Counted from the stretch's first letter, positions 1 to 56,218 are shown. The stretch: DNA of 56,218 nucleotides from Erysipelothrix sp. (GCA_012735275.1 JAAYHR010000013.1:1-56218); one strand, 5' to 3'. Notes: generated by a model from the letters alone, not told the origin. Program-made: numbers and translations.

Positions 1-135
1 ATCTTTACCTTTTTCAACGACTTCTTTGCCTTTATCAACAACGTCATCTAAGATTTGATCTGTTTCTGCTTCAGTTTTACCAGTTAATTTTCCAACTGCT
101 CCCATTAACTTGTCTTTTAAACCTTTTTCACTCAT
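1..135 (-). CDS. CsbD family stress protein (C-terminus runs off the window)
   Basis: Reverse-strand translation MSEKGLKDKLMGAVGKLTGKTEAETDQILDDVVDKGKEVVEKGKD resembles CsbD; AGGAGG-like RBS upstream of the start at 135. Confidence 0.75.
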   Translation of the reverse strand, partial: MSEKGLKDKLMGAVGKLTGKTEAETDQILDDVVDKGKEVVEKGKD

Positions 136-325
136 AGAATAGCCTCCTTTTTTAAGTGTAGTTTAACACTAATAACAAAGATTGCACAATTATAACACCC
201 ATAAGTAAGCGTTTACTACAATGAGTGAAGTTTTAAGTGAAATTAAGTGGTAAGGCTATCAATTTAGATAATTACTATTTTGATTGACTATCATAGATAT
301 GATTGCTATAGTTTAACGGTAAAAA

Positions 326-394
326 CTCCATATATTTCTGGTAATAGGGTCCGGAAGTCTCTACTTGTTTCCCGTAAAGAAGCAAACTATGGCA
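326..394 (+). promoter_or_regulatory. Purine riboswitch aptamer, guanine/hypoxanthine type (C74)
   Basis: P1 CCATA(328-332)/TATGG(388-392); P2 TTCTGG(336-341)/CCGGAA(351-356); L2 AATAGGG; J2/3 GTCTCTAC; P3 TTGTTTC/GAAGCAA with canonical L3 CCGTAAA; position-74 equivalent is C387. Lies upstream of purine permease and xpt. Confidence 0.9.
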
Positions 395-420
395 TTAAGT
401 ACAGCTCTTTTTGTGTTCTT

Positions 421-444
421 ACTGCCGCAAATGGCAGTTTTTTC
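421..444 (+). terminator. Riboswitch-controlled intrinsic terminator
   Basis: ACTGCC-gcaaat-GGCAGT followed by T-run. TGCC of the 5' arm is complementary to GGCA (391-394) at the P1 3' strand, giving a plausible antiterminator. Confidence 0.8.
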
Positions 445-461
445 ATTTAAAAGGAGGATAT

Positions 462-1838
462 ATGAAAGAAGTACTTAATAATTACTTTAGAATTGATGAA
501 AAGGGTTCATCAGTAAAGCGTGAATTAATGGGTGGTTTAGTTTCATACCTGTCAATGTCATACGTTATTTTTGTTAACCCGATAATTTTAAGCCAAGCAG
601 GGATGCCACAGGATGCTGTCTTTATGGCAACAATTATCTCATCAGCAATTGCGATGTTAGTTATGGGTTTATATGCTAAGTTTCCACTAGGACTTGCACC
701 ATGTATGTCAATGAATGCATTCTTTGCTTTCTCAGTTGTATTAGACATGGGCTTAACTTGGCAAGCAGCACTATCAAGTGTATTAGTATCATCAGTATTA
801 TTCTTAATCTTATCATTTACTAAAGCAAGACAAAGAATTATCAATGAAATTCCACAATCAGTTAAACAAGCAGGTACGGTTGGACTAGGAATCTTTATTG
901 CATTTGTTGCCTTTAAAAACTCAGGAATTATTGTTACGGATGCAGGTAACTTAATTACATTTGGTGGCTTTGCGAATCCAAACGTTATTATTGCCTTTGC
1001 CGGAATTGCAGTTGCATCATTCTTCTTAGTAAGAAAAAATCAATATGCAGTGTTCTTCGGTATGATCGGAGCAGCAGTTGTAGGACTATTAATTCGTTAC
1101 GGGGTAGATCTAGGTTGGTTTAACTTAGCACCTGAAGTAATTTCAACATTACCACAACTTCCAGCAGGAAGCCCAATTGCAATTCCATATGAACCATTTA
1201 ACTCAATGATGGATAATACATTTATGGTCAGCTTCAAGCACTTAGGCGATATCCTAAATGTTAAAGGAATTATTGTTTCATTAACATTCTTATTCTTAGA
1301 CTTCTTTGGAACAGCTACTACACTTTCAGCAGCAGCTTCACAAATTCCAGACTTATCAAAAGAAGAATTTGAAGAAAACCACCGTATCTATGCGGCAGAT
1401 GCAATTGGTACATTTATTGGATCAATCTTTGGAACATCAAACTTATCAACTTATATTGAATCGGTTTCAGGAATTATCAATGGAGCACGTACGGGATTAA
1501 TGGCAGTTGTTTGTGGACTACTATTCTTATTATCAATCTTTATTTACCCGCTACTATCATTAATTACAGCGGCAGTTACAACACCAGCAATGGTTACTAT
1601 CGGAATCTTTATGATGCAAAACATTACAAATATTGATTGGCACGGGGGTTATGAAAATGTTATCCCATCATTCTTAATTATTGTTATGATGCCACTAACA
1701 GGATCAATCTCATTAGGTTTAGTCTTAGGATTTATTTCCTGGGAATTATGTATGATCTTTGCAGGTAAATTTAAAGATATCTCACTAACAATGCATTTGA
1801 TTACATTAGTATCAATCGCATACTTATTCACAATTTAA
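462..1838 (+). CDS. NCS2/AzgA-type purine (guanine/hypoxanthine) permease
   Basis: ORF 411-1838; the ATG at 462 follows AAGGAGG. Multi-TM sequence with NCS2 features (GLYAKFPLGLAPCMSMNAFFAFSVV). Confidence 0.88.
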   Translation: MKEVLNNYFRIDEKGSSVKRELMGGLVSYLSMSYVIFVNPIILSQAGMPQDAVFMATIISSAIAMLVMGLYAKFPLGLAPCMSMNAFFAFSVVLDMGLTWQAALSSVLVSSVLFLILSFTKARQRIINEIPQSVKQAGTVGLGIFIAFVAFKNSGIIVTDAGNLITFGGFANPNVIIAFAGIAVASFFLVRKNQYAVFFGMIGAAVVGLLIRYGVDLGWFNLAPEVISTLPQLPAGSPIAIPYEPFNSMMDNTFMVSFKHLGDILNVKGIIVSLTFLFLDFFGTATTLSAAASQIPDLSKEEFEENHRIYAADAIGTFIGSIFGTSNLSTYIESVSGIINGARTGLMAVVCGLLFLLSIFIYPLLSLITAAVTTPAMVTIGIFMMQNITNIDWHGGYENVIPSFLIIVMMPLTGSISLGLVLGFISWELCMIFAGKFKDISLTMHLITLVSIAYLFTI

Positions 1839-1848
1839 AGGAGTTAAA

Positions 1849-2421
1849 ATGGAACTATTAGAAAATGTTATTCGCGAAGAAGCAAAAGTAAAATCAGATG
1901 TTATTTTAGATGTTACAGAATTTTTAAACGCTAAAGTTGATGTGAAACTTATGGATGCTTTAGGTAAAGATTTTGCAGCCTACTATAAAGATTATGATTA
2001 CGACTTATTTGTAACAGTTGAAGCATCAGGGATTGCACCAAGTGTCTTTGCAAGTTTATATGCAGACAAGCCACTAATTATCATTAAGAAACAAGATAAT
2101 GACTTAAACAATCCAGAAATAATTCAACAAGCATCTTACTCTTTTACAAAAGATAAAGATTATTTCTTAACTGTTGGCAAACGTTTTATTGAAGGTAAGA
2201 AAGTAATTTTAATTGATGATTTCTTAGCAAAAGGATCAGTTGTTAAAAACGTTAAGACGATGCTTGAAAGTGTTGATGCTGAATTAGTATCAACTGCGAT
2301 CTGTATTTCTAAAAACTTCCAAGAAGGTTATCAACATCTTTTAAAAGAAGGATTTGACCTTTATGTTCAAGCCCAAATCGAAAGCTTGGATGCAGAAACA
2401 AATACAATAGAATTTGCATAA
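1849..2421 (+). CDS. xpt: Xanthine phosphoribosyltransferase
   Basis: 190 aa, MELLENVIREEAKVKSDVILDVTEFLNAKVD; PRPP motif VILIDDFLAKGSVV; purine riboswitch operon context. Confidence 0.92.
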   Translation: MELLENVIREEAKVKSDVILDVTEFLNAKVDVKLMDALGKDFAAYYKDYDYDLFVTVEASGIAPSVFASLYADKPLIIIKKQDNDLNNPEIIQQASYSFTKDKDYFLTVGKRFIEGKKVILIDDFLAKGSVVKNVKTMLESVDAELVSTAICISKNFQEGYQHLLKEGFDLYVQAQIESLDAETNTIEFA

Positions 2422-2425
2422 TGAA

Positions 2426-2453
2426 AATAAGACCAAAATAGGTCTTATTTTTT
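2426..2453. terminator. Intrinsic terminator
   Basis: AATAAGACC-aaaata-GGTCTTATT plus T-run, between convergent genes. Confidence 0.8.
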
Positions 2454-2703
2454 ATCGACTCTTAGTTAATAGGGCGATGGCACTATCAATATCCTCAAGT
2501 TCAATATTATGTTTACTCTCAATTGTCTCCAAAAGATTTTGGGTAACAATTAAGCTTATGACTTTATCAAGTGATGATCTAACAGCACTTAATTGAGTCA
2601 CAACATCTTCACAGCCACGTTCTTCATCAATCATATTAATGGCTCCATTTAATTGCCCTTGCAGGCGTTTAATTCGATTATATGTTTTTGGATTACAGTT
2701 CAT
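2452..2703 (-). CDS. CsoR/CstR-family sulfur- or metal-sensing repressor
   Basis: 83 aa; MNCNPKTYNRIKRLQGQLNGAINMIDEERGCEDVVTQLSAVRSSLDKVISLIVTQNLLETIE matches the CsoR/RcnR/CstR fold signature. Confidence 0.88.
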   Translation of the reverse strand: MNCNPKTYNRIKRLQGQLNGAINMIDEERGCEDVVTQLSAVRSSLDKVISLIVTQNLLETIESKHNIELEDIDSAIALLTKSR

Positions 2704-3007
2704 AATCTATTTTCCCTCTAAAGGCGCCAAAGCCACCCATTAAATTAACTACTTGATAACCTTGCTTATGTAAGTACTTTGCTACTTGGAGTGAGCGATT
2801 ACCGGACTGACATAAGATATTATATTCCTCATCTTTATTTAACTTGTCTAGATTACTTGGTATTTGATTCATTGGTATTTTAATCGAACCTTTAATTGAA
2901 CCAGTCGCTTTAATTTCAGCTGGTTCTCTAACATCAATAATATTAACATTAGTTTTAATATCATTAACCATTTCCGTTCTAATTGATCTTCTAAACATTT
3001 TCAACAA
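2693..3007 (-). CDS. Single-domain rhodanese-like protein
   Basis: NIIDVREPAEI...GSIKIPMNQI...ILCQSGNRS active-site loop. Confidence 0.88.
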   Translation of the reverse strand: MLKMFRRSIRTEMVNDIKTNVNIIDVREPAEIKATGSIKGSIKIPMNQIPSNLDKLNKDEEYNILCQSGNRSLQVAKYLHKQGYQVVNLMGGFGAFRGKIDYEL

Positions 3008-4628
3008 CTCCTTCTTTGATTAGTTGGCCATATAAGTTATAGCCACCATCAAGATTCTTAACTTGATAGCCTGAAACTTTTAAAATTCTTTCAGCATTGT
3101 ATGATCTAATTCCACTTTGACAGTGTACTACAATTTCTTTATCTTTATCTAACTTATCAAGATTATCTCTTAATTGATCAAGTGGGATATTAATTGAATC
3201 CTTGATAAAACCATTAGTGCGCTCATCACTGTTTCTCACATCCAAGATTAAGGCATCTTTCTCTAATTGGTGCCACTGAATCGTATCAGTTAAACCTAAA
3301 TTAATATTATCAGCATAATAGCCAGCCATATTAATAATATCTTTTGCTGAGCCAAATGGTGGGGCATAGGCTAAATCGAGATCCTGTAAATCAAAGATTC
3401 GCATACCAGCAGAAATCGCGGTTGCTAAAACATCAATTCGCTTATCAACACCTTCATAACCAACAGCTTGTGCTCCAAGTATTTTATGGCTATATTTATC
3501 ATAAATAACTTTAAGATCAATTGCTTTGGCATTTGGGAAATAGCCAGCATGATTATTAGCATAAAGATGCATAACTTCAATTGAATCTTGATCTAAAGCT
3601 TTCTCATTTAGGCCAGTAGTTGCAAATGTCTTATTGAATAGACGTAAGACTGAAGTTCCAAGACTTCCTTTATTAGTACGTTTAATCCCATTTAAGATAT
3701 CAGCCAGATGACGACCTTGACGATTAGCTGGCCCGGCTAATGCAATTAAGGCATCCGCTTGACTAACTTCATGCTTAGTAATAATAGCATCACCAATCGC
3801 ATGAATATTATTAACCGATGTTTGATAATTACTATCAACGATGATGGCATCACGCATTCCTAACTCTATATTTGAGTCTTTTAAGAATCCTGTTTCTGCC
3901 TTAACTCCAACAGACATAATTACCATATCAGCATCAATAACTTGATTATCACTTAAGATAGCCTTATTATTAACAAACTCCTTAACTGAGTTATTAGTAA
4001 AGACTTTAATATTATTAGCTTTTAGTTCAGTGTGGGCCATGATCGCCATTTCAATATCCATTTGGGCTAATAAATGATCAGCCAGCTCCACAACCGCTAC
4101 ATCTAGGCCGGCCTTACTTAATGACTCCGCCATTTCTAGTCCAATAAAGCCGCCACCAATTACCAGTGCTGATTTAATTTCTTTATTAGCTACAGCCGCT
4201 TTAATTTGATCAGCATCAGGAATATTTCTTAAAGTATAGACATTTGGATGCTTATTAATTCCAACAACTGGAATAAAGATCGGACTTGCGCCTGGGGATA
4301 AAATCAATTCATCATAAGCTAATTCTTTTACTTGTCCCTTATTAACAACTTTAATCGTTTTAGCAGTTGAATCAATACTAATTGCTTCATGATTATTTAA
4401 TATATTTAATTTAAAACGATCTTCTAACATCGCTTTCTTGGCAACTAGTAAATCATTGCGATCAGAAATTTCATCTGAGATAAAGTATGGTAATCCACAG
4501 TTAGCGAAAGATACATGTTCCCCTTTTTCAATAACAGTTATATTATCATTTTGATTTAACCTTCGATATCTGGTAGCAAATGACATTCCGCCAGCGACGC
4601 CACCAACAATTACAATATTCTTATTCAT
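2991..4628 (-). CDS. CoA-disulfide reductase-type FAD/NAD(P) oxidoreductase fused to a C-terminal rhodanese domain
   Basis: N-terminal IVIVGGVAGGMSFATRYRRLN, SFANCGLPYF active Cys, C-terminal ILDVRNSDERTNGFI...VVHCQSGIRSYNA rhodanese. Confidence 0.9.
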   Translation of the reverse strand: MNKNIVIVGGVAGGMSFATRYRRLNQNDNITVIEKGEHVSFANCGLPYFISDEISDRNDLLVAKKAMLEDRFKLNILNNHEAISIDSTAKTIKVVNKGQVKELAYDELILSPGASPIFIPVVGINKHPNVYTLRNIPDADQIKAAVANKEIKSALVIGGGFIGLEMAESLSKAGLDVAVVELADHLLAQMDIEMAIMAHTELKANNIKVFTNNSVKEFVNNKAILSDNQVIDADMVIMSVGVKAETGFLKDSNIELGMRDAIIVDSNYQTSVNNIHAIGDAIITKHEVSQADALIALAGPANRQGRHLADILNGIKRTNKGSLGTSVLRLFNKTFATTGLNEKALDQDSIEVMHLYANNHAGYFPNAKAIDLKVIYDKYSHKILGAQAVGYEGVDKRIDVLATAISAGMRIFDLQDLDLAYAPPFGSAKDIINMAGYYADNINLGLTDTIQWHQLEKDALILDVRNSDERTNGFIKDSINIPLDQLRDNLDKLDKDKEIVVHCQSGIRSYNAERILKVSGYQVKNLDGGYNLYGQLIKEGVVENV

Positions 4629-4657
4629 ATAATCCTCCTAAATTCACTAAAACCAGT

Positions 4658-4673
4658 ATACCCCTAGGGGTAT
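4658..4673. promoter_or_regulatory. Candidate CstR/CsoR-family operator
   Basis: Perfect 16-bp palindrome ATACCCCTAGGGGTAT directly upstream of the CoADR-rhodanese-repressor operon. Confidence 0.75.
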
Positions 4674-4788
4674 TATAAATCAAGCCCAATACTATCCTGA
4701 GCAATAGAATTTATAAGTATAATTAAAGTACTAAAGTAGAATTATTTTCAAATTAGTTTATAATTATTAGGAAAGTGATGTGTTATAT

Positions 4789-5328
4789 ATGCGGTGCTCA
4801 TGGGTTAAAAGTGAACAAGTAGAAATTGACTATCATGATCATGAGTGGGGAGTTGAGTGTCATGATGAGCGCTATCTCTTTGAACAGCTAATGCTTGAAT
4901 GTTTTCAATCAGGCTTATCATGGTCAACCATAATTAAAAAGCGCCAAGCCTTTCGTGAGCGCTTTGATAATTTTGATGCCAATAAAATAGCCAACTATGA
5001 TGAAGTTAAGATTAATGAATTGAAAAATGATCCAACAATTATTCGTCATGAAGCTAAAATTAGTGCCGTCATTAATAATGCCCAAGCATATATTGAAATG
5101 CTAGAAGCAGGGCTTAGCTTTGATAAGTACTTTTGGGGATTTACTAATGGACCATCAAATATAAGTGGTTTAGAAGTCACAAATAACTTATCTGATGAAA
5201 TATCAAAAGATTTAAAAAAACGTGGTTTTAAGTATGTGGGAAGTATTACAGTCTTTGCTTACTTACAAGCTATCGGAATATATAATAGTCATGAGAAATC
5301 ATGTGAAATGAGGAGAGAATATGAATAA
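4789..5328 (+). CDS. tag: DNA-3-methyladenine glycosylase I
   Basis: [56 protein letters not shown], typical TAG. Confidence 0.92.
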
Positions 5329-6268
5329 AGATTACCGAGTATTATTGTATTACCATTATATCAATATTGAGGATGTTAATGCCTTTCGTGAAGAACACTA
5401 TAACTTATGTAAAGAGATTGGATTATTAGGAAGAATTATCGTTTCAAAAGAAGGAATTAATGGAACTGTCTCAGGGACAATTGCTGAAACTGAAGCCTAT
5501 ATTCAAGCTATGAACAATGATCCAAGATTTAAAGATATGCCATTTAAAATTGATTTAGAAGATAAAGATGCATTTGCTAAGTTACATGTTCGCGTTAAAG
5601 ATGAGTTAGTAAACTTAAAACTAGATAAGGATGTTAACCCGTTAGAGTTAACAGGAAACTATTTAAAACCAACTGAGTTCTTTGAACAAATGCAAGATGA
5701 AAATACAGTTGTCTTAGATGCTAGAAACGATTATGAATATGACCTTGGCCATTTTAGAGGAGCAATTAGACCAGACATTGAAGTCTTTAGAGATCTTCCA
5801 GAATGGATCGAAGAAAACAAGGAACTATTAGACGGTAAAAAAATTCTAACTTACTGTACTGGTGGTGTTCGCTGTGAGAAATTCTCAGGCTGGCTACTCC
5901 AAGAAGGTTTTGAAGATGTTAACCAATTAGAAGGTGGAATTGTCACTTACGGTTATGATGAAGAAGTTCAAGGCGAATTATGGGATGGAAGATGCTATGT
6001 CTTCGATCAAAGAATCTCAGTTCCAATTAATCGTGTTGACCATAAAATTGTTGGTAAAGACTATATTACAGGCGCACCATGTGAGCGTTATGTAAACTGT
6101 GCTGATCCATCATGTAATAAACAAATCTTAATGAGTGAAGAAACAGAAGCAGCTTACCTACGTGCTTGTTCTCATGAATGCCGTGTTAGCGAGCGTAATC
6201 GTTATGTTATTGATAACGGCTTATCAGCTCTAGAAGTGGCAGAACGCTTAAGTAAAATTACAAACTAA
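5321..6268 (+). CDS. trhO: tRNA uridine(34) hydroxylase / rhodanese-related sulfurtransferase (TrhO/YceA family)
   Basis: [61 protein letters not shown]-terminal CADPSCNKQ Cys-rich tail. Confidence 0.9.
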
Positions 6269-6274
6269 ACATTA

Positions 6275-6302
6275 GACATTAGTAAATTACTAATGTCTTT
6301 TT
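6275..6302 (+). terminator. Intrinsic terminator
   Basis: GACATTAGTAA-A-TTACTAATGTC followed by T-run. Confidence 0.85.
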
Positions 6303-6375
6303 AAATTAATTTAAGAAATTAGTGCTTTACACTTGTAACCGCATACAAAATGTAGTATTATATTGGTACAACTAC

Positions 6376-6690
6376 CTAGAAAAGCTTTGTGATATTAAGG
6401 AGAGAGAGTTAGCTGACCTTGTTGGTGTTAAAACTTCATAATAAAAACCAATAACATCAATAACATCAATAACAATTAGTAAAGCTTTAGGCAGAATTTT
6501 AAGGGCTATATCAATGAATTCTTTAGTTGAGTAGAATTAACCTTCAGTATTCTATATAGTATGTATAAAACTTATTAGTACATTTGATCAGAGGTAGTTG
6601 ATTTATTGAATTATAAATTAATTAACAATGACTCTCCTTGGTATCGAGTATTTAGAAGATATCCCACTGCTCAATATTCAGCTATAGCCC
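6376..6690 (+). pseudogene. Decayed remnants of a small HTH-like protein and a second short fragment
   Basis: Translation KLCDIKERELADLVGVKTS* then ...ISKALGRILRAISMNSLVE*, then LLNYKLINNDSPWYRVFRRYPTAQYSAIAQ; broken frames, no intact ORF. Confidence 0.35.
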
Positions 6691-6695
6691 AAATG

Positions 6696-6721
6696 AAAAG
6701 ACAGCGAGTAAGCTGTCTTTT
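6696..6721. terminator. Intrinsic terminator downstream of MATE gene (bidirectional)
   Basis: AAAAGACAGC-gagtaa-GCTGTCTTTT. Confidence 0.75.
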
Positions 6722-6732
6722 CTCATGTCTAA

Positions 6733-8133
6733 TTAATTCTCAAATACAAGTTCAGTTTGACTAGATAATAAATCAAGATTTCTAACTTCAATAATCAAGA
6801 AGATTATGGCTAATGAGATAGCGAAGAAATCGGCAATTGGTGCGGCATACATAACACCCTTAACTCCAAACTTAATTGGAAGACTTATAATTAGTGGAAT
6901 TAAGAAGATAACTTGCCGCGTTAATGATAAGAAGATTCCTTTATTAGCTTTACCAACCGAAGTAAAGTAATTGGAAGTAATCATTTGAATCCCGTTAACC
7001 ATAGTAAAGAGTAAATAAATTCTTAAGTATAAGGTTCCAAACTCATAGTAGAGTTGATCACCTTTTCCAAAGACTGAGATAATTGCGACCGGGAAGAGTT
7101 GGAAACAAATAAAGGCAATAGTTCCAAGACCAACTCCAACCTTAAGTGCGGTAAATAAAGTATCCTTGACTCGCTTATAGTTCTCGGCTCCATAGTTATA
7201 GCCAATAATTGGCTGGATACCTTGGGCAATCCCAATTAGGAATCCAAAGTAGAGCATGTTAATTTTAGAGCCAACCCCAACGACAGCTAGCGGAATATCT
7301 GATCCATAGACAGACAGGGCCCCATAATAAGCTAGTGTATTATTCGATACAGTTTGAACTAGGGCGATGGCTACTTGGTTAATTGCGGCAGCACTACCTA
7401 ATTTAGCTGTTGTTGTAAAGATTTCAAGCCGTAACTTGAAGTCATCTCTATGCAACTTAATCATTTTAAAATCAGTAAAGTAGTATAAGATCATAATCGC
7501 AGAAACTGCTTGTCCGATTACCGTTGCCCAAGCACCACCTGCAATCCCCATATCAAAGGTAAAGATTAATAGTGGATTCAGAATAGTATTTAAGATAGCA
7601 CCAGTTAAAGTTGTGGCCATCGCATATTTTGGTGAACCATCAGAGCGGATATACTGACTACCGGCAATTATTAAGACTAAGAAAGGAAAACCTAAAGATG
7701 TAATGCGGGTATAAGTCATTGCATAAGGTAAGACTTGTTCAGTAGCTCCAAATAGTAATAGCAAGGGTTCTAAAAATACTTGGGTAATTATCATTAAGGA
7801 AAATCCAGCGATAAACATATAAATAATTCCATTACCAATATAGTTTTTAGCTAAGTCCGGATTTTTCTTACCCATCTCTAAATTAAACTTGGAGGCAGAT
7901 CCAACTCCAATCATTAAGGAAACTCCAGTTAAGATTGTGACAATTGGAAAGGCGACATTGGTTGCGGCATTACCAAGAATTCCTTCATACTGACCAATAA
8001 AGATTTGATCGGCAATATTATAAAGCGATGATACTAAGTTACTAATAATTGCGGGAATAGCGAAGCTAGCTAATAGTTTTAGAATATCACTATTGGCTAG
8101 CTCTTTTTCACGATTAGACATTACTTGACTCAT
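6733..8133 (-). CDS. MATE family efflux transporter
   Basis: 466 aa; FAIPAIISNLVSSLYNIADQIFIGQYEG...GVGSASKFNLEMGKK, NorM/DinF-like. Confidence 0.92.
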   Translation of the reverse strand: MSQVMSNREKELANSDILKLLASFAIPAIISNLVSSLYNIADQIFIGQYEGILGNAATNVAFPIVTILTGVSLMIGVGSASKFNLEMGKKNPDLAKNYIGNGIIYMFIAGFSLMIITQVFLEPLLLLFGATEQVLPYAMTYTRITSLGFPFLVLIIAGSQYIRSDGSPKYAMATTLTGAILNTILNPLLIFTFDMGIAGGAWATVIGQAVSAIMILYYFTDFKMIKLHRDDFKLRLEIFTTTAKLGSAAAINQVAIALVQTVSNNTLAYYGALSVYGSDIPLAVVGVGSKINMLYFGFLIGIAQGIQPIIGYNYGAENYKRVKDTLFTALKVGVGLGTIAFICFQLFPVAIISVFGKGDQLYYEFGTLYLRIYLLFTMVNGIQMITSNYFTSVGKANKGIFLSLTRQVIFLIPLIISLPIKFGVKGVMYAAPIADFFAISLAIIFLIIEVRNLDLLSSQTELVFEN

Positions 8134-8237
8134 TAAATCACTCCTATATTCATGGTTTCATTAAGTTTATAATAGATGTTTTACTAAGTAAAGTAATAAG
8201 GTAATTATTACTTAGTGAATAAATTCATTTAATTAAC

Positions 8238-8249
8238 TTGTACGCACAA
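8238..8249. promoter_or_regulatory. AraR-like operator, distal box
   Basis: TTGTACGCACAA, one mismatch from TTGTACGTACAA. Confidence 0.7.
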
Positions 8250-8295
8250 TACTAACTAGAAATAGACAATATGTAAAATTTATTCAAATTTGATG

Positions 8296-8323
8296 TTGAC
8301 TTGTACGTACAAAGTTGTATAAT
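8296..8323 (+). promoter_or_regulatory. SigA-type promoter of the arabinose operon with embedded AraR-like box (8301-8312)
   Basis: TTGACT (8296-8301), 16-nt spacer, TATAAT (8318-8323); palindrome TTGTACGTACAA lies between the -35 and -10. Confidence 0.85.
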
Positions 8324-8366
8324 ATCCTTGTAAGCCCTATCAAAGAGTGGGGCAAAAGGAGGATTT

Positions 8367-9449
8367 ATGAAGAAGATTAAGGTTATTGCTTTATTACTAG
8401 CATCAGCTTTAGTGCTAGTGGCTTGTGGTGGCGGTGGAACTGATACTGATAGTGATTCTAAAGGGTATGTCGGAATCGCGATGCCAACGCAATCAGCTGA
8501 AAGATGGATCGCAGATGGTGCGAACATGGTTAAAGTTTTAGAAGACTTAGGTTATGAAACTGACCTTCAATATGCTGAAGACGTTGTTCAAAACCAAGTA
8601 TCACAAATTGAAAACATGATTACTAAAGGTGTCGACATCTTAGTAATTGCGTCAATTGATGGTTCAGCATTAACAGATGTATTAGACAAAGCGCATGAAG
8701 CAGGTATTAAAGTAATTGCTTATGACCGTTTAATTATGGATAGTGAGTACATTGACTACTACGCTACATTTGACAACTACAGTGTTGGTGTCTTAGAAGC
8801 TGAATTTATTATTAAAAAATTAGATTTAGCAAACGAAGCTGGTCCTTTCAATATTGAATTCTTTGGTGGATCACCAGATGATAACAATGCTTTATTCTTC
8901 TGGGATGGTGCATTTGACACATTAAAACCATTTATCGATGAAGGTAAATTAGTTATTAAGAGTGGTCAGTCTACATTTGAACAAGGAGCAACATTAAGAT
9001 GGGACGGAGCGGCAGCGCAACAACGAATGGATAATATCTTAAGTGCACACTATTCTTCAGGGGAAGATGTACATGCAATCTTATCACCATATGATCCAAT
9101 TTCATTAGGTGTAATTGAGTCACTTAAAAACGTTGGTTATGGTTCAGCAGAAAAACCGCTACCTGTAGTTACAGGACAAGATGCAGTTGCAGCAGGAGTT
9201 AAATCAATTATTGCTGGTGAACAATCACAAACAGTATTTAAAGATACTCGTGAGTTAGCTAAGAAAACAGCTGAAATGGTTCGTTCATTAGTAGAAGGTA
9301 CAGAAGTTGAAGTTAATGATACTGAAACTTATAACAATAATGTAAAAGTAATTCCTTCATACTTATTAGTACCGATTTCAGTAGACATCGACAACTACCA
9401 TGAAGTATTAGTTGAAAGTGGATACTTTACAGAAGACGATTTAAAATAA
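8367..9449 (+). CDS. CUT2 sugar ABC transporter substrate-binding lipoprotein (ChvE-like), probable L-arabinose
   Basis: Lipobox [36 protein letters not shown]...[12 protein letters not shown]...KVIAYDRLI periplasmic-binding-protein pattern. Confidence 0.9.
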
Positions 9450-9458
9450 GAAACTTAA

Positions 9459-9485
9459 ACGGGGTATTCTTAATACCCCGTATTT
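9459..9485 (+). terminator. Weak intergenic terminator/attenuator between SBP and ATPase genes
   Basis: ACGGGGTATT-ctt-AATACCCCGT with only a short T-rich tail (attttatt). Confidence 0.6.
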
Positions 9486-9504
9486 TATTAAAAAAGGTGA
9501 GAAA

Positions 9505-11040
9505 ATGGACAATACAATTTTAGAAATGGTTAATATTACAAAAGACTTTAGTGGGGTTAAAGCGCTAGATAATGTTTCCTTTAATGTTGAAAAAGGCGAA
9601 GTACATGCACTCTGCGGAGAGAATGGTGCTGGTAAGTCAACATTAATGAAAGTATTAAGTGGTGTTTATCCAAATGCAGAGTTTGATGGGGAAATTATTT
9701 ACAACAATCAAAAATGCGAATTTAATAATATTAGGGACAGTGAAAATCTTGGCATTGTTATTATCCACCAAGAGTTAGCGCTAATACCGGATATGACGAT
9801 TGTGGATAATATATTCCTTGGAAATGAGATTGGCAAACATCAAATTGTCGATCAATATCATACAATTGTTGAAGCAAAACGTTTATTAAAATTAGTTGGT
9901 TTGGAATTAGATCCATTAACTATGGTAAATAAACTTTCGGTTGGACAGCAGCAACTTGTAGAAATTGCGAAAGCATTTTCTAAAGATGTAAAATTATTAA
10001 TCTTAGATGAGCCGACATCGGCTCTAAATGAGACTGAAAGTGAAAACCTCTTAAATTTAATTATGAAATTTAAGGCAGATGGAATAACTTCAATTATGAT
10101 ATCGCATAAGTTAAATGAAGTTATGGCTATATCAGATCGAATTACAGTAATTCGTGACGGTAAAGTTGCTGATAATATTGATGAAATTGAAGCTGGTACT
10201 GAAATGCGCATGGTTAAAAGCATGGTTGGACGCGATTTAACTAATCGTTATCCGGAAAAAACAGCGAAAATTAAAGAAAAGATATTTGAAGTAAAAAATT
10301 GGACAGTATCCCATCCTCAAGATATCGATAAGAAAGTTATCGATGATGTTAGCTTCCATGTTAAAGCCGGTGAAGTTGTCGGGGTAGCTGGATTAATGGG
10401 GTCAGGAAGAACTGAATTAGCCCTTAGTTTATTTGGAAGAATGTATGGTGCCAATGCTAGTGGAGAAATAAAGTTACATGGTAAAGATATTGATACTTCA
10501 ACAGTATCAAAAGCTATCGATAGTGGTTTAGCTTATGTAACGGAAGATCGAAAAGAACAAGGTTTAATCTTGATAGATACGGTTAATCATAATGTCTCAT
10601 TAACAAGCTTAGACAAGATTGCTAAACACGGTGTAATTGATACTAATAAAGAAATTAAAGTTGCTGAAGAATATCGTCAACTACTAAATATTAGAACCCA
10701 TTCAGTCCACCAAGTTGTCGAGAGTTTAAGTGGTGGTAATCAGCAAAAAGTCGTACTAAGTAAATGGCTAATGTCTGATCCAGAAGTTCTAATCTTAGAT
10801 GAGCCAACACGAGGTATTGATGTTGGGGCCAAATATGAAATATACAAGATTATTGATGATATAGCGAGTGCTGGAAAAGCCGTTATTCTAATTTCATCGG
10901 ATCTACCAGAACTATTAGGAATGGCTGATCGCGTCTATGCGATTAATGAAGGTAAAATCGGTGGCGAAGTTGATCGTGAACACGCTAGTGAAGAATTAAT
11001 TATGAAACATATGTTAGGAATAAGCGAGGAAGGTAATTAA
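9505..11040 (+). CDS. CUT2 sugar ABC transporter ATP-binding protein (GguA/MmsA-like, two NBDs)
   Basis: 511 aa; Walker A GENGAGKSTL, two NBDs, LSGGNQQKVVLSKWL. Confidence 0.93.
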   Translation: MDNTILEMVNITKDFSGVKALDNVSFNVEKGEVHALCGENGAGKSTLMKVLSGVYPNAEFDGEIIYNNQKCEFNNIRDSENLGIVIIHQELALIPDMTIVDNIFLGNEIGKHQIVDQYHTIVEAKRLLKLVGLELDPLTMVNKLSVGQQQLVEIAKAFSKDVKLLILDEPTSALNETESENLLNLIMKFKADGITSIMISHKLNEVMAISDRITVIRDGKVADNIDEIEAGTEMRMVKSMVGRDLTNRYPEKTAKIKEKIFEVKNWTVSHPQDIDKKVIDDVSFHVKAGEVVGVAGLMGSGRTELALSLFGRMYGANASGEIKLHGKDIDTSTVSKAIDSGLAYVTEDRKEQGLILIDTVNHNVSLTSLDKIAKHGVIDTNKEIKVAEEYRQLLNIRTHSVHQVVESLSGGNQQKVVLSKWLMSDPEVLILDEPTRGIDVGAKYEIYKIIDDIASAGKAVILISSDLPELLGMADRVYAINEGKIGGEVDREHASEELIMKHMLGISEEGN

Positions 11041-11041
11041 T

Positions 11042-12223
11042 ATGGAAACACAAACAAGTATAAAAGATAGAATTCTATCATTCTTTAGAAACAACAGTAT
11101 GACAATTATTTTAGTAGCAATTATTGCAATATTCTTTGTATTAACAAATGGGCTACTTTTAAAACCATTGAACGTAACTAATATCATTCTACAAAACTCA
11201 TATATCTTGATATTAGCAATTGGTATGTTAATACTAATTGTCTTAAATCATATCGACTTATCAGTTGGATCAATTGTTGCAGTCGTTGGTGCCTTATCAG
11301 GAATGTTAATGACTGAAATGGGACTTCCAGTTTGGCTAACAATTATTATTGGACTTATTGTTGGAGCACTACTTGGAGCGATGCAAGGATTCTGGGTTGC
11401 GTATCTTGCAGTACCATCATTCATTGTTACCCTAGCAGGCCAGTTACTATTCAGAGGAATTACTATGATTATCTTAAAGGGGAAAACAATTGCTCCTTTA
11501 CCAAAATCATTCCAAGTCTTCTCAAGTAAATTCGTTCCTGAATTTATGGGACCAATCATGGGCTTAAAAACTAATGCAGTAATCTTTGGATTAGCAGCAA
11601 TTGCCATGATTTGGATTTCACAAATATCATCACGTAAAAAGAAAGTAGCGCATGATATCGATGTTGAATCACCAGCTAAATTTATTGCTAAAATGTCACT
11701 ATTTACTGCAGTTATCGCTGGCTTCTCATTCTTACTTGGATCCTACCAAGGGATTCCAATTATTCTAGTTATCTTAATTGCCCTAACATATACATATCAA
11801 TATGTTATGAGCAGAACTAAAATGGGCCGTCATATTTATGCGATTGGTGGAAATATAAAAGCCGCAGTCTTATCAGGAATTAAAGCACAAAAGATTACTT
11901 TCTTTGCTTTCGTTAATATGGGCTTTTTGGCAGCAGTTTCTGGTCTAGTCTTTGCTTCAAGATTAAATGCCGCAACGCCGCAAGCCGGAGTATCATTTGA
12001 ACTTGATGCAATTGCCGCATGTTATATCGGTGGAGCATCAGCAAGTGGTGGAATTGGTAAAGTAATCGGAGCAATAATTGGTGGATTAGTTATGGCTGTC
12101 TTAAACAATGGTATGTCACTAATGGGAATTGGGATCGACTACCAACAAGCAATTAAAGGAATTGTCTTATTAGCAGCTGTATCATTAGACGTTTATAACC
12201 GTAGAAAAGCAGCAATTAACTAA
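11042..12223 (+). CDS. CUT2 sugar ABC transporter permease (GguB/MmsB-like)
   Basis: 393 aa multi-TM; NHIDLSVGSIVAVVGALSG, GGNIKAAVLSGIKAQKITFFAFVNMGFLAAVSGLV. Confidence 0.92.
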   Translation: METQTSIKDRILSFFRNNSMTIILVAIIAIFFVLTNGLLLKPLNVTNIILQNSYILILAIGMLILIVLNHIDLSVGSIVAVVGALSGMLMTEMGLPVWLTIIIGLIVGALLGAMQGFWVAYLAVPSFIVTLAGQLLFRGITMIILKGKTIAPLPKSFQVFSSKFVPEFMGPIMGLKTNAVIFGLAAIAMIWISQISSRKKKVAHDIDVESPAKFIAKMSLFTAVIAGFSFLLGSYQGIPIILVILIALTYTYQYVMSRTKMGRHIYAIGGNIKAAVLSGIKAQKITFFAFVNMGFLAAVSGLVFASRLNAATPQAGVSFELDAIAACYIGGASASGGIGKVIGAIIGGLVMAVLNNGMSLMGIGIDYQQAIKGIVLLAAVSLDVYNRRKAAIN

Positions 12224-12237
12224 TTGGAGGTTAAACA

Positions 12238-13827
12238 ATGAATAAAGATTTTAAGCAAGTGCTTAATACCGATGAAACTAGTCTTGGAATCGAACTTGGA
12301 TCAACAAGAATAAAGACTGTATTAATTGGTCCAAATGCAGAAGTTATCGCATCTGGCTACTTTGATTGGGAAAACCAATTAGTTGATGAAGTTTGGACAT
12401 ATAAACTTGAAGATGTCTGGTCAGGTATTCAAGCATCATATGCCAGCTTGAAGCAAGCAGTATTAGATACATATGCTGTAAAACTAAAATACTTTGGCGC
12501 AATAGGTGTATCCGCAATGATGCATGGCTACTTAGCATTTGATTCAAATAAAGAATTATTAGTGCCATTTAGAACCTGGCGTAATGCGATGACAAGAGAG
12601 TCTGAAGTTTATCTAACTGAATTACTCAATCATAATATCCCACAAAGATGGTCAATTGCACACTTACATCAAGCAATGCTAAATCAGGAAAGTCATGTCA
12701 AAAATGTCGACTACTTTACAACTCTTGCGGGCTATGTAACTTGGCAGTTAACTGGTAATAAAAATATTGGAATTGGTGATGCTTCAGGCATGTTTCCAAT
12801 TAATTCAAAAACATTAACTTATGACAGTGAACGGGTAAAAACATTTAATCAAGAATTTAGTAAATATTCGCTTGATAAAGATTTAAATGACTTACTACCA
12901 AGTGTCCTAAATGCTGGTGAGTTAGCTGGAACTTTATTAAAAGAATCAGTAAAATTAATTGATCCAAGTGAGGATCTAGAAGCTGGAATCAAACTAGCTC
13001 CCGCTGAAGGTGATGCTGGAACAGGAATGGTCGCAACTAATGCGATTCTTGAAAACACTGGAAACATTTCTGCCGGTACATCCGTCTTTGCGATGATCGT
13101 CTTAGATGAGAACTTATCAAAAGTCTATCCAGAAATTGATATTGTTACTACACCAACGGGATCACAAGTAGCTATGGTACATGTCAATAACTGTACGAGT
13201 GAAATCAACTCATGGGTTAACATCTTTAGAGAATTTAGCCAGTTGATTGATCATGATATTTCAAATGATGAACTCTATTCAAAACTTTTAAAAACAGCAT
13301 TATCATCAGATGATGATCTCAAGGGAATTCTCTCTTATGGTTATCACTCCGGTGAGAATATTACTAAAATAAATATCGGTCGACCACTATTAGTTAGAAA
13401 GCCAGATGCTAATTTCTCATTAAGTAACTTAATGCGTTCAATCTTAGATTCAGCCTTTGCGACACTTAGTATCGGACTTGAAATACTAAGAGATGAAGGG
13501 ATTGAAATTGATTCAATCGTTGGTCATGGTGGTATCTTTAAAACTGAAGGGGTCGCAGAAGTAGTTGTGGCAGCTGCCGTTAAGAGTCCAGTAACTTTAA
13601 TGGAAACAGCAAATGAAGGTGGAGCTTGGGGTATGGCAATCTTAGCTCAATATCTTAACTTTGCTAAAGATATGACACTGGATGAATACTTAAATAGTTA
13701 TGTCTTCAAAGATGCGAAAGTTAGAACATATACTCCAAGTGAAGCAGAGATTAATGCCTATGCTGAATATGTAAAAATCTATCAAGCTGGCTTAGTAATC
13801 GAAGCAACTGCAAATAATCTGGTATAG
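12238..13827 (+). CDS. FGGY-family carbohydrate kinase, probable L-ribulokinase role
   Basis: LGIELGSTRIKTVLIG N-terminal phosphate motif; located between arabinose importer and araD/araA; not a classical long AraB sequence. Confidence 0.8.
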   Translation: MNKDFKQVLNTDETSLGIELGSTRIKTVLIGPNAEVIASGYFDWENQLVDEVWTYKLEDVWSGIQASYASLKQAVLDTYAVKLKYFGAIGVSAMMHGYLAFDSNKELLVPFRTWRNAMTRESEVYLTELLNHNIPQRWSIAHLHQAMLNQESHVKNVDYFTTLAGYVTWQLTGNKNIGIGDASGMFPINSKTLTYDSERVKTFNQEFSKYSLDKDLNDLLPSVLNAGELAGTLLKESVKLIDPSEDLEAGIKLAPAEGDAGTGMVATNAILENTGNISAGTSVFAMIVLDENLSKVYPEIDIVTTPTGSQVAMVHVNNCTSEINSWVNIFREFSQLIDHDISNDELYSKLLKTALSSDDDLKGILSYGYHSGENITKINIGRPLLVRKPDANFSLSNLMRSILDSAFATLSIGLEILRDEGIEIDSIVGHGGIFKTEGVAEVVVAAAVKSPVTLMETANEGGAWGMAILAQYLNFAKDMTLDEYLNSYVFKDAKVRTYTPSEAEINAYAEYVKIYQAGLVIEATANNLV

Positions 13828-13835
13828 GAGGATAT

Positions 13836-14546
13836 ATGTTAGATAAATTAAAAGAAGAAGTTTACTTAGCTAATCTTGAATTAGTTAAACAAAATTTAAT
13901 TAAATATACTTGGGGGAACGTTTCTGGAGTTGACCGTGAGCAAGAAGTCTTTGTTATCAAACCAAGTGGTGTTGCTTATGATAAGTTAAAAGTTGAAGAT
14001 ATGGTTGTTTGTGACTTTGATGGAAATGTAGTTGAAGGTAAACTAAGCCCATCATCAGATACAAAAACGCACGCCATAATTTATAAGAACTTTCCTGAAG
14101 TTGGAGGAATTGTCCATACGCATTCACAGTGGGCAACGATCTATGCGCAAGCAGGCAAACCACTAACAGCTTATGGAACAACCCATGCTGATACATTCTA
14201 TGGTTCTGTTCCTTGCGCTAGATTCTTAACTAAAGAAGAAATTGATAATGATTATGAAAGAGAAACCGGAAATGTAATTGTGGAGACATTTAGAGACTTA
14301 GGACTTGATGAAATGCAAGTACCAGGAATTCTCTTAAATGGTCATGGTCCCTTTACTTGGGCACCTAATGCAAGTGAGGCTGTATATAATGCAGTTGTCC
14401 TTGAGGAAGTTGCTAAAACGGCATACTTTAGTCAATTACTTACGCCAAACTTAGAGCCATTACCACAGGCAGTATTAGATAAGCATTACTTAAGAAAACA
14501 CGGAAAAGATTCATATTATGGACAAAAGGAGAAAAATAATGAATAA
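13836..14546 (+). CDS. araD: L-ribulose-5-phosphate 4-epimerase
   Basis: 236 aa; [63 protein letters not shown]. Confidence 0.93.
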
Positions 14547-15957
14547 TATTAATAAAAAGTTTCTATTTATCGTTGGTTCACAACATTTATATGGTGAAGA
14601 AGCATTAGCGCAAGTTAGAAGTAATGCTGAAAAGATTACAAGTGAGCTAAATAAATTCTCGCTACCATACCCAATTGAGTTTAAGGGTTTAGCAACTACT
14701 CCCGATGAAATTACAAAACTTATGAAGGAAGTAAACTATGATGATAGTGTTGCTGGAGTTATTACTTGGATGCATACTTTCTCACCAGCTAAAATGTGGA
14801 TAAGAGGTACGCAATTACTGCAAAAACCACTACTGCATTTAGCGACACAATTTAATGAAAGTATTCCTTGGGAATCAATTGATATGGACTTTATGAATCT
14901 TAACCAAGCTGCTCACGGTGATCGTGAATATGGATATATTAACGCGAGACTGGACAAACGTAATAAGATTATTGTAGGATATTGGGATGATGTAGAAGTC
15001 AAAACTGATATTGCCGCTTGGATGGATGTCGCAGTTGCTTATGAAGAAGGCTTTAAAATTAAAGTTGCCCGCTTTGGAGATAACATGCGTAATGTTGCAG
15101 TTACTGATGGCGATAAAGTTGAAGCACAAATTCAATTTGGTTGGTATGTCGATTATTATGGCATTGGCGACTTAGTTGAAGTTGTTAAAGAAGTAAGTGA
15201 AGAAGAAATTAATAGTGTCTTTTCTGAATATGAAGAACTGTATGAATTTGAATATGGAGATTACGACAAGGAAACTTGGGAAAAACATGTTAAAGTACAA
15301 GCAGCTTATGAAATCGCCTTAAAGAAATTCTTAGCAAAAGGCGGCTATACAGCATTCTCAACTAACTTTGAAGATCTTCATGGCATGGATCAATTACCAG
15401 GCTTAGCAGTTCAAAGATTAATGGCCGAAGGATATGGATTTGCCGGTGAGGGTGATTGGAAAACCGCAGCGCTTGATCGTTTCCTAAAAATTATGAGTCA
15501 TAATCAACAAACAGGATTTATGGAAGACTATACATATGAGTTAGCACGTGGAAGAGAAGCAATTCTCCAATCACATATGTTAGAAGTTGATCCAACATTG
15601 GCGGCAAACAAACCACGCTTAGTTGTATCACCATTATCAATTGGCGATAAAGCTGATCCAGCACGCTTAGTATTTGATGGTGTTGAAGGTGAAGGAGTTG
15701 CTGTAAGTATTGCTGACTTTGGAACACACTTTAAAGTCTTAGTTAACTCAATCTCTGCCTTTACACCAGAAGAAGCTGCACCTAATCTACCAGTTGCACG
15801 TGTGATGTGGAAAGTTAATCCTGGCTTTAAACAAGGTGTTCATTCTTGGATTGAAAATGGTGGAGGCCACCATACAGTTGCCTCACTAGCATTAACGGTC
15901 GATCAAATTCTTGATTGGACAAATATGCTAGATGTAGAAACTGTCTTAATCGACTAA
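14539..15957 (+). CDS. araA: L-arabinose isomerase
   Basis: [44 protein letters not shown] 14539 overlaps the araD stop. Confidence 0.95.
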
Positions 15958-15982
15958 TTAAATAATATAAGGAGAGCTTAGT

Positions 15983-17047
15983 ATGACTTTTATGAACAAA
16001 CACGAATATTTAAGATTTGAAATCAAGAAAATGATTGAAGAAGAATCTTTGAAACCGGGAGATAAACTTCCTACTGAGCTACAATTTCAAGAGAAGTATG
16101 ATGTGAGCCGTCATACAGTTAGACTAGCTTTATCAAACCTAGAAAATGAAGGCGTAATCTATAAAGAACAAGGACTTGGATCATTTGTTTCTGAGAAGAA
16201 ACTTAAGAGCAAAGAGATTGGTGTCATTACCACTTACATGTCTGATTATATTTTCCCATATATTATTCGCGGAATTGAAAAAGAGTTAACTGAACAAGGC
16301 TATACAATGATTTTAACCTCAACCGATAATAACCATGACTTAGAAAAACGCGCTCTCAAAATGATGTTAGATCGTGATATTGATGGTATTATTGTTGAAC
16401 CAACAAAGAGTGCTTTATATAACCCTAATATTGGAGAATACCTTAAACTCAAAAAACGTGGAATCCCAACGGTCATGATCAATGCTACATACGCTGAACT
16501 TGATATGCCAGCCGTTATTCTTGATGACTACAATGCCGGTTACATGGCTACCTTAGAGTTAATTGAGAATAACCATACAAACATAGGTGGAATCTTTAAA
16601 ATCGATGACATGCAAGGTAAAGAGCGTTTAAAAGGTTATATGAATGCATGCTATGACAATGATGTCGAGTATAATTCAAAAAATATACTTGTCTATGAAA
16701 CAGAAACATTAAACGAGTTAATGGACCAATCGGTTACAAAACTTGTCACGGAAAATAATGTAACTGGAATAGTAACATATAACGATAAGGTTGCGAATGA
16801 TTTATTAGAAATAATATGGAAAAATGATTTAAAGGTCCCAGACGACTTTTCAATTGTCAGTCATGACAACTCTTACTTGAGTGAGATGTCATCGACCCAA
16901 TTAACATCAGTCGATCACCCCAAAAGTGATCTGGGTAAGAAAGCCGCTGAACTAGTATTAACTTCAGTCAACAATGGCAATGAAAAAATAGAAGACTATG
17001 TCTTCAAGCCCGAGTTGGTTCGAAGAACAAGTGTTAAAAAAATCTAA
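15983..17047 (+). CDS. araR: AraR-type transcriptional repressor (GntR HTH plus LacI-like ligand domain)
   Basis: N-terminal GntR wHTH (KPGDKLPTELQFQEKYDVSRHTVRLALSNLENEGVI) and LacI-type C-terminus. Confidence 0.9.
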   Translation: MTFMNKHEYLRFEIKKMIEEESLKPGDKLPTELQFQEKYDVSRHTVRLALSNLENEGVIYKEQGLGSFVSEKKLKSKEIGVITTYMSDYIFPYIIRGIEKELTEQGYTMILTSTDNNHDLEKRALKMMLDRDIDGIIVEPTKSALYNPNIGEYLKLKKRGIPTVMINATYAELDMPAVILDDYNAGYMATLELIENNHTNIGGIFKIDDMQGKERLKGYMNACYDNDVEYNSKNILVYETETLNELMDQSVTKLVTENNVTGIVTYNDKVANDLLEIIWKNDLKVPDDFSIVSHDNSYLSEMSSTQLTSVDHPKSDLGKKAAELVLTSVNNGNEKIEDYVFKPELVRRTSVKKI

Positions 17048-17061
17048 AAACTTAAATAGAG

Positions 17062-17093
17062 AAAGCCCAGTTCAATTGAACTGGGCTTTAAAA
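17062..17093. terminator. Intrinsic terminator (bidirectional)
   Basis: Perfect 28-nt palindrome AAAGCCCAGTTCAA|TTGAACTGGGCTTT between convergent araR and pepF. Confidence 0.88.
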
Positions 17094-17105
17094 TTTAACA
17101 TTATT

Positions 17106-18899
17106 TTATAATTCTTTTGTTAAAGCAATGATTTCATCAATCATATTTTCAATATAATTAATTGTATTCATTAATGGTGCTTCCGTTGATAAATCAACAT
17201 CAACCATCTTAGCTAACTTAAGTGGCGATTTTGATCCACCAGCTTTAAGAACTTCTTTCCAATCTTCAATCTTAATTTCATCATTAAGTAACTTTTCAGA
17301 TGCTTCAGTCGCAATCGTTAATCCAGCACTATAAGTGTATGGGTATAAGCCCATGTAGTAGTGTGGTTGGCGCATCCAAGTCAGTTCCGCACCTTCAGTA
17401 ATCTCAACCGCATCACCCCAGAACTTCTCTAATGTTTCTCTAAATAATTTATTTAAGACATTAGCGTTAACTGGCTCATTACGATCAATCTTTAAGTAGA
17501 CTTCTCTTTGGAAAGCCGCTTCAATTAAATGGGTAACAAAGTTATGATAGTATGTTCTTGAAATTAATGTTGAAAGAATCCAACGTTTTAAGCGTTTATC
17601 ATCTGCCGAATCTTTTAAATGATTAGCCATTAATAATTCATTCATTGTTGATGGAGCTTCAATGAAGTATAGTGATGGTCTAACATTTAGAATATTTTGA
17701 TTTTGTCCAGCTAAGTAGAAGTGTCCAGCATGACCTAACTCATGTGCTAAGACAAAGACTTCACGCATTTTACTTGTCCAAGAGATTAAGACATATGGGT
17801 GATTACCATATGGTGAGCTACAAAATGCTCCCGTTGATTTACCTTGATTTTGTGGGAAGTCGATCCAACGATCATCGAAAGCCTTATTAATCATATCTAA
17901 ATAATCATCACCTAAAACACTTAAACCTTCTAATAATTGTGCTTTAGATTCTTCAATTGAATAATCAGGTTCAAAACTTGGATCAACAACTAAGTGTAAA
18001 TCTGAATAAGTCATTTTATCGATACCGTGAATCTCTGCTAATAATCCGGCAAACTTACGCATCGCCGGTGCTAAATGCTCAGTAATTAAATCAATTTGAC
18101 GATCATACATATCGCGTGATACTTCTTGATCAAATAATAAGTAATCAATAGTTGAATCAAAGCCTTTTAATTTAGCCATCGCTTTCTCTTTTAAGATATG
18201 TGCGGTATAGATTGATGCAACTGTATTTTGTGATTCACCTAAACGTTTGTGGAAAGCATCAAAAGCTGCACGACGAACATTTAAATCTTCCTCAAACATT
18301 AACTCATCTTCAAAGTATCCAAAAGTCATTGGAATGGTTTTACCATCAACGACTAAATCTTCAAACTTCATGTCAGCTAACTTATGCATGTTGTAAGTTG
18401 AGTAAGCAGAATTTAAAGTTGGGCTTAACTCACTTAGTGCATCCTCAACTTTTGGATCAAGTGTATGTGCTTTCTCTCTTAATGTCTTAGTCACAGTATT
18501 AGCTAGTTCAGGATCTAATTGTCCAACTTCTTTTAATACCGCTTCATCTAAACTCTTTAATGCTTGCGATAAGAAAGTTAACTTTGGCGATAATTGACTC
18601 ATTACCATTGAGAACTTGCCATTTCTTTCCATAGCAAGACTGTTTGATGAATCTTCACTCATATGTAAAGAAGCATAAGCACTTGCTTGGGTAATTCGCT
18701 CATTTAATTTTGAATACTCTAATAGGGCAGCAACCGCTGTTTTAGCATCACTAATTTTGTCTTTATATGTATCAGCAAAAGTTGTAACAGAAACTTCTAA
18801 ATCACTTAACTCTTGGTAGTATAATTCATCACTTTTAAATAGGTCTTGTAAATTCCAAGTGGTATTTACATCTACTTCATTTCTTTTCAATATTTTCAT
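17106..18899 (-). CDS. pepF: Oligoendopeptidase F (M3B)
   Basis: HEXXH motif VLAHELGHAGHFYL; PepF-like N-terminus. Confidence 0.93.
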   Translation of the reverse strand: MKILKRNEVDVNTTWNLQDLFKSDELYYQELSDLEVSVTTFADTYKDKISDAKTAVAALLEYSKLNERITQASAYASLHMSEDSSNSLAMERNGKFSMVMSQLSPKLTFLSQALKSLDEAVLKEVGQLDPELANTVTKTLREKAHTLDPKVEDALSELSPTLNSAYSTYNMHKLADMKFEDLVVDGKTIPMTFGYFEDELMFEEDLNVRRAAFDAFHKRLGESQNTVASIYTAHILKEKAMAKLKGFDSTIDYLLFDQEVSRDMYDRQIDLITEHLAPAMRKFAGLLAEIHGIDKMTYSDLHLVVDPSFEPDYSIEESKAQLLEGLSVLGDDYLDMINKAFDDRWIDFPQNQGKSTGAFCSSPYGNHPYVLISWTSKMREVFVLAHELGHAGHFYLAGQNQNILNVRPSLYFIEAPSTMNELLMANHLKDSADDKRLKRWILSTLISRTYYHNFVTHLIEAAFQREVYLKIDRNEPVNANVLNKLFRETLEKFWGDAVEITEGAELTWMRQPHYYMGLYPYTYSAGLTIATEASEKLLNDEIKIEDWKEVLKAGGSKSPLKLAKMVDVDLSTEAPLMNTINYIENMIDEIIALTKEL

Positions 18900-18969
18900 G
18901 AAATCCTCCTCATAATTTACATTATTATACTACATATCCAGGTCTAGTGGCGATAAGAAAGTAATAAAA

Positions 18970-18993
18970 AACGAGAATGTTTTTATTCTCGTT
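18970..18993. terminator. Intrinsic terminator
   Basis: AACGAGAAT-gttttt-ATTCTCGTT. Confidence 0.7.
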
Positions 18994-19000
18994 ACTAGAA

Positions 19001-19651
19001 TTATTTTTTAATGATCGAAAACTTTTCAACAAAGCTTTGTTGAATTGGGATATAGAAGCCCAGTAGTGGACCAAATACAATCATCGAGATGATTGTTCCC
19101 TCTCTTAAGGTAATTGGTACATTCCAAACAAAGGTAATTATTAGAATAGAAATTATTGCTAATATATCAACAGTCTGTCTAATTGTGGAGAACTTTCCAA
19201 AACCCTTATCTGCTAATGTCTCACAAAGACCTTCTAATGGTAGGTTAATAAAATCAGCAGTTTGAATCATTGAAACGAAAAAGGCGATCAGTGCAATTGA
19301 TAATATAAAGAGCAAGAATTTAACTACATAAGAATTAATAACCATTTTATCAAAAACTCCATAATAGAATAGGTTAATTATTTTCCCATTTATAAAGCCA
19401 ACAGCTAAGGTTAATATATTACTAATTCTAAATTCCTTTTTTAAGATTACTAATTGAATTAAAACACATGTAAGTGACATCAAGATTGCGGCATTTCCAA
19501 CTTTTAAACCACTAACACTTGAGATACTTTTTCCAAGTCCATCCCATGGTCCCATACCAATATTAAGTTGCATTTGAAATGCTGCGGATGCGGAAAGCAG
19601 AGTAATTGCTAAAGCAAAATATAAAACCTGTTTAATTGAATACTTCTTCAT
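19001..19651 (-). CDS. YczE/YyaS/YitT family integral membrane protein
   Basis: MQLNIGMGPWDGLGKSISSVSGLKVGNAAILMSL, a YczE-like signature. Confidence 0.8.
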   Translation of the reverse strand: MKKYSIKQVLYFALAITLLSASAAFQMQLNIGMGPWDGLGKSISSVSGLKVGNAAILMSLTCVLIQLVILKKEFRISNILTLAVGFINGKIINLFYYGVFDKMVINSYVVKFLLFILSIALIAFFVSMIQTADFINLPLEGLCETLADKGFGKFSTIRQTVDILAIISILIITFVWNVPITLREGTIISMIVFGPLLGFYIPIQQSFVEKFSIIKK

Positions 19652-19790
19652 ATAATCCCCTCACTTCAAATAGTATAGCATAGTTTAACTCCAAAAATAC
19701 AAAGCGTTACTAATTATGAATAACTTGACCATAGTCAATGTTTAAAGCAAATAAATGCTCTAAGATAGAAGCAGATTAGGAGAGATTTAT

Positions 19791-21644
19791 ATGCAAAGAT
19801 TAATATTTAGAAACAAAAACAATATAATGAAAGTTAGTGGTTTTTTAATCATCATCGCTTTCTTCGCATTATTTGTCTTAAATAATGAAATGGTATTTGA
19901 ACTTGGTTTAATAATCGCTTCAATTATCGGATTACTACCAATCGCTCTGCAAGCTTATCAAGCTTTAAAGGTAAAGGTAGTCTCGATTGATGTCTTAGTA
20001 ACGATTGCTGTTGCAGGGGCATTTATTATTAATAACTTTGAAGAGTCAGCAATTGTCACCTTCTTATTTTTATTTGGAGCTTACCTGGAACAAAGAACTT
20101 TAAATAAAACTCGTAAAGCAATTAAAGAGTTAACAGAAATGGCACCCGATACAGCCCTAAAATTAATGGCTGATGGTGAATTTGTCGAGATTGATATTGA
20201 TGATGTGGAGATCGGAGATACTTTACTTGTAAAAACGGGAGCGAAGATTCCTGTCGATGGAAAAGTTATCCTTGGCGAAGGTTCAATTAATGAAGCTTCA
20301 ATTACAGGTGAATCACTACCTGTTAGTAAGGAAGTTGGATTAAGTGTTTATGCCGGAACTATTCTTGATAATGGAACCTTACAAATCATGGCCGAGCGCG
20401 TTGGAGAAGATACAACCTTTGGAAAAATTATTGAGTTAGTTGAAGAAGCCCAAGACTCAAAATCAGAAGCCGAAAGATTTATTGATAAGTTCTCAAAATA
20501 CTATACGCCATTCGTCTTAGTTTTAGCACTGATTGTTTACTTAATCTTTAGAGATATTGAGCTGGCGATAACGATTTTAGTACTCGGATGTCCTGGTGCT
20601 CTTGTTATTGGTGTTCCAGTATCTAATGTTGCGGGTATTGGAAATGGTGCCCGTCATGGAGTACTTTTAAAAGGTAGTGAAGTTATTAGTGACTTCTCAC
20701 GTGTTGATACAATTGTCTTTGACAAGACCGGAACGCTAACTATTGGTAAGCCAAAAGTATCTGAGACAATCTACTATGGAGATAATCAAGAAGAAGCCCT
20801 CAGCTTTTTAGCAAGTATTGAGCGTGAATCAGATCATCCTTTAGCCAACGCTATTATTGAAGAAATCCAACTTGATCAATACTTAGAAGTAAGCAATACC
20901 GAAGTTGTCAAGGGTGGCGGAATTATTGCAGAAGTTAAAAACAAACGAGTAGTAGTTGGTAATCCATCAATAATCGCAGCCGAGCGAATTAAACTTACCG
21001 ATAATATCAAAGTAGATATTAAACGATTAGAAAATGAAGGTAATTCAATTGTAATAATTGCTATTGATGGTCATGTTGAATTAATGATGGGCATTAAAGA
21101 TACGATTCGTGAGAATATCAAAGCTGACTTAGATCAACTTAGAAAACTTGGAGTTAAAAACTTAGTGATGTTATCAGGTGATAATCAAGGGACCGTAGAT
21201 CTCGTTTCCAAGCAATTAAACCTTACTAGTGCCTATGGTAATATGCTACCAGAAGATAAGTCAGCTTATGTAAAAGACTTAATTGAGCAAGGAGAAATAG
21301 TTGCCTTTGTCGGTGATGGTGTTAATGATAGTCCGTCCCTTGCGCTAGCTCATATTGGAATTGCGATGGGATCAGGTACTGATGTTGCGATTGAAACATC
21401 TGATGTGGTTTTAATGAATTCAGATATGTCACGCTTACCACATGCACTTGGATTAACGAAGGCAACTAGAGCTAATATGATTCAAAATATTTTAATCGCA
21501 GTTGGAGTGGTCTTTGTCCTCTTATTTAGTCTGATCTTCTCATCTTGGATGAATATGACAATTGGAATGTTAGTGCATGAAGCCTCAATCTTAGTTGTTA
21601 TCTTAAATGGAATGCGCCTCTTAAAATATTCAAATAAAGTTTAA
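19791..21644 (+). CDS. P1B-type heavy-metal translocating ATPase, atypical CPG motif
   Basis: DKTGT, TGES, GDGVND motifs; TM motif GCPGALVIGVPVSN; C-terminal TM GMLVHEASILVVILNGMRLL; no N-terminal HMA domain. Confidence 0.9.
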   Translation: MQRLIFRNKNNIMKVSGFLIIIAFFALFVLNNEMVFELGLIIASIIGLLPIALQAYQALKVKVVSIDVLVTIAVAGAFIINNFEESAIVTFLFLFGAYLEQRTLNKTRKAIKELTEMAPDTALKLMADGEFVEIDIDDVEIGDTLLVKTGAKIPVDGKVILGEGSINEASITGESLPVSKEVGLSVYAGTILDNGTLQIMAERVGEDTTFGKIIELVEEAQDSKSEAERFIDKFSKYYTPFVLVLALIVYLIFRDIELAITILVLGCPGALVIGVPVSNVAGIGNGARHGVLLKGSEVISDFSRVDTIVFDKTGTLTIGKPKVSETIYYGDNQEEALSFLASIERESDHPLANAIIEEIQLDQYLEVSNTEVVKGGGIIAEVKNKRVVVGNPSIIAAERIKLTDNIKVDIKRLENEGNSIVIIAIDGHVELMMGIKDTIRENIKADLDQLRKLGVKNLVMLSGDNQGTVDLVSKQLNLTSAYGNMLPEDKSAYVKDLIEQGEIVAFVGDGVNDSPSLALAHIGIAMGSGTDVAIETSDVVLMNSDMSRLPHALGLTKATRANMIQNILIAVGVVFVLLFSLIFSSWMNMTIGMLVHEASILVVILNGMRLLKYSNKV

Positions 21645-21700
21645 GATTAGGTTTATAAGATTAGCTAACTATGGTATATTGACTGTAATAAGGAGGAATT

Positions 21701-22333
21701 ATGAAATTCTCTAAAATTACCATTATCCTTAGAGGATACAGTTTACAAGAAGTCGATAGTGTCGCCCAAGTATTATTAACATCAAAACATATTAAAAATA
21801 TTGAAGTAACGCTAAATAGTCCAAAGGCATTAGAAATTATTGCTGCTTTAAATACTAAGTATCGTGATCAATTAAATATTGGTGCCGGAACTGTGCTAAG
21901 TCTTGAAGACCTACAAGCAGCGATTAAGGCTGGTGCTCGCTTTGTTTTATCTCCAGTCACAATGAGTAAGGAAATGATTGATTATTGCTTAGAACACGAT
22001 GTAATCGCAGTACCAGGCGCTTATAGTCCAAGTGAAATCTATCAGCAACATCAACTCGGTGCTCAAATTATAAAAGTATTTCCAGCTAATGAATTATCCA
22101 AGACATATGCCAAAAAAGTTATTGAACCACTTGGCCATATAAATATAATGGCAGTCGGTGGCGTTAATGAGAGTAATCTCTTAGAACACTTTGCCGGCGG
22201 TTATTCACATATTGGATCAGCTGGGGGAATCTTTAATAAAAGTGATATCTTAAAGCAAGATATCCAAGCTATGAGTCAATCCTTAGCCGTATTTGATAAC
22301 TTATTAGAAAACTTGATAGATGTCAATGAATAG
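21701..22333 (+). CDS. KDPG/KHG-type 2-keto-3-deoxy aldolase
   Basis: IGAGTVLSLEDLQAAIKAGARFVLSPV, IKVFPANEL, AVGGVNESNL, an Eda-like TIM barrel. Confidence 0.85.
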   Translation: MKFSKITIILRGYSLQEVDSVAQVLLTSKHIKNIEVTLNSPKALEIIAALNTKYRDQLNIGAGTVLSLEDLQAAIKAGARFVLSPVTMSKEMIDYCLEHDVIAVPGAYSPSEIYQQHQLGAQIIKVFPANELSKTYAKKVIEPLGHINIMAVGGVNESNLLEHFAGGYSHIGSAGGIFNKSDILKQDIQAMSQSLAVFDNLLENLIDVNE

Positions 22334-22378
22334 CTTTTTACTCCATGTTAATATGTAATTATCAGAAGGAGGAGTTAT

Positions 22379-22606
22379 ATGAAATCAGCAACATTACAAT
22401 TAGAAACTTTAACATGCCCATCATGTGTCGCAAAAATTGAAGGTGCACTTAAGCAATTAGAAGGTGTCGATAGTGACAGTGCAAAAATCTTATTTAACTC
22501 AAGTAAAGTTAAGTTAGACTTTGATGAAGCAAGTGTATCAATCGAAGATATCAAATCATCAATTGATAAATTAGGTTTCGAAGTTTTAAAAACAAATGTT
22601 AAGTAA
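22379..22606 (+). CDS. Heavy-metal-associated (HMA) domain protein, CopZ-like metallochaperone
   Basis: 75 aa, LETLTCPSCVAKIEGALKQLEGV with CxxC. Confidence 0.88.
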   Translation: MKSATLQLETLTCPSCVAKIEGALKQLEGVDSDSAKILFNSSKVKLDFDEASVSIEDIKSSIDKLGFEVLKTNVK

Positions 22607-22612
22607 AATGTA

Positions 22613-22650
22613 AAAGGTCTTAATCAAATTCTGATTAAGACCTTTTTTTG
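22613..22650 (+). terminator. Intrinsic terminator
   Basis: AAAGGTCTTAATCA-aattc-TGATTAAGACCTTT plus T-run. Confidence 0.9.
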
Positions 22651-22677
22651 TATTACAGAAATGTCACAAATACTTGA

Positions 22678-22706
22678 TTGACATTAAAGTTGTATCACTA
22701 TATTAT
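22678..22706 (+). promoter_or_regulatory. SigA promoter of gntR-ABC cluster
   Basis: TTGACA (22678-22683), 17-nt spacer, TATTAT (22701-22706). Confidence 0.75.
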
Positions 22707-22733
22707 GTAAGTAACACAGAGAGGAGACTTAGC

Positions 22734-23102
22734 GTGAAAATAAAAGATAATGCAACTCCGATTTATCGTCAAATCATTAATTACTTTGAATATGAGATTG
22801 CATCGGGTGTACTAGAGCGTGCAAGTAAATTATCATCGATTAGAGAGTTAGCTTTAGAGTTTAAGGTTAATCCTAATACAGTAGTTAGAGCTCTTGCTGA
22901 TTTAGAAGCTCGTGAGCTAATCTATACTGATCGTACTAATGGAAAGTTTGTTTCCAATGATCAAGCATTGATAAGTGGATTAAAAGATCAAATATCAAAA
23001 ACTTCAACAAAGGAATATATTACAAGCGTTAAAAATTTAAATATGCAAGTAGAAGAGGTTATCAACTTATTGAAAGTAGAATGGGAGGACTCAGATGAAT
23101 AA
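22734..23102 (+). CDS. GntR family regulator, YtrA subfamily
   Basis: GTG start after GAGGAGA; PIYRQIINYFEYEIASGVLERASKLSSIRELALEFKVNPNTVVRALADLEARELIYTDRTNGKFV. Confidence 0.9.
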   Translation: MKIKDNATPIYRQIINYFEYEIASGVLERASKLSSIRELALEFKVNPNTVVRALADLEARELIYTDRTNGKFVSNDQALISGLKDQISKTSTKEYITSVKNLNMQVEEVINLLKVEWEDSDE

Positions 23103-23793
23103 TATAATTGAAGTTAAAAATTTAAACATGGCTTACGGTAGAAGTAAGGTTATCAACAATGTTAGTTTAAACTTAAGTGATAAAAAAGTCATTGGTTTAT
23201 GTGGTCCTAATGGTGCCGGTAAAACAAGTTTAATTAAGATGCTAGTTGGTTTGATTATGAGCTATGAAGGTGAAATTTTAATCGATGGCCACAAAGTTTC
23301 AAAAGTAACCAAAGAAATAGTATCTTATCAACCAGATGTTATTAATCTTGATTCATCTTTAACGGGCCATAAAGCTATTAAGCAATATAAGGCGCTCTAT
23401 AGTAACTTTGAAGAAGCTAGATTCTTAGAATTATTTGCTAAATTAAAATTACCATTAGATAAACCTTTAGGAAAAATGTCAAAAGGGATGAAAGAGAAAT
23501 TCCAATTGGCGCTTACTCTATCACGTAATGCGAAAGTGTATATTTTTGATGAACCAATTGCCGGAGTGGATCCAGCATCACGTGATTCAATCTTAGAAAC
23601 AATCATCAATAACTATACAAATGACGCTTTACTCTTAATATCAACTCATATTATTTCCGACATCGAATCCATCTTAGACGAAGTTATCTTCATTAATGAT
23701 GGTGAAATAATTCTTCATGAAAACTGTGACAACTTACGTGATGAAAGAAACATGAGTATTGATCAGATATTTAGGGAGGAATTCCGATGGTAA
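23095..23793 (+). CDS. ABC transporter ATP-binding protein (YtrB-like)
   Basis: GPNGAGKTSLIKML, MSKGMKEKFQLALTL, YIFDEPIAGVDPASRD. Confidence 0.9.
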   Translation: MNNIIEVKNLNMAYGRSKVINNVSLNLSDKKVIGLCGPNGAGKTSLIKMLVGLIMSYEGEILIDGHKVSKVTKEIVSYQPDVINLDSSLTGHKAIKQYKALYSNFEEARFLELFAKLKLPLDKPLGKMSKGMKEKFQLALTLSRNAKVYIFDEPIAGVDPASRDSILETIINNYTNDALLLISTHIISDIESILDEVIFINDGEIILHENCDNLRDERNMSIDQIFREEFRW

Positions 23794-24614
23794 TTAATTT
23801 AATAAAAAAGGACCTTAAAGACTCAGCAAAATACTTTATTCCTATAATATTACTTTCATTATCATTAACAGTATTATCTATCTTTCCTGATTTACTCCAT
23901 AGTTATATTGAAAGGAGAGGTCTGAGATATGATCACTTTGAATCGGTTACTGAGATAATATGGATTCTAGTTATGGTTCTGCGTTTCGCGCTAATAGGAC
24001 TTTCAGCTTTCGCTGTCCTAAAAGTCTTATATCAGAATATCTATAATGAAAGAGGTTATGAGTTATTTACCTTACCAGTTAACTCTTGGGAAATATTAGT
24101 TTCTAAATTAGTCTCAACAATTATCTGGTTAGCAGTTGTACTTATTTCTTATTATTTCGCCTTCAACAACTTATTTTTCTATAGCCTTGATTTTAACTGG
24201 GTTAATTTGGTTGAGCCGATTAAAGAAATATTCTCATCATTCTATGAGCTGAAACTCTTTACACTAGTTAGTTTTAATACATTCTTATTTGGATTAGGTA
24301 TTTGCTTAACGATCATGTTTGCAGGGGCATTTGTTTATTCTAAATATGTACAAAAATATCGATCATTTATTGTCGCTGTGATAGTTGCATTTGTCTTTAT
24401 CATTGTCCTGCAATCTGAGTTATTAATTATTGACAACTTACTAGTTCAGATTAATTGGTCTGAAGCAATCAATTATCCTAGTTACTACCATTTACTAAGT
24501 TATTTTCCAGATTGTAAAATAGTATATCTTACGGGCATTAGGTTAGTATTTGATATTGTCCTAGCCTTAGGAACACTTTGGCTTTGGAACAATAAACTAC
24601 AGATTACTGATTAA
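23787..24614 (+). CDS. ABC-2-like membrane protein
   Basis: 6-TM-like hydrophobic ORF overlapping the ATPase gene; contains NIYNERGYELFTLPVNSWEILVSKLVS. Confidence 0.8.
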   Translation: MVINLIKKDLKDSAKYFIPIILLSLSLTVLSIFPDLLHSYIERRGLRYDHFESVTEIIWILVMVLRFALIGLSAFAVLKVLYQNIYNERGYELFTLPVNSWEILVSKLVSTIIWLAVVLISYYFAFNNLFFYSLDFNWVNLVEPIKEIFSSFYELKLFTLVSFNTFLFGLGICLTIMFAGAFVYSKYVQKYRSFIVAVIVAFVFIIVLQSELLIIDNLLVQINWSEAINYPSYYHLLSYFPDCKIVYLTGIRLVFDIVLALGTLWLWNNKLQITD

Positions 24615-24626
24615 AAGGAGGATATT

Positions 24627-25436
24627 ATGTTATTAACTTTATTCAAAAAAGACTTTAAAGAAAACGCAAACTATTTCACGCCGATTATATTAATGGTCTT
24701 AGTCCTTGGAATTCTACTAAATTTTCCAGACTTACTGGGTTCATCGGATTCCTATTTTGATGAAATGAAAACTCCGGTTATATTTCAAGCCTCATGGTTA
24801 TTGTCAATCGCAACTTTTGTCTGTATATTTATATTTTCAGGACTAGCAATAGTAAGATCTTTATACAATAGTATCTATAATGAGAAAGGTTATGAATTAT
24901 TTACATTGCCGATTTCATCAGGTCAAATCATGTTCTCAAAAGTATTAAGTGTTATAGTTTGGCTAGTTGTAGTTTATTCATTTTATTATTTGACACTATC
25001 AGTTTTCCAGCTGATTGTTTCAAATGACAATTTTTATACAGTTAGTGATATTATGAGTGAAAAGTTTAAATATATGTTTTCTAATTTAAGAAATATGTTT
25101 TATATGATATTTAGCTACATAAATCGGATACTCTACTTAATTGTAATGTCTTTAACAGTAATTTTCGCAGGGGCACTTGCGAACTCATCACTAGTTCAAA
25201 AATACCGTGGTGCGATCGCAATGATAATTATTACAATTGTGTACTTCGGTATTGAGTATATTGAAAGATCGATGTTTGATATTTATCTTTATGATTTATT
25301 CTATTCGAATTTTGTATACAATACAGTTGCAGACGCTGATTTACTATATATCACTGCCTTTAGATTAGCCTTTATTGTTCTCCTCTTTATTGGGACCAAG
25401 ATCCTTTGGGAGCGAAAACTACAGTTAACATATTAA
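24627..25436 (+). CDS. ABC-2-like membrane protein, paralogue of the preceding ORF
   Basis: Shared motif SIYNEKGYELFTLPISSGQIMFSKVLS and similar C-terminus (LWERKLQLTY vs LWNNKLQITD). Confidence 0.8.
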   Translation: MLLTLFKKDFKENANYFTPIILMVLVLGILLNFPDLLGSSDSYFDEMKTPVIFQASWLLSIATFVCIFIFSGLAIVRSLYNSIYNEKGYELFTLPISSGQIMFSKVLSVIVWLVVVYSFYYLTLSVFQLIVSNDNFYTVSDIMSEKFKYMFSNLRNMFYMIFSYINRILYLIVMSLTVIFAGALANSSLVQKYRGAIAMIIITIVYFGIEYIERSMFDIYLYDLFYSNFVYNTVADADLLYITAFRLAFIVLLFIGTKILWERKLQLTY

Positions 25437-25460
25437 AACCTCATTTCGAGGTTTTTTTAT
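25435..25460 (+). terminator. Intrinsic terminator
   Basis: AAAACCTC-atttc-GAGGTTTTTTT. Confidence 0.8.
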
Positions 25461-25523
25461 TTGTTCAATGCAATCAATGCGCTAGGTTGTTGACCTATGT
25501 TATAATGTGCGAGAGGTAATAGT

Positions 25524-26570
25524 ATGATAAAAACATTTATAAAATTAGGCTTTACGGCCTTTGGTGGTCCAGCTGCCCATATTGCCATGTTGCAAGAAGA
25601 AGCGGTAGTAAAGAATCAGTGGTTAAGCCAAGAAGATTTTGCAGCTCTAAATAGTTTAACTAATCTTATTCCAGGTCCCAACTCATCGGAAATGGTCTTA
25701 GGCGTTGGCTATTATATTGATGGTATCCCCGGATTAATCAAAGCTGGTTTATCCTTTATGCTTCCATCAATATCCATAGTAATGATTATTAGTATGTTTT
25801 TTGTAAGTTGGATTTCTGAAGCTTGGGTTCAAGTCTTATTAGATGGTATGACACCAGTTTTACTGATTATGATTGGCCAAGTCTTTTATCGCTTCTTTAG
25901 ATCAGGAATTAAAACATCTAGTCAAAAAGTCTTATTTATAATTGGCTGTCTTTTATTGGCACTTGGTCTTAGTGAGTTAAGTTTACTCTTAGTTTTTGCA
26001 CTTGGATTTATCTTTCACTTTTTCTATAAAAAACAAGTCTTAGTAGTGGAGCCAATTTCTACCCTGATGATCTTTACGCTTTTCTTAAAGATAGGGGCAA
26101 CACTCTATGGAAGTGGTTATGTATTACTAAGTTATCTTGAGACTTCTTTCTTAAAGTATATGAGCCAACAAGATATAGTAAATGCCTTTTTGATTGGTGA
26201 GATTACTCCAGGTCCCGTCTTTACCAGTGCTACAGCTGTTGGGGTCTTTCTTGGTGGTCCAATAGGTGGACTTGTCGCAACCCTTGGTATCTTTCTTCCA
26301 TCCTTCTTAATTATGATGTTACTAATGCCAATTAAGGAGCGGATGACTAAGATTGCCTGGATTCAGTATGCATTAAAAGGAATTAATATTGCATCAATTG
26401 TATTAATTGCGAAAGTCTTATTTAGTTTAAGTTTAACAACTATGATAAGTATTCAAGCATTAGTTTTATTAGGGATTGCTCTAGTATTAAGATTTGGCTT
26501 TAAAATTAGTCCTTATCTCTTACTAGTTCTACTGCCAATTATTAATTACATATTTTATTTATTAGTTTAG
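25524..26570 (+). CDS. chrA: Chromate transporter (CHR family, two-domain)
   Basis: FIKLGFTAFGGPAAHIAMLQEEAV...LIPGPNSSEM; second half FLKIGATLYGSGYVLLSYLE...GEITPGPVFTSAT. Confidence 0.88.
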   Translation: MIKTFIKLGFTAFGGPAAHIAMLQEEAVVKNQWLSQEDFAALNSLTNLIPGPNSSEMVLGVGYYIDGIPGLIKAGLSFMLPSISIVMIISMFFVSWISEAWVQVLLDGMTPVLLIMIGQVFYRFFRSGIKTSSQKVLFIIGCLLLALGLSELSLLLVFALGFIFHFFYKKQVLVVEPISTLMIFTLFLKIGATLYGSGYVLLSYLETSFLKYMSQQDIVNAFLIGEITPGPVFTSATAVGVFLGGPIGGLVATLGIFLPSFLIMMLLMPIKERMTKIAWIQYALKGINIASIVLIAKVLFSLSLTTMISIQALVLLGIALVLRFGFKISPYLLLVLLPIINYIFYLLV

Positions 26571-26603
26571 AAGTCATTGATGACTTCTTTTTTTCATTAA
26601 AAA

Positions 26604-26629
26604 AGAGTTTATCCCTGGGGATAAACTCT
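26604..26629 (-). terminator. Intrinsic terminator of opp genes
   Basis: AGAGTTTATCC...GGATAAACTCT flanked by A/T runs. Confidence 0.75.
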
Positions 26630-26634
26630 AGAAT

Positions 26635-27573
26635 TTATTTCTTTAAGTTAACAGCTACAAAGTGTCCTGGATCAACTTCTACCCAGTCAGCATCTGCCAT
26701 TCTGTTTTCTTCAAAGTTTTTGAAGTCATATTTATCTGTAACATTAGCATATTCATCTAATGGTACATAGTCTTCAACTTTAGTATCAATATCTGTACGT
26801 AGGAATGATGAGATTAATGATCTTGTATATGGGTGAATTGGATTATCAAACAATTGCTTAATTGGCGATTGTTCAACAACTCGTCCGTTGATCATAACGA
26901 TAACATCGTCAGCCATCTGGCTAACTACACCTAAGTCATGTGAGATAAAGATAATTGATGTATTTAAATCTGTTCTTAGATCATTCATTAATTTTAAGAT
27001 TTCAGCTTGAATGATAACGTCTAATGCTGTAGTAGGCTCATCGGCAATTAAGATGTCTGGCTTACATGCTAATGACATTGCGATCATAACACGTTGGCGC
27101 ATACCACCTGATAATTGGTGAGGGTAGTAATCTAATACTTCTTCAGCATTTTCAATCTTAACTGATTTTAACATGTTTAATGAAATTTCAGTTGCTTCTT
27201 TAACAGAGATTTTTTGGTGTAAAATAATTGCTTCATTTAACTGAGATTTAATTGTAAATACTGGGTTTAATGAAGTCATTGGCTCTTGGAAGATTACTGA
27301 GATTTCGTTACCACGGATAGCGCGCATTTCTGCTTCACTAGCTTTAGTTAAGTCTTTTCCTTTATAGAATACTTCTCCTGATTTTACTTCTCCAGGGTAG
27401 TCTAGTAAACGAATGACTGACATTGCAGTAACACTTTTACCTGATCCTGATTCTCCAACGATACCGATTGTTTTTCCTGCTTCAACAGAGAAGCTAACGC
27501 CATCTACTGCTTTAACAACACCAGCGTCAGTATTAAACTGAGTGTATAAGTTTTTTACTTCTAATAGTTTCAT
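26635..27573 (-). CDS. oppD: Oligopeptide ABC transporter ATP-binding protein OppD
   Basis: [51 protein letters not shown]. Confidence 0.9.
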
Positions 27574-29049
27574 TTAGTTCACTTTCCCTTCTGAAGTACT
27601 ACAAGCGACAAAGTGATCTGGTTTTACTTCTACCCATTCAGTATCAGCAACACGTTTTGCTTCAAATGAAGGGAATTCAACTTTAACATCTGAATCATTT
27701 GCGAATTCTAATTCATCATTACTCATACGTGGAATTGCACGTAATAATTGCTTAGTATATGGGTGAATTGGGTTTTCGAAGATTTCTTTTGTCGATGCAA
27801 GTTCAACTAAGTGTCCACCGTACATAACAGCGATTCGATCAGAGATGAATCTAACAACACCTAAGTCATGTGAAATAAATAAGTAAGTTAAATCACGTTC
27901 TTCTTTTAAATCTTTTAATAAATCAATAATTTGTGATTGGATTGAAACGTCTAAAGCTGAAACAGCCTCATCTGCAACAATAAATCTTGGGTTAACTGCA
28001 AGTGCACGAGCGATACCAACACGTTGTCTTTGTCCACCTGAGAATTGGTGTGGGTAACGGTGCATCATTTTAGCTGGTAAGCCAGATTCTTCCATTACTT
28101 CTCCAATGTAGTCAGTTAATTTTTGTGTATTTTTTGCATACATACCATGAACAACTAAAGCTTCACCAATGATTTGTGCAACTGTCATTCTTGGGTTTAA
28201 TGATGAGTAAGGGTCTTGGAAGATGATTTGTAAATCAGTTCTTAAGTTTCTTACTTCTTCATTAGTTAATCTTGTTAAGTCGATACCTGAGTCACGACGT
28301 GCTTCATAACGTTCATATTTTTCGTTATCTTTAGCTGTTAAGCGGATGTCCGCTAAGTTTTTGTCGATTCTTTCAAGCTCAGCATTAAGCGTTGCTAATT
28401 TCTCATTAGCTTTCTTAATACCTTCTTGTGCTTTAGTAAAACGACGACTTTGCGTATCATTATTTTCTGTTAAAGCGTCAACTGTTAGCTCATCTAATCT
28501 TAAAGATTTTTGATTTGCAATAATTGCTCCTTTAACTTCATACCATTTTTTAACATATTTTGAAGTTTCTGATAAATCTTCAGAGAATACTAATCCACCG
28601 AATATTTTCGCTGTAGTATCAAAGAACTCGTCGATTTTTTTATCGGCTTTATCAAAGGCAGCTTGAGCTTTTTTAATATCAGCTTCATTATCAGCTTTCT
28701 CTAATTGAGCTTTTAGTTTACGACGTTCAATTCGATTAGACTCTAAAGACTTAACATCTTTTTCTAATGATTTAATAGTTTTAAACACATAGTTTGGTGC
28801 TATTTCCTCAATAGTTCTACCGTAGTAGTATGTTGAACCATCTGTTTGGCTATATAACTGTAGTAATACTTTACCTAATGTAGATTTACCAGAACCTGAT
28901 TCACCTACTAAACCTAAGGTTTCTCCTTTTTTAATATCTAATGTAATGCCATCGTTAGCCTTTACAAATTTTTCATCACTTAAAAATGTCTTGGATGCCG
29001 TTCTATAATACTTTTTTAGATCCTTTACTCGAACGATTGTCTCACTCAT
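27574..29049 (-). CDS. oppF: Oligopeptide ABC transporter ATP-binding protein OppF with large insertion
   Basis: MSETIVRVKDLKKYY start at 29049 behind [24 protein letters not shown]...IIFQDPYSSLNPRMTV...FSGGQRQRVGIARALAVNPRFIVADEAVSALD; about 170 extra residues between Walker A and Q-loop. Confidence 0.9.
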   Translation of the reverse strand: MSETIVRVKDLKKYYRTASKTFLSDEKFVKANDGITLDIKKGETLGLVGESGSGKSTLGKVLLQLYSQTDGSTYYYGRTIEEIAPNYVFKTIKSLEKDVKSLESNRIERRKLKAQLEKADNEADIKKAQAAFDKADKKIDEFFDTTAKIFGGLVFSEDLSETSKYVKKWYEVKGAIIANQKSLRLDELTVDALTENNDTQSRRFTKAQEGIKKANEKLATLNAELERIDKNLADIRLTAKDNEKYERYEARRDSGIDLTRLTNEEVRNLRTDLQIIFQDPYSSLNPRMTVAQIIGEALVVHGMYAKNTQKLTDYIGEVMEESGLPAKMMHRYPHQFSGGQRQRVGIARALAVNPRFIVADEAVSALDVSIQSQIIDLLKDLKEERDLTYLFISHDLGVVRFISDRIAVMYGGHLVELASTKEIFENPIHPYTKQLLRAIPRMSNDELEFANDSDVKVEFPSFEAKRVADTEWVEVKPDHFVACSTSEGKVN

Positions 29050-29325
29050 AAAAAAATCTCCTTTCTTAATCATATAATTACCAGAATATGATACTATCAA
29101 GATATTATATATTAATAGATATACAATATCTTTACGTAACATTGAGTATAACAGTTGAAACGGAAAATTACAATTCTTTTACACTAAATGAAAATTTTTA
29201 CATATGTTTGAAACATTCATGTAACAAATATTTATTAAATAAGTTTTTTCTTAAAATATCTAATACATGCAATATATATTTACTTAAGTTTATTGTATAG
29301 TATATATATAGTCAGGGGGTATAAC

Positions 29326-30474
29326 ATTAAAGTTCGTTTAAACAAGTGGTTAATCATCCTCTTATTAGTGCTGCTATCGTATGGTGCAAGCTTTCTAATT
29401 AAAGGTATTTTAAAACCACAAGTAGCAGTAGATAATTATTCTTTTGAGTATGGTGAAAGTATCGAATTAAAAGCTGAAGATTTATTTGATGAGTCAGATT
29501 TAGAGTCGATTAAAACATTTGATTATGATATCTCAAACTTAGAGAAAGATTTCCGTGGAAATATTTTAGTTGGAAACTATCCGATAAATATAAATTATGC
29601 ATCCAAGTTGTGGAAATACACTCAAACAATCAACCTAGCGATTGTTGATACAAGTGCTCCAAAAATTGAACTAAAAACTAATCAGTTAACGATTGATGTC
29701 GGTGATAAAATCGATGTTCTTGATTATATTACTAGCTCTGATCTTAGTGAGTATGAAGTTCAATTTGATGATAGTAAGCTTGATGTTAAAGTTCCTGGTA
29801 CTTATCAAATTTTAATTACAGCTTGTGATGTTTATGAAAACTGTAGTGAGGAAACACTTGAAGTTATTGTTAAAGAGAAGTTTGTCCCACCAGTTGTCGC
29901 TAAACCTGATCCAGAAGCGCCAAGTCAGCCGCCAAAACCACCAGTGAATGAAGTCAAGCCAACTTATGTTGATGGCATCTTAATCGTTAACAAGAAGTAT
30001 GGCATACCAAGTAATTTCGCTAGTGGCGAAGATCCAACGGCAAAGGCCGCCTTAGTTAAAATGATAAATGAGATGCAATCACTTGAATTTGATATCCAAA
30101 ATGGGTATAGTGGTTTTAGGAATTATGCTTATCAAAAGCAATTGTATGAGAATTATAAGGCTAAAGATGGACAAGCCGCAGCCGATACTTATTCGGCAAG
30201 ACCTGGACATTCAGAACATCAAACCGGATTAACCTTCGATTTAAAGCACAAGAATGGAGCCTTAGTTGAAGGGGCAGCCGAAGCTGCATGGATAAAAGAT
30301 AATGCCCATAAGTTTGGCTTTATTGTTAGATATCCAAAAGGCAAAGAAGCTATAACCGGCTATATGCATGAACCATGGCATTTACGCTATATTGGTCCAC
30401 GCGCTAGTGACATCTATAGTTCGAATTTAAGTTTAGAAGAGTACTTAAATGTAGAAGGCGGAAATTACCGCTAA
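29326..30474 (+). CDS. Membrane-anchored D,D-carboxypeptidase, VanY-like M15 family
   Basis: C-terminal YSARPGHSEHQTGLTFDL...GYMHEPWHLRYIG zinc-peptidase motifs; N-terminal TM anchor. Start uncertain (see findings). Confidence 0.85.
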   Translation: MKVRLNKWLIILLLVLLSYGASFLIKGILKPQVAVDNYSFEYGESIELKAEDLFDESDLESIKTFDYDISNLEKDFRGNILVGNYPININYASKLWKYTQTINLAIVDTSAPKIELKTNQLTIDVGDKIDVLDYITSSDLSEYEVQFDDSKLDVKVPGTYQILITACDVYENCSEETLEVIVKEKFVPPVVAKPDPEAPSQPPKPPVNEVKPTYVDGILIVNKKYGIPSNFASGEDPTAKAALVKMINEMQSLEFDIQNGYSGFRNYAYQKQLYENYKAKDGQAAADTYSARPGHSEHQTGLTFDLKHKNGALVEGAAEAAWIKDNAHKFGFIVRYPKGKEAITGYMHEPWHLRYIGPRASDIYSSNLSLEEYLNVEGGNYR

Positions 30475-30490
30475 GAAAGGTAAATAATAT

Positions 30491-30862
30491 ATGTTAAAAG
30501 AATTTAAAGAGTTTATCTCAAGAGGTAGTGTTCTTGATTTAGCAATTGGGGTTATTATGGGAGGAACATTCTCAGCAATTATTAACTCATTAGTAAAGGA
30601 TATCTTTATGCCATTAGTTGGAGCGGTCATCGGATTAGACTTCTCGAAATGGGTTGTTGTATTAAATGAGTCAGAAATTAGACCAGGTTTATTCTTAAAC
30701 GCTATCGCTAACTTCTTGATTATTGCTTTCATCTTATTTATTGTCGTTCGTGTAATTAATAAATTCTCGAGAAAAGCAGAAGAAGTAACGGAAGAAGTAG
30801 AATTAGACCGTGAAGAAGTTGCACTTCTAAAAGAAATTAGAGACGCACTAGTTAAGAAGTAA
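30491..30862 (+). CDS. mscL: Large-conductance mechanosensitive channel
   Basis: FKEFISRGSVLDLAIGVIMGGTFSAIINSLVKDIFMPLVG. Confidence 0.95.
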   Translation: MLKEFKEFISRGSVLDLAIGVIMGGTFSAIINSLVKDIFMPLVGAVIGLDFSKWVVVLNESEIRPGLFLNAIANFLIIAFILFIVVRVINKFSRKAEEVTEEVELDREEVALLKEIRDALVKK

Positions 30863-30863
30863 C

Positions 30864-31361
30864 ATGTTAAGACTAGCTGTAAGTTCTGATATTGTAAGGA
30901 TTATGGAAATCATTGATGAGGCGAAAGTCTACTTTAAAGAAGCTGGTATTGATCAGTGGCAAAATGGTTATCCAAATGCTGAAACAATCGCGCATGATAT
31001 TTCAAATAATGAGTCATATGTTTATGAGTCTTCTGAAAATATTGTCGCAACCTTAATGATTTCACTACGGCCTGAGCCAACCTATGCCACAATTGATGGT
31101 AATTGGTCTTTAGATAGCGACTACGCAACAATTCATCGAATTGCAGTAAGTTCTGCCTATAAAGGTCAAGGCTTCGCTAAAAAGACCCTAAGTGCTGCTA
31201 TGGAGCAGATCTTAAGGCAAAATGTTAAGCAAATTAGAATTGATACCCACGAAGATAACTTAGTCATGATAAATTATTTACTTTCATCTGGCTTTAAGTA
31301 TTGTGGAATAATTGAATTAAGTGATGGAAATAAAAGAAACGCTTACGATAAAATTATCTAA
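30864..31361 (+). CDS. GNAT family N-acetyltransferase
   Basis: IHRIAVSSAYKGQGFAKKTLSAAMEQI acetyl-CoA loop. Confidence 0.88.
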   Translation: MLRLAVSSDIVRIMEIIDEAKVYFKEAGIDQWQNGYPNAETIAHDISNNESYVYESSENIVATLMISLRPEPTYATIDGNWSLDSDYATIHRIAVSSAYKGQGFAKKTLSAAMEQILRQNVKQIRIDTHEDNLVMINYLLSSGFKYCGIIELSDGNKRNAYDKII

Positions 31362-31370
31362 GCGTTTTTT
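31337..31370. terminator. Terminator-like hairpin embedded in overlapping 3' ends of GNAT and dus genes
   Basis: AAACGCTTA (31337-31345) / TAAGCGTTT (31359-31367) followed by T-run. Confidence 0.75.
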
Positions 31371-32344
31371 AATTCTTTATAGTAATCACTGGCTTCAAAC
31401 TTAGCTAAGACAGCTCTGACATCATCAGTTGTTTTAGTTTGCATTAATTCAACTCTTAAATCAAAGGCACCTTTAAATTCTTTAATATAGATTTTAAAGA
31501 AACGGTGTAGGGGTTTACTTAAACTTGGCTCAATACTCGTGTAGTGATCATATAAGTCTAAGTGGCGTTTTAAAAGATTAATAAGTTCGATATGGCTATG
31601 TTCTTTTTCAATCTTTTCAAAAGCGAAAGGATTTCTAAAGACACCGCGTCCAATCATAATTCCATCAACACCAAACTCTTCAACCATTTTTTGACCATCA
31701 GTGTAAGTGAGAATATCACCATTAATTGTAATTAGTGTGTCAGGAGCCAACTCATCTCTCAGAGCTAAGATATCTGGGATTAGTTCATAATGGGGATCAG
31801 CCTTGGACATTTCAACTTTTGTTCTTAAGTGAACTGATAAGTTTGCAATATCTTGTTTGAGTAAGTGGCTAATCCATTCTTTATATTCAGATACTTTAGC
31901 ATGGCCAAGTCTTGTTTTAACACTCACTGGTAGTCCAGAAACTTTTGCAGCCGAAATTAAGTCAGCAGCAACATCAAATCTTAAAGTTAAACCAGCACCA
32001 CGTCCATGTTTAAATACATTAGGAGCCGGGCAACCCATATTAATATCAATACCAGCATAGCCCATTTCTTTAACACCATGACTAATGTTTTCAAAGTCAC
32101 TAACCTCATCACCCCAAATATGGGCGACAATTGGATGTTCATCATCCGATTTAAGTAAGCGACCTCTTAAGGCTTCCTTACCAACAGCATGTGAATATGA
32201 TGCGGCATTAGTAAATTCAGTAAAGTAAACATCAGGAGCAGCTGCTTCAGCAATTACATGACGAAAAACAATATCTGTCACATCTTCCATTGGGGCAAGT
32301 ATGTAAAAAGGTTTCTCTAAATCTTTCCAAAAATTATTGCTCAT
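31358..32344 (-). CDS. dus: tRNA-dihydrouridine synthase
   Basis: ILAPMEDVTDIVFRHVI, DINMGCPAPNVFKHGRGAGL, TINGDI, GIMIGRGVFRNPF. Confidence 0.93.
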   Translation of the reverse strand: MSNNFWKDLEKPFYILAPMEDVTDIVFRHVIAEAAAPDVYFTEFTNAASYSHAVGKEALRGRLLKSDDEHPIVAHIWGDEVSDFENISHGVKEMGYAGIDINMGCPAPNVFKHGRGAGLTLRFDVAADLISAAKVSGLPVSVKTRLGHAKVSEYKEWISHLLKQDIANLSVHLRTKVEMSKADPHYELIPDILALRDELAPDTLITINGDILTYTDGQKMVEEFGVDGIMIGRGVFRNPFAFEKIEKEHSHIELINLLKRHLDLYDHYTSIEPSLSKPLHRFFKIYIKEFKGAFDLRVELMQTKTTDDVRAVLAKFEASDYYKELKNA

Positions 32345-32428
32345 TGCTATCTCCTCTTTCCGATATATGATTATAGCAAATATTTTGCGGACTATATAAT
32401 ATTATGATTATAAAAAAAGCGTAAATAA

Positions 32429-33094
32429 TTACGCTTGTAAATGTTGCTTAGCTAATTTTTGATCAAGTTTATAAACACCATATCCCAGGACAATAAATAA
32501 AGCGATTAAAAGAATGACAGTAAAGATAACCTTAGATAAGTCATGTTTAGTTAAGTCGATAAAGTTATATGGATAGAAATCGCCATCCCAATATGGTACC
32601 TCAGTATTAAATAAGGCAACCACATTAGCCCATGAAAAGTAAGTAATTGGAATTACGGTCCAAAAGATTGGATCAAGTTTTTGATAAATTCCCTTCTTAT
32701 CAAAAACTAACCAGTGAAGAATTACTAAGCATGGAACAAAGTAATGCGTAATTAAATTGTAAATATCAGTATCAACCGATAAGACTGGTCCTTCATAAAC
32801 TAGGAAATGATAAACTAACATCGTTACTAAAATCGCAATCGTTACAGCTCCCTTAAAACGTGGGAAAAGAAAGATTGAATCAGGTAGGGTTTCTTGCTTA
32901 ATTAAATAAGTAATCCCATTAATAAATGCTAATAGGAAATAAATGAAGCAAATTAATCCTGAAACTGATGTATAAAAGATTGGTGGTTTAAACGCTCCGG
33001 CACTAATCCCTAGTGAATTGTTTAAGCCAATCGATGCGATAACTAAAAATATAAATATATAAAGCAAATTGTAAATATCTTTTTTCTTGTACAT
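32429..33094 (-). CDS. Pr6Pr-like integral membrane protein
   Basis: 221 aa, 6-TM pattern, LITHYFVPCLVILHWLVFDKKG and FTVIPITYFSWANVV typical of Pr6Pr/FAR-17A-like proteins. Confidence 0.7.
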   Translation of the reverse strand: MYKKKDIYNLLYIFIFLVIASIGLNNSLGISAGAFKPPIFYTSVSGLICFIYFLLAFINGITYLIKQETLPDSIFLFPRFKGAVTIAILVTMLVYHFLVYEGPVLSVDTDIYNLITHYFVPCLVILHWLVFDKKGIYQKLDPIFWTVIPITYFSWANVVALFNTEVPYWDGDFYPYNFIDLTKHDLSKVIFTVILLIALFIVLGYGVYKLDQKLAKQHLQA

Positions 33095-33231
33095 AAGCTC
33101 TCCTTTAACAAAAATGTCCAGTTAAGAATACGCCCAATCTCAACAATAAACAAGAACTTAAGTGATTTATTCAGGTGAATCTCACAAATACAAAAAGTTA
33201 AAATATGCTAAGATTATACAAAGGGGTTAAT

Positions 33232-34431
33232 ATGCTAAAAATTCTATCAATTGTTCTATCACTACTATTTATCTTGCCAAATAATCAACCATTAAATAAT
33301 GAGATTGATGCTTTAAATCTCTTTAGTAAAAACTATATTGTTTATAATTATGAATCAGATCAAGTGCTTGCTAGTAAAGACGCGGATATTAGATTACAAG
33401 CGGCTTCAATTAATAAAGTCTTAACAACAATAACGATCATTGATTCCTTAGCGGAAATACCTTTAGATCAAGAAGTTATTGTTCAAGCCACATCTTTAAA
33501 TAAGGTTCCCATCGAAGCTTCAAAAGCTAGTCTATTTGTGGGACAAAAGTTAAGTGTCAAAGAATTATTATATGCCATCATACTACCTTCAGGATCGGAT
33601 GCAATTGCGGTTCTATCTGATTTCATCTTTGCAGATCAAGCAGCGCTTGTAAAAGCTATGAATGCTAAGGCAACTGAGATTGGTATGGATAATACTAATA
33701 TTGTTAATATCTTTGGACTTGATGATAAAACACAATATACTAGTCTTGAAGATCTTTTAAAGTTAGTTAAGTATGCGCTAAAAAATGAAGTCTTTAGCGA
33801 TGTCTATGGTATGGAAACTTATAACTTTATTAATAACCCAAAGTTACAAATTGAAAACAAATCACTAACGCAAGCCAAGGATCTTAACTTTAATTATATG
33901 TATGGAGCAAAGTCTGGCTATACCGTAGCCGCTCAAAGAGCCTTATCTAGTTATGCAGGTAATGAGGATTTATCTTACATATTGATTACAACTGGTGCTA
34001 AAACAGGTCCAAATCTTACTTCATATGCGGTAAATGATGCCGTTAAAGTTTATAACTACCTCTTTGATAATTATCATATCAAAGACCTGAGTCAAACTGA
34101 GGTAAGTAATCAAGTGAAAGTTAAATGGCGATTACAACCAGTCAAACTAAAACATAATGTTAATCTTGAAGCAGCTATTAACGATAAGATTAACCTAGAA
34201 GAAATAAGTTTTGAAAGTGTTTATCAAGAAGATTTAAAGGCGCCACTTCAAAAAGGTCAAGTAATTGGTAAGGATATATTCACTTATCAAGATGAAGTTA
34301 TATTTGAAAAAGATATCATATTAGATAAATCAATTGGAATTGGCCTAACCTATAAAATCATTCTTCTCTTATTAATTATCAGCATTAGTTGGATTACTTA
34401 TAAGATCCTAAAAAACTTAATTCGTAAATAA
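33232..34431 (+). CDS. dacA: D-alanyl-D-alanine carboxypeptidase, S11 family (DacA/PBP5-like)
   Basis: RLQAASINKVLTTITII (SxxK), PSGSDA (SxN-like), YGAKSGYT (KSG). Confidence 0.9.
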   Translation: MLKILSIVLSLLFILPNNQPLNNEIDALNLFSKNYIVYNYESDQVLASKDADIRLQAASINKVLTTITIIDSLAEIPLDQEVIVQATSLNKVPIEASKASLFVGQKLSVKELLYAIILPSGSDAIAVLSDFIFADQAALVKAMNAKATEIGMDNTNIVNIFGLDDKTQYTSLEDLLKLVKYALKNEVFSDVYGMETYNFINNPKLQIENKSLTQAKDLNFNYMYGAKSGYTVAAQRALSSYAGNEDLSYILITTGAKTGPNLTSYAVNDAVKVYNYLFDNYHIKDLSQTEVSNQVKVKWRLQPVKLKHNVNLEAAINDKINLEEISFESVYQEDLKAPLQKGQVIGKDIFTYQDEVIFEKDIILDKSIGIGLTYKIILLLLIISISWITYKILKNLIRK

Positions 34432-34433
34432 TT

Positions 34434-34465
34434 GAATACTAGCAAATTAGCTAGTATTCTTTTTT
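34434..34465 (+). terminator. Intrinsic terminator
   Basis: GAATACTAGC-aaatta-GCTAGTATTC plus T-run. Confidence 0.88.
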
Positions 34466-34610
34466 ATTAAATTTCAAATTTATTAAATAAGTGTAAATTT
34501 TAGAAAATTTGGTATAATGTATTGGCGTTATTAGGGGATTAAAAAATATAATTAATAATTAAAGATAATAGTCAAGGGGCTATTATGTTTAACTGTGAGA
34601 AGGAGAGAGT

Positions 34611-34841
34611 ATGAAGAATAATGAAATGTTTGAAATATGGGGCGATGTTGTTTCCATTAAATCACTAGTTCTTTCAGTAGTAATTTCTGTTGTAACAACA
34701 ATGGGAATGTATTTTATAGCACCAAGTCATGATAAAACTATCGGGCTGTTTTTTGGATTAACCGGTGCTGTTGTAGGTTTTTTAATATCAGCGTTTCTGA
34801 TTAAACCAAAACGAGTTTTCAAAGACCAAGAGAAAGAATAG
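34611..34841 (+). CDS. Small two-TM membrane protein at head of transporter-mevalonate operon
   Basis: 76 aa after GAAGGAGAGAGT RBS; two predicted TM segments; immediately precedes TctA-like gene. Confidence 0.8.
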   Translation: MKNNEMFEIWGDVVSIKSLVLSVVISVVTTMGMYFIAPSHDKTIGLFFGLTGAVVGFLISAFLIKPKRVFKDQEKE

Positions 34842-34850
34842 GAGCATTTT

Positions 34851-36206
34851 ATGTCATTTGATATTATTATCCAGATGGTTTTAATGGCACTAGCTGCTGT
34901 AATCATCTACACATTTATAGGTTTTATCCCTGGAACTGATGAAACATCTGTATTAATGCCGATAACGTTAGTAATAATCTTATCTGGCTTCGAACCGATT
35001 GTTGTCTTAACATTTTTTATCGCAGCAATTGTGACATTAAACTTAACTAATGCAATACCAACAGCTCTAGTTGGTCTTCCAGGTGGAGTTATGTCAAGTC
35101 CAATGATGGAATCATCATTACTATTAAAAGAAGAAGGCAAATCAGCCTTAGTAATTAAAAAAATGGCAGTTGGCTCACTAATCGGAGTCCTTATCTCAAT
35201 GCCACTAGCTTTAGTCTTAGCAAGTTTACTAGCACCATTTGGTCCAACTTTAACTAAGTTTGCACCGATGCTATTATTCTTAGGAGCGATCTTTTTATCG
35301 CTAATTTCTAAGTATAAGCTATTATCGCTAATCTCAATTGTGCCACTTGCAATCCTATTTATGGCCTTAAGACACCTATATTGGGGACTTGGCGTCGTAC
35401 CAGAAGGAGTTAATATAACTACTTCATTCTTCCTAGGTATTACTATTGGACCACTTTTAATCTCATTATTAGATCTACTTAATAAAGATAAACGTGCCCA
35501 AGTATTAACAACTGAGAAGAAAGTAATTTCAATTCCAAGTGATTCAAGTTTAGCGAAAACATTAAACCCATTTAAGATCGTATCTAAGGATGAAATGAAA
35601 AAAGCTTCGATTGGAGCATTTTTATCAAGTTTCTTATTTGTTTTAAGTCCTGTCGGTTTAACGATTTTATTTGGAGAAACATTAAACAATAAAATTAAAG
35701 ATCCAATTAAAAAAGCAGAATCAACAATAACAACTATGAGTGCAGTTGCGCAAGCGACTTACTTAGCTGGAATTATCATTCCAATTGTCGCGATTGGTAT
35801 TCCATTATCGCCATCATCGATTGGACCTGGGGGAGCACTATATAATGCACCACCAGTTTATACATTAGAAAATAATATTCACCATTTATTATCTGGTTGG
35901 CAATTTCCACTCGCAATCTTTGTCGGTGGCTTAATTGCTGTAGCATTGACTTACTTTATTATTAATCGCTATGCTAGCAAGATGACAAAACTCGTCTTAA
36001 CAAAAATTCCTCATGAAGCAATCTTAGGTTTATTCATTTCATTTATTTTCCTATTAGCTTATATGGATGCAGGATTAATCAATATCTTCGGTGTCGTTCT
36101 AATCGGAATTGTCTGTGGTACCTTAAATAAAAAGGGTGTTAACTACGGAATTCAATTTATGACATTGTATGCAGCACCATTTATCATGACATTATTGGTA
36201 AAATAG
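34851..36206 (+). CDS. Tripartite tricarboxylate transporter TctA-like permease
   Basis: Multi-TM; two PG motifs as in TctA repeats (IGFIPGTDETSVLMPITLV and ALVGLPGGVMSSPMMESSLLLKEEGKSALVIKKMAVGSLIG); second-half GIPLSPSSIGPGGALYNAPP. Confidence 0.8.
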   Translation: MSFDIIIQMVLMALAAVIIYTFIGFIPGTDETSVLMPITLVIILSGFEPIVVLTFFIAAIVTLNLTNAIPTALVGLPGGVMSSPMMESSLLLKEEGKSALVIKKMAVGSLIGVLISMPLALVLASLLAPFGPTLTKFAPMLLFLGAIFLSLISKYKLLSLISIVPLAILFMALRHLYWGLGVVPEGVNITTSFFLGITIGPLLISLLDLLNKDKRAQVLTTEKKVISIPSDSSLAKTLNPFKIVSKDEMKKASIGAFLSSFLFVLSPVGLTILFGETLNNKIKDPIKKAESTITTMSAVAQATYLAGIIIPIVAIGIPLSPSSIGPGGALYNAPPVYTLENNIHHLLSGWQFPLAIFVGGLIAVALTYFIINRYASKMTKLVLTKIPHEAILGLFISFIFLLAYMDAGLINIFGVVLIGIVCGTLNKKGVNYGIQFMTLYAAPFIMTLLVK

Positions 36207-36207
36207 T

Positions 36208-37146
36208 ATGCGAACAGTCGAAGGAAAATCATTTGGAAAAATCATATTGCTAGGTGAACACTCAGTTGTTTATGGTGAACCAGCAATCGCGATTCCTTTT
36301 CCAAGTGCACTTATAACAACTAAAATTAGTGAAAGTGTCGGTAGCTGCCAGTTAAAATGTTTCAATTACACTGGTGATTTAATGCTGGCTCCCGAGTCAC
36401 TAATTGGTTTAGTTGAATTAATAAAAGAAATAATGAAAAGATTAAAACAAGAATTAAATAATTTTGATATTGAAATTGAATCAACAATCCCAGCTGAAAG
36501 AGGTATGGGGTCAAGTGCCGCTGTCGCAGCCGCTACAGCTCGTGCGCTTTATGCCTACTTTGATCAAGCTTTAAGTGATGAAGAATTATTAGACTTAGTA
36601 TCAATCTCAGAAAAAATTGTCCACGGTAATCCAAGTGGACTTGATGCATCAATTGTTGTATTAGAAAAACCTTTATATTATATTAAAGGTCAAGCCTTTG
36701 AACAATTTGATTTTAACCTTGATGCTTATCTACTAGTAGCTGATACTGGTGAGAAAGGCAACACTAAATTCGCAGTTTCGTCAGTAAAAGACTTTGTTGA
36801 TCGCGATGAAAAAGGTAAAATGTATGTTAGTGACTTAGGACAATTAGTAATCGATGCTAGAAAAGTATTTAATGACCATGATGAAATCGGCTTAGGAAAT
36901 ATTATGAATAAGGTCCAAGCTAATTTAAAGGCACTTGGAGTTTCAAATGAAACCTTAGATAAGTTAGTTAGTGTCGCACTAGCAAATGGTGCCTTAGGCG
37001 CTAAATTAACTGGTGGTGGCCTTGGTGGTTGTATGATAGCTTTAATGAAAAGCGAAGCAGATGCGAAAAAGGTATCACAAGCATTATTGGCCAATGGTGC
37101 CAAAAACACATGGATTACAGAAATGAAGTCAGAAGGAGTGAAGTAA
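36208..37146 (+). CDS. mvk: Mevalonate kinase
   Basis: GKIILLGEHSVVYGEPAIAIPF, ERGMGSSAAVAAATARAL, KLTGGGLGGCMIAL GHMP kinase motifs. Confidence 0.94.
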   Translation: MRTVEGKSFGKIILLGEHSVVYGEPAIAIPFPSALITTKISESVGSCQLKCFNYTGDLMLAPESLIGLVELIKEIMKRLKQELNNFDIEIESTIPAERGMGSSAAVAAATARALYAYFDQALSDEELLDLVSISEKIVHGNPSGLDASIVVLEKPLYYIKGQAFEQFDFNLDAYLLVADTGEKGNTKFAVSSVKDFVDRDEKGKMYVSDLGQLVIDARKVFNDHDEIGLGNIMNKVQANLKALGVSNETLDKLVSVALANGALGAKLTGGGLGGCMIALMKSEADAKKVSQALLANGAKNTWITEMKSEGVK

Positions 37147-38109
37147 TTGAAAGCAAAAGTAAGAGCTCATGCAAATATAGCCCTAATCAAATATTGGGGT
37201 AAGGAAGATGAAGTTTTAGCAATTCCAAATAACTCATCATTATCCTTAACACTAGATAAGTTTTATACGGAAACAGAAGTAGAGTTTTCTAGCGAATTTA
37301 CTAGCGATGAGTTTTATTTAAATGGCGTTAAAGATGATGCTACTTTAAGTAAGGTTTCAAACTTTACCGATTTATTCAGAAAATTAAAAGGTATTAATGA
37401 TCGTGTTATAGTCAGAAGTGTTAACTATGTGCCAACGGCAGCGGGCCTTGCTTCATCAGCAAGTGCCTTTGCTGCGCTTGGTAAAGCAATCAATGTGTCC
37501 CTTGATCTAAATTTAAGTGACGAAGAACTATCTACATATGTTCGTCAAGGATCAGGTTCCGCAACTAGAAGTCTTTATGGTGGTTTAGTCCAGTGGACAA
37601 AAGGTAATAGTCATGAAAGTTCAAAAGCAGTCAGAATTGATCCAGCTAACTTTGATATTGGCATGGTTGTAGTTATTGTCAATTCTAAAGAAAAGAAAAT
37701 ATCTTCAAGAGAAGGTATGAAGCAAACAGTATTGACATCACCATTTTATCCAGCATGGCCAAGTGAAGCTGAAAAAGACCTTGATTTAATGAAAGTCGCA
37801 ATTAAAAATCAAGACTTAGAAGCCATTGGTAAGATCGCGGAAAATAATGCCTTAAAAATGCATGCAACCATGATGGCGGCAAATCCGGCTATAATCTACA
37901 TGGAAGAAAAATCAATGCAGGCAATTAGACTAGTTCATGAGTTAAGAGCTGAAGGTATTACAGCTTATTTCACTATGGATGCTGGTCCAAATGTTAAAAT
38001 AATTTGTCAGCTGAGCCAAGCTGAAGTAATAAAAGCAAAATTATTAAAAGAATTTAATGAAGAAGAAATAATTGTAACAGGTGTTGGACCTGATGCGAGT
38101 ATTATTTAA
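37147..38109 (+). CDS. mvaD: Diphosphomevalonate decarboxylase
   Basis: TTG start abutting mvk stop; ANIALIKYWGKEDEVLAIPNNSSLSLTL, PTAAGLASSASAFAAL, YFTMDAGPNVKII. Confidence 0.95.
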   Translation: MKAKVRAHANIALIKYWGKEDEVLAIPNNSSLSLTLDKFYTETEVEFSSEFTSDEFYLNGVKDDATLSKVSNFTDLFRKLKGINDRVIVRSVNYVPTAAGLASSASAFAALGKAINVSLDLNLSDEELSTYVRQGSGSATRSLYGGLVQWTKGNSHESSKAVRIDPANFDIGMVVVIVNSKEKKISSREGMKQTVLTSPFYPAWPSEAEKDLDLMKVAIKNQDLEAIGKIAENNALKMHATMMAANPAIIYMEEKSMQAIRLVHELRAEGITAYFTMDAGPNVKIICQLSQAEVIKAKLLKEFNEEEIIVTGVGPDASII

Positions 38110-38122
38110 GGAGTGATATAAA

Positions 38123-39196
38123 ATGATAAGTTCTTGCTCACCCGGGAAACTATTTATAGCTGGAGAATATGCAGTCGTCGAAAAAGGACATTCTTCAATT
38201 TTAATTGCAGTAGATCAATTTATAGAAGTAACTTTAAAAGAAACAGAACATCGTGGTTCAATCCAATCTTATGACAATGCCCCAATTCCGTTTGTTCGTG
38301 AAGATCAAAGAATTGTATTAGACTATCGAGATAATAATCTGTCTTATGTTATATCGGCAATTAATGTCGTAGAAACACTAGCGCTATCCCTCAATAAGGA
38401 ACTACTATTTTACAATTTAGTAATTAATAGTGAGTTGGAAAATGATGCTGGGAAAAAATATGGCTTAGGCTCAAGTGCCGCAGTTACCGTTTCAACTATC
38501 AAAGTATTATGTAAGTTATATCAAATTGAAGTTAGTAAAGATATGTTATTTAAACTTGCAGCAATCGTTCACTTAAGAATTAACTCAAATGGTTCTGGGG
38601 GCGACATTGCCGCATCAGTCTATGGTGGTTGGATCTCATACCGTACTTATGATAAAGCATGGTTAGAAGAACAATCAAAGACTTTAAGTGTCAGTGAATT
38701 AATTCATATGCGTTGGCCTTATTTAGATATTCAGCATTTAAAAGCGCCAGACAATCTTAAGTTAATGATTGGCTGGACAGAAAGTCCCGCATCGACAACA
38801 TTTTTAGTTGATGATATGAACAAGCATCGAAAAGACAATGCTGAATACTATAATGAATTCTTAATAGCTAGTAATGAATGTGTTGATCGTATGATCGATG
38901 CTTTTAAAGCTAATGATTTAAAAACTATTCAAACAGAAATTTTAAACAACCGTAAACTTTTAGTCGATATGAGTGATCGCTTAGGTATTACTATTGAAAC
39001 ACCAAGACTAAAGAAACTCTGTGATCTAGCAATTCAGTATCAAGGAGCTGCGAAATCATCAGGCGCCGGTGGTGGTGACTGTGGTATTGCGATCTTTGAT
39101 CAAGCAGATAATACAGATGAGTTAGTTAAAGAGTGGGCAAAAGATCAAATTACCCATTTAAATATTGAAGTCTATCAAGGAGAAAGTCATGATTGA
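38123..39196 (+). CDS. Phosphomevalonate kinase
   Basis: SPGKLFIAGEYAVVEKGHSSILIAVDQFIEV, GLGSSAAVTVSTIKVL, KSSGAGGGDCGIAI. Confidence 0.93.
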   Translation: MISSCSPGKLFIAGEYAVVEKGHSSILIAVDQFIEVTLKETEHRGSIQSYDNAPIPFVREDQRIVLDYRDNNLSYVISAINVVETLALSLNKELLFYNLVINSELENDAGKKYGLGSSAAVTVSTIKVLCKLYQIEVSKDMLFKLAAIVHLRINSNGSGGDIAASVYGGWISYRTYDKAWLEEQSKTLSVSELIHMRWPYLDIQHLKAPDNLKLMIGWTESPASTTFLVDDMNKHRKDNAEYYNEFLIASNECVDRMIDAFKANDLKTIQTEILNNRKLLVDMSDRLGITIETPRLKKLCDLAIQYQGAAKSSGAGGGDCGIAIFDQADNTDELVKEWAKDQITHLNIEVYQGESHD

Positions 39197-40181
39197 GAAT
39201 AGAAAAGATGAACATGTACGTTTAGCTTTGGCCCAAGTTGATTTAGCGCCAGCTTCTGACTTTGATTTAGTTAGTCTTGAACATGATTCAATTCCTAATT
39301 TAAAAGTTGATGATATTGATCTTACAACCAGTATTGCTGGGATTGATTTAGTCTCACCACTCTTCATAAATGCTATGACAGGTGGTAGTGATAAAACTAA
39401 AGGCATCAATGAGAAGTTAGCTGAAGTTGCTCGCTTAGTAAATATCCCAATTGCATCAGGCTCACTTAGTTCAGCACTAAAAAATCCGGATAATGAAGCA
39501 TCATTTTCAATCTTACGTAAGACCAATCCAGACGGAATTATCTTCGCTAATGTTGGGGCCGAGTATGATTTAAGTGCAGCTCAAAAAGCAGTTGATATCT
39601 TATCGGCAAATGCACTTCAAATTCATGTTAATGTTATTCAAGAAGTTGTAATGCCTGAAGGTGATCGTGACTTTACTAGTTGGAATACTAATATTGCTGA
39701 AATAGCAAAGAGTTTATCAGTACCATTGATAGTTAAAGAAGTGGGCTTTGGAATGAGTAGTGCCTCAATTAAAAAATTAATTAACTTAGGTGTGAAAACA
39801 ATTGACCTTAGTGGTTATGGTGGAACAAACTTCGCTAAAATTGAGAATGCCCGCCGTGAAGACTTCGATATGAGTTACTTAGAAAATATGGGAATATCCA
39901 CAGTACAATCATTAATCAATGCTAAAGACTATTTAAGTGAAGTTGAAATCATTGCCTCTGGAGGTATAAGAAATCCCTTAGATGTAATTAAATCACTAGC
40001 TATGGGTGCATCAGCTGTCGGTATGTCATCATTTGTTTTAAGTAATGTTGAAAAGCATGGAGTCAATAAGACAGTTGAAATACTTAATGCTTGGAACTAT
40101 CAACTAAAGTTAATTATGACTTTACTTGGAGTTAAGAATATTAAAGAATTACAAAAAATTAAAGTAAATATTAAATTATAG
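39189..40181 (+). CDS. fni: Isopentenyl-diphosphate delta-isomerase, type II (FMN)
   Basis: MIENRKDEHVRLALAQ, FINAMTGGSDKTKGINEKLAEVA, DLSGYGGTNFAKIE; ATG 39189 overlaps PMK stop. Confidence 0.95.
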   Translation: MIENRKDEHVRLALAQVDLAPASDFDLVSLEHDSIPNLKVDDIDLTTSIAGIDLVSPLFINAMTGGSDKTKGINEKLAEVARLVNIPIASGSLSSALKNPDNEASFSILRKTNPDGIIFANVGAEYDLSAAQKAVDILSANALQIHVNVIQEVVMPEGDRDFTSWNTNIAEIAKSLSVPLIVKEVGFGMSSASIKKLINLGVKTIDLSGYGGTNFAKIENARREDFDMSYLENMGISTVQSLINAKDYLSEVEIIASGGIRNPLDVIKSLAMGASAVGMSSFVLSNVEKHGVNKTVEILNAWNYQLKLIMTLLGVKNIKELQKIKVNIKL

Positions 40182-40185
40182 TATT

Positions 40186-40222
40186 AAAAAACTTCTATTT
40201 TAAAATAAATAGAAGTTTTTTC
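40186..40222. terminator. Intrinsic terminator (bidirectional)
   Basis: AAAAACTTCTATT...AATAGAAGTTTTTT. Confidence 0.85.
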
Positions 40223-40235
40223 TTTGTTTAATATT

Positions 40236-40778
40236 TTATAGAAAATCGTACATAGCTTTATCTTTTTCAAGCTTTGCTTCAATTTTATAAGTAAGTTCAT
40301 TTGCTAAGTTCTCAATACGCATAGCAATTTCGTCATTAAGTTTTGTATCGGCTAAATCACTAGCTTCAATAAAGACATACTTAGTAATAACATCCATCTT
40401 TAAATAATCAAGGACTGGAATTAAGTGTTGTTGGGCAACTAAGTAGTGACGTGGTGATCCCGCAGTAATAATTAATCCGATTGGTTTTGATTGAAGGGCG
40501 TTAATCGGAATTAAATCTAAGATGTTTTTTAGGACACCTGGAATTGAGGCTTGATAAATTGGTAGGGCAATAACGATACCGTCTGCCTCAATTAATTTTT
40601 CAACGATTAACTTATTATCATTATCATATTCACGATAGTCACGTCCATCGGCAAAACTCATTGTCATATCTTTTAAATTAAGTAATTCAAGGTCGACTGT
40701 ATCAGCAAACTTTAAATTATTTAGGGCCAGGCCAGTTTTACTACCAGCTACTGATCCATTAATTGCGATAACTTTCAT
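40236..40778 (-). CDS. NADPH-dependent FMN reductase
   Basis: AINGSVAGSKTGLALNNL, ADGIVIALPIYQASIPGVLKNILDLI. Confidence 0.88.
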   Translation of the reverse strand: MKVIAINGSVAGSKTGLALNNLKFADTVDLELLNLKDMTMSFADGRDYREYDNDNKLIVEKLIEADGIVIALPIYQASIPGVLKNILDLIPINALQSKPIGLIITAGSPRHYLVAQQHLIPVLDYLKMDVITKYVFIEASDLADTKLNDEIAMRIENLANELTYKIEAKLEKDKAMYDFL

Positions 40779-41824
40779 TTATTTTCCTCTTTGAGTTGTT
40801 TAATTCTTCTCTTCACTTCAGGAGCAATTACTTCACCAACAATTCGAATTTGCTCTTTGACGTCTGCATATGGTAGTCCACCAATATCAAGTTGTAGCAT
40901 ATGGCGTTCATTACCATATGTTTGGTATTGATATACCATCTTTTCAATAATTGTCTCAGCTGATCCAACCAGTAGCACATTTCTAATATCTAAAGCAGTA
41001 CGGTATGCCTCTGGGTTAAAGCCATGACCATTAGCTTGTCTTAAGCCGTGATCTAAGTAGCGATAGAAACGCTTGAAGGCAATTTCATCAGTTTCTGCTA
41101 CATGGAATAATCCAGTAATACCAATACGCATATCATCAATATTATCGTGTGTATCTTGAAAGACATTACGATAAGTCATAACAGTATTATTGAAGTGTGA
41201 AACTGGTCCCGCTAAAGTAGCAAGCATCATTGGTACACCTTGAATACCGGCTTTAATCGCACTCTCTGCTGGTCCACCGACCGCACGCCAAATTGGTAAT
41301 TTCTTTTGAACCGGCTTTGGATAAAGCACAGCATTTTTTAAATCAGCACGATAATTACCTGACCAAGTTATTTCCTCTTCATTATTTAATTTTAGCAATA
41401 ATTGAAATTTTTCCTCAAATAGTGCTTCATAATCCGCAAGTTCGTAACCTAAAAGGTGGAATAGTCCAACTCTTGAAGCACGGCCACCAACGATTTCTGC
41501 TCGACCATTTGATAATAAATCTAAAGTCGAAAAGTTTTCATAAACTCTGACAGGGTCAGATGTTGATAATATTGTCGCTGAACTTGACAAAGTGATATTT
41601 TTCGTTTCACGCGCAATTGCCGCTAGTATTAGGGCATGAGCCTGTGATATAAAGTGTTCCTGGTGACTCTCACCAACTGCGAAAACATCTAAGCCATATT
41701 GATCAGCTAGTTTAGCTGCCCCAATTATTTCTTCAATTCTATCTTGTTCACTAATTATTTCTCCGTTTTCAGCATTAGATGAGTAATCACCTAATGTGTA
41801 TAATCCTATTTTAAATTCTTCCAT
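40775..41824 (-). CDS. Luciferase-like monooxygenase (LLM) class flavin oxidoreductase
   Basis: IIGAAKLADQYGLDVFAVGESHQEHF...NGRAEIVGGRASRVGLFHLLGYEL; stop overlaps the FMN reductase start. Confidence 0.9.
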   Translation of the reverse strand: MEEFKIGLYTLGDYSSNAENGEIISEQDRIEEIIGAAKLADQYGLDVFAVGESHQEHFISQAHALILAAIARETKNITLSSSATILSTSDPVRVYENFSTLDLLSNGRAEIVGGRASRVGLFHLLGYELADYEALFEEKFQLLLKLNNEEEITWSGNYRADLKNAVLYPKPVQKKLPIWRAVGGPAESAIKAGIQGVPMMLATLAGPVSHFNNTVMTYRNVFQDTHDNIDDMRIGITGLFHVAETDEIAFKRFYRYLDHGLRQANGHGFNPEAYRTALDIRNVLLVGSAETIIEKMVYQYQTYGNERHMLQLDIGGLPYADVKEQIRIVGEVIAPEVKRRIKQLKEENK

Positions 41825-41958
41825 ACTTATTCACTCCAAACTTAATCTATAATATTACGAATTCAAAACAATTTCAAGTTAAATACTTATGCCGCGTATT
41901 CAAGTAATAGATTTATAATGAAACATAGCCTATAATAGAGCAATAAAGGAGAATGATG

Positions 41959-42612
41959 ATGAATATATATATTGTTAGACATGGTCAAACTGAATTTAAC
42001 CGCGATTATAAAATGCAAGGATGGTTAGATAGTCCCTTACTTCCCGAAAGTTTAGATTTAGCGCATCAAACCGGGCAAGGTTTTAAACTAGACGAAATTG
42101 ACTTTGATAAAGTTTATGCATCTGATGCCCCACGTGCGATAATTACGGCTGAGAATATTATTAAAGGAATGGAAGCTGATTTTCTAGTTCACCAAGAGCC
42201 TTTAATTAAAGAAATGAATTTTGGTCAAGCTGAAGGTCGGGATATTGAAATGGTCTGGAACCGCGTTGCTCAGCAATTTGGTTATAAAGATCGTGATGAT
42301 TTATATAGTCAAAAAGACTCTAGTGAACGACTAGATCTGTTACATCAAAATGAAGATTTTAATGAAGCTGAATCGCTTCTTGAATTCCATCAACGAATTG
42401 CCAGTGGCTTAGCGAATATTGTTGAGGCAAGTAGAAATGAAAACCATAAAAATGTTTTAGTGGTTGCGCATGGCTTAACAATTCTGGGTTTATTAAAACA
42501 TGCGGGCTGGCAAGATTCTGCATCAATGAGTTTCTCAAACCTAAGTATTTCAATTATTAATGCCAGTGACGAATATGCAGTTAAGTCAGTAAATAAATCA
42601 TATATTGAATAA
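41959..42612 (+). CDS. Histidine phosphatase family (phosphoglycerate mutase-like)
   Basis: IYIVRHGQTEFNRDYKMQGWLDSPL RHG motif; VVAHGLTI. Confidence 0.9.
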   Translation: MNIYIVRHGQTEFNRDYKMQGWLDSPLLPESLDLAHQTGQGFKLDEIDFDKVYASDAPRAIITAENIIKGMEADFLVHQEPLIKEMNFGQAEGRDIEMVWNRVAQQFGYKDRDDLYSQKDSSERLDLLHQNEDFNEAESLLEFHQRIASGLANIVEASRNENHKNVLVVAHGLTILGLLKHAGWQDSASMSFSNLSISIINASDEYAVKSVNKSYIE

Positions 42613-42631
42613 TTATTTTAATGGAGGCTTT

Positions 42632-43102
42632 ATGAAAAAAATAATCATAATAATATTTTTACTAATAAGTCTAATTGCCTGTGCTAAGGAACACCCAGCC
42701 GAAAATAAGACAGCTTTAATCTGTGTTGGTGAAATATCAGGCCTTAGTGGATCAAGTATGACCTCTACTTATAATTTAGTTGATAAGGAGCTCGTTGGCT
42801 ATGAGGTTGTTCAAAGGATTCCCTTTGAATTAACTGAAGCTTATGTTGAAGGTGCTAGTGTTGCGGAAGTCATTGCCAATACCATGGAGTTATATAAGAA
42901 CTGGCAGGCAGATCAACTTGAGTATTTAGTTACGGCCGAAGATGATAATTTTATCCATAACTTAAAAATAGCGGACATAAAAAAAGCCAGCCAATTAGAA
43001 CTGCAAGCAATTGGTCTTGGCTTAGATGCTGATGATAATTTTGATCCGGAAATTATTAAAAACTCAGCGGAAGCAAATGGCTTAGTCTGTGAATATAAAT
43101 AA
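42632..43102 (+). CDS. Small lipoprotein of unknown function (possibly YehR/DUF1307-like)
   Basis: MKKIIIIIFLLISLIACAKEH signal and lipobox; family assignment weak. Confidence 0.65.
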   Translation: MKKIIIIIFLLISLIACAKEHPAENKTALICVGEISGLSGSSMTSTYNLVDKELVGYEVVQRIPFELTEAYVEGASVAEVIANTMELYKNWQADQLEYLVTAEDDNFIHNLKIADIKKASQLELQAIGLGLDADDNFDPEIIKNSAEANGLVCEYK

Positions 43103-43135
43103 TCAAAGCATCAGCTAATCTAGTTGATGTTTTTT

Positions 43136-43726
43136 TTAGAAGTCATGTTTAGCATATAATACTTTTCCAATAATTTTAATTGGGATTTCCATTACTTCTG
43201 CTTCAGAAAAATAACGGGCTTTAACATTTGGATTAGCCGCTTCTAAGATAAGCGTCTGGTCCTTTTTAATTACTCTTTTAACCGTTGCTTCTTCACCATT
43301 AATTAAGACAACCGCAATTGAGCCAGAATCAACGTCATCAACTTCCTTAACATAAATTAGTGAGTCAGGAAATATTTTCGCATCAATCATAGAATCACCA
43401 GTTACTCTTAAAAAGTAATCACCACGTTTGGCGTCCATTGAAGATACTAAAACATAGTCTTCAATATTCTCAACCGCATTAAGGTTATAGCCGGCCTTTA
43501 CAACCCCTAAGATTGGTTTGACTAGATCATATTTTAGGTAGTCATCGACATCAATATCTAAGAATTCCGATAACCTTTTTTTAGTTTGTGTATTTAATGA
43601 TTTTATTTCGCCTGATTCCCAACGACTTAGTGTTGCTTGCGATACGCCAATTTCACTAGCGAACTCTGCATTAGTTAAATTAGAAGCATACTTAAAATAT
43701 CCGATTAAGTCTTGTAATGTCATCAA
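43136..43726 (-). CDS. XRE-HTH / S24 peptidase self-cleaving repressor (LexA/HdiR-like)
   Basis: N-terminal XRE HTH (NAEFASEIGVSQATLSRWESGEI); VVKAGYN Ala-Gly candidate cleavage site; TGDSMIDAKIFPDS catalytic Ser; EEATVKRV catalytic Lys. Confidence 0.9.
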   Translation of the reverse strand: MMTLQDLIGYFKYASNLTNAEFASEIGVSQATLSRWESGEIKSLNTQTKKRLSEFLDIDVDDYLKYDLVKPILGVVKAGYNLNAVENIEDYVLVSSMDAKRGDYFLRVTGDSMIDAKIFPDSLIYVKEVDDVDSGSIAVVLINGEEATVKRVIKKDQTLILEAANPNVKARYFSEAEVMEIPIKIIGKVLYAKHDF

Positions 43727-43798
43727 ATCACCTCATAACTATTATAACGCATTTATTAATAATCCGTAACTTATATTATAAAATTAGTAATAAGTAGC

Positions 43799-43837
43799 TA
43801 TATTTTTACGTAATTCATTGATATACGTAAAAATATA
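43799..43837. promoter_or_regulatory. Candidate S24-repressor operator overlapping the umuC-like promoter
   Basis: Perfect 14-bp inverted repeat TATATTTTTACGTA (43799-43812) / TACGTAAAAATATA (43824-43837), 11-bp spacer; -35 TTGATA (43819-43824), -10 TATAAT (43841-43846). Confidence 0.82.
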
Positions 43838-43865
43838 GGCTATAATTAAGTTAGAGGAGGTAAAA

Positions 43866-45113
43866 ATGCTGGAAAAGAAAATATTGCACATTGATATTAA
43901 TCATTGTTATGCACAAATAATGGAAATGCTCTATCCTGAGTTAAAGAATGTTCCGATGGCAGTCGGTGGTAATGAAGAGCGTCGTAGTGGGATTATCTTA
44001 GCGCGCAACCTCCACGCGAAAAAGTTTGGAGTTAAGACCGCAGAAACTTTAAGAGAAGCCTTTGATAAATGTCCAAACTTAACAATTACGGCACCTGATT
44101 TTTCCTTATTTATCTACTATTCAGAAATGGTTAAAAATATCTACCGCGAATATACGAGTCACGTTGAATCATTTGGTATTGATGAAGCCTGGTTAGACAT
44201 TACCCATAGTCAAAAATTACATGGTGATGCCGAAGCTATCATGTATGAAATCGCTGATCGCGTTTTAAATGAAGTTGGCTTAACTGTATCCTGTGGTTTA
44301 TCTTATAATAAGATTTTTGCTAAATTAGGTAGTGACCTAGTTAAGCCATCAGGTCGGGTTGTTATTAGTAAGGAGAATTTTAAAGAAGTTGTTTGGCCAT
44401 TGAATGTTGAAGAATTACTTTACGTTGGCTTTAAAACCCAAGAGAAATTAAATGCTGTTAAGATTATGACAATTGGCGACTTAGCCAACAAAACGAAAGA
44501 ATATATGCAGGATTTATTAGGTAAGAATGGTGAGATGATCTGGTATTTCGCTAATGGTTTTGATCTTAGTCAAGTCATGGAGAATGGTTATAATGAACCT
44601 GTTAAGTCAATTGGTAATTCGATTACCACACCTGAAGATATTAAAAACCGGACCGACGCTAAAATTGTCTTTCAAGTCTTAGCTGAATCAGTTGCTTCTC
44701 GCTTAAGAGATGCGAAGCTTCAAGCCGGAGTAATTGCTATATCATTAAGGGATGTTGAGTTACGGACAATCAGTCGGCAAAGAAAGATTAAACAAAGAAC
44801 TGATATATCGAGTGAAATTATGGAAGTAGTCATATCATTGTTAGATGAACACTATCCATTTTTTTTACCACTAAGATCAATTGGGATTAAAGCCAGTGAT
44901 CTCAGTGATAATGCAGGAGTTTACCAATTAAACTTCTTTCAAGATGAAAGCATTCGTAAGCGTGATAAGGATTTAGATATTTGTATTGATGAGATTCGTG
45001 ATAAATATGGATTTGAAGTTATTAGAAAGTTATCCACCGATTTAAATAAGAATCTAACTGATTTCAATCCCAAGGGTGAACATGTAATTTATCCAGTAGC
45101 CTGGTTTAAATAA
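43866..45113 (+). CDS. Y-family DNA polymerase (UmuC/DinB-like)
   Basis: ILHIDINHCYAQIMEM, VESFGIDEAWLDIT, GLSYNKIFAKLGSDLVKP. Confidence 0.92.
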   Translation: MLEKKILHIDINHCYAQIMEMLYPELKNVPMAVGGNEERRSGIILARNLHAKKFGVKTAETLREAFDKCPNLTITAPDFSLFIYYSEMVKNIYREYTSHVESFGIDEAWLDITHSQKLHGDAEAIMYEIADRVLNEVGLTVSCGLSYNKIFAKLGSDLVKPSGRVVISKENFKEVVWPLNVEELLYVGFKTQEKLNAVKIMTIGDLANKTKEYMQDLLGKNGEMIWYFANGFDLSQVMENGYNEPVKSIGNSITTPEDIKNRTDAKIVFQVLAESVASRLRDAKLQAGVIAISLRDVELRTISRQRKIKQRTDISSEIMEVVISLLDEHYPFFLPLRSIGIKASDLSDNAGVYQLNFFQDESIRKRDKDLDICIDEIRDKYGFEVIRKLSTDLNKNLTDFNPKGEHVIYPVAWFK

Positions 45114-45373
45114 TGGATATCAAGAAGAATTCAACTTTATATAAGCGTTATGTCAATGTGATTGCGGAAGCTGATAAGTTAGGTAACTTAACGCCGATAT
45201 ATTTACGTTGGGAAGATAATCAATTATTCAAGATTGATAAAATTATAGAAATCCGCCAATCAGTCTCACGTGTTGGTGGTAATGGAATCTTATATCGTGT
45301 AAGAATTCAAAATCGAGAACGGCATTTATTTTATGAAATAAATCGTTGGTTTATTGAATCATATACTCCATAA
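45113..45373 (+). CDS. Small conserved protein accompanying UmuC-like polymerase
   Basis: 86 aa, start overlaps the polymerase stop; PIYLRWEDNQLFKIDKIIEIRQSVSRVGGNGILYRVRIQNRERHLFYEINRWFIES. Confidence 0.75.
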   Translation: MDIKKNSTLYKRYVNVIAEADKLGNLTPIYLRWEDNQLFKIDKIIEIRQSVSRVGGNGILYRVRIQNRERHLFYEINRWFIESYTP

Positions 45374-45402
45374 GAAAGGCACATCATTGATGTGCCTTTC
45401 TT
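45374..45402. terminator. Intrinsic terminator
   Basis: GAAAGGCACATCA-t-TGATGTGCCTTTC. Confidence 0.82.
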
Positions 45403-45406
45403 GCAT

Positions 45407-46384
45407 TTATCTTTCGTTATAGAAAATAGAAATAAATCCAGCAATTGCGCCAAATAAGATACCGGCAATTGGCCAAATAATCCATGACATTCCCCAATCA
45501 CCAGTAATAAATGAATAACCTAAATAAGCGATTGTAATTAATGGCCAGTAGAGTGATGCGATCATACCAGTGATACGTTCAGAATTTTTACTCTCTTTTG
45601 AATAATCACCTTTTTTAAATAGTTTAGAATAGATTGCTAAATCCATACCGCTTAAAATAATTAAGTGAACTCCAAGGGCTACCAGTGCTAATAAGAAAAC
45701 TGCTGAAATATTTTCTAGTAGGGGACTGGTCTTATCAAATGCGATACTTGGAATAACTGACATAATTATCGTTGTGATTCCTAAGATTAAAATTGAAATA
45801 GTTTTTGGTTGACTTTCCTTTTGTCGTTTTTCTAACACACTCTTAACTCCATATTGAAGATTGAAGTCTTGATTTTCTAAGTAATCGACCTCTTTCATTT
45901 TAAAGCCAGCAAAAATAAATAAGCCAACTGCTAAGGCGATAAGTAAGAGTAAGAAGATTGCTCCAATTGTTTCTGCAACATTGATCGACATATTGATTTT
46001 ATTCGCTTTAGCTAATTCTTCTAAAAGGATTAACATAATTGGCGAAATGATTACGATTGATACTCCCCATGCGATTTTATGGCTTGCTTCCTTAGTTACT
46101 TTAAAGACAGAGTCAACATCTTCGATTGAAAGATTAAGTGTATGTAAATCTTGGTCTTCTTGAATACTAATACCATCAAAGTCTTCTAATTCATCTTTTA
46201 ATAAAAAGTCGGTTGAAACACCAAAGATGATTGATAATTTTAATATCTTATCCATATCAGGAATTGATTGTGCACCTTCCCATTTTGAAACTGACTGGCG
46301 AGATACATTCACCGCTTGGGCAAGATCTTCTTGCGAGTAGCCAGCGCGCTTTCTAAGTAAAATAATTTTGTCTGCTAATATCAT
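45407..46384 (-). CDS. XRE-family HTH protein with C-terminal membrane domain
   Basis: LLRKRAGYSQEDLAQAVNVSRQSVSKWEGAQSIPDMDKILKLSIIFGVSTDFLL plus about 5 TM segments. Confidence 0.87.
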   Translation of the reverse strand: MILADKIILLRKRAGYSQEDLAQAVNVSRQSVSKWEGAQSIPDMDKILKLSIIFGVSTDFLLKDELEDFDGISIQEDQDLHTLNLSIEDVDSVFKVTKEASHKIAWGVSIVIISPIMLILLEELAKANKINMSINVAETIGAIFLLLLIALAVGLFIFAGFKMKEVDYLENQDFNLQYGVKSVLEKRQKESQPKTISILILGITTIIMSVIPSIAFDKTSPLLENISAVFLLALVALGVHLIILSGMDLAIYSKLFKKGDYSKESKNSERITGMIASLYWPLITIAYLGYSFITGDWGMSWIIWPIAGILFGAIAGFISIFYNER

Positions 46385-46594
46385 AATAAAACCTCCTATT
46401 GATAAGATAATTATAAAATTTTATGTGGTTGCTTACTAGAAAGGATACCATTTAAAAGCGCAACCCCTAGTTGCAAAGGCACATTTTATCGTTTTTTTAG
46501 GATAAATCCTAAGAAATCGATAATAATATTTAAAATGTCAAAATATTTAAGTAAGGATATTTGTTATAATACTAGTAATGAAAAGGGATGGAAA

Positions 46595-48283
46595 ATGAAA
46601 ATTTTTAATGGGTATAAATTCAGATCGATCATATCAATAGTCGCTAAATTCTTAGAAGCGGTATTTGAGTTAATGATTCCCTTATTTATGGGACGTTTAA
46701 TTGACGTGGGAATAAGTAATCAGGATATTAGTGTAATTTATACTAGTGTTTTTTGGATGGTTGTTTTAACTTTTGTTGGTTATGGCTTTGCACTAATTTG
46801 TCAGTATAATGCATCTGTCGTATCGCAAGCTGTTGGAGGACGATTACGTTCATCCTTATTTAAACACCAAGTTGCCTTATCAGTTTCTGATGTTGATAAC
46901 TTCTCGGCAACAACACTAACGAACCGCGTAATGATGGATACCGTATTTGTTCAAGATATGGTGGCACGCGTAATTAGACTTGGGGTTAGAGCGCCACTCT
47001 TAATAATTGGAACCCTTGGCGCCTTAATGTTAATTAATAAAGATTTAGCAATCATTTTATTAATTGCTGTTCCAATCTTCTCACTCGTAATTTCATTTTT
47101 TATGTATATGTCGATGCGTGCACATACGAAGGTTAATACGAATATTGATAAAATTTCAGGAACTATTTCTGATATTCTTTCGGGATCAAGAATTATTCGT
47201 GCCTTCTCAATGCAAAATAAAACTGATGCCGTATTTAAACAAGAAAATAGAGAACTAATGGATAGTCAGCATAAGGTTGGAATCTACTCGACATTAGCAA
47301 GCCCCTTCACTAGTCTTTTAATGAATTTACTTTTAATCTTATTAGTCTATGTTTCAGGTGTAAATATTAGTATTGGAACTATGACGCAAGGGCAAACCTT
47401 AGCCGTTATTAATTACTGTAGTCAGCTTTTACTAACGCTAATTGTTACAATGAACTTTATTATGTTATTAGCTCGTGGGATAACTTCATGGAAGCGAATC
47501 AATCAAGTATTAGCTGTAGCACCTGAAGATAGTAAGAATCATGATTTTAATGATGAAGACTTTAACTTAGAATTAAGAAACTTAACTTTTGCTTATCCCA
47601 ATGAGAAAAGGTTAGTTTTAGATAATATTAATTTTTCTTTAAAAAGTGGACAAGTGCTAGGTGTTATTGGTTTAACAGGGTCTGGTAAGAGTAGTTTGTT
47701 AAAGATTCTTCCACGCTTATTAATTGAATCAAGTGGTGAAGTTATCCTTAATGGTAATAATATTAATGATTACTCTAAGGAATCGATTCGTGATGTCATT
47801 GCTTATATCCCACAGAAGGCCCAATTTATTCGTGGAACACTAGCTGATAATGTTTCAATGAAAACTAAGATTGATAGTAAGGCAGCACTACTTGATGCTC
47901 AAGGTGAAGATATCCTTTCTAAAGGCTTAGACTTTTTAATTGAAGAGTCAGCGAAAAACCTATCTGGTGGTCAAAAGCAAAGAGTTAATATTGCTAGAGC
48001 CTTAGCTAAAAATCCTAAGCTTTTATTAATCGATGATTCCTTCTCAGCTTTAGATGCACTAACTAGTAAGAATCTGCAAAAGGTGCTTAAAGATAAGTAT
48101 GCTGACTTAGCCCAAATTATTGCTAGTCAAAGAACAGCATCGATTGCCCATGCTGATCAAATCATTGTCTTAGATAATGGTAAAATCAATGCGATTGGTA
48201 ATCATGAAAGTCTATTAGCTACTAATGAAATCTATCAAAGTATTTATCGCTTAGAAACGATGGGAGGTCAAAATAATGCGTAA
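46595..48283 (+). CDS. ABC exporter half-transporter A (degenerate NBD)
   Basis: TMD plus NBD: GLTGSGKSSLL, LSGGQKQRVNIARAL, LLLIDDSFSALD, IIASQRTASIAHAD. Confidence 0.9.
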   Translation: MKIFNGYKFRSIISIVAKFLEAVFELMIPLFMGRLIDVGISNQDISVIYTSVFWMVVLTFVGYGFALICQYNASVVSQAVGGRLRSSLFKHQVALSVSDVDNFSATTLTNRVMMDTVFVQDMVARVIRLGVRAPLLIIGTLGALMLINKDLAIILLIAVPIFSLVISFFMYMSMRAHTKVNTNIDKISGTISDILSGSRIIRAFSMQNKTDAVFKQENRELMDSQHKVGIYSTLASPFTSLLMNLLLILLVYVSGVNISIGTMTQGQTLAVINYCSQLLLTLIVTMNFIMLLARGITSWKRINQVLAVAPEDSKNHDFNDEDFNLELRNLTFAYPNEKRLVLDNINFSLKSGQVLGVIGLTGSGKSSLLKILPRLLIESSGEVILNGNNINDYSKESIRDVIAYIPQKAQFIRGTLADNVSMKTKIDSKAALLDAQGEDILSKGLDFLIEESAKNLSGGQKQRVNIARALAKNPKLLLIDDSFSALDALTSKNLQKVLKDKYADLAQIIASQRTASIAHADQIIVLDNGKINAIGNHESLLATNEIYQSIYRLETMGGQNNA

Positions 48284-49967
48284 ACCTTCTAAACTTATAA
48301 TCTTGATCACAACAATATTATCCTTTATTGCTGCCTTTGCTCTTGTCGTTGTACCAATGTATATTGGTCAGGCTGTCGACTTAATGATTGGGGTAAACAA
48401 TGTTGATCTTACGCAAGTTAAAAGTATCTTAATTACTTGTCTTTGGTTTTACTTAGTATATTTTTTCTTAAACTGGTTAATTGCTTATATCTCAAATGAG
48501 TATGCGATTAAGTTTGTCTATGAAATTCGTAATAAGTTAGAGTTTAATTTAATGCGTAATCCGCTAGCTTATCTTGATACCAATTCACATGGTAAATTAT
48601 TGAACTTATTTACTATTGATGGTGAGTTATTAATTGATGGAATTTATCAAGGTTTAACCCAGTTATTAAATGGAGTCTTTGTCATTTTAATATCTTTATA
48701 CTTTATGCTACAGTTAAGTATTGGTATGACGATTCTAGTAATCTTGATGGTTCCAATTATGTACTATACTTCAAAAACATTAGCTAAAAAAAGTCAGAGG
48801 TTATTTCGCAAACAACAAGTACTAGCTGGCCAACTTAGTTCCCATGTCAAGGAAGCGATGGAAAATCATGAGTTAATTCTAAATGCGAACTATGCAAATC
48901 AATCAGCTAAAGATTTTGAAGTGATTCATGCAGAATATAATATTGTCGGTGAGAAGGTGCAGATTCTTGGTGCCTTAGTTAACCCAACGGTCCGGGTAAT
49001 TAATAATTTAAACTATGCATTACTTGGTTTACTTGGTGCTTATTATGCTTATAATTATGGATTATCTGTCGGATCATTAATGGCCTTTATCTCATACTCA
49101 ATCTTATTTACTAAACCATTTAATGAGTTTTCAGCAATCATCTCACAAATTGTCGCAGCTAAAGCTTCATATGAGCGGATGCAAGCAGCCCTTTCAGTTG
49201 AAGTTGATTTAGATCCTGGTAAAGAAGTAGCCATTAAAGAATCAAGTATTGTCTTTGAAGCTGTTAATTTCGAATATGTTAAAGATAAGCCAATTATTAA
49301 AGATTTAAATCTTACCATTCAGCCTTTGTCTAAAGTGGCGATTGTCGGTCCAACCGGTGCCGGTAAATCAACCTTGATAAATATCTTGATGCGCTATTAT
49401 GATATTAATTCAGGCAAGATCTTAATTGATGGTCATGATACGCAAACAATTACTAAGCAATCATTAAGAAGTGTTATGTCAATTGTGCTACAAGAACCAT
49501 GGCTTACTAAAGGTAGTATTGCCGATAATATTAAATATGGTAATCCCAAAGCTACTTATGAGGAAATGGTAACTGCTTCAAAACAAGCAGGTTGTTATGA
49601 CTTTATTATGCAACTTGATAAACAGTTTGATACGATTATTGATTCAGCATCAACGACAATGTCAACTGGTCAAAAACAGATGATTACTATTGCTCGGGCA
49701 ATAATTGTTAATTCACCAATTATTATCTTAGATGAAGCTACTAGTAATATTGATGTTGTCTCTGAATATAAGATTCAAAAAGCATTTGAAGAGTTGATGT
49801 CCAATAAAACATCTTTCTTTGTTGCGCATCACTTATCGACAGTTGTCGATGCTGATTTAATCTTAGTTATGAAAGATGGCTACTTAATTGAACAGGGTAG
49901 TCATAAAGAATTAATGGCTAATAAAGGATTCTATAAGCAATTATATGAATCGTCCAATGTGTTATAA
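48276..49967 (+). CDS. ABC exporter half-transporter B (canonical Walker B/H-loop)
   Basis: GPTGAGKSTLINILMRYY, MSTGQKQMITIARAI, IIILDEATSNID, FFVAHHLSTV. Confidence 0.9.
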   Translation: MRKPSKLIILITTILSFIAAFALVVVPMYIGQAVDLMIGVNNVDLTQVKSILITCLWFYLVYFFLNWLIAYISNEYAIKFVYEIRNKLEFNLMRNPLAYLDTNSHGKLLNLFTIDGELLIDGIYQGLTQLLNGVFVILISLYFMLQLSIGMTILVILMVPIMYYTSKTLAKKSQRLFRKQQVLAGQLSSHVKEAMENHELILNANYANQSAKDFEVIHAEYNIVGEKVQILGALVNPTVRVINNLNYALLGLLGAYYAYNYGLSVGSLMAFISYSILFTKPFNEFSAIISQIVAAKASYERMQAALSVEVDLDPGKEVAIKESSIVFEAVNFEYVKDKPIIKDLNLTIQPLSKVAIVGPTGAGKSTLINILMRYYDINSGKILIDGHDTQTITKQSLRSVMSIVLQEPWLTKGSIADNIKYGNPKATYEEMVTASKQAGCYDFIMQLDKQFDTIIDSASTTMSTGQKQMITIARAIIVNSPIIILDEATSNIDVVSEYKIQKAFEELMSNKTSFFVAHHLSTVVDADLILVMKDGYLIEQGSHKELMANKGFYKQLYESSNVL

Positions 49968-49995
49968 TTATATTAAATAGACAAGGAGGAGTTAT

Positions 49996-50232
49996 ATGGG
50001 TTATTTATTTAGTGGTGGCATTATGACAATTCTCATGGTGATTATTGTTATGGTTATTCGTGTTGCTTTAGTAGTTTTAGTTATTTATGCAATAGTTAAA
50101 GCAATTGAGTATTTCAGATCCAATACTAATTCATCATATGATTCATCACTTGGAATTCTAAAGCGACGTTATGCTCTTGGTGAAATTACACTTGAAGAAT
50201 ATGAACGTATGAAAGAAGCCTTAAGATACTAA
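49996..50232 (+). CDS. Small membrane protein with C-terminal SHOCT-like domain
   Basis: SLGILKRRYALGEITLEEYERMKEALR is a SHOCT signature. Confidence 0.8.
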   Translation: MGYLFSGGIMTILMVIIVMVIRVALVVLVIYAIVKAIEYFRSNTNSSYDSSLGILKRRYALGEITLEEYERMKEALRY

Positions 50233-50278
50233 AAAAGACTGACAATGGAAGTGTCCCATTACATTGTCAGTCTTTTTT
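50231..50278 (+). terminator. Intrinsic terminator
   Basis: AAAAAAGACTGACAATG...CATTGTCAGTCTTTTTT. Confidence 0.9.
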
Positions 50279-50310
50279 ATTGGCAAAATAAAAACCCTCG
50301 TGATTGAGGG

Positions 50311-50745
50311 TTAATCTTGTAGATGATACAATTGAATCTTTAAGGCGTCAATTGAGATTGCTAATTCTCTAATTAAGTAAACAAGCGAAACTATTAATAG
50401 TATGATTGATATTACAAAGGCAAAGAATGCAAAACTAGTAGCTTCATTTCCAGTTGTAGCAAACTGAGTATGTGACGCAAGTAGCGAAAACAAGGTTGAG
50501 ATTGCAGCTGAGATAAAACTTAGTGCTCCAGTTAATTGCATTTTTCTAATAATGTCCATGCGATATTGGAGATTCTCGATCTGATCAATATTCTCTTGCT
50601 TAGGATCTAACTTGTGACTTTTATAAAGTTCACGGATTAAATCAGCTAGTACCACAAACCTATTTGTGTAGGCAAGCATTAGTAATGAGATAGCTGGGAA
50701 AACTAGTAATGATGTTGATAGTTCAAATTCAAATATAAATTCCAT
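50311..50745 (-). CDS. DUF2721-like membrane protein
   Basis: MEFIFEFELSTSLLVFPAISLLMLAYTNRFVVLADLIREL with AAGGGGG RBS before ATG at 50745; the longer supplied ORF merges it with an ABC-F remnant. Confidence 0.75.
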   Translation of the reverse strand: MEFIFEFELSTSLLVFPAISLLMLAYTNRFVVLADLIRELYKSHKLDPKQENIDQIENLQYRMDIIRKMQLTGALSFISAAISTLFSLLASHTQFATTGNEATSFAFFAFVISIILLIVSLVYLIRELAISIDALKIQLYHLQD

Positions 50746-51446
50746 ATTATCCCCCTTTTCTAATTTCATTATAACTAAGATAGAGAGGCTTGTATAGACT
50801 TGATAAACTTGTTTTGCTAATTGTTTTAAACCATCCTTAGATAATTGATAGACTTTATCAAAGACAGTGTGAAAAAGATCACGGTTATGGGTTATGACAA
50901 TAATTGCTCCTTGATAAGCTTGCAACTGATTAATCAGGGTATCAAGTGATAAGGGTGAGATATTTCGACTTGGCTCATCGAGTATTAATAATTGGGTCTC
51001 TCTTAATGACATAAGTGCAAAGTACACTTTGGCTTTTTGTCCACCTGATAAATCTTTGAAGGGTGATTGCATTTCTTCAACCTTAAAATTGAGTGAGCCA
51101 AGATGAGTCATAGCTTTACTTATATCGGCCTTATTTCTAGAACTTGCTAATAACTCAACCGGACTTTGATTAATATCTAAGACCTCAGCATAAGTTTGTG
51201 GCATATAGGCATAGTCAACAAGACTTGCAGCCATGATTTCTTTAACCAGTCTAATTTTTCCTACGCCATTATCACCGATAATCCCAAACTTCTCGGGTCC
51301 AATAATATCTAGTTGAATGGAGTCAGTTAAAACTTTATCTGCGATTATTAACTTGTCTAAGTTTAATCTGAGGATTTCTTTACTAGCAGGGGTATCGATA
51401 TGATTTAAGATAAACTCTGCTGCTGCTTCACCTTCTGGATTCTATA
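50746..51446 (-). pseudogene. 5'-truncated, decayed ABC-F ATPase (C-terminal NBD only)
   Basis: In-frame NPEGEAAAEFILNHIDTP...GIIGDNGVGKIRLVKEI (Walker A Thr to Ile)...FKDLSGGQKAKVYFALMSLRETQLLILDEPSRNISPLSLDTL; no start codon context, frame runs into DUF2721. Confidence 0.8.
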
Positions 51447-51582
51447 ATGTAAAGGGTAGTAATACGGTCAGTCATTTTGATTTACTCTTTAAGATCACTT
51501 CTCATAACTATGGTAATAGTTCCTTGTCAATAGTTAATGATAGCCAAGGTAATTTACTTATTGATTTAATTTCAATTGATTA
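51447..51582 (+). pseudogene. C-terminal remnant of an unidentified + strand gene
   Basis: Open frame NVKGSNTVSHFDLLFKITSHNYGNSSLSIVNDSQGNLLIDLISID* with no 5' end, beginning where the ABC-F remnant ends. Confidence 0.4.
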
Positions 51583-51680
51583 AAATAAACAGAACCTCCA
51601 CTAATTATATTAAATTTGAGCAATAGACTTGATATTGTTTCGAATTAGTAATAATATATCTTTAGTAGGAGGTTTTGTTA

Positions 51681-52673
51681 ATGAATGAATTAAAACAACT
51701 AACTGGTATTCACCATGTTACAGCGATTACTTCAAGTGCACCAAAGATTTATGATTTTTATACAAATGTACTTGGTATGCGCTTAGTTAAGAAAAATGTT
51801 AATCAAGACGATTTAACGACCTACCATCTATTCTTTGCAGATGATGCAGGTAACCCTGGTACAGATATGACATTCTTTGATTTTAAAGGAATTGGTCCTC
51901 ATATAAAAGGAACAAACGATATCTCGCGTACAGGGTTTAGAGTAGCTAATGATCTAGCATTAGATTATTGGGTTAAACGTTTTGATAAATATGAAATTAA
52001 ACATAATGGCGTAAGTCAAATGTTTGGAAGAAAAGTATTAAGTTTTGAAGATTTTGACCGTCAACAATATACATTGTTCTCAGATGAGAATGATCAAGGA
52101 GTTGCGGCAGGTACACCATGGCATAAAGGCCCGGTACCAGATGAGTTTGCGATTATTGGACTTGGACCAATATTCTTAACAGTAAATGATGCTGAGTATA
52201 TGCATCAAGTATTAAATGTTATGAAAATGACTAAGGTTGCGAGTGAAGAAGATTATACTCTATATGAAACGGGATTTGGCGGAAATGGTGGAAGTGTTAT
52301 TGTTAAATTTGACAATAAATTACCACAAGCACGTCAAGGCTATGGTGGAGTTCACCATGTGGCATTTAGAGTTGATGATAAGGAACACTTAGATGAATGG
52401 CAAGCTTACTTTGATAAGATGAGTTTACCAAACTCAGGCCATATTGATCGCTTCTACTTTAAATCAGTTTACATTAGACTATATCCAAATATCTTATTTG
52501 AGTTAGCGACTGATGGACCAGGATTTATTGATGATCAAGAAACATATGAAAATCTTGGTGACACCTTAACCTTGCCACCACATTTACGTTCGAAACGTGA
52601 ATACATTGAAGAGCACTTACCACATTTTGATACGGTAAGAAGTAATAAAGTATTTGAAAAAGAATATCTATAG
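51681..52673 (+). CDS. VOC-family ring-cleaving dioxygenase, MhqO-like
   Basis: LTGIHHVTAITSSAPKIYDFYTNVLGMRLVKKNVNQDD; second VOC repeat GGVHHVAFRVDD. Confidence 0.9.
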   Translation: MNELKQLTGIHHVTAITSSAPKIYDFYTNVLGMRLVKKNVNQDDLTTYHLFFADDAGNPGTDMTFFDFKGIGPHIKGTNDISRTGFRVANDLALDYWVKRFDKYEIKHNGVSQMFGRKVLSFEDFDRQQYTLFSDENDQGVAAGTPWHKGPVPDEFAIIGLGPIFLTVNDAEYMHQVLNVMKMTKVASEEDYTLYETGFGGNGGSVIVKFDNKLPQARQGYGGVHHVAFRVDDKEHLDEWQAYFDKMSLPNSGHIDRFYFKSVYIRLYPNILFELATDGPGFIDDQETYENLGDTLTLPPHLRSKREYIEEHLPHFDTVRSNKVFEKEYL

Positions 52674-52692
52674 AAAAAGGAGAAATATAAAT

Positions 52693-53238
52693 ATGAAAAT
52701 CGGAATTATTTTAGGAAGTATTAGAGAAGGACGTAACGGAGAAGCAGTCGCGAAATGGATGTTAGATTTTGCTACATCAAGAAAAGATGAAAATGTTGAA
52801 TATGAATTAGTTGACTTAATGGATTATGACTTACCATTCTTAGGTAAAACACCAACTGAAGATCAAGCTAAAGCAATCGGTGCTTGGTCAGAAAAAATTG
52901 CAAGCTTTGATGGCTATGTAATTGTAACGCCAGAATACAACCGTGTATTACCAGGAGCGCTAAAAAATGCTTTAGATTTCTTAAAACCAGAATTAACTAA
53001 CAAAGCAGTTGGATACGTTGCTTATGGTGGGCTTGGTGGATTATCATCAATTCAATCACTAAGATTAATTAACGCAGAACAAGGTATGGCATCAGTCCAA
53101 ACTATGGTAACATTCTCATTAATGACTGACTTTGAAAACATGTCAATCTTTACACCAAATGATTATCATGCTGGAAATGCTAATGGAATGCTAGATCAAG
53201 TAATTACATGGTCAAAAGCTTTAAAAACAATTAGATAA
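52693..53238 (+). CDS. NADPH-dependent FMN reductase / azoreductase-like
   Basis: IGIILGSIREGRNGEAVAKWML, VIVTPEYNRVLPGALKNALDFL. Confidence 0.9.
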   Translation: MKIGIILGSIREGRNGEAVAKWMLDFATSRKDENVEYELVDLMDYDLPFLGKTPTEDQAKAIGAWSEKIASFDGYVIVTPEYNRVLPGALKNALDFLKPELTNKAVGYVAYGGLGGLSSIQSLRLINAEQGMASVQTMVTFSLMTDFENMSIFTPNDYHAGNANGMLDQVITWSKALKTIR

Positions 53239-53262
53239 AAAAACAGCATATGCTGTTTTTTT
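53237..53262 (+). terminator. Intra-operon terminator-like hairpin
   Basis: AAAAACAGCATATGCTGTTTTT palindrome with T-run. Confidence 0.7.
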
Positions 53263-53275
53263 TTAGGAGGATACT

Positions 53276-54364
53276 ATGAAACTACATGGAATACATCACA
53301 TATCATCAATTGTAGGACACGCTCAAAGAAATGTTGATTTCTACGCCGGCTTACTAGGTATGCGCCTAGTTAAAAAGACCCTTAATTTTGATGATTCATC
53401 GACATATCATTTCTATTATGGAAATGAGAATGGTTCGACAAACATATTAACCACATTCCCATGGAATGATGCTGAATCAGGTCAAATTGGCGGCGGTCAA
53501 GTTGGAATAACATCACTGGCAATTAGCCCTGATAGTCTCGACTTTTGGAAACAACGCTTAAATGACTTTAAAATTGAATACCACACAGAGGAAAGATTCA
53601 ATGTCCAACGCTTAGCCTTTGAAGATATGGATGGACTCTTATATGAATTAGTTGCCTCAAATGAAGAGCCAAAGAGTAATTGGGAATTTAATGGCGTTGA
53701 TTCTAATCACGCCATTAAAGGAATTGATTCTGCCTATATCCATTCACGCGTCCCACATGCTACCTTAAGTATGCTGCAAGATGTCTTTAATTATAAAATT
53801 ATTGATGAAAGTTTTGATGCATACTTACTTGCAGTTGATGGTGGTTTAGGCTCACGCTTAGAATTAAATAAAACGACAAAAGATCCAAGTCGTCAAGGGG
53901 TTGGAACTGTCCACCACATTGCACTTGGAATCAGTAATGGTGATGAAGAAGCTTGGCTAGAGAAGTTAATTGCAGCCGGCTATCGCCCAACTGAAATTAA
54001 AGAACGTAAATATTTCCGTTCCATCTACTTTCGAGAAAAAGGTGGTATACTAATTGAATTGGCAACAGTGGGGCCAGGAGTATTAGTTGATGAGAGTGAA
54101 GAAGAGTTAGGAAAAGAACTCTTAATCCCACCACACTTTGAAGCCATTAAAGATGAAATAGTTGATACACTGATGCCAATCGAAGTTCGGGAAGTAAAAG
54201 AATTAATTGGTTATGGTTATCGTGATAAATATGAATTTGATCTACTTAGAAAGAAAGAAAAAATAAAACGAGAGATTTTAGAACTAAAAACTAAGGAAGA
54301 TCCGACGCGGACTGACTTAGCTAAAATTGAAGTTTTAAAGAAAGAACTATTAGCAGTTAAATAG
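53276..54364 (+). CDS. VOC-family ring-cleaving dioxygenase, second MhqO/MhqA-like paralogue
   Basis: HGIHHISSIVGHAQRNVDFYAGLLGMRLVKKTLNFDD; GTVHHIALGI. Confidence 0.9.
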   Translation: MKLHGIHHISSIVGHAQRNVDFYAGLLGMRLVKKTLNFDDSSTYHFYYGNENGSTNILTTFPWNDAESGQIGGGQVGITSLAISPDSLDFWKQRLNDFKIEYHTEERFNVQRLAFEDMDGLLYELVASNEEPKSNWEFNGVDSNHAIKGIDSAYIHSRVPHATLSMLQDVFNYKIIDESFDAYLLAVDGGLGSRLELNKTTKDPSRQGVGTVHHIALGISNGDEEAWLEKLIAAGYRPTEIKERKYFRSIYFREKGGILIELATVGPGVLVDESEEELGKELLIPPHFEAIKDEIVDTLMPIEVREVKELIGYGYRDKYEFDLLRKKEKIKREILELKTKEDPTRTDLAKIEVLKKELLAVK

Positions 54365-54379
54365 TTTGGAAAGGAATTT

Positions 54380-54835
54380 ATGGAAAAATTAAAAACGTTA
54401 ATCGTGCTCTTTAAAGCACACACAAGTATTGGAAATAATATTAAATATTCACTATCAGAATCGATTCTGACATTAAATGAATTCTCTGCATTAGAAGCAG
54501 TTTATACAAAAGGGGCATTACAAACACAAGTCTTAGCTGAATCATTATTGATTCCTAATTCAAGTTTAACTTATGTTCTAGATATGCTTCAAAAGAGTGA
54601 GTATATTACGCGGGTTAAAGATCCAACAGATCGTCGTCGCCAACTAGTTGAACTAACTAGTAAAGGTCGTACTATATTTGAAGAAATCTACCTACAACAC
54701 TATGCTCATATGCGTAAAATCTTTGACGTCCTTAGTGAAGAGGAAGAAGTACAATTACAAGAATTACTTAAGAAAATTGGTAAAAAAGCAGAGGAGGAAG
54801 TCGACAGTGAGACTTGCAGAAAAATCGGGGAATAA
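54380..54835 (+). CDS. MarR-family regulator (MhqR-like)
   Basis: VLAESLLIPNSSLTYVLDMLQKSEYITRVKDPTDRRRQLVELTSKGRTIFE. Confidence 0.9.
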   Translation: MEKLKTLIVLFKAHTSIGNNIKYSLSESILTLNEFSALEAVYTKGALQTQVLAESLLIPNSSLTYVLDMLQKSEYITRVKDPTDRRRQLVELTSKGRTIFEEIYLQHYAHMRKIFDVLSEEEEVQLQELLKKIGKKAEEEVDSETCRKIGE

Positions 54836-55394
54836 CAGACATTTAATTATAATGCTCCATGGTACCGGTGGTAGTGCTGAAGATCTATTTTCAATCGGAA
54901 ATATCCTAGATGCTAATGCAACATTCGTTGGCATTGAAGGCGATGTTTTAGAAAATGGTATGCGCCGTTATTTTGAACGCTACCCAGATGGATCATTCAA
55001 TTTAGAATCACTAACAGTTGAAACTAAAAAAGTAGCTGAAGTAATAAAAGAATTAATCAGTAAATATCCGGATTACCGTAAGACGATTATTGGCTATTCT
55101 AATGGTGCTAATATCTTAACTTCAATCTTTAAGACTTATGAAAATCTTGATTTAGATAATGCAATTTTATACCATCCTTCAGTAACACTTGAAGGTCAAC
55201 CAGTCTTAGCGCAAAAAGCTGCAGTTTTATTAACTTCCGGCTTAAATGATCCTTTTATAACACAAGAAGGCTTTGCTAATTTAGCGAGCGAATACCGTGC
55301 GGCTAATGTTGATACATCAGTCTTTAGTCATGAAGCTGGTCATCAATTAATGCATGAAGAACTAGATGCTAGTCGTCAATTTTTAGACCTATGA
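54807..55394 (+). CDS. Alpha/beta hydrolase / carboxylesterase, MhqD-like
   Basis: GTG start behind GAGGAGG inside marR 3' end; IIMLHGTGGSAEDL, TIIGYSNGANI, EAGHQL. Confidence 0.88.
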   Translation: MRLAEKSGNNRHLIIMLHGTGGSAEDLFSIGNILDANATFVGIEGDVLENGMRRYFERYPDGSFNLESLTVETKKVAEVIKELISKYPDYRKTIIGYSNGANILTSIFKTYENLDLDNAILYHPSVTLEGQPVLAQKAAVLLTSGLNDPFITQEGFANLASEYRAANVDTSVFSHEAGHQLMHEELDASRQFLDL

Positions 55395-55990
55395 AAACCT
55401 ATATTGACTATGCTGAAATCAGCCAAGCTGCAAGAAGAAAAATAACTTCGGCAGCAGTTATTCCACGCCCAATTGCTTGGATAACGACAGTTAATGAAAA
55501 TGGTTCAATTAACGTTGCGCCATTCTCATTCTTTACGATGATATCACCATCAATTTTGATGGTCTCATTTGTCCAAATAAAAGATCGAAGAAAAGATACT
55601 TTTGAGAATATTCTGCGTAGTAAACAAGCAGTTGTTAATATCGGTGATATAAGTTTAATTGAAGCAATTGATAACTCATCAATAACTATTCCTTATAATG
55701 AAAGTGAACTAGCTTATATTGATGTTAATTTAGGACCTGCTAAGCAAGTTATGGCCCCACTTATTTTAGAGGCGCCAATTGCCTTTGAAGTTGAGTTTTT
55801 ATCACATGAAGAACTTGACGATAATGGATCAAAATATGATCTGACTTTACTTAGAATTTTAGCAAGTCATATCAATAGTGATTTATATGATTCAGAAAAA
55901 CACTATGTCCGCTTAGAAAATCCACTTTCCCGTTTAGAAGGTCCAAAATATGGTTCTTCAACAGAGTTAGAATACATAAGGAAGTTTTAA
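55391..55990 (+). CDS. Flavin reductase family protein (FMN-binding split barrel)
   Basis: AAVIPRPIAWITTVNENGSINVAPFSFFTMISPSILMVSF. Confidence 0.9.
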   Translation: MKTYIDYAEISQAARRKITSAAVIPRPIAWITTVNENGSINVAPFSFFTMISPSILMVSFVQIKDRRKDTFENILRSKQAVVNIGDISLIEAIDNSSITIPYNESELAYIDVNLGPAKQVMAPLILEAPIAFEVEFLSHEELDDNGSKYDLTLLRILASHINSDLYDSEKHYVRLENPLSRLEGPKYGSSTELEYIRKF

Positions 55991-56026
55991 TAAAATTGTG
56001 TATAATAGTTATAAAGGATGATTATA

Positions 56027-56218
56027 ATGAAAATAGATATCGAAATAAATGAACAAGATTTAATTGATTTTAATGTATTTCACATCATAAACAATGAAGC
56101 GAGTAAAGCTGCTTTCAATAAACAAAGATTAATTACGACAATCATAATTGGTTTTATCGGATCATTTGGTGCAATGTTTACACCATCACCAAATCGCATT
56201 CTAATGATAATTTTAACA
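56027..56218 (+). CDS. YcxB-like membrane protein, N-terminal part (truncated by window)
   Basis: MKIDIEINEQDLIDFNVFHIINNEASKAAFNKQRLITTIIIGFIG. Confidence 0.5.
   Translation, partial: MKIDIEINEQDLIDFNVFHIINNEASKAAFNKQRLITTIIIGFIGSFGAMFTPSPNRILMIILT

Follow-up and report, generated by a model that had tools for sequence, protein, structure and literature searches.

The window, by which we mean the whole 56,218-nucleotide stretch of Erysipelothrix sp. DNA analysed, carries at 34611-40181 one co-directional set of genes for a small membrane protein, a TctA-family permease, mevalonate kinase (MK), diphosphomevalonate decarboxylase (MDD), phosphomevalonate kinase (PMK) and type II isopentenyl-diphosphate isomerase (IDI2) (Table 1). 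The enzymes MK, PMK, MDD and IDI are all present in the window, and the NCBIfam (TIGR) matches of all four lie above curated cut-offs. The first-pass annotation had described six co-directional, nearly gap-free genes here; the open reading frames are confirmed at the positions it gave, and the family assignments are borne out by profile matches. Successive intergenic gaps measure 9, 1, 0 and 13 nt, followed by an 8-nt overlap of PMK and IDI2 if the latter starts at its likely ATG, which is better placed than the upstream TTG and has AGGAGAAAG directly before it. The overlap of PMK and fni reported earlier holds even with this later start. A strong terminator-like hairpin precedes the first gene and just weak coding-strand hairpins occur within the operon, in agreement with the earlier statement that no terminator separates the genes. 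An Rfam search of 34300-40300 returned no RNA element, and a promoter scan gave hits at chance level.

Table 1. Features of the operon and its upstream border (window coordinates)
Feature	Coordinates	Strand	Evidence
D-Ala-D-Ala carboxypeptidase gene, precedes operon	33205-34431		
Terminator-like hairpin with T-run, closes the preceding carboxypeptidase gene; upstream operon border	34434-34459	+	hairpin search, sequence
76-aa two-helix membrane protein, constant permease partner	34611-34841	+	ORF; E-x-W-x-D ... KPKR signature
TctA-superfamily permease, 451 aa, predicted mevalonate importer	34851-36206	+	PF01970 3.5e-22
Mevalonate kinase, 312 aa	36208-37146	+	TIGR00549 8.1e-81
Diphosphomevalonate decarboxylase, 320 aa, TTG start	37147-38109	+	TIGR01240 7.1e-107
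Phosphomevalonate kinase, 357 aa	38123-39196	+	TIGR01220 3.8e-130
Type II IDI, likely ATG start 39189; ORF open from TTG 39165	39189-40181	+	TIGR02151 1.9e-117

The permease scores 79.1 bits against PF01970 (TctA; gathering score 28.9), and hhalign pairs it with canonical TctA over 382 columns at 95.6% probability and 21% identity; the profile of its own family retrieves none of eight canonical TctA ORFs at E<=10. The family carries a PGTDET signature, with D30 and E31 present in 77 of 77 sequences, and across 78 permeases PGTDET, K104, S192, S266, Y304, N342, H388, E389 and Y440 are fully or almost fully conserved, which makes these residues candidates for substrate and ion binding. An AlphaFold model of the permease is all-helical and confident (pLDDT 88.5, pTM 0.87). 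Neither a profile search nor a fold search with the model recovered a relative among solved structures, and the substrate site therefore could not be placed by homology. The partner, 76 aa in the window, has two hydrophobic stretches and the E-x-W-x-D...KPKR signature common to its family, whose members span about 72-120 aa in the main branch and 150-160 aa in a distant branch. It has no Pfam or NCBIfam match at cut-off and no match to TctB (PF07331).

The genomic neighbourhood of the permease was surveyed by comparing a six-sequence profile with 85,488 species genomes, taking the best 80 homologues ranked by permease similarity alone and typing their neighbours with the window's own enzymes. 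MK and/or MDD adjoins the permease on the same strand at 70 of these 80 loci, and where MK is linked the median distance from permease to MK is 11 nt. The full order partner-permease-MK-MDD-PMK-IDI2 recurs at 43 of the best 80 loci, another 13 differ by the lack of IDI2 only, and at four further loci a single MDD-matching ORF replaces MK and MDD. One such arrangement is seen in an Erysipelotrichaceae MAG (L009/L102; L009:8352-10214), where a 621-aa MK-MDD fusion matches TIGR00549 over residues 8-277 and TIGR01240 over 307-597; at L096, L099 and L103 one MDD-matching ORF likewise substitutes for MK plus MDD. Two Clostridium loci are ordered MK-MDD-partner-permease-PMK. HMG-CoA reductase (HMGR) takes the place of MK/MDD beside the permease at two of the best 80 loci, and neither is found at the remaining eight, three of which lie on contigs that end in or just past the permease. 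At five loci, in Oceanobacillus, Virgibacillus and Cerasibacillus, the permease pair has no mevalonate-pathway gene nearby. The pair is followed there (L113, L122, L126, L130, L139) by a conserved ORF of ~320 aa that by eye resembles an MBL-fold hydrolase.

Carriers of the family include Erysipelotrichaceae, Tissierella, Helcococcus, Carnobacteriaceae, Enterococcus, Izimaplasma and other Mollicutes-type MAGs, Amphibacillus and other Bacillaceae, Corynebacterium, Pseudoclavibacter and Tessaracoccus, and linkage to MK/MDD spans Bacillota, Mollicutes-type bacteria and Actinomycetota. As a control, eight canonical TctABC loci from some of the same genomes show no recognisable mevalonate-pathway genes nearby. 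Because it recurs at about 70 separate genomic loci, the linkage between permease and mevalonate genes is not due to chance; the survey proposed in the first-pass annotation finds it conserved across phyla among the best 80 homologues, and so not peculiar to one genome. The partner gene lies directly upstream of the permease at 79 of the 80 loci, the exception beginning at a contig end, and the 76-aa protein, as the permease's constant companion, belongs to the system. TctC (PF03401) is absent from every carrier of the window's own family and from 39 of 45 carrier genomes. Since the same two-helix partner recurs at 79 of 80 loci and TctC is missing from most carriers, the pair, as judged from sequence, is not a tripartite tricarboxylate transporter but a two-subunit offshoot of the TctA superfamily that lacks a binding protein.

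More distant homologues (33-38% identity) occupy a second setting, adjoining a degradative HMGR and usually HMG-CoA lyase as well. Six homologues on replicons, at 33% identity (two in Roseomonas, one each in Lichenicola and Rhizobium, two in Burkholderia), all lie beside degradative HMGR and a partner gene, and the lyase is part of the cluster in the four from Roseomonas, Lichenicola and Rhizobium. There the annotations read degradative HMGR, a ~155-aa hypothetical protein, 'tripartite tricarboxylate transporter permease' and HMG-CoA lyase; the two Burkholderia replicons have HMGR, partner and permease in matching order. At all six Proteobacterial loci (L153-L156, L158, L159) a divergent 'PLP-dependent aminotransferase family' gene adjoins the degradative HMGR; by context it would be MocR-like and is a candidate mevalonate-responsive regulator. 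In a family relative (G011, L010:9087-13751), genes for CoA-transferase III, AtuA, an AtuA ferredoxin-like protein, degradative HMGR (TIGR00532, 497 bits), partner and permease stand in a row; no HMG-CoA lyase was seen in this cluster, which possibly represents another route of mevalonate degradation. Two Bacillus-type loci combine degradative HMGR, the partner and the permease with a sigma-54-type regulator (Pfam-typed in L136); the permease tree places these two HMGR-linked sequences among the MK-linked Bacillaceae. By established enzymology, MK and degradative HMGR have, to our knowledge, no metabolite in common but mevalonate. The two contexts share only mevalonate and therefore point to it as the substrate: import of HMG or citrate would not account for MK, and carriage of phosphomevalonate or IPP would not account for HMGR and the lyase.

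To see how carriers obtain mevalonate, 50 carrier genomes were searched for HMGR, HMG-CoA synthase (HMGS) and DXP reductoisomerase (DXR). DXR is present without HMGR or HMGS in 25, and none of the three is intact in seven; the lower mevalonate pathway is thus kept without detectable synthesis of its substrate in 32 of 50 carriers, as seen in draft genomes. This is the group, lacking mvaS and mvaA, on which the earlier annotation had advised that a survey concentrate. Two carriers have HMGR, adjoining the permease, without HMGS; 13 have HMGR and HMGS without DXR, a full mevalonate pathway; and three have all three enzymes. Since 25 of the 32 carriers without HMGR and HMGS possess DXR, the lower pathway in them is an addition to the MEP pathway, and with a MEP route also present in some carriers the system is often an optional salvage route and not a mark of auxotrophy. 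Nor is the permease confined to auxotrophs, given the 13 full-pathway carriers and the five unlinked loci. We considered and rejected the reading that the seven carriers lacking DXR and intact HMGR/HMGS are all mevalonate auxotrophs: IspH is found in five of them, so a missing DXR is no proof of a missing MEP pathway, and a DXR-II type enzyme could stand in for DXR. Across the 50 carriers and the window's genus, DXR, IspH and intact HMGR/HMGS are all absent only in Helcococcus (two species) and in two genomes of the genus, the window's own (G000) and G002. Full dependence on external mevalonate is a firm case for Helcococcus and less sure for G000 and G002. Helcococcus kunzii (L143:3680-6352) offers a natural experiment: both upper mevalonate genes are broken, HMGS being split over two overlapping ORFs and HMGR surviving as a C-terminal piece of 177 aa, yet the permease, partner and lower-pathway genes remain intact.

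The window's genome is a 1.07-Mb draft of 63 contigs, of which the window is contig C53, and is 84.6% complete; its genus-mates G001 and G002 are 66% and 94% complete, G002 being the nearest mate that has the locus. The first-pass annotation had reported neither TctC nor HMGS/HMGR in the window, and this is upheld; the whole-genome search for mvaS and mvaA that it recommended found none in the remainder of the 84.6% complete draft, and HMGR and HMGS were likewise not found in the drafts of G001 and G002, nor TctC anywhere in that of G000. DXR and IspH were not found in G000 (84.6% complete) or G002 (94% complete), and both genomes contain undecaprenyl-diphosphate synthase. Unlike these two, G001 has IspH together with IspG (L157:58-4438), and the genus may be losing the MEP pathway. 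Among 100 relatives from the same family, a true MK is present in nine genomes. Four of these (G000, G002, G009, G010) have no HMGR/HMGS and are exactly those with the permease family; the other five have HMGR/HMGS, and all of them are without it (Fisher p=0.008). In G010 the permease is unlinked and the lower-pathway operon stands separately. Elsewhere in the same order, the near-complete genomes G013, G018, G019, G028, G058 and G060 yielded no classical DXR and no HMGR, and six others (G011, G100, G101, G103, G107 and G125) are DXR-negative with IspH present; a DXR-II type enzyme or a different source of isoprenoids may account for this.

We consider it highly probable, from gene content and context, that the operon is a mevalonate uptake-and-use system and the permease pair its predicted mevalonate importer. 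What we infer is mevalonate as substrate, an inward direction, a single complex of the two membrane proteins, and ion coupling. The permease and its 76-aa partner would form a two-subunit secondary transporter that works without TctC and brings mevalonate from the surroundings into the cell, with ion coupling perhaps through the invariant D30/E31. MK, PMK and MDD would then convert the imported mevalonate to IPP, and IDI2 would make DMAPP for undecaprenyl phosphate and other isoprenoids. The first-pass annotation had already suggested mevalonate import, and the suggestion gains support from the linkage survey, from the 32 of 50 carriers without HMGR/HMGS and from the degradative-HMGR context. 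Several observations count against import: it is not obviously needed in the 13 of 50 carriers that have a full mevalonate pathway and no DXR, five loci are unlinked, as is the permease of G010, G001 has IspG and IspH, and gene absences were scored on incomplete drafts. In addition, mevalonate has a single carboxylate group, and the substrates of canonical TctA proteins are di- and tricarboxylates.

The same 13 carriers, with complete HMGS and HMGR and no DXR, could be taken to favour an exporter or overflow valve that releases excess cell-made mevalonate, particularly as secondary carriers can work in both directions. We regard this as quite improbable, because the 32 carriers and the window's genus, without detectable intact HMGR/HMGS, would have nothing to export, and because the Proteobacterial homologues sit in degradative operons, where import is required. 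The Pfam family name and the generic annotation 'tripartite tricarboxylate transporter permease' would instead suit an importer of citrate, tartrate or a similar organic acid that belongs to the operon by accident or for regulation only. Such a coincidence would have to extend to MK/MDD in Bacillota, Mollicutes-type bacteria and Actinomycetota and to degradative HMGR and HMG-CoA lyase in Proteobacteria. The absence of TctC from 39 of 45 carriers, the distance from canonical TctA (none of eight loci retrieved at E<=10; 21% identity in the profile alignment) and the lack of recognisable mevalonate-pathway genes at all eight canonical TctABC loci weigh against it further, and we judge it highly improbable. 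Least likely of the three is a carrier of a downstream intermediate or lipid, such as phosphomevalonate, IPP or undecaprenyl phosphate undergoing recycling. The operon does supply isoprenoids for cell-wall lipid carriers, and undecaprenyl-diphosphate synthase is present; however, nearly every operon retains MK, an enzyme with no purpose if the compound taken up were already phosphorylated, and the homologues in HMGR/HMG-CoA lyase operons have no connection to IPP or lipid carriers.

Import of mevalonate is accordingly the reading we carry forward, and the permease pair is very probably the long-missing bacterial mevalonate importer that we predict it to be. Within the TctA superfamily the family would be a new functional variant, and we know of no better candidate for a natural bacterial mevalonate importer. 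With moderate confidence, we favour the joint proposition that this is the first natural mevalonate transporter family, a two-subunit, binding-protein-free TctA branch serving both salvage and degradation, and that some carriers, the window's organism and Helcococcus among them, rely entirely on mevalonate that other organisms release. The earlier annotation knew of no described system of this composition, and our searches of the open-access literature, covering TctA and TTT proteins with mevalonate as well as mevalonate salvage, cross-feeding, catabolism and import, found none; nor did they find a paper identifying a natural bacterial mevalonate transporter, or a gene named for mevalonate uptake. 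A two-gene candidate makes the question of mevalonate uptake directly testable. If the assignment is true, it predicts mevalonate cross-feeding between microbes, with mevalonate shared much like a vitamin in anaerobic and host-associated communities. Many genes now labelled automatically as 'tripartite tricarboxylate transporter permease' would receive a corrected name, metabolic engineering would gain a natural importer of mevalonate, and the 'incomplete mevalonate pathway' described for MEP-using Corynebacteria (PMC13244258) would be explained as a salvage route.

The proposed system can be compared with several that are known. Like the TTT family (TctA/TctB/TctC), it joins a small membrane protein to a permease whose sequence places it in the TctA superfamily, but it has no TctC, its partner is a two-helix protein of ~80 aa whereas TctB has four helices, its permease carries PGTDET where the N-terminal motif of canonical members is PG[LI]SAT or PGLGP, and the permease is 450 aa long rather than ~500 aa. 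Orphan TctA proteins in archaea and a few bacteria, which a review of the TTT family suggested might function without a binding protein (PMC5812351), fit a binding-protein-free permease of this kind. A further comparison is with the mevalonate catabolism typified by Pseudomonas mevalonii, with mvaA (degradative HMGR) and mvaB (HMG-CoA lyase): Roseomonas, Lichenicola and Rhizobium carry the permease family within operons of this type, and in Burkholderia and Bacillus-type bacteria it adjoins degradative HMGR; in the window, by contrast, the imported mevalonate would be phosphorylated for isoprenoids and not oxidised. Bacteria that need or consume mevalonate have been known for decades, and mevalonate was recognised as a growth factor in 1956 for mevalonate-requiring lactobacilli, which resemble the proposed case in growing on external mevalonate. 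Mammalian MCT1 F360C and evolved yeast Jen1 also bring mevalonate across a membrane (PMC12405511), as mutant or evolved monocarboxylate carriers of a separate family; as late as 2025, a mutant mammalian carrier was described as the sole mevalonate importer known (PMC12405511).
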